DNA of 45,958 nt from Bacilli bacterium (GTDB lineage: Bacteria > Bacillota_I > Bacilli_A > RF39 > UBA660), in the NCBI GenBank assembly GCA_017940575.1, contig JAGAYJ010000014.1, positions 1-45,958 on the forward strand, given 5' to 3'. The translations under genes were made by a program, and so were the position numbers. The first letter of the stretch is position 1. Each line of letters begins with the position of its first letter. Positions 1 to 45,958 of the stretch are shown piece after piece. The notes beneath the pieces are model-generated. The model was not told the DNA's origin, made no database searches, and worked only from the letters and a program-made list of their open reading frames with translations.

Positions 1-339
1 CCTCTCAAATGTATGTTCTCCAATTAAGATTTTATTATCTGTTATCTCTACATATTTACTAAATGATTCTTTATCTATTTTATTATCCCAAATTATTCTA
101 ATTTCATTATCTTTTATTTCATATGTACATTCATCTACTATATCACTACCTGCATTTAAAATTCTTACACATTTACCTTTTTCTTTAAATACATAACTCT
201 CACTTACCTCACCAATCACACTTAATTCATATTTAGTTGTCCAAGAGCCTATTATTCCTTGTTTTTTCGTCTCTTCTTTCTTGGAATTGCATCCTGTAAG
301 TAACATTACTACTACTAAACTAAATAATAACTTTTTCAT
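1..339 (-). CDS. Putative lipoprotein, 3' end outside window
   Basis: The reading frame starts at an ATG at 337-339 and stays open to the window edge, giving 113 residues with no stop. The N-terminus MKKLLFSLVVVMLLTGCN is a clear lipoprotein signal: two lysines, a hydrophobic core and the lipobox LLTGC with Cys17 as the lipidation site. The mature part is polar and begins with a short Lys/Glu-rich linker, followed by a segment containing GSWTTKYELSV and regularly spaced aromatic residues. This is the look of a small beta-rich lipocalin-like lipoprotein, but I do not recognise the family. It probably acts on the outer face of the membrane. A TTGACA promoter lies just upstream (372-401). The true length is unknown. 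Confidence 0.75.
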   Translation of the reverse strand, partial: MKKLLFSLVVVMLLTGCNSKKEETKKQGIIGSWTTKYELSVIGEVSESYVFKEKGKCVRILNAGSDIVDECTYEIKDNEIRIIWDNKIDKESFSKYVEITDNKILIGEHTFER

Positions 340-371
340 ATATTTCCTACTTTCTATTTTTATCTAGTTTA

Positions 372-401
372 AGTATACCTTTCCCCGGGACAATTTGTCA
401 A
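372..401 (-). promoter_or_regulatory. Sigma-A-type promoter of the lipoprotein gene
   Basis: On the minus strand a perfect TTGACA (396-401) is followed after 18 bases by TATACT (372-377). The spacer contains the GC-rich palindrome TCCCGGGGA, which is odd in such AT-rich DNA and could be a protein-binding site. The -35 box lies only four bases from the -35 box of the divergent promoter at 406-434, so the two promoters are back to back. Confidence 0.6.
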
Positions 402-405
402 GGGG

Positions 406-434
406 TTGACTATTATAAAAATGCATCATATAAT
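406..434 (+). promoter_or_regulatory. Consensus sigma-A promoter driving the candidate small RNA
   Basis: TTGACT (406-411), a 17-base spacer and a perfect TATAAT (429-434) predict a start near 441. No ORF with a ribosome binding site follows before the terminator at 486-522, so the promoter most likely serves a non-coding transcript. Confidence 0.7.
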
Positions 435-440
435 TAAATT

Positions 441-522
441 GAGGACACCTAAAAGTCTTAGGTATTCCTTGCATTTTTATGAAGAAATCCTAGCGACCCC
501 CTGCAGCACTAGGATTATTTTT
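441..522 (+). ncRNA. Candidate small RNA with C-rich terminator loop
   Basis: A transcript starting about seven bases after the TATAAT box would run roughly 80 nt to an intrinsic terminator. A 5' hairpin is formed by ACCTAA and TTAGGT around 449-465. The terminator stem is AATCCTAG (486-493) with CTAGGATT (509-516), followed by a T-run. Its 15-base loop carries ACCCCCT, the strongest C-run in the intergenic DNA here. C-rich loops of this kind are known in Firmicute small RNAs that pair with Shine-Dalgarno sequences. I checked by eye against the SRP RNA core, tmRNA, RNase P and common riboswitch motifs and saw no match. The family is unknown and no ORF is present. Confidence 0.55.
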
Positions 523-540
523 TATATTCTAATATTTATA

Positions 541-560
541 AACTATTACAAATAATAGTT
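541..560. repeat. Inverted repeat, AACTATTA / TAATAGTT
   Basis: Perfect 8-base arms (541-548 and 553-560) surround CAAA. An AGGAGG-like sequence follows at 566-572, but the ATG after it is closed by a stop within five codons. No gene is supported between 523 and 718. The stretch holds this repeat, the palindrome at 618-642 and an orphan TATAAT at 644-649. Confidence 0.4.
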
Positions 561-617
561 ATATAAGGAGGATGATTATAAGGTAAAGCAAACTTTATAT
601 TTTAGTTATACAACCAT

Positions 618-642
618 CTTGCTTATCTATTAGATAAGCAAG
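618..642. promoter_or_regulatory. 25-base palindrome, possible operator
   Basis: Arms CTTGCTTATCTA (618-629) and TAGATAAGCAAG (631-642) are perfect inverted copies around a single base. With one unpaired base this is a poor RNA hairpin but a typical dimeric DNA-binding site. TATAAT begins two bases after it, with a weak TTGCTT 19 bases upstream, so the palindrome would overlap the promoter. The downstream target is unclear because only the lepA terminator follows. Confidence 0.4.
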
Positions 643-718
643 GTATAATCCAAGTGTTTAAGTATCCTCTACAAATATCATACGATAAAACTTATTTATT
701 TCCTTTTTAATATACAAA

Positions 719-745
719 AAAAGTTGAGAAAAAATCTCAACTTTT
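719..745 (-). terminator. lepA terminator overlapping its stop codon
   Basis: Arms AAAAGTTGAGA and TCTCAACTTTT fold into an 11-bp stem. In the minus direction it is followed by a T-run (A-run at 716-722 on the plus strand). The right arm includes the stop codon at 744-746. Confidence 0.75.
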
Positions 746-2540
746 ATTCATCATTCATAGATAGTACTGATAAGAATGCTTCTTGAGGAACTTCAACACT
801 ACCTACCATTTTCATACGTTTTTTACCTTGTTTTTGTTTCTCTAAAAGTTTTTTCTTACGCGTTATATCTCCACCATAACACTTAGCTAAAACGTTTTTT
901 CTAACTGCTTTAATGTTTTCACGTGCAATAATCTTAGCCCCTATTGCAGCTTGTATTGGGACTTCAAATTGTTGCCTTGGAATTAATTTTCTAAGATTTT
1001 CGACTATTGCTTTTCCTCTATTATAAGCAAAGTCTTTATGAACAATTATGCTTAATGCATCAACAATCTCACCATTAAGTAATATATCCATTTTTACTAA
1101 ATCACTACTCTTATAACCAATTAGTTCATAATCAAATGAAGCATATCCTTTAGTAGAAGATTTTAACTTATCAAAGAAATCATATACAATTTCAGATAAA
1201 GGTATTTCATAATGAATATTAACACGTGTTTTATCTAAGTATTCAATAGATACGTAGTTACCTCTTTTATTTTGACATAATTCCATAATAGGGCCTATAT
1301 ATTCACTTGGAACAATTATATTAGTTTTAATATATGGCTCTTTAACATCTTTTATTTTAACTCTATCTGGCATAACTGCTGGAGAATCTACTTTTAAATT
1401 AGAACCGTCAGTTAATTCAACATCATATACAACTGATGGAGCAGTAGCAATTAGGTCAATATGAAATTCTCTTTCAATTCTCTCTTGAATAATTTCCATA
1501 TGTAAAAGTCCTAAGAAACCACATCTAAAACCAAAACCTAAAGCTTGCGATGTCTCAGGAGTAAACTCTAAAGCTGCATCATTAAGTTTTAGTTTTTCTA
1601 GTGCTTCTCTAAGTTCTGGAAATTTAGATGATTCAGTCGGATATATACCACAGAAAACCATTGGCTTCATTGGCTTATATCCAGGAAGTGAAGGAGTATC
1701 CGTATTAGATTCAACAATAGTGTCACCTACTCTTACATCTTCAATACTTTTAATAGATGCTGATAAGTATCCTACTTGTCCAGCAACTAATTCATTAACT
1801 TTAGTCTCATTTGGAGTATGAATGTATAGTTCCGTCACATCATAAGTGGCACCTGTTGCATTCATTTTTATCTTATCTTTAATTTTAATAGCACCATTAA
1901 CAACACGAACTGATGTAACAATACCTCTATATTCATCAAAGAAAGAATCAAATATAAGTGCTTGTAAAGGATCTTCTTTAGACCCTTTTGGAGGATCTAT
2001 TCTATCTATTACAGCTTCTACTAATTCTTTTATACCAATACCATTTTTAGCACTAGTAAGTATAATATCTTCTTTTGAAAAGCCTAACATATCAACTAAC
2101 TCATTAGTTACTTTTTCTATATCTGCATTAGGTAAATCTATTTTATTAATAACAGGAATAATTGTTAAATCATTATCAAGGGCTAAAAAAAGATTAGCAA
2201 GTGTCTGAGCTTCTATTCCTTGTGCAGCATCAACTACTAAGATAGCGCCTTCACATGCAGCAAGAGATCTAGATACCTCATAAGAAAAGTCTACATGACC
2301 TGGTGTATCTATTAAGTTTAGATAATATTCTTCACCCTTATAATTATATTTTAAATTAACAGCATTTAGTTTAATTGTAATACCACGTTCTCTTTCAATA
2401 TCCATGCTATCTAATAATTGATCTTTTTTCTCTCTATCAGTAATAGCATCTGTTACTTCTAATATACGATCAGCTATAGTACTTTTACCATGATCTATAT
2501 GAGCAATTATTGAAAAATTTCTAATATTCTTTTGATTCAT
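744..2540 (-). CDS. lepA: Elongation factor 4 (LepA) GTPase
   Basis: This 598-residue protein has the full EF4 architecture and usual length. The GTPase domain opens with G1 AHIDHGKS (residues 13-20) and has a DTPGH G3 motif and an NKIDLP G4 motif. EF-G-like domains follow, with the EF4 hallmark [14 protein letters not shown] in the middle and the LepA C-terminal domain ending in the basic [17 protein letters not shown] segment before VPQEAF. EF4 binds ribosomes, promotes back-translocation and aids initiation or ribosome biogenesis; it is cytoplasmic with a membrane-bound pool. The start is fixed by GGTGATTTTATG. It is first in the minus direction after the mmcQ-like gene and has its own terminator. 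Confidence 0.97.
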
Positions 2541-2570
2541 AAAATCACCAAATTAATTATATCAAAAAAA

Positions 2571-2586
2571 GGTAGTTTAATCTACC
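2571..2586 (-). terminator. Terminator of the YjbR-like gene
   Basis: GGTAG (2571-2575) pairs with CTACC (2582-2586), with a T-run in the minus direction (A-run 2564-2570 on plus). The stop codon at 2577-2579 lies in the loop. Confidence 0.6.
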
Positions 2587-3245
2587 TTATTATTTACTAA
2601 AGAATAAGATTTATCTATTAAATCTATAATAAATTCATCATCTAATGTATCATCTAAAGATATACTAACCCAGCTTTTTTTATTCATATGATATGCTTCA
2701 TATATACCATTATTTTTAAGAATATTATCTAATTCGTCTTTATCAACTTTAAGATTAATAATTTCTGTTAATCCCGTTTTATTAGATATTTTTGATCTAT
2801 CAATATCCATAATTATTCCAAACCATTTATTATCTTTATTTTTAAAAACTCCATAACCAGGATATTTATTCCATAAATACTCAGGCTTTATATTATACTT
2901 ATCCATTATATAAGATGTAATTCTATTGGATTGTTCAAGGTTAAAATACTCACTTTCAAAACAATTATCTTTAATATTTTTTAGTATTTTTATATATTCT
3001 TCTTTAACACTATTTACAAAACTGCCTTCTATACTAAGTCTTATATTTGTATATTCAAGCATTGTATTTAAGTCATATACTTTACCATCTACATTATTAT
3101 CTTTTATAATAATTTCTACCATAAATTCATTATTAAAGAAGTTTTGATTATAAATATATGAACTATTTTTTTGTTTAAAACCATATTTAACAAGTTTTAA
3201 ATAATTTGGTTTTGATTTATTAAAGATATTTTCTTCTATAGTCAT
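2577..3245 (-). CDS. MmcQ/YjbR-family protein with N-terminal extension
   Basis: The C-terminal half (about residue 105 onward) reads as a MmcQ/YjbR (DUF419, CyaY-like fold) domain. It has KPEYLWNKYPGYGVFKNK, then KWFGIIMDI, a lysine-rich strand, and the typical end GIYEAYHMNKKSWVSISLD with an acidic C-terminal helix. The first 100 residues are an extra Asn/Lys-rich domain that I do not recognise. The ATG at 3243-3245 is preferred over one four codons earlier because GGGTGATT sits just before it. The family has a DNA-binding-like fold but no well-established role. It is followed by its own terminator and lepA. Confidence 0.75.
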   Translation of the reverse strand: MTIEENIFNKSKPNYLKLVKYGFKQKNSSYIYNQNFFNNEFMVEIIIKDNNVDGKVYDLNTMLEYTNIRLSIEGSFVNSVKEEYIKILKNIKDNCFESEYFNLEQSNRITSYIMDKYNIKPEYLWNKYPGYGVFKNKDNKWFGIIMDIDRSKISNKTGLTEIINLKVDKDELDNILKNNGIYEAYHMNKKSWVSISLDDTLDDEFIIDLIDKSYSLVNNKVD

Positions 3246-3276
3246 ATAATCACCCATTTATATTATAGCACTTAAT

Positions 3277-3615
3277 TTATCCATTAAAAAGTTCTCCTAA
3301 AAAAGACATTGTAGAATCAAGCCCATTAGATATAATATAACCAATTTCTTTTGACATTGAGTATCCGATATCAGATGCTTTATTGTTATATTTTATATCT
3401 CTTTCTTTTATATAATCAGTTAAAGTCACATCTTTTCCTTTTTTTACATCATCCTCAAGTTTCTTCATAGTAGCTTCATTAAGTTCTACTTGCTTATGTG
3501 CATGATATTCTGAGTAACCTGATGATTTTGATATAAATAAAACTATATAACTAATTAATAATAAATAGAATATTTTTACAGCAACTACTTCTCTTTTATC
3601 TTTTTTCTTATCCAT
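3277..3615 (-). CDS. Small membrane protein coupled to spoIIP
   Basis: About 112 residues: a basic N-terminus (MDKKKDKREVVAVK), one membrane segment (residues 14-31) and an extracytoplasmic charged region with a Lys/Glu helix, ending in amphipathic LDSTMSFLGELFNG. The start is the ATG preceded by GGTGATTCTA; a GTG three codons upstream lies inside that ribosome binding site. The gene begins before spoIIP ends (8-base overlap), so translation is probably coupled. I do not recognise the family. The pairing suggests a partner in engulfment or spore-envelope work, which is inference from position only. Confidence 0.65.
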   Translation of the reverse strand: MDKKKDKREVVAVKIFYLLLISYIVLFISKSSGYSEYHAHKQVELNEATMKKLEDDVKKGKDVTLTDYIKERDIKYNNKASDIGYSMSKEIGYIISNGLDSTMSFLGELFNG

Positions 3616-4537
3616 TAGAATCACCCAAATAACTTTTTATCATATCTTTTAAAGCTACCATAGTATTCATTACTTCATCTATTGTATTATCACTACCACC
3701 ACACTCAATTAAGACTATATTGGAACTTAAATCTTGATTAAAACGTCCTCTAATGCCTGTACCTGTTTTAGTAAGTACTCCTCTTGAAATATTAGGGTAT
3801 TTATTTTTTATTATATCATTTAGTGTATTAGAAAGATTATAATTATCTTTAAAGTGTTCATTATTCTCCCCTACTACAAATAGTGTTTTAGCGTAATTTA
3901 TTCCATTAATTGATATAGTTGATCTATCTTTAGGAATTGAATCTCTATGTAAGTCTATTATAAGTTTTAAATTGGGATATTTTTTTAATTTTTCTTCTAA
4001 ATAATATCTACTTGCTTGATAAGACTCTGAGTAAGCTAAGTTATTATTATTTAAATATTCTTTCATACTATTTTCTTCAACAATAGTATTTATTCCTTCT
4101 TTTTTAAGTAATCCTTCAAGTAAAAAAGATGCCATTTTTACATTAGGAGTTATATCATAATCATATAAATAATTTGAATTATATTCTTCTGTATCATGCG
4201 TGTTATAAATATATATAATAGGGTCTTTTTCATTCATTACGTAGTTTAAGCTCTCTATCTTATTATTAGATTCTTTATAATTAAAAACAGATTCTAATAT
4301 TTTTTTAGGCTTTTCCATATCTATATTTAATAAGTATTTAGTTATATATTTTAAATAATTTTTATGTTCATATTTTTTATAGTAATTAGAATCATTCAAC
4401 ATATATCTAATAAATTCTTCATTAGAATGCGTTAATTTAATGTTAGATATAAAGTTAAATATAAAAAACAAAGATACAATGATAAATATATATAAATATA
4501 ATTTTTTGTGTTTCTTTTTAGTCTTAAACTTTTTCAT
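3608..4537 (-). CDS. spoIIP: Stage II sporulation protein P (spore autolysin)
   Basis: This 309-residue protein has a basic N-terminus, one membrane anchor (about residues 13-31) and a SpoIIP catalytic domain from about residue 105. Visible motifs are IYNTHDTEEY (His114), LKLIIDLHRDS (His197), RFNQDL and a late VLIECGG glutamate. SpoIIP is an amidase/endopeptidase that, with SpoIID and SpoIIM, degrades septal peptidoglycan during engulfment in the mother cell. The domain spacing matches the family, although the protein is shorter than B. subtilis SpoIIP. The start is set by GGTGATAATATG. SpoIID and SpoIIM are not in this window. Confidence 0.92.
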   Translation of the reverse strand: MKKFKTKKKHKKLYLYIFIIVSLFFIFNFISNIKLTHSNEEFIRYMLNDSNYYKKYEHKNYLKYITKYLLNIDMEKPKKILESVFNYKESNNKIESLNYVMNEKDPIIYIYNTHDTEEYNSNYLYDYDITPNVKMASFLLEGLLKKEGINTIVEENSMKEYLNNNNLAYSESYQASRYYLEEKLKKYPNLKLIIDLHRDSIPKDRSTISINGINYAKTLFVVGENNEHFKDNYNLSNTLNDIIKNKYPNISRGVLTKTGTGIRGRFNQDLSSNIVLIECGGSDNTIDEVMNTMVALKDMIKSYLGDSNG

Positions 4538-4587
4538 ATTATCACCTATTTAAAGTATAAGATGAATATTATAAAAAAAATGTCATT

Positions 4588-5142
4588 TTAAAGTTTACTT
4601 ATAAAATAATCGAATAATTTATTATCATTTAAATCCTCTGGATGCCACTGAACTCCTAATATAAATTTTTTTCCTTTTACTTCCAATCCTTCTATTATAT
4701 TGTCATGTGAGATAGCTGAAACAGTATATTTAGTTTTATTAATTTTATCTTTATGTCTACTATTAACAAGTATACTATCACACTTATATATTTTATGTAA
4801 AAGACTATTTTTATTTAAGTAAACGATATGATTGTTCAAATAATGCTTACTAGTTTTAATTAAAGACTCTCCCATCACTTGCATACCCAAACATATACCT
4901 AAATAAGGAATATCATGTTTTATTACATAATCTAACACCTTTCTATCAAAACTACTTATATTATCTCCACCGGGTGATATAATACCATCACAAATAGATA
5001 AAATATTAATATCACTATCTTCTGGAATAATTATTGGAGATATTTCATTTCTTTTAACTTTCTTTGCATAGTTTATATAACATCCTATAAACTCTTTATT
5101 TGCTATATATTGACTTCTTGATATTATGCCTATTATTTTCAT
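4588..5142 (-). CDS. Peptidase C26 / class I glutamine amidotransferase-like hydrolase
   Basis: At 184 residues this has the class I glutamine amidotransferase fold: the oxyanion segment DGIISPGGD (52-60), the nucleophile elbow GICLGMQ (Cys84) and the GVQWHPED end motif (His167, Glu169). These mark the gamma-glutamyl-gamma-aminobutyrate hydrolase-like C26 family, which cleaves gamma-glutamyl amides. It is shorter than the usual 230-250 residues, and the substrate cannot be told. No Shine-Dalgarno precedes the ATG. A TATAAT box ends six bases before it, so the mRNA may be leaderless. The gene lies between spoIIP and tmk. Confidence 0.8.
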   Translation of the reverse strand: MKIIGIISRSQYIANKEFIGCYINYAKKVKRNEISPIIIPEDSDINILSICDGIISPGGDNISSFDRKVLDYVIKHDIPYLGICLGMQVMGESLIKTSKHYLNNHIVYLNKNSLLHKIYKCDSILVNSRHKDKINKTKYTVSAISHDNIIEGLEVKGKKFILGVQWHPEDLNDNKLFDYFISKL

Positions 5143-5147
5143 ACTTA

Positions 5148-5153
5148 ATTATA
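5148..5153 (-). promoter_or_regulatory. -10 box placing transcription start at the ATG
   Basis: TATAAT lies five bases before the start codon of the C26 hydrolase gene. The usual 6-8 base distance would put the transcript start on or next to the ATG. The -35 region falls in the tmk terminator and is a poor match. Confidence 0.35.
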
Positions 5154-5160
5154 TGAAAAA

Positions 5161-5185
5161 AAGATTATGCTTATTTCATAATCTT
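5161..5185 (-). terminator. tmk terminator
   Basis: AAGATTATG (5161-5169) pairs with CATAATCTT (5177-5185). A T-run follows in the minus direction (A-run 5155-5162). The tmk stop codon lies in the loop. Confidence 0.75.
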
Positions 5186-5842
5186 GTTTTTTACTTTTTG
5201 ATAAACTTCTTCTGATATATCTTCTTTTGTTCTAATAATACCATCTTTAACACAATTAACTTGAATATAATTGTGCAATTTAGAAAGTTCTAAATAACAT
5301 TCCTCAGCATGTTTTAAATGATCTGGTGATAGTTCATGTTGATCTAATTCAGTTCTATTTTTCTTTAATATACAAGCTTGTTCATATGGCATATATAAAA
5401 ATATTGTTATATCAGGACGAGGAAGTTTAAGTAAGTCGTATTCTAAAGTACTTAAAAAATTATACATTTCTAATCTTTTTTCTTTATCCATTATTTTACT
5501 TCCTTGATGAGCCATATTAGATTCTACATATCTATCTATTATTAAATTATAATTATTTAATTTTTCTTCTATAACAGGTTTATTATAAAGTCTATCAGCT
5601 GCATAATAAAGACTTGCTACTTTAGCATCTACATTAACTGCTCCTTCAGGAAATACGCACTCTCCAATTGATTCTTTGCCTAAATATGATCCACCTACTA
5701 TTTTTCCAGTTGGTGTATCATATGCAGGAAATGTCATATAAAGAGAATTTAATCCTTCTTTATTTAATCTTTCAAGTAACATTTTACTTTGTGTCTCTTT
5801 TCCAGAACAATCAGTTCCTTCTATTACAATTATCTTATTCAT
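5171..5842 (-). CDS. tmk: Thymidylate kinase (dTMP kinase)
   Basis: At 223 residues it opens with the P-loop EGTDCSGKETQ (residues 8-18). The DRYVESNMAHQG segment corresponds to the DRY motif of dTMP kinases, followed by the lid region and RPDITIFLYMP. It phosphorylates dTMP to dTDP for DNA synthesis in the cytoplasm. The P-loop is of the divergent CSGKET type found in a subset of Firmicute and Mollicute-like enzymes, and the ESNMAHQG variant departs from the common DSSLAYQG. Another deoxynucleotide kinase of the same fold is possible but less likely. The start follows AGGTGATTTTATG. Confidence 0.85.
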   Translation of the reverse strand: MNKIIVIEGTDCSGKETQSKMLLERLNKEGLNSLYMTFPAYDTPTGKIVGGSYLGKESIGECVFPEGAVNVDAKVASLYYAADRLYNKPVIEEKLNNYNLIIDRYVESNMAHQGSKIMDKEKRLEMYNFLSTLEYDLLKLPRPDITIFLYMPYEQACILKKNRTELDQHELSPDHLKHAEECYLELSKLHNYIQVNCVKDGIIRTKEDISEEVYQKVKNKIMK

Positions 5843-5872
5843 AAAATCACCTATATAAATTATAATAAAAAA

Positions 5873-5890
5873 AACTAGTTTTGACTAGTC
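5873..5890 (-). terminator. Terminator of the ABC exporter operon
   Basis: ACTAGT (5874-5879) pairs with ACTAGT (5884-5889). An A-run on the plus strand to the left gives T's in the minus direction. It overlaps the end of the ATPase gene. Confidence 0.6.
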
Positions 5891-6531
5891 TTTTTTAGTT
5901 CATATACAACATCTGCTTTTTTTGCTACATTAGCAGAATGAGTTACAATTATTACGCATTTATTTTGTTTATGCGCTAAAGTATCAAATATTGCCATTAT
6001 TTCATTTTCTGTCTCAAAATCTAAATTTCCTGTTGGTTCATCTGCTAAAATAATATCAGGATTATATGATAAACTTCGTGCGATAGCAACTCTTTGTTGT
6101 TCTCCACCTGATAATTTTAATATTCGTCTATCACCTTGTTTTTCAGTTAGACCAACACTTTTTAATAATTCAATTGCCTTTTCACGTTTGTTTTTTTCTT
6201 TTTGATGATTAATATCCATAGATAAAATTACATTTTCAATTGCGGTTAATGAAGTCAATAAATTAAATGATTGAAATATTATACCTATATTTGTATTTCT
6301 ATATTTATCTAAATCAAATTTGTTTAAATCTTGATTATTATAAAGTATCTTACCTTCAGAACATTTTTCTAATCCAGATAAAAGAGATAATAATGTCGTT
6401 TTACCACTACCGCTTTTACCTTTTATTGCATATGTTCTACCTTTTTCAAAGTCATAATTTATATCTTTTAAAACATATTTTTTATCATCTTCATATTTAT
6501 ATGAAACATTTTCTAATCTTAATATACTCAT
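5875..6531 (-). CDS. ABC transporter ATPase, MacB/LolD type
   Basis: The 218 residues form a complete ABC nucleotide-binding domain: Walker A GKSGSGKTT (38-46), a Q-loop in IFQSFNLL, the signature LSGGEQQRVAIARSL, Walker B IILADEPTGNLD and the H-loop VTHSANVAKKAD. The FNLL and EPTGNLD wording is characteristic of MacB/LolD/FtsE-type ATPases that work with FtsX-fold permeases. Its ATG shares one base with the permease stop (TAATG), so the two are translationally coupled and form one exporter or mechanotransmission complex at the membrane. The cargo is unknown; candidates are antimicrobial peptides, lipids or a regulatory signal. Confidence 0.92.
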   Translation of the reverse strand: MSILRLENVSYKYEDDKKYVLKDINYDFEKGRTYAIKGKSGSGKTTLLSLLSGLEKCSEGKILYNNQDLNKFDLDKYRNTNIGIIFQSFNLLTSLTAIENVILSMDINHQKEKNKREKAIELLKSVGLTEKQGDRRILKLSGGEQQRVAIARSLSYNPDIILADEPTGNLDFETENEIMAIFDTLAHKQNKCVIIVTHSANVAKKADVVYELKKTSQN

Positions 6532-7967
6532 TATGATCTCTCCTTTAAAATTGTAAGTGGCGAAAATCTAGAGATGCTGATACAAGCTGCTAAACTGCTT
6601 ACTAATGTAAGTAAAATACCAATTCCAATAAGTTCTGATAATACTTTGATATCTATAGCAGCATCAATACTTGTTACTTTTTCTATTTTTGAAACACCTT
6701 TAGTTGGCATATTACTTGGTTTTTCTTGCTTAGAATTTTCATCAGCACCATTCATACTACGCCCAAAGTGTTCATTAATATTTGCTTGTGCTTGTTCTGA
6801 TGATTGTATTTCTTGTTCTAATAATTTATTAGCTGTTGGAACACTTAACATACTACCTATAAATCCACCAAGTATAAGTGAAATGACAGATACAATTAAC
6901 AATTCTGATACAAATTGACTAATAACACTAGTTTTCTTCATACCTATTGTTCTAAGTACTCCAATTTCGTATTTTCTTTCTCTAACATTTATTAAATTAA
7001 TAATAAATAATATTATTCCACCAATAACAAGAATTATAATTAATGTTGTAAATGCAAATGTTGCTAAATTTTGAATAGATTCTGTTTCACTTGACAATTG
7101 ATCTAAATTTGTATTTACTGAATAAGTTTCATCTAAGCCTTTATCATATAACTCTTGTTCAAATGAATCTACTACATCTTCACTTGTAAGTATAAATGTT
7201 GGTGTAATTTTAGCATTTAATGTGGCATCATCACTAACAATTTGCTCTACAAAATTTGAATTTGTAATAATTGTATTTACTGAATTAGTAAACATATTCA
7301 TTGTATCAGTATCATTATCACTATATATACCACTAATAATAAGTTCATATGTTTTACTTGTATCATTAGGATTAGTAAGAACTATCGTATCACCAACAGT
7401 TAGATTATTTAATGTCGCTAATTCAGAATTTATAATGCATGAGTTATCACTAAAATTGCTTGATATTTCACCTTCTGTTATTGTATATGCTCCTGTTATA
7501 AATTCTTCCATCGCTTCATATGAACTATATCCTGTAAGCGTAAATGATGTAGATGATTGACCATGTGGATTACCTCCAGGTCCTTTGCTTTGTGTTTCAG
7601 CTGCATCAATTGTATCTGAATTTAATCCAACAGAATAAGTGTAATAATATGATGAAACATATTTACTGTCACCATATGATTCTATATCACTGACAGATAT
7701 ACTGGCCATAGAATTAAAACGCTCTTTCATATTTTCTTTTGATTCTGATGAGCTATCTACATTTTTCATCATTTTATCTCTATCAATTCCAATAGTCGCT
7801 GTAATATCATATTTACTTTTACTTGATTCTATAACTTTACTAGCAGCATTCATAATTGATAAGCCAATAGTTGCAGAGCACGCTATAACAGTAATAATAA
7901 TACCAATTAGGATGTTTCTTCCTTTACTTCTATTTATTGATCTAAAAGCATTCTTTAAAATATACAT
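6531..7967 (-). CDS. ABC transporter permease, MacB/FtsX fold
   Basis: This 478-residue protein has the MacB layout. There is one N-terminal membrane helix (about 19-41), a large extracytoplasmic domain (about 45-300) rich in Ser/Thr/Asp, then three C-terminal helices with the FtsX-type segment INVRERKYEIGVLRTIGMKKTSVI. A further polar loop (MNGADENSKQEKPS) lies between the second and third of these helices. MacB-type permeases couple ATP use in the cytoplasm to conformational work outside. The gene is first in a two-gene operon. The ribosome binding site is GGAAAGGAAGATT before ATG. The substrate cannot be inferred. Confidence 0.88.
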   Translation of the reverse strand: MYILKNAFRSINRSKGRNILIGIIITVIACSATIGLSIMNAASKVIESSKSKYDITATIGIDRDKMMKNVDSSSESKENMKERFNSMASISVSDIESYGDSKYVSSYYYTYSVGLNSDTIDAAETQSKGPGGNPHGQSSTSFTLTGYSSYEAMEEFITGAYTITEGEISSNFSDNSCIINSELATLNNLTVGDTIVLTNPNDTSKTYELIISGIYSDNDTDTMNMFTNSVNTIITNSNFVEQIVSDDATLNAKITPTFILTSEDVVDSFEQELYDKGLDETYSVNTNLDQLSSETESIQNLATFAFTTLIIILVIGGIILFIINLINVRERKYEIGVLRTIGMKKTSVISQFVSELLIVSVISLILGGFIGSMLSVPTANKLLEQEIQSSEQAQANINEHFGRSMNGADENSKQEKPSNMPTKGVSKIEKVTSIDAAIDIKVLSELIGIGILLTLVSSLAACISISRFSPLTILKERS

Positions 7968-8042
7968 ATAATCTTCCTTTCCGATAAAATTATATTTTAT
8001 ATTTGTGAAAGAATTATGAAAAGAAAATGAAAAATAAAAAAA

Positions 8043-8064
8043 AGAAGGTTATTTATTTCCTTCT
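8043..8064 (-). terminator. Terminator after the YtxH-like gene
   Basis: AGAAGG pairs with CCTTCT (8059-8064), with an A-run at 8035-8043 on the plus strand. The YtxH-like stop codon lies in the loop. It ends the four-gene cluster 8049-10503. Confidence 0.6.
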
Positions 8065-8456
8065 AATTTCTTTAAAACTTCTTTAGTGACATCAATTGCT
8101 TTTGCTCTTACAGCTTCAGCTGCACTTTCTAAGACTGGAGTTCCTTTTTCTACAGCATAATCAACTAATTCAGCAGCCATATCTTGAATATCTTTAGCTT
8201 TTTTCTTGGCAATTTTTAAAACTTTTTCTTTATCTAAATCAGATAATTCTTCTTCTAATAAGGCAATTTTAGCATTAATAGTCTCTTTTACCTCATCTTT
8301 ATCTAAATCTTTTGCTTTATTAATCAACTCATCAATTTTAGCTTTTAAGTCACGTCTAGTTTCACTACCTTTTTTAGGTGCGAATAAAATTCCTAATGAT
8401 GCTCCAATAGCTGCACCAGCAAGTAGTTTTCCAAAACCTTTTTTACTCTTCTTCAT
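8049..8456 (-). CDS. YtxH-like membrane-anchored coiled-coil protein
   Basis: Starting at the ATG at 8454-8456 (preceded by GAGGATGAGGATA), the product is about 135 residues. The N-terminus GFGKLLAGAAIGASLGILFAPKKGSETRR has a glycine-rich membrane segment followed by APKKGSETR, the defining YtxH (PF12732) pattern. The remainder is a Lys/Glu-rich amphipathic helix. YtxH proteins are stress-linked in B. subtilis and of uncertain function. The start overlaps the DUF948-like gene by 14 bases, suggesting coupled translation. A longer reading with a hydrophobic lead-in is out of frame with normal start signals, and I rejected it. Confidence 0.8.
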   Translation of the reverse strand: MKKSKKGFGKLLAGAAIGASLGILFAPKKGSETRRDLKAKIDELINKAKDLDKDEVKETINAKIALLEEELSDLDKEKVLKIAKKKAKDIQDMAAELVDYAVEKGTPVLESAAEAVRAKAIDVTKEVLKKLEGNK

Positions 8457-8739
8457 TATCCTCATCCTCTTTCTTTTTTCTTTTTGTAAATAAAGCAGTA
8501 AGTGTTGATGCAACTGTTCCAACCACTTTATCGCTAACAATTGATAAAGTATCAGTTGCAGTATCAATAATATCAAAGACACCATCTAATTTTTTTTGCT
8601 TTGTATCAATATCAGTAACTACGTTATTTACTTTGTTTACTGTCTTAATCATTTTTATTCCTAAAATAATTAACACTATTAAAAGTATACTACCTAAAAC
8701 ACATAATATGACAAAACATAAATCTGTTATATCTATCAT
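8443..8739 (-). CDS. Small membrane protein, DUF948-like
   Basis: The 98 residues comprise an N-terminal membrane helix (about 7-29), a polar helix with heptad-like TVNKVNNVVTDIDTKQKKLDG, a short hydrophobic stretch and a highly charged tail KRKKKEDEDNEEE. A DUF948-like protein next to a YtxH protein is a common Firmicute arrangement. The ATG overlaps the previous stop codon (TAATG), so it is coupled to the acidic protein gene upstream. It probably forms an oligomeric membrane-associated complex with its neighbours. That is inference, and family membership is by appearance only. Confidence 0.65.
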   Translation of the reverse strand: MIDITDLCFVILCVLGSILLIVLIILGIKMIKTVNKVNNVVTDIDTKQKKLDGVFDIIDTATDTLSIVSDKVVGTVASTLTALFTKRKKKEDEDNEEE

Positions 8740-9890
8740 TATTCATCATCCTTTTTTTCATAACTAGAATCAAGTATATCAAATAGTTCACTTTCTTCTA
8801 AATCATCTTCAATTACTTCTTTTTTCTTCTTACTTTTAGTCTTTGTAGCTTTTTCATTTTCATCCATTAAATTATTAATTTCAGCTAATTTTTTCTTTTG
8901 TTCTTCTAACTCACGTGCAAGAGCAACAGTCTCATCATCTTCAACTAATGATTTAGCTAACTCAACGTCTGTCTTAGTTGTCTCAATTTCGTCATCAAGT
9001 AATTGCTTAGATAATTCAACATCTGTCTTAGTGCTATCATCATCAAGTAAATTATCTGCATAAACATTATCATCTACTTCAAATGCTTCATCTAAATTAG
9101 ATGCATTGCTTTTTGATATAAAATCAATATTATTTGTTTTGTTATCAATTTCTTCTATAATAGCATCTTTTTTTTCGTCCAACTCATCTAATATTTCTTC
9201 TTTTTTCAAGTTAAGTTTTCCAAATATTTCATCAACTGTAGCAGGTTTTTTCTCAACTACCTCAGGTTCTTTAGTTGATTCTAATTCTTCATATTTATCT
9301 AATTCTTCAAAGATATTTATATCAGGTTCTACAACCTCTTCTATATCATTTAAAAGAAGTGATTTACCTAAAATATCATCTTTAATATCATCTTCTAAGT
9401 TACCAAAAGCTTTATTTCTAACGTCATCAATATTTTTAGCTGCTGGTCTTGAATATGAAGATGTCACTTTTTTTAGTTTAATATCTTCTTTTTCATAATT
9501 CTTATTAAGAACACCATATACAGGTGAGATAATTGGAGATGGTTTAAACTCACGTTTTTTAACTGGTTCAGTATTAATAACCGCACCTTTATAAGCAACA
9601 GGTTTAGCTTCTTCTTTCTTAACTTCTTTTTTTATTTCTTCTTTTTTAGGACGTTCTAAGTCTTTAAAATCATCATCATTAAATATAACAAACTTTTCTT
9701 CTCTAGTTTGTTTAACTTCTTCAACTGGTTTAATTTCTTCTTTTTCTATAACAGGACGTTCTACTGAACGTTCTACTGGTCTTTCCATTATTTCAATTGA
9801 AGGTTTTGCATTTTGTCTAGTTTCTCTTTTTACTGGTTCTTCATCTATTTCCTCAGTAAATAAATTTTTAACTTTATCAAATAATCCCAT
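8739..9890 (-). CDS. Long acidic, largely disordered protein
   Basis: About 383 residues from the ATG preceded by GAGGTGAAATT. It opens with an amphipathic MGLFDKVKNLFTEE helix, which may bind membrane as in some division proteins. A long Glu/Lys/Val-rich region of low complexity follows. In the middle, KPSPIISPVYGVLNKNY stands out as an ordered, conserved-looking motif, possibly a docking peptide. Near the C-terminus a degenerate tandem repeat occurs twice: TKTDVELSKQLLDDE and TKTDVELAKSLVEDDE. A coiled coil and a Lys-rich tail end the protein. I do not recognise the family. Its position between a lipoprotein gene and two small membrane-protein genes suggests a cytoplasmic scaffold for an envelope or division assembly. 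Confidence 0.7.
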   Translation of the reverse strand: MGLFDKVKNLFTEEIDEEPVKRETRQNAKPSIEIMERPVERSVERPVIEKEEIKPVEEVKQTREEKFVIFNDDDFKDLERPKKEEIKKEVKKEEAKPVAYKGAVINTEPVKKREFKPSPIISPVYGVLNKNYEKEDIKLKKVTSSYSRPAAKNIDDVRNKAFGNLEDDIKDDILGKSLLLNDIEEVVEPDINIFEELDKYEELESTKEPEVVEKKPATVDEIFGKLNLKKEEILDELDEKKDAIIEEIDNKTNNIDFISKSNASNLDEAFEVDDNVYADNLLDDDSTKTDVELSKQLLDDEIETTKTDVELAKSLVEDDETVALARELEEQKKKLAEINNLMDENEKATKTKSKKKKEVIEDDLEESELFDILDSSYEKKDDE

Positions 9891-9900
9891 AATTTCACCT

Positions 9901-10503
9901 CTATTTTTTATCATCATTATATTTTAAGAAATTATCTTTGTTTTCATTTTTGATTTTAAATTTTGTATATTGTTCTTCTTTGTTAGTGAAATATTCTTCA
10001 TCTAACATAAGAGCAATTATATTATCATTAAACTTAACAGTAGATAAGATATATGAAGCATCAAGTATAACTTTATTAATATCTTGTTTTTTTACTAATG
10101 CTTCAATTTTAGAATAATTATATACAAATTCTATTAAGTATTTGTTATCCTGTTTAGTAATTTCTATATAACCTGACTTTTCGCCTTCTATTTTTTTTGA
10201 ATAATAAACATCTTTATTTTCTTTATAATCTATTTTTGTTTTATAAAAATATCCAACGGCATCTATATAAAGGTAATAGTAATTACCATCTGAATATAAT
10301 ACATCATTAAGTTCATTTGTATCTATATAAGATACTCCTCTTGGTCGATAATACTTATATCCTTTACCAATACGATTATATAGCTTATTATTTTTTGACA
10401 AAACTACATTTGTAATATTATCGATACTTTTGGTATCAATTCTAACAACTGTACAACCACTTGTTAGAAAGAGAAGCATTATAACAATTAATATTTTTTT
10501 CAT
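9901..10503 (-). CDS. Putative lipoprotein
   Basis: At 200 residues it has the signal MKKILIVIMLLFLTSGC, a lipobox (LTSGC) with Cys17 as the lipid-bearing residue. The mature region is rich in Tyr, Asp, Lys and Asn and looks beta-stranded (NYYYLYIDAVGYFYKTKIDY), with no family I recognise. It starts after GGTGAGATATG and ends 10 bases before the acidic protein gene, so it is the first gene of the cluster 8049-10503. Its role is likely extracytoplasmic, perhaps the outer part of an envelope-spanning assembly. Confidence 0.7.
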   Translation of the reverse strand: MKKILIVIMLLFLTSGCTVVRIDTKSIDNITNVVLSKNNKLYNRIGKGYKYYRPRGVSYIDTNELNDVLYSDGNYYYLYIDAVGYFYKTKIDYKENKDVYYSKKIEGEKSGYIEITKQDNKYLIEFVYNYSKIEALVKKQDINKVILDASYILSTVKFNDNIIALMLDEEYFTNKEEQYTKFKIKNENKDNFLKYNDDKK

Positions 10504-10583
10504 ATCTCACCACTCTTATAATAATTATAACAAAAAATATAAAATTAAGAAAGTATTTTAATTAGAATGTGTAAATAGTATGT

Positions 10584-11213
10584 CTATTTATATACTCTAA
10601 TTTTATATATTGGAAAACCTTTTGAATGGAATTTCATCTCATACTCAGTTGGAATATTATCTTTTATATCATCATTATATAAGTCCAAGCTTAAATTTTC
10701 TATAGTAAAACCCTGCGTGTTAAATGAGATAACTGAGTATTCAAATAGTTTTCTATTATCTGTTTTAAATGTAATAATTTCTTTATCTTTAAAAATAGTT
10801 TTATATTTATTTAAGAATTTTGGACTAGTTAGTCTTCTTTTAGCATGTCTATCTTTTGGCCATGGATCTGAGAAATTTAAGTAAACTTCATCTATTTCAT
10901 GATCAAACACTTCTTCTATTTTTCCAGCATCCATTCTAATTAATCTTAAATTAGGAAGATCTAGAGTATCTAGTCTTCTTATAGCTTTTACCATGACACT
11001 ATCATATTTCTCAATTCCAATAAAATTAATATTAGGGTATTTTATAGCATTTTCAATTATAAAATTCCCCTTACCCATACCTATTTCTATTCGAATAGGA
11101 TTATTATTGTTAAATAATTTATTAAATGAACCTTTATGTTCAGTATAATCTTTAATCACATATTTAGAATTTTCTACAATCTCTTCTGCACCTTTTACAT
11201 GTTTTAGCCTCAT
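10584..11213 (-). CDS. trmB: tRNA (guanine-N7-)-methyltransferase
   Basis: The 209 residues carry the TrmB signatures: SAM-binding IEIGMGKGNFI, GIEKYDSVMVKA, and the catalytic/substrate segment FSDPWPKDRHAKRRLTSPKFL. TrmB makes m7G at position 46 in the variable loop of tRNAs. Length and motif spacing are normal for a Firmicute enzyme. The start follows AGGTGATAAAATG. An extended -10 promoter (TGTTATAAT at 11229-11237) lies just upstream, immediately after the tig terminator. Confidence 0.95.
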   Translation of the reverse strand: MRLKHVKGAEEIVENSKYVIKDYTEHKGSFNKLFNNNNPIRIEIGMGKGNFIIENAIKYPNINFIGIEKYDSVMVKAIRRLDTLDLPNLRLIRMDAGKIEEVFDHEIDEVYLNFSDPWPKDRHAKRRLTSPKFLNKYKTIFKDKEIITFKTDNRKLFEYSVISFNTQGFTIENLSLDLYNDDIKDNIPTEYEMKFHSKGFPIYKIRVYK

Positions 11214-11228
11214 TTTATCACCTAATCA

Positions 11229-11237
11229 ATTATAACA
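11229..11237 (-). promoter_or_regulatory. Extended -10 promoter of trmB
   Basis: TGTTATAAT on the minus strand is a consensus extended -10. The -35 region is weak, as expected for this class, and overlaps the tig terminator. Confidence 0.5.
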
Positions 11238-11243
11238 TAAAAA

Positions 11244-11263
11244 AAGAGATTATTAAATCTCTT
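11244..11263 (-). terminator. greA-tig terminator
   Basis: AAGAGAT (11244-11250) pairs with ATCTCTT (11257-11263). T's follow in the minus direction. The hairpin includes the first bases of the tig stop codon. Confidence 0.7.
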
Positions 11264-12503
11264 AGTTATTTTCCTTTAAGAATTCAATAGTCTTACGCAT
11301 TTCTTTATCGTATTTAACCATGTCTAGACCACCAAATAATTTTAAGAATTCATCTTTTTTCATATTGTATTTAGTTGCTAAATCATCAGCTTCAGCCTCA
11401 GCTTCAGCGTCTGTTACTGTAATATTTTCTTTTTCTTTAATAGCTTCTAAAAGTAATCTTTCTTTAACTCTTTTTTCAGCTTCTGGATGCATTTGATCTT
11501 TAAGTGCTGCTTCATCTGAGTTAGTGAATTTAAAGAATTGCTCTAAAGTAATTCCTTGCATTTTTAAGTTTTCTTCATATTGTCTTAACATTCTATCAAT
11601 TTCTTCATGAATCATAGCATGTGGAACTTCAACTTCCATGTTTTCGATTGCTTTATCAATTAATTCATTAACAAAGTGTTCTTCAGCATGAGTTTCTTTA
11701 TGAGTTTTAATGTTTTCTTTAACTTGTGCTTTTAAAGATTCAACATCATTAATTCCATCCATTCCTAAGTCTTCAAAGAAATCTTTATCTAGTTCTGGAA
11801 TTTTAACTTCTTTAACTTCATGTACTTTAATTTTAAATACTGCTTTTGCACCTTTTAATTCTTCAGCATGATAGTCTTCAGGGAAAGTTACTTCTATATC
11901 TTTTTCATCTCCAGATTTAAGTCCTATTAATTGTTCTTCAAATCCTGGGATAAATGTATTTGAACCTATTTCTAATGAATAGTTTTCAGCTTTACCACCT
12001 TCGAAAGCTACACCATCTTTATAACCATCAAAGTCAATAATTGCGATATTACCGTTTTCAATAGCTCCTTCTTTAACTACGTTTTCAGCATATCTATTTC
12101 TCATCTCATCGATTGTTTTATTGATTTCTTCATCAGTTACTTCAACATCTTCTTTTTTAACACCAAGTTTAGTGTATTTACCAAGTTTAACTTCAGGATA
12201 TAAAGTTAGACTAAATGAGAATTCACAACCATTTTCATCAATACTTTTTAAATTAACTTGTGGTTGAGCAACGATTTTTAAGTCTTTATTTTCACTAATC
12301 ATTTTTTGATAAGCATCATTTAAACAAATATCAGCAGCATCAAAGAAAAGTGATTCTTTACCATATTTTTTAATAAATACATCTTTTGGTGCTTTTCCTT
12401 TTCTAAATCCTGGAATATTAGCTTTTTTTACTGCTTCTTTAAAAGCTTTATCTAATGCTTCTTCCCATTCTTTTCCTTCTATTTTAACATTAACTTCTTT
12501 CAT
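11262..12503 (-). CDS. tig: Trigger factor, ribosome-associated chaperone
   Basis: The 413 residues form the three trigger-factor domains. The N-terminal ribosome-binding domain has the signature GFRKGKAP (about residues 32-39). The FKBP-type peptidyl-prolyl isomerase domain (about 130-235) includes FDGYKDGVAFEGG and IPGFEEQLIGLKSGDE. The helical C-terminal chaperone arms follow. It binds ribosomal protein L23 and shields nascent chains at the exit tunnel. The N-terminus begins about a dozen residues later than in B. subtilis, so the first strand is short. The start follows TAGGAGGACAATATG. The gap to greA is nine bases, so the two are cotranscribed. Confidence 0.96.
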   Translation of the reverse strand: MKEVNVKIEGKEWEEALDKAFKEAVKKANIPGFRKGKAPKDVFIKKYGKESLFFDAADICLNDAYQKMISENKDLKIVAQPQVNLKSIDENGCEFSFSLTLYPEVKLGKYTKLGVKKEDVEVTDEEINKTIDEMRNRYAENVVKEGAIENGNIAIIDFDGYKDGVAFEGGKAENYSLEIGSNTFIPGFEEQLIGLKSGDEKDIEVTFPEDYHAEELKGAKAVFKIKVHEVKEVKIPELDKDFFEDLGMDGINDVESLKAQVKENIKTHKETHAEEHFVNELIDKAIENMEVEVPHAMIHEEIDRMLRQYEENLKMQGITLEQFFKFTNSDEAALKDQMHPEAEKRVKERLLLEAIKEKENITVTDAEAEAEADDLATKYNMKKDEFLKLFGGLDMVKYDKEMRKTIEFLKENN

Positions 12504-12512
12504 ATTGTCCTC

Positions 12513-12983
12513 CTATTTAATGTTTAGTATTTTAACTTCATAGCTTCCTGCTTCAGCATTAACAGTAGCTACCTCACCTACTGATTTACCCATAATTGCT
12601 TTAGCAAGTGGTGATTCGTTTGATATTTTATTATCAAATGGATCTACTTCACTAGTACCAACTATAGTGTAAGTATCTTCTTCATTATCGTCTAAATATT
12701 TAATTGTAACAACTGAACCAAATGAAACAGCATTTGAATCATTTTTTTCAATAATTACTGCTTTTTCTATCATAACTTCTAGTTGAGCAATTCTGCCTTC
12801 TACTTCTGCTTGTTCTGATCTTGCTGCATCATATTCAGCATTTTCTGATAAATCTCCAAGTGCTCTTGCTTCTTTTAAAGCTTGAACAACTTCTGGTCTT
12901 CTAACTAATTTAAGTTCATCTAATTCTTTTTTTAACTCTTCTAGTCCTTGTTCAGTTAGATAATATTCTTTTGTCTTGTCCAT
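12513..12983 (-). CDS. greA: Transcription elongation factor GreA
   Basis: About 156 residues. The N-terminal antiparallel coiled coil includes LTEQGLEELKKELDELK and the conserved tip segment ALGDLSENAEYDAAR, whose acidic residues reach the RNA polymerase active site. The C-terminal FKBP-like domain ends in SYEVKILNI. GreA stimulates cleavage of backtracked transcripts. The start is the ATG at 12981-12983. An upstream GTG three codons earlier is part of the GAGGTGG ribosome binding site. It is the first gene of a greA-tig operon with a strong promoter. Confidence 0.96.
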   Translation of the reverse strand: MDKTKEYYLTEQGLEELKKELDELKLVRRPEVVQALKEARALGDLSENAEYDAARSEQAEVEGRIAQLEVMIEKAVIIEKNDSNAVSFGSVVTIKYLDDNEEDTYTIVGTSEVDPFDNKISNESPLAKAIMGKSVGEVATVNAEAGSYEVKILNIK

Positions 12984-13013
12984 GTATTCCACCTCTTTAT
13001 AATTTACTTAATG

Positions 13014-13042
13014 ATAATATAACAAAATAAGCGTTTTGTCAA
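13014..13042 (-). promoter_or_regulatory. Promoter of greA-tig
   Basis: A perfect TTGACA (13037-13042), a 17-base spacer and TATTAT (13014-13019) lie about 30 bases before the greA start. The -35 box sits two bases from the end of the upstream U32 gene, with no terminator between them. Confidence 0.65.
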
Positions 13043-13044
13043 CT

Positions 13045-14229
13045 TTATTTTCTTATTAAATCATATTTAAATACTTCTTTATTTAGTCTCACTTTTACGA
13101 TTTCCATTGGATGTCTAACTAAATCCATAGTATTCCCTTCCATGTCATATATCTCATCAATTGTAATTTCTATATCTTCATGATTAGGCCCAAATATAAT
13201 TGCCTTATCTCCTACTTTAAATAAGTTTCTCTCTTGAACAGTAGCAAGATGTGACTCTTTATCATAATCTAATATTACTCCTAAGAAATCTTGATTAGAT
13301 ACTTCCACTCTACCATTATAATAACCGCATGTTGAATCATTTACTCCATTATAGAATTGTGGAACTGAATCTCTATTCGCACAATTTCTTAAGATTTTTT
13401 CATATTCTGGATTATATTTATAGTTTTCTTTATCACTCAAATAGCTATCAATCACTTTTCTATAAGTATTAACAATGGTTGCTATATAATATATTGAACG
13501 CATTCTACCTTCAATTTTAAATGAAGTTATACCTTGGTCTATCATATCTGGAATATATTTTAACATTGATAGGTCTTTAGCACAGAAAGTAAATTCTTTC
13601 TCACCTTTTATTGTCTCTTTATTCTCGCTTAATAAATCAAAGTCCCATCTACATATTTGAGCACATCCACCACGATTTGCATCTCTTCCTGTAAAAAGAT
13701 TTGAAAGTGCACATCTACCACTAATACCTGCACACATTGCTCCATGTATAAAGCATTCTAGTTCTATGTCTACATTATCTTTTATGGCTTTAATCTCTTC
13801 TTTAGAACACTCTCTTGCAAGCACTATTCTCTCGCAACCTAACTCTTTATAGAATTTAGCTGTCTCAACATTCATACTTGATGCTTGTGTTGATATATGA
13901 ACTGGTATTTTAGTGTGTTCTAAAGCAAGTTTTACAATAGTTAAATCACTTACTATAATAGCATCGACATTACACTCTTCTAATTTTTTTAAATAGTCAA
14001 TTACTGCTTTTAACTCTTTATTATGTAATACTATATTTACTGTTACATATATTTTTTTATTCATTGAATGAGCAAGTTCACACGCTTCTTTAATCTCATC
14101 AAATGAAAAATTTATAGCATTCGCACGAAGACCAAGTAGTGGTCCTCCAATATATACAGCATCTGCTCCATATATTAGGGCATACTTTAGTCTTTCCATA
14201 TCACCTGCAGGCGCTAATAACTCTGGCAT
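13045..14229 (-). CDS. U32 family tRNA hydroxylation protein (TrhP2/YrrO-like)
   Basis: The 394 residues begin with the U32 signature PELLAPAGDMERLKYALIYGADAVYIGG. The cysteine-rich core is CFIHGAMCAGISGRC, then NRGGCAQICRWDF, whose cysteines bind an iron-sulfur cluster in this family. A C-terminal beta domain follows. U32 proteins of the YrrO/TrhP type support prephenate-dependent formation of 5-hydroxyuridine at tRNA position 34. It is paired (9-base gap) with a smaller U32 protein, as yrrN-yrrO are in B. subtilis. The methyltransferase partner yrrM (trmR) is not adjacent. The start follows AGGTGATATTATG. Confidence 0.85.
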   Translation of the reverse strand: MPELLAPAGDMERLKYALIYGADAVYIGGPLLGLRANAINFSFDEIKEACELAHSMNKKIYVTVNIVLHNKELKAVIDYLKKLEECNVDAIIVSDLTIVKLALEHTKIPVHISTQASSMNVETAKFYKELGCERIVLARECSKEEIKAIKDNVDIELECFIHGAMCAGISGRCALSNLFTGRDANRGGCAQICRWDFDLLSENKETIKGEKEFTFCAKDLSMLKYIPDMIDQGITSFKIEGRMRSIYYIATIVNTYRKVIDSYLSDKENYKYNPEYEKILRNCANRDSVPQFYNGVNDSTCGYYNGRVEVSNQDFLGVILDYDKESHLATVQERNLFKVGDKAIIFGPNHEDIEITIDEIYDMEGNTMDLVRHPMEIVKVRLNKEVFKYDLIRK

Positions 14230-14238
14230 AATATCACC

Positions 14239-15066
14239 TCACTTTACTTTATAAGTTGTCTCATTAAATAGAAATCCTTTATCACTGCCAGGTATTTCTA
14301 AATCTATTTCATTTTTTTCTTTAAATGTTTTAAGTACTTTTATAAATAAACTATCTTCTATATTAAATTCATTAAGTGTTACATAATCAATATCCAAATC
14401 TAAGTATTCTTTATATCCATTTAAGATATTATTTGAGTAAACTATTGTTCCCTCATGATTATCAACTATTGGATAAATTTTTCCTTCTTTTTCTATATAA
14501 TTTATACTTGATGAATCACTTAAATTAAAATGATCTAAATAGTTTTTCACTTCATGTCTTTTAGATGTAAAGATTGGAATATATCCAAACATAGGTGCGA
14601 TTAAAATAGAGTCAGTATTTTCCTTTATCTCTTTAATCTCCCTTAGAGTTATATCACTTGAAAGGTATGTATATTTAACTCCAAAAGAATACCAATTATT
14701 TATTGTTTGATAGTTAGTTGTTAAATGTTCTTGACTCCATACTAAATCAGTTTTAAAGTATCCATCACGCTTTAAGTTAACAAGTGCTACATCTGCATAA
14801 AGTATTCCCTTTATATTAAGTTTATCAAGTTCTAATAAATACTCTTTTAATCTATCTAATTCACTTGTAAATAAATTTTTATTAATAGCTATAAATAATT
14901 CTTTATTAAGAGTATCACATTTTTTACTTAACTCTTTTATTTCATCAATACTCACTTCAATTGGTAAGTTAACTGAATAATTCTTAAGTCCATATATAAA
15001 TCCATCAGCATATTCACTATATAAATCTATATTAGTTGATTTAGGCATAACTAAAAGTTTACTCAT
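14239..15066 (-). CDS. U32 family protein, small partner (TrhP1/YrrN-like)
   Basis: The 275 residues follow the U32 TIM-barrel pattern: YADGFIYGLKNYSV, an AINKNLF strand, LDKLNIKGILYADVALVNL and WSQEHLTTNY. The cysteine cluster of the larger partner is lacking. This is the arrangement of YrrN/TrhP1, which works with YrrO/TrhP2 in tRNA wobble uridine hydroxylation. The two genes are nine bases apart and surely cotranscribed. Function is inferred from the pair rather than from a catalytic motif. The start follows GTGATATTATG. Confidence 0.7.
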   Translation of the reverse strand: MSKLLVMPKSTNIDLYSEYADGFIYGLKNYSVNLPIEVSIDEIKELSKKCDTLNKELFIAINKNLFTSELDRLKEYLLELDKLNIKGILYADVALVNLKRDGYFKTDLVWSQEHLTTNYQTINNWYSFGVKYTYLSSDITLREIKEIKENTDSILIAPMFGYIPIFTSKRHEVKNYLDHFNLSDSSSINYIEKEGKIYPIVDNHEGTIVYSNNILNGYKEYLDLDIDYVTLNEFNIEDSLFIKVLKTFKEKNEIDLEIPGSDKGFLFNETTYKVK

Positions 15067-15099
15067 AATATCACATCCGCTAAGTATTATATCAAAAAA

Positions 15100-15116
15100 A
15101 GTAGAATTAATCTACT
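15100..15116 (-). terminator. Terminator of the cadherin-like/dockerin operon
   Basis: GTAGA (15101-15105) pairs with TCTAC (15111-15115), with an A-run at 15094-15100 on plus. The stop codon of the preceding gene lies in the loop. Confidence 0.6.
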
Positions 15117-16363
15117 TTGTTATTCATTTGTTTTACTTTAACTTTACTTCTCTTTTTATTTTTAACTAATACTGTTATTAATATTACTAATTCAATAAAA
15201 GCAAGTACTCCAAGACCCAAAGTTAATTTAAGATATAAGTGTTTATCTTTTATTAATGATTTAGTCTCTTCAGTGTTATATATTTGTAGAGTATCTTCAA
15301 CACTATCATACATATAAATGTTTTCTACACCTGTCTCTACATTCATACCATAAATCAATGCATATTTAGATTTTTTATTTAACTTATATGCATCTATTTT
15401 AGAATCGTTATAAGTTATTTCATATTTCTTATAATTTGATGGAATGTCATTTTTATTCCATGGAAGAGGTACTAAAACAACTTTATTAAATGTATATTCT
15501 TTATATAAAATATAATTATCTTTATCTTTTATATAATAGTTTTGATTTCCTTTTTCATCTTTTAGGGCAACTAAAGTATATCCAGTAACTTTTGATTTTA
15601 AAGCAGGAACTTCAGTTCCATTTATATCTACTGTTGTTGCTTCATAACCATTTACTTCACCAAGTCCTGATTTTTTTCTAACTACAGTATATTCAATACC
15701 ATCTACTTTAACTTTAATTGGATCAAACTCTTTAACTGTGGCATTTATTACATAAGTTCTTGTACTACCATTTTCAGCTGTAACAACTATCTCTAATCTA
15801 TTAGGACCATCCTGTACTTCTCTTTCACCTGCACCATTAATTGTTGCTCCAGAGTTAGAAGCGTTAGCAATTACATTAACCTTTGTTGTATCAGGATCTA
15901 ATTCTACTGAATACTCTAATGTATCTTTAGAAAATCCTGGAGTTAGTTCTTTGCCTTCAATTCCTAAGTTAGATAGTGTATTATCAGTTGATAAAACAAC
16001 AACTGGTTTAGCTTTTACATTTATAGTAACAGATTTAGAACCACTATATGCACTACCAGATGAGTAATCAGCAACATCAATTGGAGTAACAGTAATAGTA
16101 GCACTACCTATAGCTTTAGCATCAAACGTAAATGTTGGTGATTCATTATCTAAAAATACGCTTGATGTACCACCAGATAATATATTATTATTAGAAGATT
16201 TAATTGAAAATTTACCAGCAAGGCCAGTTGCACTTACTCTTACAACAACCTTATTGCCAACTATTACGCTTGAACTTGCAGAAATACTTAAAGAACCTGC
16301 ACTAACATTTTGTATAAACATAAATGATAAAACGATTGCCATTATATATAATATTCTTTTCAT
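15107..16363 (-). CDS. Surface protein with cadherin-like domain and C-terminal membrane anchor
   Basis: The 418 residues have a signal peptide (MKRILYIMAIVLSFMFIQNVSAG) and an Ig-like domain (about 24-120) ending TITVTPIDV...SVTINVKAK. A cadherin-like beta-sandwich (PF12733-type, about 125-212) follows, with LSNLGIEGKELTPGFSKDT and ENGSTRTYVINATV. A unique beta region (about 215-350) leads to one membrane helix (about 375-400) and a basic cytoplasmic tail. It is a type I membrane protein facing outward. It is 13 bases downstream of a dockerin-bearing glucosaminidase gene in the same operon. The first domain could be the partner that binds the dockerin, but I see no clear cohesin signature, so this is speculation. 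Confidence 0.75.
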   Translation of the reverse strand: MKRILYIMAIVLSFMFIQNVSAGSLSISASSSVIVGNKVVVRVSATGLAGKFSIKSSNNNILSGGTSSVFLDNESPTFTFDAKAIGSATITVTPIDVADYSSGSAYSGSKSVTINVKAKPVVVLSTDNTLSNLGIEGKELTPGFSKDTLEYSVELDPDTTKVNVIANASNSGATINGAGEREVQDGPNRLEIVVTAENGSTRTYVINATVKEFDPIKVKVDGIEYTVVRKKSGLGEVNGYEATTVDINGTEVPALKSKVTGYTLVALKDEKGNQNYYIKDKDNYILYKEYTFNKVVLVPLPWNKNDIPSNYKKYEITYNDSKIDAYKLNKKSKYALIYGMNVETGVENIYMYDSVEDTLQIYNTEETKSLIKDKHLYLKLTLGLGVLAFIELVILITVLVKNKKRSKVKVKQMNNKVD

Positions 16364-16376
16364 ATGTCACCCCTTA

Positions 16377-18173
16377 TTATTTTAATACACTAGCATTACC
16401 CATAATATAGTTTCTAATATTAACGTAATCTACTGCACTTACTGTACCATCATTATTAACATCAGCTGCTTCTTTAAATGAACCAGATAAACTTGATGAC
16501 CCCATGATATAATTTCTAATTTTAACATAATCTACTGCATTAACTTTGCCATCTCCAGTAGCATCACCATATACAATAATTCTATATGATTTTCCAGCAA
16601 CATTTAAAACATCTGCAGTACCTAATGCTAAAGATGAATCCATCTTAACACCGTCTCTTATAACTTCGGCTCCACTACCAATTCTACTTACCATATTACC
16701 AGCAGTTTCATTTATTTTAGCACCAACTAAATAATTTCCTCTAAAATTATATCCTGCATTAGATATAATTTTACCAATATCTTCTACAGCTTGTTCAACG
16801 TTTTTATTATCCTTTTCCGTCTGATCAACTGAAGTTGGAAGTTCAACTGGAGTTGCAGGCATATTATTATATACAGGAATAATAAATTCAAATGCACTAT
16901 CTATTAATCCTTCTGTTTTTTTATAAGAACTATATGTTGATTTTGATTCGCTTGATGGTGCATATAAATTAGTCATATATTGATGTGAATAATTTCCATA
17001 TTCATTTCCAGTTACATTAAATTTTTGAAAATATAATGTGTTTTGATTCTTTTTAATATAACCTTCTGCTAAATAAGAAGCACCATTTAAAATTGCAGCT
17101 TCAGCGGTAGTCCAAGGTCTATTATAAGATGTGTAAGTGCCATCATAACCTTTTGCAAAATTAATTGCACACTCAACTGGATTTTCACATGATGAGAAAG
17201 CACCTAAATTATAAAAATTATAATAACCAGACTCACCACTAGCTTGTCTTTTTAAATGACCATTTTCTATAACCTCTTGTTTAGATCTTGCAGCAAGCAT
17301 TATAGGACTTATATTGTTATTATTATAAGTTGCAGCATTATAAAAATAATTTATATAATCTTTAAGTGGTGTTGATCCTAATATACTATTTAAAACATCA
17401 ATAGTTTGATAAGTGTCATCAAAAGATAATTTTTCAAATTGAAAAATCAACTGATCATCAAATGAATTTCTAGGATCCATATAATGTGCAATAGTTTGTT
17501 TATTTGCCATATACCATCCACCAGCTTCAAACATTCTATATGTTCCTGTTTTAGGATCATATGATCCTTTTTCAAGCGATAGTAGTTTTTCATCATATGG
17601 TACATAATTTAGGCCATATGCTGTATCATCTGTTTCATCATAATTAACAACACTTTCATTATTAATTACGTCATTCCAATCAAGTCCAGTATTATACCCT
17701 TTAAATTTCCAATTAGGATGAACAGTTTTTAAAAGCGATAATTGTTCCCAATAGATTTCAGGTAAACCTGCATTTCTAAATTCATCTGCATATTTAGATA
17801 CATCAACATTTACAACAACATTATCTGCACATACATATCCATAATGATTATTACCATCACCAGGAAAAGATATAGAATTGACATAATAATAACCTTTAGA
17901 ACAACTATTAATAGTTGATGGAATTATAGAATCATAATTAAGTATAATAACTTCATTGTTTGTATCAAGACAATGCATTACACCTGGTTCTGCATAATTT
18001 TCTCGTCCAGCTTGACCTTTTTTTAATGAACAACTACTTACTGTTGTATTAGGATTTTTTCCAATTAAAATATCAGAACCTACAATTTTACCTTTAACAT
18101 TAGTCCCCGCTAATACACTTGGAGCATATAAAAATGACATAGCTATAACTATATAAAATAAATATTTTTTCAT
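16377..18173 (-). CDS. Secreted glucosaminidase-like hydrolase with C-terminal dockerin
   Basis: The 598 residues start with the signal peptide MKKYLFYIVIAMSFLYAPSVLAG. An N-terminal region has paired cysteines, followed by WKFKGYNTGLDWNDV, a lead-in common to bacterial beta-N-acetylglucosaminidases. The glucosaminidase-type domain (about 210-430) includes MDPRNSFDDQLIFQFEKL, a GESGYYNFYNLGAF segment and WTTAEAAILNGASYLAEGYI. The last 65 residues are two dockerin type I repeats (GDATGDGKVNAVDYVKIRNY and DVNNDGTVSAVDYVNIRNY) with the Ca2+-binding Asp/Asn pattern. It likely cleaves peptidoglycan glycan strands outside the cell, tethered by dockerin-cohesin contact. The downstream membrane protein is a candidate tether. 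The ribosome binding site is AAGGAGCGTG. Confidence 0.85.
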   Translation of the reverse strand: MKKYLFYIVIAMSFLYAPSVLAGTNVKGKIVGSDILIGKNPNTTVSSCSLKKGQAGRENYAEPGVMHCLDTNNEVIILNYDSIIPSTINSCSKGYYYVNSISFPGDGNNHYGYVCADNVVVNVDVSKYADEFRNAGLPEIYWEQLSLLKTVHPNWKFKGYNTGLDWNDVINNESVVNYDETDDTAYGLNYVPYDEKLLSLEKGSYDPKTGTYRMFEAGGWYMANKQTIAHYMDPRNSFDDQLIFQFEKLSFDDTYQTIDVLNSILGSTPLKDYINYFYNAATYNNNNISPIMLAARSKQEVIENGHLKRQASGESGYYNFYNLGAFSSCENPVECAINFAKGYDGTYTSYNRPWTTAEAAILNGASYLAEGYIKKNQNTLYFQKFNVTGNEYGNYSHQYMTNLYAPSSESKSTYSSYKKTEGLIDSAFEFIIPVYNNMPATPVELPTSVDQTEKDNKNVEQAVEDIGKIISNAGYNFRGNYLVGAKINETAGNMVSRIGSGAEVIRDGVKMDSSLALGTADVLNVAGKSYRIIVYGDATGDGKVNAVDYVKIRNYIMGSSSLSGSFKEAADVNNDGTVSAVDYVNIRNYIMGNASVLK

Positions 18174-18217
18174 ATCTACACGCTCCTTCCATTTTCATAA
18201 TAATTATATCAAAAAAA

Positions 18218-18244
18218 AGACATATTTTAAAGATATATATGTCT
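18218..18244 (-). terminator. GH31 gene terminator (bidirectional shape)
   Basis: AGACATAT (18218-18225) pairs with ATATGTCT (18237-18244). It is flanked by an A-run on the left and a T-run on the right, so it can act in both directions. It ends the GH31 transcript. Confidence 0.7.
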
Positions 18245-18265
18245 TTTTTTGTAAATATATGTCAA

Positions 18266-20665
18266 CTACACTATTTCAATATATTCTAGTAGTTTTAAGA
18301 ACAATTTAATGAATTTTCTCTCTAAGCCTTTAGAAGATAATTTTCTAATTTCAATTCTTTTTTTCTTAATAGATAAAGCATCATTGAATAATATCTCATC
18401 AACCATAACTTTAAGTCTTGTTTCAATTTGTAAGTCAGATATAATTTCTTTTATATCTTCGTTAATAATTCTATCAGCACTTATTTCAATATTCTTACCC
18501 TTACAGTTTAAAGTTAATTGTCCAATTGATGAAACATCTTTAACTGATACAATAAAGTCATTTCCTTTAACATAAGATACTGAATCAATTTGTTCATCAT
18601 TAAAGTAAACTATTACATCATCAGCTTTTTTAGTATTTCTAAATACAAATTTATAGTTTCTTTTTTCTGGTACTATACCACTTTTACCTTCTAAGGCTCT
18701 CATAATTACAGTATAGTTGTTTGGCATATAGTTATAATCAATTTGAGTAAGAAGATAAAAATCTTTTTTATATAAATCAGATACTCCGTCATCTTCATAT
18801 AAATTATATGTATTACTTCTTCCTGGAAATATTTGAATTTCTAGTGTATCTGGAGGTGTAGTATCATTTATATAGCTATTTCTACCCATTGGTATAATTG
18901 ATCCTGCTTTAGCAAATACTGGATAATCTTCTTCTTTAAAGAATGATATATATTCTTTACCACCTGGGAACTTTTTACCAGTTACAAAGTCATACCACAT
19001 ACCATCTGGTAAGAAGAATTTATGTATTGCTCTATTCATTACATAGTCTTTTTTCTTAACTATAGGTGATACAAAGAATTGAGAACCAAAATAGTATTCA
19101 TCTTTAAATGTATCATCATCATACATCTCAGGATTTTTATAGTATATTGGCATAATTAAAGGTGTACCAAATTTGTGATATTTATATGCCTCTGTATATA
19201 AGTAAGGTATTAATCTATGTCTTAAATTTAGATAATCTTTTACAATTTCATTAGTTTTAATTCCCCATCTCCAAGGTTCTCTTTTATAGTATTCTCCAGC
19301 ATCTGATCCAAATTTTAAAATTGGTGAGAACACTCCAAGTTGAACATATCTTGTATATAGTTCATTATCTTCAATTCCTTTATAGTATCCTCCTATATCA
19401 TGTGACCAGAAACTTACACCTATATTAGTAGCGCTCGCATTAAATAAAGGAATCATTTTTAGTGTATCCCAACTAACAATTGTTTTACCAGAATACAATA
19501 CTGGATATCTATGAGGAGCAACAGAAGTATTACGAGATAAAATCATTGGTCTTCTTTTATAGTTTCTCATCATATCATAGAAGTGATAATGATTAAGATA
19601 AAATAACTCTTTTAATTTATTAGAACTTTCTTCATCCGTCCAATAAAAATCTACTCCCATATCATCTAAAGGATGAATAAGAACATTTAAATATACATCA
19701 ATTAATTTAGAATCATATACATTAAATGGAATTACTTCTTCTTCAGTATTTAAATTTTGTCTTAATTGCTCATAGTTATCTTCTATTGGATAAAGTCCTT
19801 CTAATGGATTTACATTTAAACCTAATCTAATTCCTTTTGAATGAAGATATTTAATCATACTATTTGGTGCTTTAAAGTTATTATGATTCCAAGAAAAACC
19901 TGAATCTATAAATTTATCATTATAGTGATTATAATGCCATTCATTGTCTAACATTAAAACAGATATTGGAACTCTTTTATTTTCAAAAGAATCTATTAAA
20001 TCTTTTAGTAAAGCATCATTATAATTATCATTTTTACTCCACCAGTTACCAAGTGCATATCTTGGAATTAGTGCTGGACTTCCTGTAATTGCATAGTAGT
20101 CTTTTAAACAAAGTGCGAAATCTTTTAAATACATAAATAAATATAAATCTATTCCATTTTCTTCTCTTTTTACTATGCTTCCGTCTTCATTAAATAAGTT
20201 AGAATTAGAATCATCTATAGATGCAAAACCATCAACTGAATATAATCCTTTTTGAAGTTTTAATTTAGTTTTATCATCTAAACTCATTCCAGGAGCTCCA
20301 TAATTTCTGACTTCTGGATGTTTATAATACCAAATTTTATCAGAGTTTAATAATTCTACTCTTAAATTTTTCATTGAATTAACTTTACCGCCATAGAAAT
20401 TTGAATTCTTAATATAAGTTAATCTAAAATATTTGGTAGTTATTTCTAAAACTCTATTATCTTCTTTTAAATTAAAATCTACTTTAGGCATATTTCTAAA
20501 CCAAACAAGTTCTGTTGGTGAATCAGTAAATACACCATTTTCACTGTATTCCATTCTTATTAATCTTTCACTTAGAATAGTAAAACGATATTTTTCACCT
20601 TTTACTATATTTGCTTCAAGTGCTTTCGATGCATCTATTTCAAATTTAAATTGTTCACCTAGCAT
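18266..20665 (-). CDS. Glycoside hydrolase family 31 protein
   Basis: About 799 residues. Counting residues from the in-frame TTG three codons before the chosen ATG: an N-terminal beta-sandwich, then a TIM barrel with VPISVLMLDNEWHYNHYND and GIRLGLNVNP. The nucleophile strand VDFYWTDEE has Asp347, and FWSHDIGG (423-429) is the GH31 fingerprint. C-terminal beta domains include PLIMPIYY and a DUF5110-like region. GH31 enzymes cleave alpha-glucosidic or alpha-xylosidic bonds. At the acid/base position, where family members such as E. coli YicI have GGD, this protein reads RYPVLYSGK, so the Asp is Lys397. No signal peptide is seen, so it is intracellular. The ATG at 20663-20665 is chosen because AAGGAG lies nine bases upstream. 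Confidence 0.88.
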   Translation of the reverse strand: MLGEQFKFEIDASKALEANIVKGEKYRFTILSERLIRMEYSENGVFTDSPTELVWFRNMPKVDFNLKEDNRVLEITTKYFRLTYIKNSNFYGGKVNSMKNLRVELLNSDKIWYYKHPEVRNYGAPGMSLDDKTKLKLQKGLYSVDGFASIDDSNSNLFNEDGSIVKREENGIDLYLFMYLKDFALCLKDYYAITGSPALIPRYALGNWWSKNDNYNDALLKDLIDSFENKRVPISVLMLDNEWHYNHYNDKFIDSGFSWNHNNFKAPNSMIKYLHSKGIRLGLNVNPLEGLYPIEDNYEQLRQNLNTEEEVIPFNVYDSKLIDVYLNVLIHPLDDMGVDFYWTDEESSNKLKELFYLNHYHFYDMMRNYKRRPMILSRNTSVAPHRYPVLYSGKTIVSWDTLKMIPLFNASATNIGVSFWSHDIGGYYKGIEDNELYTRYVQLGVFSPILKFGSDAGEYYKREPWRWGIKTNEIVKDYLNLRHRLIPYLYTEAYKYHKFGTPLIMPIYYKNPEMYDDDTFKDEYYFGSQFFVSPIVKKKDYVMNRAIHKFFLPDGMWYDFVTGKKFPGGKEYISFFKEEDYPVFAKAGSIIPMGRNSYINDTTPPDTLEIQIFPGRSNTYNLYEDDGVSDLYKKDFYLLTQIDYNYMPNNYTVIMRALEGKSGIVPEKRNYKFVFRNTKKADDVIVYFNDEQIDSVSYVKGNDFIVSVKDVSSIGQLTLNCKGKNIEISADRIINEDIKEIISDLQIETRLKVMVDEILFNDALSIKKKRIEIRKLSSKGLERKFIKLFLKLLEYIEIV

Positions 20666-20681
20666 ATTTAACAACTCCTTT

Positions 20682-22094
20682 TTAAATTTCTTCTATTTTC
20701 ATAAAGTTTGTATGTTTAACTTCTCTAAATGGATAACCGCCTGTAATAATTACTTTATCTCCACTATTACTTCCCATATTTATAGCTGTATCATGTACAA
20801 CTTTCATCATCTTATCAAATGTTTTAATATCACCTATATGTACAGCATAAGCTCCATAATACATTGCTAGTTCTTTAACCACATCTTTATCAGGTGATAA
20901 AGCTATTATTGGGCATTTTGGTCTAAAGCGGCTTATTTTCTTAGCTGTATAACCACTCATTGTTGGTACTACTATAAACTTACATTTTAGTCTATCAGCA
21001 CATTCTACTGTACTATATGCAATGTTACCGGATATATCTTGTTTTTCAGTACGCATTGTTTTATCTAAGAATTCATAGTAGTTTAAATCAAGTTCTGTTG
21101 ACTCAATAATCTTACTCATTGTATCAATTGTAATTACTGGATATTTACCTATTGTAGTTTCACCTGATAGTACAACACAGTCAACCCCTTCTAATACAGC
21201 ATTTGCAACATCTGATACTTCCGCTCTTGTAGGTCTTACATTTTTCTCCATTGAAAGCATCATTTCTGCTGATACTAAACTTACTTTACCAAATCTATGG
21301 CATTTATTTATTACTTGTTTTTGAATACCGGGAACTCTCTCCATTGGTATTTCTACTCCTAAGTCTCCACGAGCAACCATAACACCATCACTATTTTCAA
21401 TAATTCCATCTATATCATCTAATGCATCAGCATTTTCTATTTTAGATATGATTGCGATATGTGAATTATCAAGTTCTATAAGTAAGTCATTTACTTTTAA
21501 AACATCTTCAACACATGATACAAAAGATAAAGCTAAATAATCAACATTCATCTTATTTGCAAATTTAATATCTTCTATATCTTTATCACTTAAAAATGGT
21601 AAATTTAGAGGACTATTTTTTATATTAACGCCCTTATTATCTTCAATGAATCCACCTACTATAACTTTACAAATTAAATAGTCTTCTTCTTTATCTGTAA
21701 CTAATAGTTCAATCATTCCATCGGCTAACTTAATAGTTGTATTTACTTTTATATTTTTAACAAAGTCTTTTGTATTTACTGAAAACTTAGTAGAATCACC
21801 AATTATTTCATTATTATATATTCTAATCTTTGTTCCTTTTGTTAAATAAGCGGTACCACCTTCAAATTTACCAACAGTTAAATCAGGTCCTTTTAAATCT
21901 AACATGATTGCTACATTAGTATCTAAGTCATCATTAAGTTTTTTAATTGTTTTTATTATTGATTCTGCAAATTTATATGATGAATGTTTCATATTAATTC
22001 TAGCAATATCCATACCTGATAATATCATTTCTTTAATTGTTGCTTCATCTTTACTTGATGGTCCTATAGTTGCAACTATCTTTGTCTTTTTCAT
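20682..22094 (-). CDS. Divergent pyruvate kinase
   Basis: About 470 residues with the pyruvate kinase core: KTKIVATIGPSS, the catalytic lysine in ISKIENAD, the metal site VARGDLGVEIP, RPTRAEVSDVANAV and LSGETTIGKYPV. It converts phosphoenolpyruvate plus ADP to pyruvate plus ATP. Several normally invariant sites are changed. NFSHG is NMKHS (the K+-ligand Ser becomes Lys). LDTKGPEIR is LDLKGPDLT. TATQMLES is VSAEMMLS, which loses the active-site Thr. It may be a K+-independent or functionally shifted paralogue. The ATG at 22092-22094 is used because an upstream GTG lies in the GGGTGAGG ribosome binding site. Confidence 0.85.
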   Translation of the reverse strand: MKKTKIVATIGPSSKDEATIKEMILSGMDIARINMKHSSYKFAESIIKTIKKLNDDLDTNVAIMLDLKGPDLTVGKFEGGTAYLTKGTKIRIYNNEIIGDSTKFSVNTKDFVKNIKVNTTIKLADGMIELLVTDKEEDYLICKVIVGGFIEDNKGVNIKNSPLNLPFLSDKDIEDIKFANKMNVDYLALSFVSCVEDVLKVNDLLIELDNSHIAIISKIENADALDDIDGIIENSDGVMVARGDLGVEIPMERVPGIQKQVINKCHRFGKVSLVSAEMMLSMEKNVRPTRAEVSDVANAVLEGVDCVVLSGETTIGKYPVITIDTMSKIIESTELDLNYYEFLDKTMRTEKQDISGNIAYSTVECADRLKCKFIVVPTMSGYTAKKISRFRPKCPIIALSPDKDVVKELAMYYGAYAVHIGDIKTFDKMMKVVHDTAINMGSNSGDKVIITGGYPFREVKHTNFMKIEEI

Positions 22095-22140
22095 TAGCCT
22101 CACCCTACTATAAATTATATCATTAAATCAAGAATAAAAA

Positions 22141-22162
22141 AAGAGTTTATAATTAAACTCTT
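22141..22162 (-). terminator. Terminator of the tandem pilin/collar operon
   Basis: AAGAGTTT (22141-22148) pairs with AAACTCTT (22155-22162). T's follow in the minus direction. The stop codon of the second pilin/collar gene overlaps the right arm. Confidence 0.75.
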
Positions 22163-23144
22163 AATATTTTATGCAGAATAATAGTGATGTATTAGTTGGG
22201 CGAGAAGTTCCTCTACCACCACTTGCGCCAGATGCTACACCTCCAGAAGAAGGATGCCATGAATTTGTCCAAGAATTTTGTGTTTTATCCGCTGTATTTA
22301 TAGTAGATCCATTTACCCCTCCACCATAAACAGAACCAGTATTATTAAAATAAAAATCATGAACAGTTCCATCTTGATGTGTTCCAACAGCAGCACCACT
22401 ACCTTGTGTAGTACGACTATTAGTTCCAGCTCCTCTAATAAATTCTCCTCTTAAATCAGGAACTTTAAATGTAGTTGAACCATCACCTGCACCATATGTA
22501 GTTCCTATTTTTTCAAATAAGGCTGCATACTCTGTTCTTGAAACTTCTTGACCATTACACTCTAAATATCCTTCAGGTACTGTTGATGTTGTATATGATA
22601 TTACTGTACCAACAGGTATTGATGATGCTGGTGTACTTTTAAGTTCAGCAAGTTCTCTTTGTACTTGTTGTAATTGTTGAGTTAATTCTTGATTAGATAA
22701 CTCTGTTATTGTTGCTTCATTTCCTAGATATACAATAGATCCTCCTGCTGGAACTGAACATGTTTTATTATTACTTACAGATACTACATTATCACCATAG
22801 TTTTTATAAGCTGAACGTGACCCATCTGTTACACATATTACACTTCTACCTTTTGTATCTACTATAACTGTTCCGGCTTTTATTGAGCCTTTATATTTAA
22901 GTAACTTATCTGTATCAGTACTTGATATAACATTATTAGCTATATCAAATCTAACAGTCTCTTCATTATTATATTGTGCATTATATAGTCTTGTTGCATC
23001 AATTAAATTCTCAGCACTTACTTTAAGTGCATTTAATTTTGTTTTATTTACTACACCTGTAATTATTGGTATTGATACAAGTGATATTATAGCTATTACT
23101 ACTATACTAGCTAAAAGCTCTATTAGAGTAAATCCTCGTTTCAT
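22161..23144 (-). CDS. Prepilin/coiled-coil/phage tail-collar chimera, copy 1
   Basis: The 327 residues comprise four parts. First is a type IV prepilin leader KRG|FTLIELLAS with Glu at mature position 5, then a 20-residue hydrophobic helix. Second is a pilin-like head to about residue 145, with Cys104 and Cys129. Third is a short coiled coil (about 148-170, with QQLQQVQRELAEL). Fourth is a phage tail-collar domain (from about 175) with IPVGTVISYTTSTVPEGYLECNGQ, then GTTYGAGDGSTTFKVPDLRGEF. The last 80 residues form a Gly/Ser/Asn-rich tip that ends PTNTSLLFCIKY. It is probably assembled by a type IV pilus or competence-type machine and displayed outside; binding is inferred from the collar domain. 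The gene lies ten bases after copy 2 in one operon. The ribosome binding site is TAGGAGGTAAAAC. Confidence 0.85.
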   Translation of the reverse strand: MKRGFTLIELLASIVVIAIISLVSIPIITGVVNKTKLNALKVSAENLIDATRLYNAQYNNEETVRFDIANNVISSTDTDKLLKYKGSIKAGTVIVDTKGRSVICVTDGSRSAYKNYGDNVVSVSNNKTCSVPAGGSIVYLGNEATITELSNQELTQQLQQVQRELAELKSTPASSIPVGTVISYTTSTVPEGYLECNGQEVSRTEYAALFEKIGTTYGAGDGSTTFKVPDLRGEFIRGAGTNSRTTQGSGAAVGTHQDGTVHDFYFNNTGSVYGGGVNGSTINTADKTQNSWTNSWHPSSGGVASGASGGRGTSRPTNTSLLFCIKY

Positions 23145-23154
23145 GTTTTACCTC

Positions 23155-24192
23155 CTAATATTTTATACAGAATAATACTGATGTATTGGTTGGTCTAAAT
23201 GTTGGTAAAGTAGGTACATTCGTTCCAGCCATATTAATGCTTAGTCCTACAGAAATTGAATTAGCATTTGCTTGACCAACTTGTGGATATGTTGAAGGAA
23301 CAGTTGAATCTGCATTAAGTGGAAAAATATTGCCAAATTTATCTTTATTAGTATATAAATTATAACTTGTTTTACTAGAAAAATAAAAATTTACTCCTGA
23401 TACTGTAGCAGCTTGATGTATGCCAACAGAAGATCCACTACCCTCTCTAGCACCAGATGCAGAATTTATATGACTATTAGTTCCAGTTCCTCTTAAGAAC
23501 TCTCCTCTTAAATCAGGTACATTAAATGTTGTTGATCCATCACCTGCACCATATGTAGTTCCTATTTTTTCAAATAAGGCTGCATACTCTGTTCTTGAAA
23601 CTTCTTGACCTTCACATTTTAAATATCCATCAGGTACATTAGATGTTGAATAAGATATAATTGTACCTACTGGATTTATTCCTTTTTTTAAATTGTTAAC
23701 TTCTGTCTCAAGTGCTGTAATTTTTTGAGTTAATTCTTGATTAGATAACTCTGTTATTGTTGCTTCATTACCTAGATATACAATAGATCCTCCTGCTGGT
23801 ATATTACATGTTTTATTGTTACTTACAGATACTACATTCTCACTATAATTTTTATAAGCGGAACGAGAGCCGTCTGTAACACATATTACACTTCTACCTT
23901 TTGCATCTACTATAACTGTTCCGGCTTTTATTGATCCTTTATATTTAAGCAAATTATTAGTATCAGTACTTGTTATTTTATTATTAGCTATATCAAATCT
24001 AACAGTCTCTTCATTATTATATTGTGCATTATATAGTCTTGTTGCATCAATTAAATTCTCAGCGCTTACTTTAAGTGCATTTAGTTTTGTTTTATTTACT
24101 ACACCTGTAATTATTGGAATAGATACAAGTGATATTATAGCTATTACTACTATACTAGCTAAAAGTTCTATTAGCGTAAATCCTCTTTTCAT
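23155..24192 (-). CDS. Prepilin/coiled-coil/phage tail-collar chimera, copy 2
   Basis: About 345 residues from the ATG at 24190-24192. The upstream in-frame extension lacks a ribosome binding site and covers the promoter. The prepilin leader and head are nearly identical to copy 1, including the two head cysteines. The coiled coil is KITALETEVNNLKK. The collar domain is conserved through VPDLRGEFLRGTGTNS and then becomes unique: a segment with HINSASGAREGSGSSVG, FYFSSKTSYNLYT and GLSINMAGTNVP. The end returns to RPTNTSVLFCIKY. It is first in the two-gene operon, with its own promoter at 24215-24243. The variable tip is the longest of the three copies. Nucleotide identity with copies 1 and 3 in the pilin half is very high, including at silent sites. 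Confidence 0.85.
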   Translation of the reverse strand: MKRGFTLIELLASIVVIAIISLVSIPIITGVVNKTKLNALKVSAENLIDATRLYNAQYNNEETVRFDIANNKITSTDTNNLLKYKGSIKAGTVIVDAKGRSVICVTDGSRSAYKNYSENVVSVSNNKTCNIPAGGSIVYLGNEATITELSNQELTQKITALETEVNNLKKGINPVGTIISYSTSNVPDGYLKCEGQEVSRTEYAALFEKIGTTYGAGDGSTTFNVPDLRGEFLRGTGTNSHINSASGAREGSGSSVGIHQAATVSGVNFYFSSKTSYNLYTNKDKFGNIFPLNADSTVPSTYPQVGQANANSISVGLSINMAGTNVPTLPTFRPTNTSVLFCIKY

Positions 24193-24214
24193 ATTATCCC
24201 TACCTTCTTTATAT

Positions 24215-24243
24215 ATTTTACCATTTGTAAATAGTTTAAGCAA
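24215..24243 (-). promoter_or_regulatory. Promoter of pilin/collar copies 2 and 1
   Basis: TTGCTT (24238-24243), 17 bases and TAAAAT (24215-24220) precede a short leader and the AAGGTAGGG ribosome binding site. The same promoter, with one base changed in the spacer, precedes copy 3 at 43616-43644. Confidence 0.6.
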
Positions 24244-24248
24244 CAAAA

Positions 24249-24277
24249 AAACACAACTTATTATAAAAGTTATGTTT
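24249..24277 (-). terminator. dnaE terminator
   Basis: AAACACAACTT (24249-24259) pairs with AAGTTATGTTT (24267-24277), with one G-T pair. T's follow in the minus direction. The hairpin spans the dnaE stop codon at 24270. Confidence 0.7.
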
Positions 24278-27170
24278 TATTCTTTTCTATCACTTTAACT
24301 TCATTTGCTATTATTTGATCTTTTCCATTTCTACTGTTAGATTTACCATATACAATAACAATATCATCGATATTAACTTCTTCAGTATTATTTAAAGTTG
24401 AATTAAAAAGTGTACACTCTATACTTCCATATTCATCTGCAATTTTCATAAAAGCCATATCAGTACCTGTTTTAGTAACAATTTTTTTAAATCTTTCTAC
24501 TTTACCTATTATATGAATATTTTTACCCATATAACTAGATACACCTTTTGTAGATATCTTATAGTTATATTTTTTTCTATATTCAGTAACTGGATGATTA
24601 CTTAAATATAGGTTTAAATACTCATATTCAAATCTCATTAATTCACTGTCTGTATATTCTAAGTATTCTATTAAGTTTGGTGTCTCTACTGAATCATCAT
24701 CTAAATCACTTACTAATTCTGCATAATTAATAATAACATCTATATTTTCAATTAACGTTTTTCTATTAATACCTAAGCTATCAAACGATCCTGTATATAT
24801 TAAACTTGTAATTATATCTTTATTAACTATCTTTAAATCAACTTTTTTAACAAAATCAAATATATCTTTAAAGTGTTCATTTCTATTCATAACAATATTA
24901 TTAATAGCTGGTATATTCATACCTTTTATATTAATAAACGGATATATTAAGTTATTATTATCAATCACATAATGAATATTACTTTTATTAATGTCTGGAT
25001 TAAGTATTTTAATTCCATTATCTTTAGCATTAGCAATTCTCTCTTTTGTATCAAAATTACTTCCAATGGCACTATCTAACATTTCTTTCATAAAATATAC
25101 TGGGTAGTGTGCTTTAATATAAGCCATTTTATATGAAATAACTGAATAAGCAACAGCATGAGCTTTATTAAATCCATATTCAGCAAATTTAAGTATTAAA
25201 TTATATATTCTATTAGTAACTTCACTAGAATATCCATTTTCTATAGAACGAGTTATAAATTTATCTTTCTCGGCTATTAATACTTCTTCTTTTTTCTTAC
25301 TCATAGCACGTCTTAAAATATCAGCCTCACCCATCGTATATGAAGCCATAGTATTAGCAAGCTGCATAATTTGTTCTTGATATATAATTATACCATATGT
25401 TGGTTTTAAAATAGGTTCTAGCCTAGCATCATAATAATCAACACTTTCCAAATTATCTTTTCTTTTAATATATGAATCAATACTATCCATTGGACCCGGT
25501 CTATATAAAGCCATTATATTATATATATCTTCAAAACTAGATGCTCTATATTTTTTTAAAGAATCTATCATTCCATTTGATTCAAACTGAAATATACCGA
25601 GAGTATTACCTGTTTTAAAAATATTAATTGTATCAACATCATTTAATGGAATATTATTAAAATCAATATCCTTTATATTACTTATTAAAGAATTAATAGT
25701 AGTTAGTGTTTTAAGTGATAAGAAATCCATTTTAATTAAACCAATGTGTTCTAAAAATTCAGCTTGATATCCTGTTAAATATTCATCTTTATATTTAATA
25801 AGTGGAATTACATTATCTAACTCTTTATCAGATATAATTACACCAGATGCATGAACTGATATATGTTTTTTAATATTTTCTAACTTTAGTGATATATCAA
25901 ATAATTCTTTAAGTTCTGGATTTTTAATTATATGATTTTTAATTCTATCAGAGTTATTATAGTTTTCTATAATAGAGTCTTTTCTATCAAACATACGAAT
26001 AAAATAGTCAACTTCATCGTCATTTATTTTTAAAACTTTACCTACATCTCTTAATACTTGTTTGGTTGAAAGTGATGAATAAGTAACAATAGAAGCAACA
26101 TTTTTTACTCCATATAAATTTTTACAATAATCTATTACTTCTTCTATTCTCTCGCCATCAAAGTCTATATCTATATCAGGCATAGTAACTCTATCTTTAT
26201 TTAAAAAACGTTCAAATAAAAGATTATATTTTAATGGATCTATTTCAATAATATTTAAAAGATATGATACAAGTGATCCTGATGCACTACCACGACCTGG
26301 GCCTACTAATATGCCATTTTCTTTAGCAAACCTAACATAATCCCAAACGATTAAGAAATAATCACAAAAGTTCATTTCATTTATAACTGATAGTTCATAT
26401 TTAAGTCTTTCTTTATATTTAATACTAACACTATCACCAAATATTCTTTTTAAACCTTCTATACATAGTTTTTTTAAATATTCAAAACTAGTTAAATTAT
26501 CTGGACAATTATATTTTGGAATTAATTTTTGATTAAACTTTAACTCTACATTACAAATATCATATAATTTAAAATTATTAGTCAAATCATAATCAAGATC
26601 ACGCTCTAATTTTAAATAATTATCATTATAAATATCAATAAGTTCACTACTATCATCTTTTATAGCAGCTAAATATTTTAAATATTTATAGTCTTCTTTT
26701 TCCAAATATAAAGTTTCATTTAAATATATTTTATTATCACCTAAAGATTGCTCTTCTTCTTTATTATTAAATCCAATAAATATATCACTACATTTAAATT
26801 TAGATATTAATTTTTGATATTTAAAAGGGATTATTAAAATCACATCTTTTAAGTTTTCGTTTAAATTATCAAGCGTTAAAGTATTCTCATCTTTTAAAGA
26901 CATTAACTTAATCAAATTTAAATATCCGTTATAGTTCTTAGCATATATTACTAAATTAACATCTTTAATATTAAGTTCAAGTCCAATTATAGGTTTTATA
27001 TTATTAATTACACACTTGTTATAAAATTCAATAACGCCACATAAATTATCATCAGTTATACTTAATGATTTAATATTATTTTTTTTAGAAAAATCTATTA
27101 AGTCATCTATTTTTATTAAACTAGATAATAATGAATAATCTGTTTTTATATAAAGTGGTGTGTAAATCAT
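24270..27170 (-). CDS. dnaE: DNA polymerase III alpha subunit
   Basis: The 966 residues form a DnaE-type C-family polymerase: a PHP domain (1 to about 200), the polymerase core with GPGRGSASGSL (291-301) and catalytic aspartates in PDIDIDFDGER (331-341). The fingers follow (YRPGPMDSI, YQEQIMQLANTMASYTMGEAD and a SKKK helix), then helix-hairpin-helix modules and an OB fold near the end (IIGKVERFKKIVTKTG). It copies DNA, probably acting next to primase as in Bacilli with PolC. It is shorter than the usual 1100 residues. In the PHP domain the first metal motif, usually HLHTxYS, reads LYIKTDYS, so the nuclease site appears lost. The start follows TAGGAGGTTATATTATG. Confidence 0.95.
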   Translation of the reverse strand: MIYTPLYIKTDYSLLSSLIKIDDLIDFSKKNNIKSLSITDDNLCGVIEFYNKCVINNIKPIIGLELNIKDVNLVIYAKNYNGYLNLIKLMSLKDENTLTLDNLNENLKDVILIIPFKYQKLISKFKCSDIFIGFNNKEEEQSLGDNKIYLNETLYLEKEDYKYLKYLAAIKDDSSELIDIYNDNYLKLERDLDYDLTNNFKLYDICNVELKFNQKLIPKYNCPDNLTSFEYLKKLCIEGLKRIFGDSVSIKYKERLKYELSVINEMNFCDYFLIVWDYVRFAKENGILVGPGRGSASGSLVSYLLNIIEIDPLKYNLLFERFLNKDRVTMPDIDIDFDGERIEEVIDYCKNLYGVKNVASIVTYSSLSTKQVLRDVGKVLKINDDEVDYFIRMFDRKDSIIENYNNSDRIKNHIIKNPELKELFDISLKLENIKKHISVHASGVIISDKELDNVIPLIKYKDEYLTGYQAEFLEHIGLIKMDFLSLKTLTTINSLISNIKDIDFNNIPLNDVDTINIFKTGNTLGIFQFESNGMIDSLKKYRASSFEDIYNIMALYRPGPMDSIDSYIKRKDNLESVDYYDARLEPILKPTYGIIIYQEQIMQLANTMASYTMGEADILRRAMSKKKEEVLIAEKDKFITRSIENGYSSEVTNRIYNLILKFAEYGFNKAHAVAYSVISYKMAYIKAHYPVYFMKEMLDSAIGSNFDTKERIANAKDNGIKILNPDINKSNIHYVIDNNNLIYPFINIKGMNIPAINNIVMNRNEHFKDIFDFVKKVDLKIVNKDIITSLIYTGSFDSLGINRKTLIENIDVIINYAELVSDLDDDSVETPNLIEYLEYTDSELMRFEYEYLNLYLSNHPVTEYRKKYNYKISTKGVSSYMGKNIHIIGKVERFKKIVTKTGTDMAFMKIADEYGSIECTLFNSTLNNTEEVNIDDIVIVYGKSNSRNGKDQIIANEVKVIEKNKT

Positions 27171-27225
27171 AATATAACCTCCTAAAGTAATTTTACTATA
27201 TTTTATAGTTTTTGTTAAGAATTAT

Positions 27226-27255
27226 TTGACTTTAATCAATTTTTATAGTAAAATT
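27226..27255 (+). promoter_or_regulatory. rpmB promoter
   Basis: TTGACT (27226-27231), 18 bases and TAAAAT (27250-27255) lie about 33 bases before the rpmB ATG. Confidence 0.55.
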
Positions 27256-27288
27256 ATAAGGCATAGATGAATTAAAGGAGGGAATATT

Positions 27289-27489
27289 ATGGCTATAAAA
27301 GCAACTGCTAAAAAACCTTTATTTGGAAATAGAAGATCACACTCTCTAAGAGCTACAAGACATGCTCAACTTCCTAACTTACAAAAAGTAACATTAGAAG
27401 ATGGTACAAAAGTTAAAATGAGTGCTAGAGAACTTAGAACTTTAAAGAAAAATGCTAGAACAAATGTAGAAGAAATTTCTGCTGAATAA
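27289..27489 (+). CDS. rpmB: 50S ribosomal protein L28
   Basis: The 66 residues match bL28. The opening is basic, with GNRRSHSLRATRHAQLPNLQKV, followed by a strand region and SARELRTLKKNARTNVE. The usual Cys pair at the N-terminus (GKGPxxGNxxSH with CxxC in some lineages) is absent, as in zinc-independent forms. It is one of the few plus-strand genes, with its own promoter and terminator, between the divergent dnaE and the convergent yihY. The ribosome binding site is AAAGGAGGG before ATG. Confidence 0.95.
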   Translation: MAIKATAKKPLFGNRRSHSLRATRHAQLPNLQKVTLEDGTKVKMSARELRTLKKNARTNVEEISAE

Positions 27490-27511
27490 GAATACTTAGT
27501 ATTCTTTTTTT
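27488..27511 (+). terminator. rpmB terminator
   Basis: AAGAATACT (27488-27496) pairs with AGTATTCTT (27498-27506) and is followed by seven T's. It begins in the stop codon. Confidence 0.75.
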
Positions 27512-27520
27512 GTATATTAA

Positions 27521-27542
27521 AAGATGGCTTACTCACCATCTT
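27521..27542 (-). terminator. yihY terminator
   Basis: AAGATGG (27521-27527) pairs with CCATCTT (27536-27542). The yihY stop codon is in the loop. It is convergent with the rpmB terminator a few bases away. Confidence 0.65.
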
Positions 27543-28356
27543 TTTCTATATTATATATATTTGCATTCATAGCTATTCCAACTACTAAAAGATATGAAAT
27601 AACATAAACAAAAATTATTAAAACTATAATATTTGCTAGATTACCATAAATATAACTATAATTAGCTATATTATTAGCATAATATGAATAAATTAAAGAA
27701 GCTATAATTAAACCTATTGTTGTAAATCTTGCTCCCCTATTCATATATTTACTTGGAATATGTTTATCAGGTGAAATTGTATATATAACCTTTATAAGCA
27801 TAAATATAAATATAATAGCAACTGGCCATTTAAGTATTACAAATGAACTATAAATAACATTAGATACACTCTTAAAGATTTTTAAATTAAGAACAAAACT
27901 AAGTATTATATTACCAAATCCTAAAACTACAATTATAAATATAATTAAAAATACAAGCACTATTGTTAAAAATAATGATTTAATTCTTCTTTCTAAAAAT
28001 CCTTTATTATCTATTTTAAATAAGATGTTTGAAGATAATATTATTGAATGAGCACCATTGCTTGCCATAATAAAACCAATTATAACAAACCACACACTTA
28101 ATGAATCACTGCTTACGCTATTAAATACAGAAAGTAATATATCTTCAACATTATTAGGCAATATTATATCAAAGAAGTTTTTAATATCATCTGTTGACAA
28201 TGAAAATTTAGAACAAAGCGCTGCTATAAGTGCAATTATAGGAATTATTGAAAGTACTAAATAATAAGCTAAATTACCTGGTAATATTCTTATAGCTGGC
28301 ATCATAAGAATATCATAAAAATTTTTTACATATTTGTTATTTAATAACTTTTTCAT
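27529..28356 (-). CDS. YihY/BrkB family inner membrane protein
   Basis: About 275 residues with six hydrophobic helices and the YihY/BrkB pattern: MMPAIRILPGNLAYYLVLSIIPIIALI near the start, a loop with LPNNVEDILLSVFNS, then FVIIGFIMASNGAHSIILSSNILF and YTISPDKHIPSKYMNRGARFTTIG. The family was once misnamed RNase BN. Its function is unknown, and it is probably a membrane transporter or scaffold. The start is the ATG after AGGTGAATAAT; an upstream GTG lies within that site. It stands alone between rpmB and the GGDEF gene. Confidence 0.85.
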   Translation of the reverse strand: MKKLLNNKYVKNFYDILMMPAIRILPGNLAYYLVLSIIPIIALIAALCSKFSLSTDDIKNFFDIILPNNVEDILLSVFNSVSSDSLSVWFVIIGFIMASNGAHSIILSSNILFKIDNKGFLERRIKSLFLTIVLVFLIIFIIVVLGFGNIILSFVLNLKIFKSVSNVIYSSFVILKWPVAIIFIFMLIKVIYTISPDKHIPSKYMNRGARFTTIGLIIASLIYSYYANNIANYSYIYGNLANIIVLIIFVYVISYLLVVGIAMNANIYNIEKDGE

Positions 28357-28396
28357 ATTATTCACCTATTATAATTATATCAAAATATTAAAATAA

Positions 28397-28421
28397 AAGA
28401 AACACTATTCATGTGTTTCTT
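28397..28421 (-). terminator. Terminator of the GGDEF gene
   Basis: AAGAAACAC (28397-28405) pairs with GTGTTTCTT (28413-28421). The T-run is interrupted. It overlaps the end of the GGDEF-like gene. Confidence 0.55.
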
Positions 28422-30432
28422 CTTTGTTTGTCTTCATATCAAGTGTCGCTTCATTTATTGCATCATCTACTGTTTTTAAGCCATCAGCTATAACACTATA
28501 TCCTATTGCAGCACCAAATCCGTGTTCAAGTTCTTTAAATTCTTTTAATAATTTTCTAATATATGTTACTACTTGTTTTTCTTCATAACCAACTAAGTAT
28601 ATTAAGAATTCATTACCATTTGTACGAATTATTTCGCTTTGTTCCATTTGATTTTTAATTAAGATATTAGCTGCTTCTTTAATAACATTATCTCCTTCAT
28701 TATGACCATAATTATCATTAATATATGCTACATTATTTAAATCAACTATAACAATTGTTTGTGGATATATTCCTGATTCATCCCATTTTTCTATTGTATC
28801 ATTTAAATAATTACGATTTTTTAGAGATGTTAGCATATCAATATATCTTAATTTATCTTCTTTTGATACGCCAATTTTATTATTGGCCTTATTCTCTTTT
28901 ACTTTTCTAACTACTATAGTAATAATTAAAAGTCCAATAATTGCAAATAAGGTAAATAATAAAGGTTTTATAAAGGCTAATTTACTAGCAACTTCAAATG
29001 TTTTATAATCAATTCTATTCATAATGCTTTTTGTATTCATAAATGTTAAATAAAATGCAAAATAATTATTAAATATATGATTATCCTTAATCTCTCTAGA
29101 TGTATAATTATAACTCTTATCTAGTTTAAAGTTATAACTTATTTCAAAGTCTTTTAACTTAGAAGTTTTATACATTTCATATGTTGATTTATCTAAAACA
29201 ATAATGCTTGCTTTACCAATATTTTTAAGCAACTCATCTATATTATTGTATTTTTTTACATTAATTTTATTTTCTTCTAAATAAGAAGCAATAAGTGTAT
29301 TATTAATAGATAAAACTTTAGCATCTTTAATAGAACTTACTGAGTTAATTATTATGTCATTTTTAATATTTGAAAGAACAACAATTTCCTCATCATTTAT
29401 TGCTGGCATAACAGATACATCCATATCATATTTTTCATTATTGGTTGGATTAAAGAAGAAGTCAATTTTATTTTCATTGAAATCTTTAATTAATTTAGCA
29501 TATGAATCATATTCATGATATGTAACTTCAATATCAGATATTTTAGAAAATTCTTTTATTACTTCACTATTATAACCAACTAGTTTATTATTAATTAATA
29601 TATCATATGGAATGTTTGCTACAAAACCATATTTATATCTTTTACTTTTAAAGTTTACTTGATCATCATTAGATACTTTTGTATATTCATAGTAATTATT
29701 TGATAAATTTGTACTAAATGATTTATTAAATGAATCTTTTGACCATTTTTCAAAGTATTTTTTAAGAATATTATTCAATCTTTTTTCATTTCCAAGATGA
29801 ATTACTAAATTTTCTTTCATTTCTGTAATATTATAAGAAATAGTAAGATTGTTCTCTAAAATAGTTTTTAAATACATTGATTTTGGTAAAACTATAGCTT
29901 TAACATTTCCGTTATTAATAGCTTCTAATAAATCCGTAACTTTTTCATAAGATTTAAAAGCTAGATTAGAACCTTTTAAGTAATATTCGACATCTTCCAA
30001 ATTATTTGATAAAACACCAATTGTTAAATCTTTTATATTACTTAATGAATTATACTTAACATTTTCTTTCGAAATTAACGCATAATTATCTTCATACATT
30101 ACTATATCATTCTTATCAAGTGTATCAGTCATTTTTATAGAATAAGCTGACTTATTTGAATCATTTAATGGAAGTTTATTAAATCCAAGTTCAGTATTCT
30201 TTTCTAAATCTTCTAAGAATTCATAAATAAGCCCTTCTCCATCATATGAAAATATTGGAATGTCATTTTCAATATCAATATCAATCATATTATTTTTATG
30301 ACTTTGAATCCATTGTTTTTCTAAAAGTGTTAACGTATTATTATCTTGATGATTTAAAACATAATAAGTGATTCCACCTAATGTTAAAATTGCAACAATT
30401 GCAACAATAATTCCAATTAATTTTTTATTCAT
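28405..30432 (-). CDS. Sensor with tandem solute-binding-like domains and degenerate GGDEF domain
   Basis: The 675 residues comprise an N-terminal membrane helix (about 5-27) and two extracytoplasmic domains (about 40-265 and 268-490). These resemble type-3 periplasmic binding domains (LTIGVLSNNLEDVEYYLKG; KYGFVANIPYDILINNKLVG). A second helix (about 500-522) follows, then a cytoplasmic GGDEF fold (about 540-665) with DMLTSLKNRNYLNDTI and VDLNNVAYINDNYGHNEGD. The signature loop reads RTNGNEF instead of RxGGDEF, so the catalytic Asp/Glu is Asn and the first Gly is lost. It probably senses a ligand outside and signals without making c-di-GMP. It is cotranscribed with the small membrane protein gene eight bases upstream. 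Confidence 0.85.
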   Translation of the reverse strand: MNKKLIGIIVAIVAILTLGGITYYVLNHQDNNTLTLLEKQWIQSHKNNMIDIDIENDIPIFSYDGEGLIYEFLEDLEKNTELGFNKLPLNDSNKSAYSIKMTDTLDKNDIVMYEDNYALISKENVKYNSLSNIKDLTIGVLSNNLEDVEYYLKGSNLAFKSYEKVTDLLEAINNGNVKAIVLPKSMYLKTILENNLTISYNITEMKENLVIHLGNEKRLNNILKKYFEKWSKDSFNKSFSTNLSNNYYEYTKVSNDDQVNFKSKRYKYGFVANIPYDILINNKLVGYNSEVIKEFSKISDIEVTYHEYDSYAKLIKDFNENKIDFFFNPTNNEKYDMDVSVMPAINDEEIVVLSNIKNDIIINSVSSIKDAKVLSINNTLIASYLEENKINVKKYNNIDELLKNIGKASIIVLDKSTYEMYKTSKLKDFEISYNFKLDKSYNYTSREIKDNHIFNNYFAFYLTFMNTKSIMNRIDYKTFEVASKLAFIKPLLFTLFAIIGLLIITIVVRKVKENKANNKIGVSKEDKLRYIDMLTSLKNRNYLNDTIEKWDESGIYPQTIVIVDLNNVAYINDNYGHNEGDNVIKEAANILIKNQMEQSEIIRTNGNEFLIYLVGYEEKQVVTYIRKLLKEFKELEHGFGAAIGYSVIADGLKTVDDAINEATLDMKTNKEETHE

Positions 30433-30439
30433 AATTCAC

Positions 30440-30880
30440 CTACCACACTATTGAATCACTTGATTTATGTTTGGCACCAAGTTCTGGATATCCTTCTGTT
30501 TCTTTTTCATTTGTTAAAATAAATTCAAAATCATAGAATGACTTTTGTTTATCAGTAAAGTAATCTAATGATTTAGTTGCAATTTCTTTAGCATTATCAA
30601 CATTAACTCCTTCATTAAATTCTATTTCAATGTAAACAAGTCTTCCTTTAAGACGATAGTTAAAATTTTTTACGCTTTCTATCTCTTTAATCTCAGACAC
30701 TAACTTATCTGATTCTGATTTTTTAATTTCAACTTTCTCAATTCCATCTAGTCTATCACCATATTCATCTATGCTATAATCAACACTAAATGATTTAAGT
30801 AAAATCATAACTAAAACAATTAAAATTACTAATACAACTCCAATTATACATAATTTTTTATGTTTTTTTATAAAATTCAT
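30440..30880 (-). CDS. Single-span membrane protein upstream of the GGDEF sensor
   Basis: About 146 residues from the ATG preceded by GGAGGCTAGAAAT. A basic start (MNFIKKHKKL) and a strong membrane helix (about 12-30) are followed by a 110-residue extracytoplasmic domain. That domain has an alternating beta pattern (FNYRLKGRLVYIEIEFNEGV) and ends in a polar segment with YPELGAKHKSSDS. I do not recognise the family. An eight-base gap to the GGDEF-like sensor and a shared strong promoter suggest the two proteins act together at the membrane. Confidence 0.7.
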   Translation of the reverse strand: MNFIKKHKKLCIIGVVLVILIVLVMILLKSFSVDYSIDEYGDRLDGIEKVEIKKSESDKLVSEIKEIESVKNFNYRLKGRLVYIEIEFNEGVNVDNAKEIATKSLDYFTDKQKSFYDFEFILTNEKETEGYPELGAKHKSSDSIVW

Positions 30881-30907
30881 ATTTCTAGCCTCCATCTTTA
30901 TGAATTA

Positions 30908-30936
30908 ATTATACTATAATTATATGTATTTTTCAA
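30908..30936 (-). promoter_or_regulatory. Promoter of the membrane-protein/GGDEF operon
   Basis: TTGAAA (30931-30936), 17 bases and TATAAT (30908-30913) lie about 27 bases before the start codon. This is a near-consensus sigma-A promoter. Confidence 0.65.
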
Positions 30937-30961
30937 TTATTTAAAATTTATTTTAATTTGA

Positions 30962-30989
30962 TTGACATAAAAGTATTTGCAATTATTAC
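30962..30989 (+). promoter_or_regulatory. Possible promoter of the nuclease-like gene
   Basis: A perfect TTGACA (30962-30967) is followed after 16 bases by TATTAC (30984-30989). This would give a leader of about 140 bases before the ATG at 31133. The leader contains long T- and A-runs (around 31060-31080) that can pair with each other. No other gene is seen between 30937 and 31132. Confidence 0.35.
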
Positions 30990-31132
30990 ACAAATAGAAA
31001 ACAATTGTTTTAATTTATTAAGTTTTATTAGTCAAAATAAATATTCAATTATAATTTTTTTGTTTTTTTTCAAAAAAAAGAAGGAAATTTGATTTTTTTA
31101 TCGAATGATATTAGTAGAAGGAGGTGAAAAAA

Positions 31133-31903
31133 ATGTATTATAAAAATCCAGGAACTGATAATGAGATTGAGTTTGCTGACAGTTTTAATAATAAACGCTT
31201 TTGTGATTTAAATATATTGCAGCAAGATTTTATTGAAGATTTATTTGGAAAAGTAAAAAAACTTAGCTATATTAGAGCATGGAAATGTAAATATAATTTT
31301 AAAACTGACATTTATATCAAGATAGATGACATTGTAAAAAGAGTCAGTATAAAAAAAGGAATTAATAATTCTGTTCATACTGAGCCAATTAGTGAGTTTA
31401 TTCATTTTTTAATAGAAAATAACATAAGCCAGAATCTCATTAATAGCTATTTAATGTATCATTATGCTGATGGAACTACAAACGGTAGTGGCGAAAAAAG
31501 ATTATCAGGCTTAGAATATAAAAAAAATCATCAATCCGAATTAGATAAAATAAATGAAGCGATTAATACAAAAGATATGTTAAATAAAATTGTAGATCGT
31601 TTTATATTAAAAGGAACAAATTCATATTCAAAAGTTGATGCACTTGTTTATGGAACAAAAGATGATTTTATATGGCTTATGAAAGATGAAATAATAGATA
31701 TAATAAATTCTAAAATAAACTATTATTCTACCGGCATACATTTTGGTCCACTCTTTTGTCAGCCAAAAGACAGATGCTTGAATTATAATCCAAAATATAA
31801 TAAAAATAGATTTCTAATACAAATTAAATGGTATTCTATATTTGATGATTATATTGAATATAAGAATACTAAATGCATGGAACAAGCACAGTATATTGAA
31901 TAA
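31133..31903 (+). CDS. Putative PD-(D/E)XK-type nuclease-fold protein
   Basis: About 256 residues from the ATG at 31133. A GTG nine bases earlier is part of the GGAGGTG ribosome binding site. Residues about 60-80 read KTDIYIKIDDIVKRVSIKKG. This matches the core of PD-(D/E)XK nucleases: an acidic residue, a beta hairpin, then (S/V)IKxG with the catalytic Lys, followed by NNSVHTEPISEFIHFL. Further on is a conserved-looking FIWLMKDEIIDIINS and a late Cys pair. It could be a restriction-like endonuclease acting alone; no methyltransferase lies next to it. It is a lone plus-strand gene, ends in a tRNA-Gly-like fragment and sits beside tRNA-Gly, which suggests acquisition by transfer. Confidence 0.6.
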   Translation: MYYKNPGTDNEIEFADSFNNKRFCDLNILQQDFIEDLFGKVKKLSYIRAWKCKYNFKTDIYIKIDDIVKRVSIKKGINNSVHTEPISEFIHFLIENNISQNLINSYLMYHYADGTTNGSGEKRLSGLEYKKNHQSELDKINEAINTKDMLNKIVDRFILKGTNSYSKVDALVYGTKDDFIWLMKDEIIDIINSKINYYSTGIHFGPLFCQPKDRCLNYNPKYNKNRFLIQIKWYSIFDDYIEYKNTKCMEQAQYIE

Positions 31904-31940
31904 GTGCCTTCCTATTTAAGCTCCTGTCGGGAGTTCAATA
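31901..31940 (+). repeat. Partial tRNA-Gly-like copy, inverted to the real tRNA gene
   Basis: Starting at the stop codon of the nuclease-like gene, the plus strand reads TAAGTGCCTTCC, five extra bases (TATTT), then AAGCTCCTGTCGGGAGTTC. The real tRNA-Gly on the minus strand reads TAAGAGCCTTCC directly joined to AAGCTCCTGACGGGAGTTC. That is one mismatch in each block across the anticodon arm, variable loop and T arm. The copy points toward the real gene (31987-32060), so the two form an inverted pair. It may be a remnant of integration at the tRNA gene or a tRNA-like 3' element of the transcript. Confidence 0.65.
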
Positions 31941-31943
31941 TAT

Positions 31944-31973
31944 AAAAAAGAACTCAAGTATTAAGCTTGAGTT
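31944..31973 (-). terminator. tRNA-Gly terminator between facing transcripts
   Basis: AACTCAAG (31951-31958) pairs with CTTGAGTT (31966-31973). A six-base A-run (31944-31949) gives T's for the minus-strand tRNA. The weaker TTTTAAT on the other side may also stop the nuclease-like gene transcript. Confidence 0.7.
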
Positions 31974-31986
31974 TTAATATTCAACA

Positions 31987-32060
31987 TGGAGCGGATGAGG
32001 AGAATCGAACTCCCGTCAGGAGCTTGGAAGGCTCTTATTCTACCATTAAACTACATCCGC
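31987..32060 (-). tRNA. tRNA-Gly (anticodon TCC)
   Basis: The acceptor arms GCGGATG and CATCCGC pair. The D arm has AATGGTA, the anticodon loop CTTCCAA gives TCC, the T arm is GGGAGTTCGATTCTCC and the CCA end is encoded. Total 74 bases. A second, partial copy lies just downstream on the opposite strand. Confidence 0.95.
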
Positions 32061-32134
32061 ATTTAGTAGGCACTTTTAATTATACTAGAATTTCATATAA
32101 TGTCAAGAGCCTTCCAAGAATTTTTTTAATTTTT

Positions 32135-33166
32135 TTAAAAAAGTTTTAAAATATCATTGAATGATACATAAATCATAAGTATCATTAACAATATAAAACC
32201 TATTGCATGTATAGTATTTTCTAACTTTGGATCAACTTTAGATCCTTTTATTTTTTCAATTATTAGAAATAATACTCTTCCTCCATCAAAAGCTGGAAAA
32301 GGAAGCAAATTGATAACGGCAACATTAATACATAAATAAGCAATTAAATAAATTATATTTAGAAATCCTGCTTGAGATGCTGTATCCACAACTTTAAATA
32401 TACCTATAGGACCAGATAAATTATTTAAACTCAAATTACCAGTTACTAAGTAATATAAAATTCTATACATTTGACATACTAAATTTTTTGTTTGTTTAAA
32501 GCTATATTTAAACGCATTAAATAATCCATGTGCCCTTTTATTTTCAAGTGAAAATCCGTATGAATAACCACTTTCACCTGCTCGTTCTGTATAAATTGGT
32601 TTAACATTAACAGTTTCTATACTTTTATCTTTGTGCATAACTGTTATATCAACATTCTTACCAGATTTAACAGTTAACTCTAGTGCTATATCTTCATATG
32701 ATGATACTTTAACACCATCTATTTTAGTAATTACATCCCCTATTTTTATATTTGTATTATATATTGGATATTCACTTGCTATATTATTTATCATTGTATC
32801 ATCTTTAGGAGTTCCTGCAATTATATACACAATAAACAAAAGAATTATAGCAAATATAATATTAAATGATATACCAGCTATCATTGTTAGAAATCTTGCT
32901 AAAATACTCTTGTTACATAGTTGTCTATCTTTAGGAACACTATCACTACTTTCCATATCTTCCCCAGCCATACTCACATAGCCACCTATTGGAAGCATAC
33001 GAACGGAATACTCAGTTTCACCCTTTTTTTTTGAAAAAAGTTTTGGACCCATTCCAATACTAAATTCATAAACATAAACGCCATTTTTTTTGGCTAATAG
33101 AAAATGGCCCAATTCATGAACCATTACTGTAATTGTAAGTACAAGAATAAAATAAATTATTGACAT
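32135..33166 (-). CDS. rseP: Site-2 protease, RseP/RasP family
   Basis: The 343 residues carry the zinc motif HELGH in the first membrane helix (His17, Glu18, His21). One PDZ domain follows (about 115-195, with GDVITKIDGVKVSSYEDIALEL). The second catalytic motif PFPAFDGGRVLF lies near the end, between two more helices. It cleaves membrane-embedded substrates such as anti-sigma factors, signal peptides and division proteins. It is 10 bases downstream of cdsA, as in most Firmicutes, although dxr, usually between them, is absent. The start follows GGTGATAATATG. Confidence 0.93.
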   Translation of the reverse strand: MSIIYFILVLTITVMVHELGHFLLAKKNGVYVYEFSIGMGPKLFSKKKGETEYSVRMLPIGGYVSMAGEDMESSDSVPKDRQLCNKSILARFLTMIAGISFNIIFAIILLFIVYIIAGTPKDDTMINNIASEYPIYNTNIKIGDVITKIDGVKVSSYEDIALELTVKSGKNVDITVMHKDKSIETVNVKPIYTERAGESGYSYGFSLENKRAHGLFNAFKYSFKQTKNLVCQMYRILYYLVTGNLSLNNLSGPIGIFKVVDTASQAGFLNIIYLIAYLCINVAVINLLPFPAFDGGRVLFLIIEKIKGSKVDPKLENTIHAIGFILLMILMIYVSFNDILKLF

Positions 33167-33176
33167 ATTATCACCC

Positions 33177-33977
33177 TTATATAATTGAAATAAAGAAAAT
33201 AAAGCCTAACATTACAAATATAATACTATCGAGTCTATCTAATATACCACCATGACCTGGCATTATATTTGAAAAATCTTTAATACCAAAATATCTTTTT
33301 ATAGCTGAGAATGCTAAATCACCAAATTGTCCTATAATAGATAAGAATAAAGTTACAAGTATTACTAAAGCAATATTAGAAGATGTATTTATAACTGTAA
33401 TATAAAATACTGTAGCAAGTAATGTACCAAATAGAGTACCGCATACCATACCTTCCCAAGTTTTATTTGGAGATACTTCGACTAATAATTTATGTCTTCC
33501 AATTAGTCTACCCATAATATATGCATATGTATCTGTTATGATAGTAATGATAAATAAATATATAAGTAATAATAAATTAATATTTCTATATATTATAAAT
33601 AGTGAAAAACTTGTACCTAAGAAAAATACACCACCTATCAAATAAAAGGCATCTGTAACACTATAAAGTGCTCTATCATGATATAAAACTACAGGAATTA
33701 AAAATACCATAGAAAGTGCTGATATAACTCTAAAGTCAATTGCAAAAACCATATTATTTGTTTTTATACCTGTTGCTACTATTAAAACTAGTACAATATA
33801 AGATATAAAATTAATAAAAATTGGAAGTTCTTTTTTTACTTCTCGAGCATGTAAAAATTCTCTTAATGCAAGTAAACTTAATAATAAAATACCTATGTCA
33901 AATATAATTCCACCCATTATTAAAATAGGAACGCATATTAATAAAGCTACAATTGCACTTATTACTCTTTTTTTCAT
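33177..33977 (-). CDS. cdsA: Phosphatidate cytidylyltransferase
   Basis: The 266 residues have about seven membrane helices and the CdsA signatures: SPNKTWEGMVCGTLFG, then GDLAFSAIKRYFGIKDFSNIMPGHGGILDRLDS at the C-terminus. It makes CDP-diacylglycerol from phosphatidate and CTP for phospholipid synthesis. It lies between spoIVB and rseP. In many Firmicutes uppS precedes cdsA, but that gene is not here. The start follows TAGGAGGATTATATG. Confidence 0.95.
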   Translation of the reverse strand: MKKRVISAIVALLICVPILIMGGIIFDIGILLLSLLALREFLHAREVKKELPIFINFISYIVLVLIVATGIKTNNMVFAIDFRVISALSMVFLIPVVLYHDRALYSVTDAFYLIGGVFFLGTSFSLFIIYRNINLLLLIYLFIITIITDTYAYIMGRLIGRHKLLVEVSPNKTWEGMVCGTLFGTLLATVFYITVINTSSNIALVILVTLFLSIIGQFGDLAFSAIKRYFGIKDFSNIMPGHGGILDRLDSIIFVMLGFIFFISII

Positions 33978-34044
33978 ATAATCCTCCTAATAAATATTAT
34001 TCTAAGTTCTATATTTATTATAACACATCATTTTTAATTTAAAA

Positions 34045-34060
34045 AGAGACTTTAGTCTCT
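34045..34060 (-). terminator. spoIVB terminator
   Basis: AGAGACT (34045-34051) pairs with AGTCTCT (34054-34060). T's follow in the minus direction. The spoIVB stop codon overlaps the loop and right arm. Confidence 0.55.
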
Positions 34061-35026
34061 TTCTCCTTCTTCTAACATGTTAGTAATAAATATACCATAT
34101 CCTTTAGTTGGATCTTCAACTACAACATGAGTAACAGCACCTATTATGTAGTCTCCTTGAATAATTGGTGAACCGCTCATTCCTTGTACAATACCACCTG
34201 TTTTATCAATTAAATCTTTATCAGTAATTTCAAATAATATATTTTTGTTATTACTACTTTTGTTATCTAATTTAATTATATTTATGGTATATTCTTTTAT
34301 TTCTTTATTTTTAATTACCGTAAGTATTTTTGCAATTCCAGTCTTAACATCTTTAGGTTTAGCAACTTTATATTTTGCTTTATTAGGTAGATTTGATGTA
34401 TATAGTCCAAATATACCACTGGATGTATTTTTATTTATTATACCGTTTTTAATATCATCAATTGATGCATTTTTACTTCCTGGTATACCAATAGAACTTT
34501 TATCTATATTAGTAACTGTCGATGATGTTATTTTACCATCTTTAACTTCTAACATTTTACCAGTATTTGATTCTAATACTTCATGACCTAATGCTCCATA
34601 TATATTGGTTGCGGGATCTATATAACTTAAAGTACCAATACCTGTTATACTATCTTTAACATATAATCCTGTTTTTGAAATGCCATTTTCATTTTTTAAG
34701 GGTAAATTTGTTGTAAATTCTTTATCATTTCTTTTAAGCGTTAATTTAACATTTGAACTATCTTTTATATTATTTATTAATTCATCAATTGAGTTAACAC
34801 TTATATCATCTACCTTAGTAATAACATCACCTTTTTTAATGCCGGCTTGATCTGCTGGGTAGATTCCATCAATCTCATAAGTACCTACAACTATAACTCC
34901 TTTTGTTTTGATTTCGATTCCAATATTTTCACCACCAGGAATAATATAATTTGAATAAGCCAAAATACTATTTGGAATACTAAATATTAGAAGTGCAAGG
35001 ATTAATGAAAATTTTGCTTTTTTCAA
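34052..35026 (-). CDS. spoIVB: SpoIVB serine peptidase (S55)
   Basis: The 324 residues begin with a signal or anchor segment (KKAKFSLILALLIFSIPNSILA). A PDZ domain follows (about 45-110, with GIYPADQAGIKKGDVITKVDD), then the S55 peptidase domain. His148 lies in NIYGALGHEVLE and the nucleophile in GIVQGMSGSPIIQ (Ser286), followed by GAVTHVVVEDPTKGYGIF. SpoIVB is secreted from the forespore and triggers pro-sigma-K processing in the mother cell. The start is a TTG with AAGGAG ten bases upstream; no in-frame ATG precedes it. In B. subtilis it sits beside recN and spo0A, but here it lies between xseB and cdsA. Confidence 0.92.
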   Translation of the reverse strand: MKKAKFSLILALLIFSIPNSILAYSNYIIPGGENIGIEIKTKGVIVVGTYEIDGIYPADQAGIKKGDVITKVDDISVNSIDELINNIKDSSNVKLTLKRNDKEFTTNLPLKNENGISKTGLYVKDSITGIGTLSYIDPATNIYGALGHEVLESNTGKMLEVKDGKITSSTVTNIDKSSIGIPGSKNASIDDIKNGIINKNTSSGIFGLYTSNLPNKAKYKVAKPKDVKTGIAKILTVIKNKEIKEYTINIIKLDNKSSNNKNILFEITDKDLIDKTGGIVQGMSGSPIIQGDYIIGAVTHVVVEDPTKGYGIFITNMLEEGERD

Positions 35027-35081
35027 AATTCATCATCTCCTTTTTAAGACTACATTATTAGTATTTTAAAAAAAATAAAAA

Positions 35082-35102
35082 AAATACTATTTTATAGTAT
35101 TT
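35082..35102 (-). terminator. xseB terminator
   Basis: AAATACTAT (35082-35090) pairs with ATAGTATTT (35094-35102). It has a long A/T-rich flank and touches the xseB stop codon. Confidence 0.6.
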
Positions 35103-35323
35103 TATTCATCAATTTCAAAATCTTTAATTTCTCCTGATTCAGTCACAAGTTTACTTACCTGTTCTTCTACACTTTTAAGTTCACTATCACATTCTTTAAC
35201 AAGAGCCATTGCTTTAGTATATTTATCTATTGATTCATCTAAATCAATTTCACCATTTTCTAAGTCATTTATAATACTTTCTAAATTTTTCATTTTTTCT
35301 TCAAATTTAATCTTTTTTTCCAT
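35102..35323 (-). CDS. xseB: Exonuclease VII small subunit
   Basis: The 73 residues match XseB: KFEEKMKNLESIINDLENGEIDLDESIDKYTKAMALVKECDSELK is the two-helix core, followed by an acidic tail. Several copies bind the large subunit XseA to make the single-strand exonuclease. The ATG lies 17 bases inside xseA, so the two are coupled. The ribosome binding site is AGGCGATT. Confidence 0.93.
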   Translation of the reverse strand: MEKKIKFEEKMKNLESIINDLENGEIDLDESIDKYTKAMALVKECDSELKSVEEQVSKLVTESGEIKDFEIDE

Positions 35324-36590
35324 CTAAATCGCCTACCTTTTCTACTTTAGCATTTATGTATCCATCTGAAAGTCTTACATTTATTTCATCGTTTTCTTTT
35401 ACATCACTTATACTACTTATAACTTTATCATTAATATAAGTTAATGAATAACCTTTTTTCAACATTGAAATTGGATTTAAAAGCTCTAGTTTTTCAATTA
35501 TATTATTTAATTTATCAATATGTTTTTTATATAATAAATCAGGATTTTTTAAAACGTAATTATTTTTTATTTCATTAAGTCTTAGCTTTGTTTTATCAAT
35601 TTTATTTAGCATAGCTTTATTCAAATTTTCTATTAAGTTATCTAAGTTTTGGGTTTTAACATTATACATCAACATTGGATTTTTTATTACAAATGAATTT
35701 TTTAAAGCATCTAGTTTAAGAGAGTTCATCTTAACTTTTTTCTTAATACTTTCTTGTAATCTAATTTTATACTGATTAATACCAGCTATAACATCAGCAA
35801 CATTAGGTACAGCCATCTCAGCAGCTCCTGTTGGAGTTGGAGCTCTAAGATCAGCCACAAAGTCTATTATTGTATAGTCAATTTCATGCCCAACAGCAGA
35901 TATAACTGGTGTATTTAAACTAAATATAAGACGCGCCAACTCTTCATTATTAAAGCAATTCATATCTTCAAAAGATCCACCGCCACGTCCTACTATTAAG
36001 ACATCTAAGTTATAACTTTCTGCTTGACTAACTTTTTTAATAATATCTAAGTGAGCATTTTCACCTTGAACAAGTGCTGGAAAAAGATATGTCTCTGCAT
36101 AAGGAAATCTTCTTCTAATAGTTGATATTATATCTTTTACAGCAGCGCCTGTTGGAGCAGTTACAATACCAATTTTCTCAGGAATTTTAGGTATCTGCTT
36201 TTTATATTTTTTATCAAATAACCCTTCTTTTGATAATTTTTCTTTTAGTTTTTCAAAAGCAATATAAAGGTTTCCTACTCCGTCTTCAATTAAATCTTCT
36301 ACATAAATTTGATATGTTCCACCTTGTGGATAGACACTAATAGAACCCGTTACTAATACCTTCATTCCCTCAGTTGGAATAAAGTTTAATTTCGATGCAT
36401 TACTTTTAAACATAATTGCTTTTATAATACTATTTTCATCTTTTATAGAAAAATAAAAATGACCTGTTGAATGCGCTTTAAAATTAGATATTTCTCCTTT
36501 AAGATAGACAGTTCTAAGATTACTATCAGACTCTATCTTATATTTTAAATATCTTGTTAAAGCAGTAACTGTTAAGTACTTGTCATTCAT
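35307..36590 (-). CDS. xseA: Exonuclease VII large subunit
   Basis: About 427 residues. An N-terminal OB fold (about 1-100) has YLKGEISNFKAHSTGHFYFSIKDE. The catalytic domain follows with KKYKKQIPKIPEKIGIVTAPTGAA, IIVGRGGGSFEDMNCFNNEELAR and VISAVGHEIDYTIIDFVADLRAPTPTGAAE. A long coiled coil and a C-terminal clamp region follow. It degrades single-stranded DNA from both ends. The ATG at 36588-36590 is chosen because a GTG nine bases earlier is part of AGGTGACC. The gene follows nusB with a 9-base gap. Confidence 0.95.
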   Translation of the reverse strand: MNDKYLTVTALTRYLKYKIESDSNLRTVYLKGEISNFKAHSTGHFYFSIKDENSIIKAIMFKSNASKLNFIPTEGMKVLVTGSISVYPQGGTYQIYVEDLIEDGVGNLYIAFEKLKEKLSKEGLFDKKYKKQIPKIPEKIGIVTAPTGAAVKDIISTIRRRFPYAETYLFPALVQGENAHLDIIKKVSQAESYNLDVLIVGRGGGSFEDMNCFNNEELARLIFSLNTPVISAVGHEIDYTIIDFVADLRAPTPTGAAEMAVPNVADVIAGINQYKIRLQESIKKKVKMNSLKLDALKNSFVIKNPMLMYNVKTQNLDNLIENLNKAMLNKIDKTKLRLNEIKNNYVLKNPDLLYKKHIDKLNNIIEKLELLNPISMLKKGYSLTYINDKVISSISDVKENDEINVRLSDGYINAKVEKVGDLDGKKD

Positions 36591-36599
36591 ATTGGTCAC

Positions 36600-37001
36600 C
36601 TACTTATTGTGGTATACTTTATCTAACACACCATTAATCATACGTCTAACTTCATCATCACTATAAAGTTTAGCAAGTTCAATTGCCTCATTAATACATA
36701 CTATATCAGGTGTATTTGTATATAATAGTTCATATATACCAATTTCTAATATAGCTCTATCAGTATTACCTAATCTATCAATTGTCCATCCATCTAAATA
36801 CTTATTAGCAATTTCATCGATTTCGTTTTGGTATGTTGTAACACCATAAACTATTTCTTTTACAAACTCATTATCTATCTCAATAACTTCATTAATAACA
36901 TTTTCTAAGTTATAAGACATTTTGTTATTTTTATATATGTTTACTTGATAAAGAATAGTCATTATTTTTTTTCTAAGTTCACTTCTATTTAACTGTTCCA
37001 T
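36600..37001 (-). CDS. nusB: Transcription antitermination factor NusB
   Basis: About 133 residues, all helical. It opens MEQLNRSELRKKIMTILYQVNIY and ends YSDDEVRRMINGVLDKVYHNK, which is the NusB fold with the conserved ELAKLYS region before the last helix. It binds NusE and the boxA RNA of rRNA transcripts. The ATG is preceded by AAGGTGATTTTG. It sits between frr and xseA; a nusB-xseA-xseB order is usual in Firmicutes. Confidence 0.92.
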   Translation of the reverse strand: MEQLNRSELRKKIMTILYQVNIYKNNKMSYNLENVINEVIEIDNEFVKEIVYGVTTYQNEIDEIANKYLDGWTIDRLGNTDRAILEIGIYELLYTNTPDIVCINEAIELAKLYSDDEVRRMINGVLDKVYHNK

Positions 37002-37045
37002 CAAAATCACCTTAATGTATTATAACACAATTTTAATATAAAAAA

Positions 37046-37072
37046 AAGAACTTTATACAGTCATAAGTTCTT
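37046..37072 (-). terminator. frr terminator
   Basis: AAGAACTT (37046-37053) pairs with AAGTTCTT (37065-37072), with T's in the minus direction. It overlaps the frr stop codon. Confidence 0.65.
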
Positions 37073-37595
37073 TTTCTTTTTCTTTTGCTTTTTCATCAAC
37101 AATTTTATTATATTTATTAATTAATTCTTGAACATCATCTTGAACAGCTTTAATATCATCTTCTGGCACTTCTAGTTTTTTAGCATCATTATTAGCATCT
37201 TGTCTAATATTACGTAGTGCAATTTTAGCTTCTTCAGCGATTTGTTTTGCTTGTTTAACATACTCTCTTCTTGTCTCTTCTGTTAAAGCTGGAATATTTA
37301 ATATAACTACTTCTCCATTATTATTTGGAGTAAGTCCAATATTAGCTTCATATATAGCTTTTTCAATATCAGATATAATTGATCTATCAAATGGTTTAAT
37401 TTGAAGCATTCTAGCTTCTGGTACAGAAATGTTAGCAAGTTGTTTTAATGGTGTTAAAACTCCATAGTAAGATACCATAACACTATCTAATATAGCTGGA
37501 TTAGCTCTTCCTGCTCTAATATTTACTAATCTTTTTTCTAAATTACTTATTGTATTTTCCATCTTTTCTTCAGTTAAAATTAAAATATCGTCCAT
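37053..37595 (-). CDS. frr: Ribosome recycling factor
   Basis: About 180 residues. The start is the ATG after GGAGGATTAT; a longer reading upstream has no start signal. It contains LEKRLVNIRAGRANPAILDSVMVSYYG, the RRF hallmark, and RREYVKQAKQIAEEAKIALRNIRQDAN in the long three-helix bundle. With EF-G it splits post-termination ribosomes. It directly follows tsf; pyrH, which normally sits between them, is absent. Confidence 0.96.
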   Translation of the reverse strand: MDDILILTEEKMENTISNLEKRLVNIRAGRANPAILDSVMVSYYGVLTPLKQLANISVPEARMLQIKPFDRSIISDIEKAIYEANIGLTPNNNGEVVILNIPALTEETRREYVKQAKQIAEEAKIALRNIRQDANNDAKKLEVPEDDIKAVQDDVQELINKYNKIVDEKAKEKEKELMTV

Positions 37596-37647
37596 ATAAT
37601 CCTCCAATATATTTATACACTTAAATAATAACATATTTACAAAAAAA

Positions 37648-37672
37648 AGAAAATATATTTTCTATATTTTCT
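37648..37672 (-). terminator. tsf terminator
   Basis: AGAAAATATA (37648-37657) pairs with TATATTTTCT (37663-37672), with an A-run at 37641-37648 on plus. It touches the tsf stop codon. Confidence 0.6.
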
Positions 37673-38547
37673 TATCCGTTTATTTGTTTAGCTACTTCTT
37701 CAGCAAAGTTTTCTTCTTTCTTTTCCATTCCTTCGCCTACTTCATAACGAATCATAGTATTAATAGATCCACCATTAGCTTTAACGAAGTCAGCAACTTT
37801 TTCTTTATTTTCTGCTTTAACAAAGATTTGATTTTCTAAGCAAACTTCTTCATAGTATTTGTTAACTTTACCAACTAAGATACCTTCGATTCTATCTTCT
37901 GGTTTACCTTCATTAATAAGTTGTTCTCTCATGATTTCTTTTTCTTTATCTAAAACTTCAGTTGGAACTTCACTTGATTTTGTATAGCTTGGTCTCATAG
38001 CTGCAGCATGCATAGCTACATCTTTAGCAACTTCAGTGTTTGCTCCATCAAGAACGATTAATACTGCAATTCTTCCACCCATATGGATGTATTCACCAAA
38101 GTTTTGTGATTCTTCTTTAGTTATTTTTGTAAATCTTCTAATAGATAATTTTTCACCAATTGTAGCTGTTTTAGAAACAACTAAGTCAGCGATTGTTCCA
38201 TCTTCAACAGGACAAGCATTTAATTCATCTAATGTTTTAACATCATTAGAAATAATTGTTTTTAAGATTGTACTAACTAATTCTTGGAATTCAGCATTTT
38301 TTGCAACGAAGTCAGTTTCAGAGTTAACTTCAACAATTGCTGCATTATTTCCATCTATTAAGATAGAAGCTAATCCTTCAGCAGCAATTCTATCAGCTTT
38401 TTTAGCAGCTTTTGAAATTCCTTTTTCTCTTAACCAATCAATTGCTTCATCAATGTTTGCACCAGTTGCTTCTAATGCTTTTTTGCAATCCATCATTCCA
38501 GCACCAGTTTTTTCTCTTAATTCTTTTACTAAACTTGCACTTACCAT
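37672..38547 (-). CDS. tsf: Elongation factor Ts
   Basis: The 291 residues follow the EF-Ts layout. The UBA-like domain has LVKELREKTGAGMMDCKKAL, then the signature VNSETDFVAKN (about 76-86). HMGGRIAVLIVL and DVAMHAAAMRPSY follow, and the coiled coil ends with GEGMEKKEENFAEEVAKQI. It regenerates EF-Tu-GTP. It follows rpsB with a hairpin in the 53-base gap. The start follows TAGGAGGAATAAAATATG. Confidence 0.97.
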   Translation of the reverse strand: MVSASLVKELREKTGAGMMDCKKALEATGANIDEAIDWLREKGISKAAKKADRIAAEGLASILIDGNNAAIVEVNSETDFVAKNAEFQELVSTILKTIISNDVKTLDELNACPVEDGTIADLVVSKTATIGEKLSIRRFTKITKEESQNFGEYIHMGGRIAVLIVLDGANTEVAKDVAMHAAAMRPSYTKSSEVPTEVLDKEKEIMREQLINEGKPEDRIEGILVGKVNKYYEEVCLENQIFVKAENKEKVADFVKANGGSINTMIRYEVGEGMEKKEENFAEEVAKQING

Positions 38548-38568
38548 ATTTTATTCCTCCTAAAATTT

Positions 38569-38591
38569 AAAGATGATTTAAAATCATCTTT
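38569..38591 (-). other. Hairpin in the rpsB-tsf gap
   Basis: AAAGATGATTT (38569-38579) and AAATCATCTTT (38581-38591) form an almost perfect palindrome between rpsB and tsf. No T-run follows it in the minus direction, so it is more likely an mRNA processing or stabilising element, or a weak attenuator, than a full terminator. Confidence 0.45.
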
Positions 38592-38600
38592 ATATATAAT

Positions 38601-39623
38601 TTATTTTAAAGCGTCGATTAATTCAGCTTTTTTCATTGTTGAGTAACCTTTAACTTCTTTAGCTTTAGCTAAGTCTCTTAGTTCTGCAACAGTTAATTTA
38701 GTTAAATCTTGGGCTTTTTCTTCTTTTTTAGTAGTTTTTTCTACTTTTTCAACTTTTTCAGTTTTTGTTTCTTTAACTGTTTCTTTTACTTCAGCTTTTT
38801 TAAAGTTTGGTTTTGAATCTCTTTTATTAGATGGTTTTCTATCAAAGTTTCTTTTTGGTTCTCTTTTCTTAACTGTTTCTAATACTTTATCCATGATGTT
38901 TTCATCGTTTTTATCGTCTTCTTTAACATAATCAACTATTTTACCACCATTAGCTTCTACGATTGCATTAGCCATAACACCTGTAATTAGTTTTACAGCA
39001 CGAATAGCATCATCGTTAGCTGGAATAACATAGTCAACCATATCTGGATCACAGTTAGTATCTACAATACCAAATACTGGAATATGAAGTCTTCTAGCTT
39101 CTCTTATAGCGATTTCTTCTTTTGAAGGATCAACTATAAATAAAGCTTGTGGAAGTTTATTCATTTCACGAATACCACATAATAATTTGTTTAATTTTTC
39201 ATATTCTTTTTTAAGACCAATAACTTCTTTTTTAGGTAATCTATCAAAAGTACCATCTTTTTCCATCTTTTCGATTTCTTCTAATTTTCTAACTCTTTTT
39301 CTAATAGTTCTGAAGTTAGTTAATGTACCACCTAACCATCTTTCAGATACATAGTAAGAATTTGAACGGATAGCTTCTTCTTTAATTGCTTCACTAGCTT
39401 GTTTTCTAGTTCCTACAAATAAAACTTTTCCTCCGTTTGCAGCTATTTCTTTTAATGCTGCGTAAGCTTCTTCTATCTTTTTAGCTGTTTTTTGTAAATC
39501 TATGATATAAATTTCATCACGAGCTGTAAAGATATATTCTTTCATTTTTGGGTTCCATCTTTTAGTTTGATGACCAAAGTGAACACCAGATTCTAATAAA
39601 TAACTCATTGACACTACTGCCAT
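38601..39623 (-). CDS. rpsB: 30S ribosomal protein S2 with long C-terminal extension
   Basis: About 340 residues from the ATG after GGAGATGAGAAT. The S2 core (1 to about 225) is typical: [34 protein letters not shown]-like [15 protein letters not shown] and [21 protein letters not shown]. It is followed by a Lys/Glu-rich linker (about 230-300). The final 36-residue module contains [30 protein letters not shown], which looks like a Rho N-terminal/SAP-type helix-extended-loop-helix that binds nucleic acid. Normal S2 is about 230-260 residues. The extension would project from the small subunit near the mRNA channel. It heads the tsf-frr cluster. Confidence 0.93.
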
Positions 39624-39731
39624 ATTCTCATCTCCTTTTGTTAATTCTTCCATTATTTCTAACTTACATCACCTAATATAAGGCACTAGACATAAGAATT
39701 CATAATGTGTTTATTTGAAAAAGCCATAAGT

Positions 39732-39761
39732 ATTATAACATAATTATATGTAAATATACAA
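39732..39761 (-). promoter_or_regulatory. rpsB promoter with extended -10
   Basis: TTGTAT (39756-39761), 18 bases and TATAAT (39732-39737) preceded by TGT form a strong promoter. The leader of about 100 bases (39624-39725) is long enough for S2 autoregulation, but I see no recognisable binding structure in it. Confidence 0.55.
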
Positions 39762-39768
39762 GAAAAAA

Positions 39769-39787
39769 AAGAATATTTAATATTCTT
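39769..39787 (-). terminator. rmuC terminator
   Basis: AAGAATATT (39769-39777) pairs with AATATTCTT (39779-39787), followed by T's in the minus direction (A-run 39763-39770). It overlaps the rmuC stop codon. Confidence 0.6.
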
Positions 39788-40850
39788 TTTCATCATAATC
39801 CAAACTATCAATCTCAACATGATTAATTGAATCAAATCTCTTAGTAATTTTTTCACTTGTTGTATGAAGTTCTTTAACATCTTTACCAACTGTTTCAATT
39901 GATCTTGATAACTTATCCCATCTATCCTTATAACGTTTAAATTCAACGTCTAAAAGCTTTAATTCATTATGAATTACTTTTGTATATTTATCTCGTTCAA
40001 TGTTCATAAGTATTACTTGAATTGTAGTTAAAGTAGATATTAAAGTTGTTGGACTAGTTAGCCATACACGTTTTTTATAAGCATATTCTATTAAATCAGT
40101 ATGATATGCATTAATCTCAGCAAATATAGCCTCAGCTGGTAAGAATAAAATTGCTTGATCAGCAGTCACACCTGGTATTATATATTTTGAGGCTATTGCA
40201 TCTATATGTTTTTTAACATCATTTTTAAATAGTTTAGTTGCTTCTACTCTTGTCGCATTAGATAGTGTTCTATCAACCATTTTAGTATAGTTTTCAAGTG
40301 GGAATTTAGAATCTATTCCAATTAAACCAAGTGGTTCTGGAGCAAACAATGCACAGTCTACAATTGTACCATTTTCAAGAGAATATTGAAGTTGATATAT
40401 TGTTTTGTTATTCTCTCCAAACACATTTTCCATAATGTTTTTAAGGTTAACTTCTCCATATATACCACGTGTTTTTTTATCAGTTAAAACACTTTGAAGC
40501 GATACTATATCACTAGATAATGTATCTATTTTCTTTTGAGCTTCATCTATTTTAGATAAACGTTCTAAAACATTAGTAAATGTTTTATTAGTCTTTTCAA
40601 AGTTTTCATCAAGTCGCTCATTAACTGCATCATTAATATGTCTAAGTCTATTTTCTAACTGTTCATTAAGTTTTATAAAGTCTTCATTTAAAGATCTAGT
40701 TAAATCATTTCTAAAGTCTCCAAATTCTCTTACTATATTAGTTTCTAATCTTCCCATTTTTTCTATTGTATCACTATTAGTTCCTTTAAATAAAATTATA
40801 AGTAAGATTATTAAATTGACAGCTAAAAGCATAATTATTATATATTCCAT
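39777..40850 (-). CDS. rmuC: RmuC family DNA recombination protein
   Basis: The 357 residues have an N-terminal membrane helix (about 3-20) and a long coiled coil (about 25-130, with IDTLSSDIVSLQSVL). The RmuC nuclease-like core follows, with TRGIYGEVNLKNIMENVFG, DCALFAPEPLGLIGIDSKFPLENYTKM, AILFLPAEAIFAEI and WLTSPTTLISTLTTI. RmuC limits rearrangements at inverted repeats and has a restriction-endonuclease-like fold. The gene follows the DedA-like gene with an 8-base gap. The start follows AGGAGGATTTATG. Confidence 0.93.
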   Translation of the reverse strand: MEYIIIMLLAVNLIILLIILFKGTNSDTIEKMGRLETNIVREFGDFRNDLTRSLNEDFIKLNEQLENRLRHINDAVNERLDENFEKTNKTFTNVLERLSKIDEAQKKIDTLSSDIVSLQSVLTDKKTRGIYGEVNLKNIMENVFGENNKTIYQLQYSLENGTIVDCALFAPEPLGLIGIDSKFPLENYTKMVDRTLSNATRVEATKLFKNDVKKHIDAIASKYIIPGVTADQAILFLPAEAIFAEINAYHTDLIEYAYKKRVWLTSPTTLISTLTTIQVILMNIERDKYTKVIHNELKLLDVEFKRYKDRWDKLSRSIETVGKDVKELHTTSEKITKRFDSINHVEIDSLDYDEKEY

Positions 40851-40858
40851 AAATCCTC

Positions 40859-41440
40859 CTATAAATTAAATTTCTTTGTTACTATTTTACTCATTATAAA
40901 AAGTACTACTATTAAACTAAGCATTTCAATCATTAATTTTATATTTGTTATGTTAATTATTATATTAGATCCTACATAACTCCAAAAAAATACAATAAAT
41001 GCTTTTGAAAATATAAGTGCAAATAAATATTTTTTATATCTCATCTTAGATAATCCAGCAGCTATATTAATTGAAAATGCTGGGGTAAATGGCATAGCTA
41101 GTATTAAAAATAAATTACTAAATGATATTTTATCAATTTTATTTATAAAAGATAATATTTTTCCTTCGCCTTTTATTTTTTTTCTTGCAATTTTTCTTAG
41201 CTTTCTACATAGAAAAAAACTAACACTACAACCTATTATAGTAGCTATCCAAGAGATGAAAAATCCTATAACACTTCCAAATGCTATTGTGTTAATTGCA
41301 ATGAATACAGATAGCGGTAGTGCTGGAATAATTGATTCTAAGGATATTACAAACATACCAACAAATATACTTAAAAATATATTATTATTACTTACGAAGT
41401 CTTGTATAAATGTTACTACTTGACCCATAAATGCTTCCAT
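40859..41440 (-). CDS. DedA/VTT-family membrane protein (TVP38/TMEM64-like)
   Basis: The 193 residues have five to six membrane helices and the VTT pattern: VISLESIIPALPLSVFIAINTIAFG, a GFFISWIATIIGCSVSFFLCRKL helix pair, and LILAMPFTPAFSINIAAGLSKMRYKKYL, where the FTPAFSINIAAGLSKM segment is diagnostic. Such proteins act as lipid scramblases or flippases, for example for undecaprenyl phosphate or phosphatidylethanolamine carriers. It is cotranscribed with rmuC. The start follows AGGTGATGATATG. Confidence 0.85.
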   Translation of the reverse strand: MEAFMGQVVTFIQDFVSNNNIFLSIFVGMFVISLESIIPALPLSVFIAINTIAFGSVIGFFISWIATIIGCSVSFFLCRKLRKIARKKIKGEGKILSFINKIDKISFSNLFLILAMPFTPAFSINIAAGLSKMRYKKYLFALIFSKAFIVFFWSYVGSNIIINITNIKLMIEMLSLIVVLFIMSKIVTKKFNL

Positions 41441-41493
41441 ATCATCACCTACTATTAATTATAATACATTTTAATTCTTTTTAAAAGAAAAAA

Positions 41494-41513
41494 GTATATC
41501 ATTATTGATATAC
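41494..41513 (-). terminator. Minus-strand terminator beside the toxin promoter
   Basis: GTATATCA (41494-41501) pairs with TGATATAC (41506-41513) around a 4-base loop. Six T's follow in the minus direction (A-run 41488-41493 on plus). A minus-strand RNA crossing the small-peptide gene would end here. The hairpin also contains the -35 box of the plus-strand promoter. Confidence 0.6.
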
Positions 41514-41533
41514 GAACAAATATTTGCTATGAT
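41505..41533 (+). promoter_or_regulatory. Promoter of the small hydrophobic peptide gene
   Basis: TTGATA (41505-41510), exactly 17 bases and TATGAT (41528-41533) predict a start near 41540. That would give a transcript of about 230 nt to the terminator at 41733-41770. Confidence 0.65.
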
Positions 41534-41570
41534 ATTTACAGGAACATTTGATAAGTTGGGTGGAGCCAAA

Positions 41571-41583
41571 CTTCGAAACGAAG
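41571..41583 (+). other. Hairpin abutting the toxin Shine-Dalgarno
   Basis: CTTCG (41571-41575) and CGAAG (41579-41583) pair around AAA. The 3' strand runs into the AGGGAGGTG ribosome binding site, so folding could limit ribosome access. Confidence 0.5.
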
Positions 41584-41595
41584 GGAGGTGATATA

Positions 41596-41679
41596 ATGAA
41601 CAAGAAAGATTTTTTAATCGGAGTATTACTCATTATTATCATTCTTCTTTTATTATTACTATTTATAGTTTTAATATAA
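41596..41679 (+). CDS. 27-residue hydrophobic peptide, probable type I toxin
   Basis: The ORF encodes MNKKDFLIGVLL followed by an almost pure Ile/Leu/Val/Phe membrane helix ending FIVLI. It has a strong ribosome binding site (AAGGGAGGTG, six bases from ATG), a consensus promoter and an intrinsic terminator. The size, charge and layout match membrane-acting type I toxins (Fst, TxpA, BsrG, Ibs groups) without clear sequence identity to one. Upstream GTTGGGTGGA (41555-41564) can pair with TCCACCTAAC (41686-41695), and GCCAAA (41565-41570) with TTTGGC (41727-41732). This gives a closed 5'-3' fold as seen in several type I toxin mRNAs. A small structural or signalling peptide is the alternative. 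Confidence 0.65.
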   Translation: MNKKDFLIGVLLIIIILLLLLLFIVLI

Positions 41680-41685
41680 AAGAAA

Positions 41686-41715
41686 TCCACCTAACTATGC
41701 ACTAGTTTAGGTGGA
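41686..41715 (+). other. 3' UTR hairpin competing with the 5' leader
   Basis: TCCACCTAAC (41686-41695) can pair locally with GTTTAGGTGGA (41705-41715) or distantly with GTTGGGTGGA (41555-41564). This is a switch-like arrangement in the toxin mRNA. Confidence 0.5.
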
Positions 41716-41732
41716 CACCAAATTTATTTGGC

Positions 41733-41770
41733 AACACTCAACACAGCATTATTAAGTGTTCCTCTTTTTT
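41733..41770 (+). terminator. Terminator of the toxin transcript
   Basis: AACACT (41733-41738) pairs with AGTGTT (41755-41760), followed by CCTC and a run of T's. It lies ahead of the convergent hypothetical gene. Confidence 0.55.
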
Positions 41771-41837
41771 ATTATATGAATAAAAATTCATCTATATACA
41801 TAATAACACATAAGACTCATTTTTACAACTAATTATT

Positions 41838-42515
41838 TTAAATAATCTTTTTAGATAAAAGTAATTCTTTATATTCAGTTACTGTTTTCTTATATATATT
41901 ATTATAATTATAATCTATTTTTTTTAAGTATTTCTTTAAATCTTTTTTAAAAGCTTCATCATTATCAGTAAAAGCAAGTTCTTTAATAAGTGGTATTGTT
42001 CCAAGTAACTCACTTCTTTTATTACCATCTTTCATAAAGTCTTCTATTTTTGTGTTTACTATATCATTATATGTCTTTTTATTTATATCATTTTTAAGAT
42101 ATTCTTCTTTAGTTGTTCTTTCTATATTTTGTGGCATATACATTTTATAATATAGTTTTTTATCTATTTTAGAAAGTAATGATGGATCATATACAAAACA
42201 ATCATCTTCTATCCAACCATGTCTACTATTATTCTTACCATATCTATATTCTAAGTCTTTATTATCTGCTCTTACTAATTTAACATTATCTAATGCATAA
42301 AACATGTATAGACTTCTATCAAAGCATTTGCCCTCTTTATCATTTGGTTTTAAATACTTGATATGCATAGATACTGGTATAGTATTAATATATGTATTAC
42401 TCATTTTTTCATAGAATTCATTATCAAAAGGGATTATTTTATGTTCTTCTAAACCCTTTTTATATAATGTGTAAAGTCTATTAAAATAAGCATCTTTAAG
42501 TAAGTCCTTTAACAT
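41838..42515 (-). CDS. Hypothetical protein with possible Cys-His-Asp site
   Basis: The 225 residues have no signal or membrane helix. The segment EGKCFDRSLYMFYAL (Cys64), then NSRHGWIEDDCFVYDPSL (His99, Asp110), has the spacing and flanking residues of papain/transglutaminase-like folds: Cys at a helix start, His-x-Trp-x-Glu on a strand, then Asp-Pro. The rest is Lys/Asn/Tyr-rich helix. I do not recognise the family, and catalysis is an inference. The start follows AAGGGGGATTAAT. No strong terminator follows it, so its transcript may run into the region opposite the small peptide gene as far as 41494. Confidence 0.6.
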   Translation of the reverse strand: MLKDLLKDAYFNRLYTLYKKGLEEHKIIPFDNEFYEKMSNTYINTIPVSMHIKYLKPNDKEGKCFDRSLYMFYALDNVKLVRADNKDLEYRYGKNNSRHGWIEDDCFVYDPSLLSKIDKKLYYKMYMPQNIERTTKEEYLKNDINKKTYNDIVNTKIEDFMKDGNKRSELLGTIPLIKELAFTDNDEAFKKDLKKYLKKIDYNYNNIYKKTVTEYKELLLSKKII

Positions 42516-42577
42516 ATTAATCCCCCTTTATGAGGATATATAATAGCACAAGTCTATAAATAAATCAAGCTACAAAA

Positions 42578-42596
42578 AAAGGCAATTTTTGCCTTT
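42578..42596 (-). terminator. Terminator of pilin/collar copy 3
   Basis: AAAGGCAA (42578-42585) pairs with TTGCCTTT (42589-42596), with T's in the minus direction. It overlaps the stop codon at 42595. Confidence 0.7.
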
Positions 42597-43593
42597 AATA
42601 TTTTATACAGAATAGTACAGCAGTATTAGTAGGATGAGCTGTATATCTAAAACCCGAATAATATGTATTTTTATCAGTTGCATAATTCCAAACATTTCCT
42701 ACTGATTGATTCGTTATAGCATCGTATCCAACTGTACCAATTGTATTTGCTAAAGGTGATGGATTATTTTTGTTCCCATCACTTCGAACAGCCCAATGTT
42801 CTGTGGCATTTTGATGCTTTCCAACTGCTACTCCATTACCTTGATTAGCATGACTATTAGTACCAGTCCCTCTTAAGAACTCACCTCTTAAGTCTGGTAC
42901 ATTAAATGTTGTTGATCCATCACCTGCACCATATGTAGTTCCAATTTTTTCAAATAAAGCTGCATACTCTTCTCTTGATACTGCTTGTCCTTCACATTTT
43001 AAATATCCATCAGGTACATTAGCTGTTGAATAAGATATAATTGTACCTACTGGATTTATTCCTTTTTTTAACTCTTTATTTTCATTTTCTAAATTAGCAA
43101 GTTTTGTCTCAATTTGAGTTATTTTTTGAGTTAATTCTTGATTAGATAACTCTGTTATTGTTGCTTCATTACCTAGATATACAATAGATCCTCCAGCTGG
43201 TATATTACATGTCTTATTGTTACTTACAGATACTACATTCTCACTATAATTTTTATAAGCAGAGCGAGAGCCATCTGTTACACATATTACACTTCTACCT
43301 TTTGTATCTACTATAACTGTTCCAGCTTTTATTGATCCTTTATACTTAAGTAACTTATCTGTATCAGTACTTGATATTTTATTATTAGCTATATCAAATC
43401 TAACAGTCTCTTCATTATTATATTGTGCATTATATAGTCTTGTTGCATCAATTAGATTCTCAGCACTTACTTTAAGTGCATTTAGTTTTGTTTTATTTAC
43501 TACACCTGTAATTATTGGAATTGATACAAGTGATATTATAGCTATTACTACAATGCTTGCTAAAAGTTCTATTAGAGTAAATCCTCTTTTCAT
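42595..43593 (-). CDS. Prepilin/coiled-coil/phage tail-collar chimera, copy 3
   Basis: About 332 residues from the ATG at 43591-43593. The leader KRG|FTLIE, hydrophobic helix and pilin head are almost identical to copies 1 and 2, some 19 kb away. The coiled coil reads KITQIETKLANLENENKELKK, exactly seven residues longer than in copy 2, so one full heptad is added. The collar domain is conserved through VPDLRGEFLRGTGTNS. The tip is again unique (HWAVRSDGNKNNPSPL, NQSVGNVWNYATDKNTYYSG) and closes with HPTNTAVLFCIKY. The four cysteines (two in the head, two in the collar) are kept. It is monocistronic between tRNA-Arg and the Cys-His-Asp gene. Confidence 0.85.
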   Translation of the reverse strand: MKRGFTLIELLASIVVIAIISLVSIPIITGVVNKTKLNALKVSAENLIDATRLYNAQYNNEETVRFDIANNKISSTDTDKLLKYKGSIKAGTVIVDTKGRSVICVTDGSRSAYKNYSENVVSVSNNKTCNIPAGGSIVYLGNEATITELSNQELTQKITQIETKLANLENENKELKKGINPVGTIISYSTANVPDGYLKCEGQAVSREEYAALFEKIGTTYGAGDGSTTFNVPDLRGEFLRGTGTNSHANQGNGVAVGKHQNATEHWAVRSDGNKNNPSPLANTIGTVGYDAITNQSVGNVWNYATDKNTYYSGFRYTAHPTNTAVLFCIKY

Positions 43594-43615
43594 ATTATCC
43601 CTACCTTCTTTATAT

Positions 43616-43644
43616 ATTTTACCATTTATAAATAGTTTAAGCAA
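43616..43644 (-). promoter_or_regulatory. Promoter of pilin/collar copy 3
   Basis: TTGCTT (43639-43644), 17 bases and TAAAAT (43616-43621) are the same as the promoter of copy 2 apart from one spacer base. The identity between the two loci ends a few bases upstream. Confidence 0.6.
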
Positions 43645-43651
43645 CAAAAAA

Positions 43652-43670
43652 AAGGAACATATTGTTCCTT
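43652..43670 (-). terminator. tRNA-Arg terminator
   Basis: AAGGAACA (43652-43659) pairs with TGTTCCTT (43663-43670), followed by T's in the minus direction (A-run 43646-43653). Confidence 0.75.
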
Positions 43671-43681
43671 AATTTCTTAAA

Positions 43682-43758
43682 TGGTGTCCCCTACAAGATT
43701 CGAACTTGTGACCGCTCGCTTAGAAGGCGAGTGCTCTATCCAGCTGAGCTAAGAGGAC
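43682..43758 (-). tRNA. tRNA-Arg (anticodon TCT)
   Basis: The acceptor arms GTCCTCT and AGGGGAC pair with one G-T. The D arm is AGCTCAGCTGGATAGAGC, the anticodon stem CTCGC/GCGAG holds CTTCTAA (TCT), the T arm is ACAAGTTCGAATCTTGT and CCA is encoded. Total 77 bases. Confidence 0.96.
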
Positions 43759-43806
43759 GACTTGTTCAAATGAACAAATCAATTATATACCATATTTTTA
43801 AATATT

Positions 43807-44751
43807 TCAAGTACTTTTGATAACACTTTTATAAATTTCTTCATTATTTACGTTAAATAAGACTTCTTTTACACTATAATTAGCGTCAACTGATAAACTT
43901 ATTGTATATATTACCTCTTCTAATATACTTTTAGTTCCAAGATCATTAAATATATATTGATTAAATACAAGCATCATAGCATCATCATTTAAATCGGATG
44001 ATAAAAGAACTGTATTACTATTTAAATAGCTCATTAAATTAGTATTAGATATATTAGATGAAGATAATTCATCGACAATTATTTTTATCTTATCTCTCTT
44101 ATCATTAAGATATTTAGTTACAGGTACATAATAAGTATCATCATTATATTTAGATGCATAATAAATAGTTACTTTATCAATATCCTTATATGACTTAATA
44201 TCATATTCTTTATTAATACCATATGATTTATCTAGAGTTGATGGAAGAGTTATTCCCGTTTTAGGAAGTTTAGTTAAAATATCACCATCTACATAAATAA
44301 TTACTTTATCAACTCCTTCTATACTAGTTAAAGTATACACTATTGCTTCAATCATTTTTTCTTCATAATCTATCTTTATATCTAAAAGTTCACTAGAAAA
44401 GTCAATTTTAATTAAATTATTTTCAAATTTTATACTGTTTATTTTTGTCTCACTAGATATAATAGATTTAAAACCATTTGGTATATTTTCTTCATTTTCT
44501 CCATCTTTTATTAAAGCATTTATAAGTTCTTTAGCCTTTGCTTCTATTTTTCTATTATATGTTCTTATCTTAGTACGTGCGACATAGTTATTTTGATCAA
44601 GTAGATATATAACACTTTTATCTTTAGTATCTATATAATTTAATTCTGTTTTAAATATAAACTCTTTATTTGGCGTTAAATATATTAAAAAGATACTAAA
44701 TAAAAAAGCAACTGCGATTACAAATCTTTTAAATATATAATTTTTAAGCAT
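43807..44751 (-). CDS. gerM: GerM-like protein with two GerMN domains
   Basis: The 314 residues have an N-terminal membrane anchor (about 8-26) and two GerMN domains. The first (about 40-160) includes IYLLDQNNYVARTKIRTY, KAKELINALIKDG and LIKIDFSSELL. The second (about 190-310) repeats the pattern with TIYYASKYNDDTYYVPVTKYL and IKIIVDELSS. GerM is a mother-cell protein that stabilises the SpoIIIAH-SpoIIQ channel during engulfment and affects cortex and germination. It directly follows gerE (46-base gap), a linkage also seen near gerE in Bacillus. It ends in TGA, consistent with the standard code. Confidence 0.9.
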   Translation of the reverse strand: MLKNYIFKRFVIAVAFLFSIFLIYLTPNKEFIFKTELNYIDTKDKSVIYLLDQNNYVARTKIRTYNRKIEAKAKELINALIKDGENEENIPNGFKSIISSETKINSIKFENNLIKIDFSSELLDIKIDYEEKMIEAIVYTLTSIEGVDKVIIYVDGDILTKLPKTGITLPSTLDKSYGINKEYDIKSYKDIDKVTIYYASKYNDDTYYVPVTKYLNDKRDKIKIIVDELSSSNISNTNLMSYLNSNTVLLSSDLNDDAMMLVFNQYIFNDLGTKSILEEVIYTISLSVDANYSVKEVLFNVNNEEIYKSVIKST

Positions 44752-44780
44752 AGTATCACCTAATTAACAATATTAAAAAA

Positions 44781-44799
44781 AGATGCATAATATGCATCT
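44781..44799 (-). terminator. gerE terminator
   Basis: AGATGCAT (44781-44788) pairs with ATGCATCT (44792-44799), followed by T's in the minus direction (A-run 44775-44781). It overlaps the gerE stop codon. Confidence 0.7.
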
Positions 44800-45001
44800 A
44801 AATTGATATTTCACCAAGTTTTAAAAGTTCTATTACAGCACTTGCTCTACCTTTAACGCCTAATTTTTGCATAGCATTTGATATATGGTTTCTAACTGTT
44901 TTTTCACTTATATTTAAACTCTTAGCAATATCAATTGTTGTTTTATTTTGAATTAATAATTCAAAAACTTCCTTTTCTCTTTTAGTTAATATTTTACTCA
45001 C
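44798..45001 (-). CDS. gerE: Spore-stage transcription factor GerE
   Basis: The 67 residues form a stand-alone LuxR-type helix-turn-helix: LTKREKEVFELLIQNKTTIDIAKSLNISEKTVRNHISNAMQKLGVKGRASAVIELLKLGE. The wording is very close to Bacillus GerE, especially SEKTVRNHISNAMQKLGVKGR. GerE acts late in the mother cell, after sigma-K, on coat and cortex genes. The start is GTG with AGGAGGG seven bases upstream. A CATATTATA box (45028-45036) precedes it, matching the sigma-K -10 pattern. Confidence 0.95.
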   Translation of the reverse strand: MSKILTKREKEVFELLIQNKTTIDIAKSLNISEKTVRNHISNAMQKLGVKGRASAVIELLKLGEISI

Positions 45002-45027
45002 AAAAAATCCCTCCTGGGTGCTTACTT

Positions 45028-45036
45028 TATAATATG
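45028..45036 (-). promoter_or_regulatory. Sigma-K-like -10 element before gerE
   Basis: On the minus strand CATATTATA fits CATAnnnTA, the known sigma-K -10. The -35 AC expected 16-17 bases upstream is not clear. The element lies 27 bases before the GTG start. Confidence 0.4.
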
Positions 45037-45066
45037 CAAGTAGGATATTTTTGCGAATACATTTAC

Positions 45067-45561
45067 CTATTTATATTCAACAGTTATATATTTTTTAGTG
45101 TCATAGTCTTTTTGTATAAAACGCATTATTTTATTAGCCGTTTTAGTATCTAATTTATCAGTTGCGACTATTACTTTTATTTTATCTCCATCTATTTTAG
45201 TAAATGTATCATATTTGAATTCTTCTTTTACTTTTTTACTAATATTTTCTTCTTCTGATGTATTAATATCAAGTGACTTCATTTTATCAAATGCTTCATT
45301 CTTTTTATCAATAGATGAGTTAGAATCTGTTAGTATTTTTTTTAAATCTTCTTTTTCTTTGTCAGTTGCTTCTTTATCCTCTACTTTTAAAGTTTCAATA
45401 ACGCTTGCTTCTTTTATATCAATATTAGTAGAATCAGAATCATTGAATGTAGTTTTCAAATTAGATAAAAGTAACTCTTTAGGCATTGTTATATAATATA
45501 CACTTAAAACTAAAATCAAACTAAATAAAGTTAAAAACCAAATGTTTTTCTTATTTATCAT
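45067..45561 (-). CDS. spoIIIAH: SpoIIIAH-like sporulation channel protein
   Basis: The 164 residues have the SpoIIIAH plan. A membrane helix near the start (NKKNIWFLTLFSLILVLSVYYITMPKE) closely resembles the Bacillus protein. A charged coiled linker with KKNEAFDKMKSLD follows, and the C-terminal ring-building motif domain is EFKYDTFTKIDGDKIKVIVATDKLDTKTANKIMRFIQ. In the mother-cell membrane it pairs with forespore SpoIIQ to form the feeding channel. In B. subtilis it ends an eight-gene spoIIIA operon. Here the preceding gene is an Rpn-type nuclease and no spoIIIAA-AG genes are adjacent. The start follows CAGGAGGAGATAAAATG. Confidence 0.9.
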   Translation of the reverse strand: MINKKNIWFLTLFSLILVLSVYYITMPKELLLSNLKTTFNDSDSTNIDIKEASVIETLKVEDKEATDKEKEDLKKILTDSNSSIDKKNEAFDKMKSLDINTSEEENISKKVKEEFKYDTFTKIDGDKIKVIVATDKLDTKTANKIMRFIQKDYDTKKYITVEYK

Positions 45562-45622
45562 TTTATCTCCTCCTGAGTATCTCTATCTAATTATATTAAG
45601 TGTATTATAAAATAGAACAAAA

Positions 45623-45642
45623 AAAGAACATTATTGTTCTTT
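45623..45642 (-). terminator. Terminator of the Rpn-type gene
   Basis: AAAGAACA (45623-45630) pairs with TGTTCTTT (45635-45642), with T's in the minus direction. It overlaps the stop codon at 45631. Confidence 0.7.
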
Positions 45643-45958
45643 TAATTTAGATAATTCTTGAGTTGTTAATGATGTAGCTTTAGATATATCTTCTAGACTC
45701 ATACCCATATTAAGTAAGTTCTTTGCAATTTCAATCTTACCTTCTTTAATACCTTCTTTAATGCCTTCTTTTTTACCTTCTTTAAGTCCTTCTTCTCTTG
45801 CTTCTCTTTTTATAGAGTTTTTAATCATTCTTTGATCATCTTCTTCTGATATAGACCATCTAAATATTGGATCTTTATTAATTCTATCTAGCTCTTCCAT
45901 ATATTTATTCACCACCTTATTTTCTTTTGATAATTCTAAAAGGTTATCTCTTTCTTCC
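45631..45958 (-). CDS. Rpn-type (PD-(D/E)XK) nuclease/transposase, C-terminal part
   Basis: The frame is open to the window edge, so the 5' end is outside. The visible part ends KREAREEGLKEGKKEGIKEGIKEGKIEIAKNLL, then MGMSLEDISKATSLTTQELSKLK. The Glu-Gly-x-Lys repeat helix followed by a short helical tail is the signature C-terminus of Rpn-family recombination-promoting nucleases (PF12784). The catalytic PD-(D/E)XK domain would lie upstream. Rpn genes are mobile and often occur in many copies. The EGIKEG repeat is encoded by tandem short DNA repeats prone to slippage. Confidence 0.8.
   Translation of the reverse strand, partial: EERDNLLELSKENKVVNKYMEELDRINKDPIFRWSISEEDDQRMIKNSIKREAREEGLKEGKKEGIKEGIKEGKIEIAKNLLNMGMSLEDISKATSLTTQELSKLKEQ

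Follow-up and report, generated by a model that had tools for sequence, protein, structure and literature searches.

An inverted partial tRNA-Gly copy beside a solitary AciI-related nuclease gene as a putative trace of insertion behind a tRNA terminator

The inverted tRNA-Gly copy and the empty site

The window (the whole 45,958-nucleotide stretch of Bacilli bacterium DNA analysed here) carries a short inverted piece of a tRNA-Gly gene at the 3′ end of a nuclease gene. Our preferred reading, which we hold with a little more confidence than doubt, is that this piece would be the decayed arm of a tRNA-Gly inverted duplication centred on the terminator hairpin, made when a mobile nuclease gene inserted directly behind the terminator.

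From direct sequence comparison, it is clear that the inverted partial copy is real. It occupies positions 31898–31939 on the plus strand and corresponds to positions 21–57 of the intact tRNA-Gly(TCC), which ARAGORN places at 31987–32060 on the minus strand. The copy reads GAATAAGTGCCTTCC-TATTT-AAGCTCCTGTCGGGAGTTCAAT and its template GAATAAGAGCCTTCC-AAGCTCCTGACGGGAGTTCGAT, the 5-base insertion TATTT lying 3′ of the anticodon. Block one carries a single mismatch, as the preliminary description had stated for both blocks, but block two carries two across its full 22 bases and only one if shortened. The nuclease stop codon TAA (31901–31903) does lie inside the copy, although the copy does not begin there, as had been proposed, but three bases earlier, taking in the last codon GAA as well. 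The distance of 47 bases previously given between the copy and the intact tRNA-Gly was found again. When a 22-mer was searched with up to 3 mismatches allowed, two sites were found in the window, the tRNA and the copy, with 0 expected in shuffles, and the strand carrying both, treated as DNA, folds well above shuffles (z = −8.7). The acceptor end and trailer of the tRNA are absent from the copy, as in the Gly-TCC group generally.

Between copy and tRNA lies the bidirectional intrinsic terminator of tRNA-Gly (31951–31973), recognized by sequence from its stem AACTCAAG/CTTGAGTT with A/T tracts outside, and we propose it as the fold-back point. A second inverted fragment, AAGAGCCTTCCAAG, is present on the far side of the tRNA from the copy (32105–32118, plus strand), where it matches the anticodon arm at 14 of 14 positions and overlaps the −35 box of the tRNA-Gly promoter. 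By inspection, this minus-strand promoter spans 32079–32106, with −35 TTGACA (32101–32106), −10 TATAAT (32079–32084) and a 16-bp spacer.

An empty site was found in a genome of the same genus (G002, locus L012). Its tRNA-Gly is identical (G002:C75:3297-3370, 100% match), its terminator resembles that of the window, and the genes to either side are the same, with a flanking identity of about 80%; it contains neither the nuclease gene nor either of the inverted fragments. Since both the copy and the gene are lacking there, together they represent an insertion of approximately 1 kb behind the terminator. Close relatives therefore differ in whether the gene occupies this defined position, and L068/L151 provide a further comparison of this kind. 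At the position matching 32105–32118, G002 has AAGCACCTTTTTTG, apparently the sequence from which a local template-switch conversion started; the 14-base fragment is probably the product of an event separate from that which made the main copy.

The solitary nuclease gene and its relation to AciI

The nuclease gene (31133–31903, plus strand) starts with ATG at 31133, or alternatively with GTG at 31124, and encodes 256 amino acids. Comparison of about 40 homologous 5′ flanks revealed, on the plus strand at 31072–31125, an A-tract, the motif AAGGAAATT (31081–31089) and the Shine-Dalgarno sequence GGAGGT (31120–31125); the A-tract and AAGGA(A/T)(A/T)TT recur ahead of many homologs, at a distance of about 50 bp, and this region is probably the promoter together with the left portion of the mobile unit. 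The inserted unit of about 1 kb has this one open reading frame and no integrase gene.

The protein matched the PADLOC profile REase_II (E=3.7e-13), as did 33 of the 38 family members, while no match was obtained to Pfam, NCBIfam or PHROGs profiles or to PDB sequences, nor in a related-locus search from the single protein. Its AF2 model has a pLDDT of 95.3, and Foldseek places this model with HinP1I (E=3e-8) and MspI (E=1e-4), so that the predicted fold is HinP1I/MspI-like PD-(D/E)XK. Residues D59, S72, K74 and H82 are invariant in 38 homologs. By tblastn, the protein corresponds to the N-terminal half of a 527-aa nuclease encoded on pAciIRM, the plasmid that carries the AciI system of Arthrobacter citreus; blastp against R.AciI gives E=3e-17 with 27% identity and 92% of the window protein aligned, the profile comparison gives E=6e-40, and a D...SxK...H.E motif is common to both by inspection. 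The window nuclease is therefore apparently a homolog of the N-terminal half of R.AciI, a single-chain Type IIT enzyme with two catalytic domains (PMC4081073).

In R.AciI a second catalytic half is present, and the enzyme is accompanied by a double methyltransferase as well as a control protein, whereas the tRNA-type genes stand without a partner half or an adjoining methyltransferase. Among 37 genomes, the partner half (R2) was found in G024 only, and in none of the 36 tRNA-type genomes, the window's own included. In a methyltransferase search covering the family PF00145 (C5 methyltransferase) alone, G000 (89% complete) gave no match, and 14 of 25 nuclease genomes scored above the cut-off, with the hit adjoining the nuclease in G024 only; G024 has a separate R1 beside R2 and two methyltransferases. 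The same arrangement of R1 and R2 beside two methyltransferases is present in the Terrisporobacter phage TPDSL_ph1 (27674–34390, L181), where R1 and R2 are annotated as hypothetical proteins. A 792-aa open frame was also observed in L202 (G514:C1:71940-73484), with two tandem R1-like domains, then an R2-like region, and an adjoining C5 methyltransferase.

It has been reported that Type IIT enzymes with one site lost become strand-specific nicking enzymes (PMC4081073). Since the tRNA-type protein is half of an AciI-type enzyme, it is perhaps, by analogy, a nickase, or else a homodimer whose specificity has changed. CCGC, the site of AciI, was considered as the target at tRNA-Gly ends and rejected, since many target tRNA-Gly genes contain neither CCGC nor GCGG.

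Copies across the host family and their decay

The gene had been called an orphan, which does not hold, for it is a member of a widespread AciI-related family with homologs in 51 of 243 genomes and 41 of 148 genera of the host family. Most of these homologs lie directly behind a tRNA-Gly gene, and the flanking genes differ among most loci. Decayed gene copies occur in G030, G135, G168, G192 and G257; together with the patchy spread over the genera, they fit a homing life cycle in which invasion would be followed by decay and loss.

A uniform scan of draft assemblies covered 113 tRNA-Gly loci, of which 29 are nuclease-adjacent, 34 belong to elements with a large serine recombinase (LSR) and 50 show neither; these loci are a non-random sample because they were gathered through nuclease searches and a tRNA query. 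An inverted copy is present at 27 of the 29 nuclease-adjacent loci versus 5 of the 50 loci without a detected element (p=7e-14). Absence of the fragment in relatives lacking the nuclease, which the preliminary description had made the point to check, is what we found at the same-genus site and at 45 of those 50 loci. Four of the five element-free loci with a copy (L066, L096, L111 and L163) are in nuclease-bearing genomes, and the fifth, L128, has an LSR-type leader. Among the loci with no adjacent nuclease, a copy was found at 6 of 13 when the genome has a nuclease elsewhere, compared with 7 of 71 otherwise (p=0.004). These figures bear on whether host replication errors alone might account for the copies, through template switching at tRNA terminator hairpins anywhere, with the nuclease merely settling in the same neutral spot. 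The fold-back geometry of the palindromes described below, the resemblance of the 14-bp fragment at 32105–32118 to a template-switch conversion and the copies in LSR elements would all agree with this; however, a general process would hit element-free terminators equally, and copies away from the nuclease would not be expected to be enriched in nuclease-bearing genomes. Because of the 27/29 versus 5/50 contrast, we consider host errors alone quite unlikely.

The 3′ ends of tRNA-Gly(TCC) genes are also a hot spot for LSR elements (L109, L120, L152, L153/L178, L174, L176/L179, L105, L119, L121, L138 and L158). These elements start with a ~95-aa open reading frame of unknown function, often behind a Shine-Dalgarno hairpin, and about a quarter of them have an anti-tRNA insertion after the terminator. 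Here the copy is a clean insertion of ~36 bp right behind the terminator T-tract, as seen by comparing L176/L017/L109/L120 with L138/L158/L105. Eight of the 34 LSR loci carry a copy without an adjacent nuclease, most of them in genomes that are nuclease-free by search, and this frequency does not differ significantly from that of the element-free loci (p=0.13). A nested insertion is seen in L178 (G184:C13:91000-101000), where an LSR element separates an intact tRNA-Gly from a remnant of a tRNA 3′ end beside the nuclease; L049, L055, L065, L071 and L075 apparently have similar remnants. Their shared target, and the nesting in G184, are what could suggest that the window fragment is left over from the attachment site of an ordinary integrase island inserted at tRNA-Gly. 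Like elements with tyrosine or large serine recombinases, the nuclease unit uses a tRNA as its landing site, but it has no integrase and no direct repeats, its repeat is inverted, and it sits behind the terminator, whereas the junction of LSR elements is at the 3′ end of the tRNA. This explanation was rejected on the inverted repeat and the integrase-free unit, and we regard it as exceedingly improbable.

Two further observations concern the region behind tRNA-Gly. In L177 (G086:C20:40000-46000), two tandem stretches of ~1.5 kb, about 72% identical, lie between a nuclease locus with a tRNA remnant and an intact tRNA-Gly. Many assemblies (G060, G099, G105, G110, G120, G128, G169, G199 and others) end about 65–105 bases behind the 3′ end of tRNA-Gly(TCC), which might reflect variation of the site among strains or difficulty in assembling it.

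The tRNA species beside the gene varies with the nuclease clade. In a tree of 43 nucleases, the genes beside tRNA-Gly(GCC) form one clade, the two beside tRNA-Ser form another, and the remainder are mostly beside tRNA-Gly(TCC). On the family tree the tRNA labels require 8 changes, compared with 16.2 when shuffled, a count made on the nuclease tree, to which vertical inheritance may contribute. Class-wide, where homologs adjoin tRNA-Met, Leu, Trp, Glu and Pro genes, the corresponding numbers are 15 and 35, again on the nuclease tree. Sequence comparison thus shows that the nuclease clade predicts the adjoining tRNA species, an indirect sign that the nuclease may determine where the gene inserts. 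Inverted copies were detected beside Leu, Trp, Met and Glu tRNAs at 10 of the 13 loci tested (shuffle p<=0.004), a set in which L204 and L205 are near-identical and the tRNA of L206 is 0.9 kb from the nuclease. No significant copy was found beside the nuclease-adjacent tRNA in L196, L203, L209 or the Ser-clade loci L081/L082.

When each copy is compared with the tRNAs of the group, its own adjoining tRNA matches best, or ties for best, in 27 of the 29 loci, showing at the sequence level that the inverted copies were templated by the local tRNA. In G187, however, the copy AATGGAAAAGACGGG matches the tRNA of the congener G026, CCAAGGAAAAGACGGG, and not its own tRNA, CCAAGGTTGAGACGGG. Because it retains the older anticodon-stem sequence, the copy has not been kept in step with the tRNA, and this fossil counters a continuous homogenization of the two. 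In the TCC group, tRNA positions 31–49 persist in most copies, the sequence fades to either side, and nothing is retained beyond 58; copies in the GCC group are longer, sometimes reaching the CCA end. Substitutions in the copies comprise C>T 15, G>A 11, A>G 3 and T>C 1. Indels are frequent in the copy core, and the core-to-core spacing ranges from about 66 to 104 bp, too variable for a fixed cut distance, which was dropped.

The pattern of decay is where the main rival to our preferred reading has to be weighed, namely that the copy is under selection as a working site. The nuclease would then bind tRNA and copy face to face, the paired sites would block self-cleavage (target immunity), and LSR elements would have gained a copy for the same protection. 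A core that persists in most TCC-group copies and the clean ~36-bp copies after the terminator in some LSR elements are consistent with this. A working site would hardly be expected, in contrast, to lose its match to its own tRNA, as in G187, to be missing from the Ser-clade and other loci, to collect indels in its core or to vary so much in spacing, and we think such a role unlikely.

The copy might instead be an RNA-level device, a tRNA-like segment shaping the nuclease mRNA at its 3′ end, or an antisense copy silencing read-through from the tRNA promoter into the gene. With the gene in its majority (convergent) orientation, the tRNA-sense half and the terminator would come last in the mRNA, and the strand forms a strong hairpin. 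The gene orientation is not conserved, however, being flipped in L005/L051, L070, L074, L076, L199, L200 and L210, with one clade flipped, so that the mRNAs of the flipped genes do not end in the tRNA-sense copy. The substitutions have no clear bias towards G-U pairs, and pairing is lost in G187, where the copy stands as a fossil beside a changed tRNA. The earlier suggestion that a tRNA-like 3′ end plays some part in the transcript is thus not supported, and we hold any RNA-level device to be very unlikely.

Terminator palindromes and a possible homing route

In four loci (L200, L206, L207 and L210), the 3′ arm of the terminator is followed by the reverse complement of the trailer and then by that of the tRNA, and the same terminator-trailer-tRNA palindrome is present in part in L088 and L053. 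The best-preserved loci are thus shown by their sequences to be palindromes with the terminator loop at the centre, the product expected of fold-back priming. Because the parts of the window copy nearest the centre are gone, the fold-back at the window locus is carried over from these relatives. Rearranged insertion or template switching, which the preliminary description had raised, is supported by the empty site without gene and fragment, the templating by the local tRNA and the terminator-centred palindromes.

In the mechanism that we propose, the nuclease would break the DNA at the terminator of the tRNA that it targets, or immediately past it. A 3′ end lying within the T-tract would fold back via the terminator hairpin, T-tract on A-tract, and a polymerase would extend it into the tRNA, creating the inverted copy, before the extended end switches template to the nuclease gene or is joined to it. 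The gene would spread in the manner of free-standing homing endonuclease genes, with the inverted copy as a decaying by-product. We put forward only tentatively, as a possibility suggested by the sequences, that this amounts to a new homing route, in which half of a Type IIT enzyme nicks or breaks behind its chosen tRNA terminator and the strand primes itself on the hairpin, is extended back through the tRNA and then takes the nuclease gene as template; terminators would thereby act as built-in insertion primers.

The closest precedent is SegB, a GIY-YIG enzyme of T-even phages, which the available part of PMC13096335 describes as free-standing, co-localized with tRNA genes, cutting within them and driving recombination there; how SegB avoids destroying its own genome is left open in that text. 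The window nuclease is likewise a free-standing gene co-localized with tRNA genes, but its family has a HinP1I/MspI-like predicted fold, resides in bacterial chromosomes and has each clade tied to one tRNA species; the inverted tRNA copy behind the terminator belongs to the window family, with none described for SegB in the same part of that paper. F-CphI, considered as the closest cyanophage homing enzyme, was dropped, since PMC6083498 assigns it an Endo VII motif. Mobile restriction-modification units that insert with a long target duplication, as covered in the available portions of PMC3031569 and PMC3874152, are likewise small moving restriction units, whereas the window family consists of a lone half-nuclease, is tRNA-targeted and has an inverted duplication. 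Fold-back inverted duplications after breaks are similarly hairpin-primed at a DNA end, but the cases in the accessible sections of PMC10622511 and PMC7467729 are yeast chromosome rearrangements, while those described here are short, recurrent, terminator-centred and beside a nuclease gene.

Taken together, in this group of bacteria with small genomes the nuclease has apparently inserted repeatedly behind tRNA genes. The family would consist of solitary restriction-type nucleases that are single-tRNA specialists, bridging restriction enzymes and homing endonucleases, and its mirrored tRNA snapshots may serve as a natural record of insertion repair. Two ideas are thereby made testable: that half of a restriction enzyme can turn into a selfish gene although no methyltransferase gives protection, and that intrinsic terminators can act as fold-back primers in bacteria.
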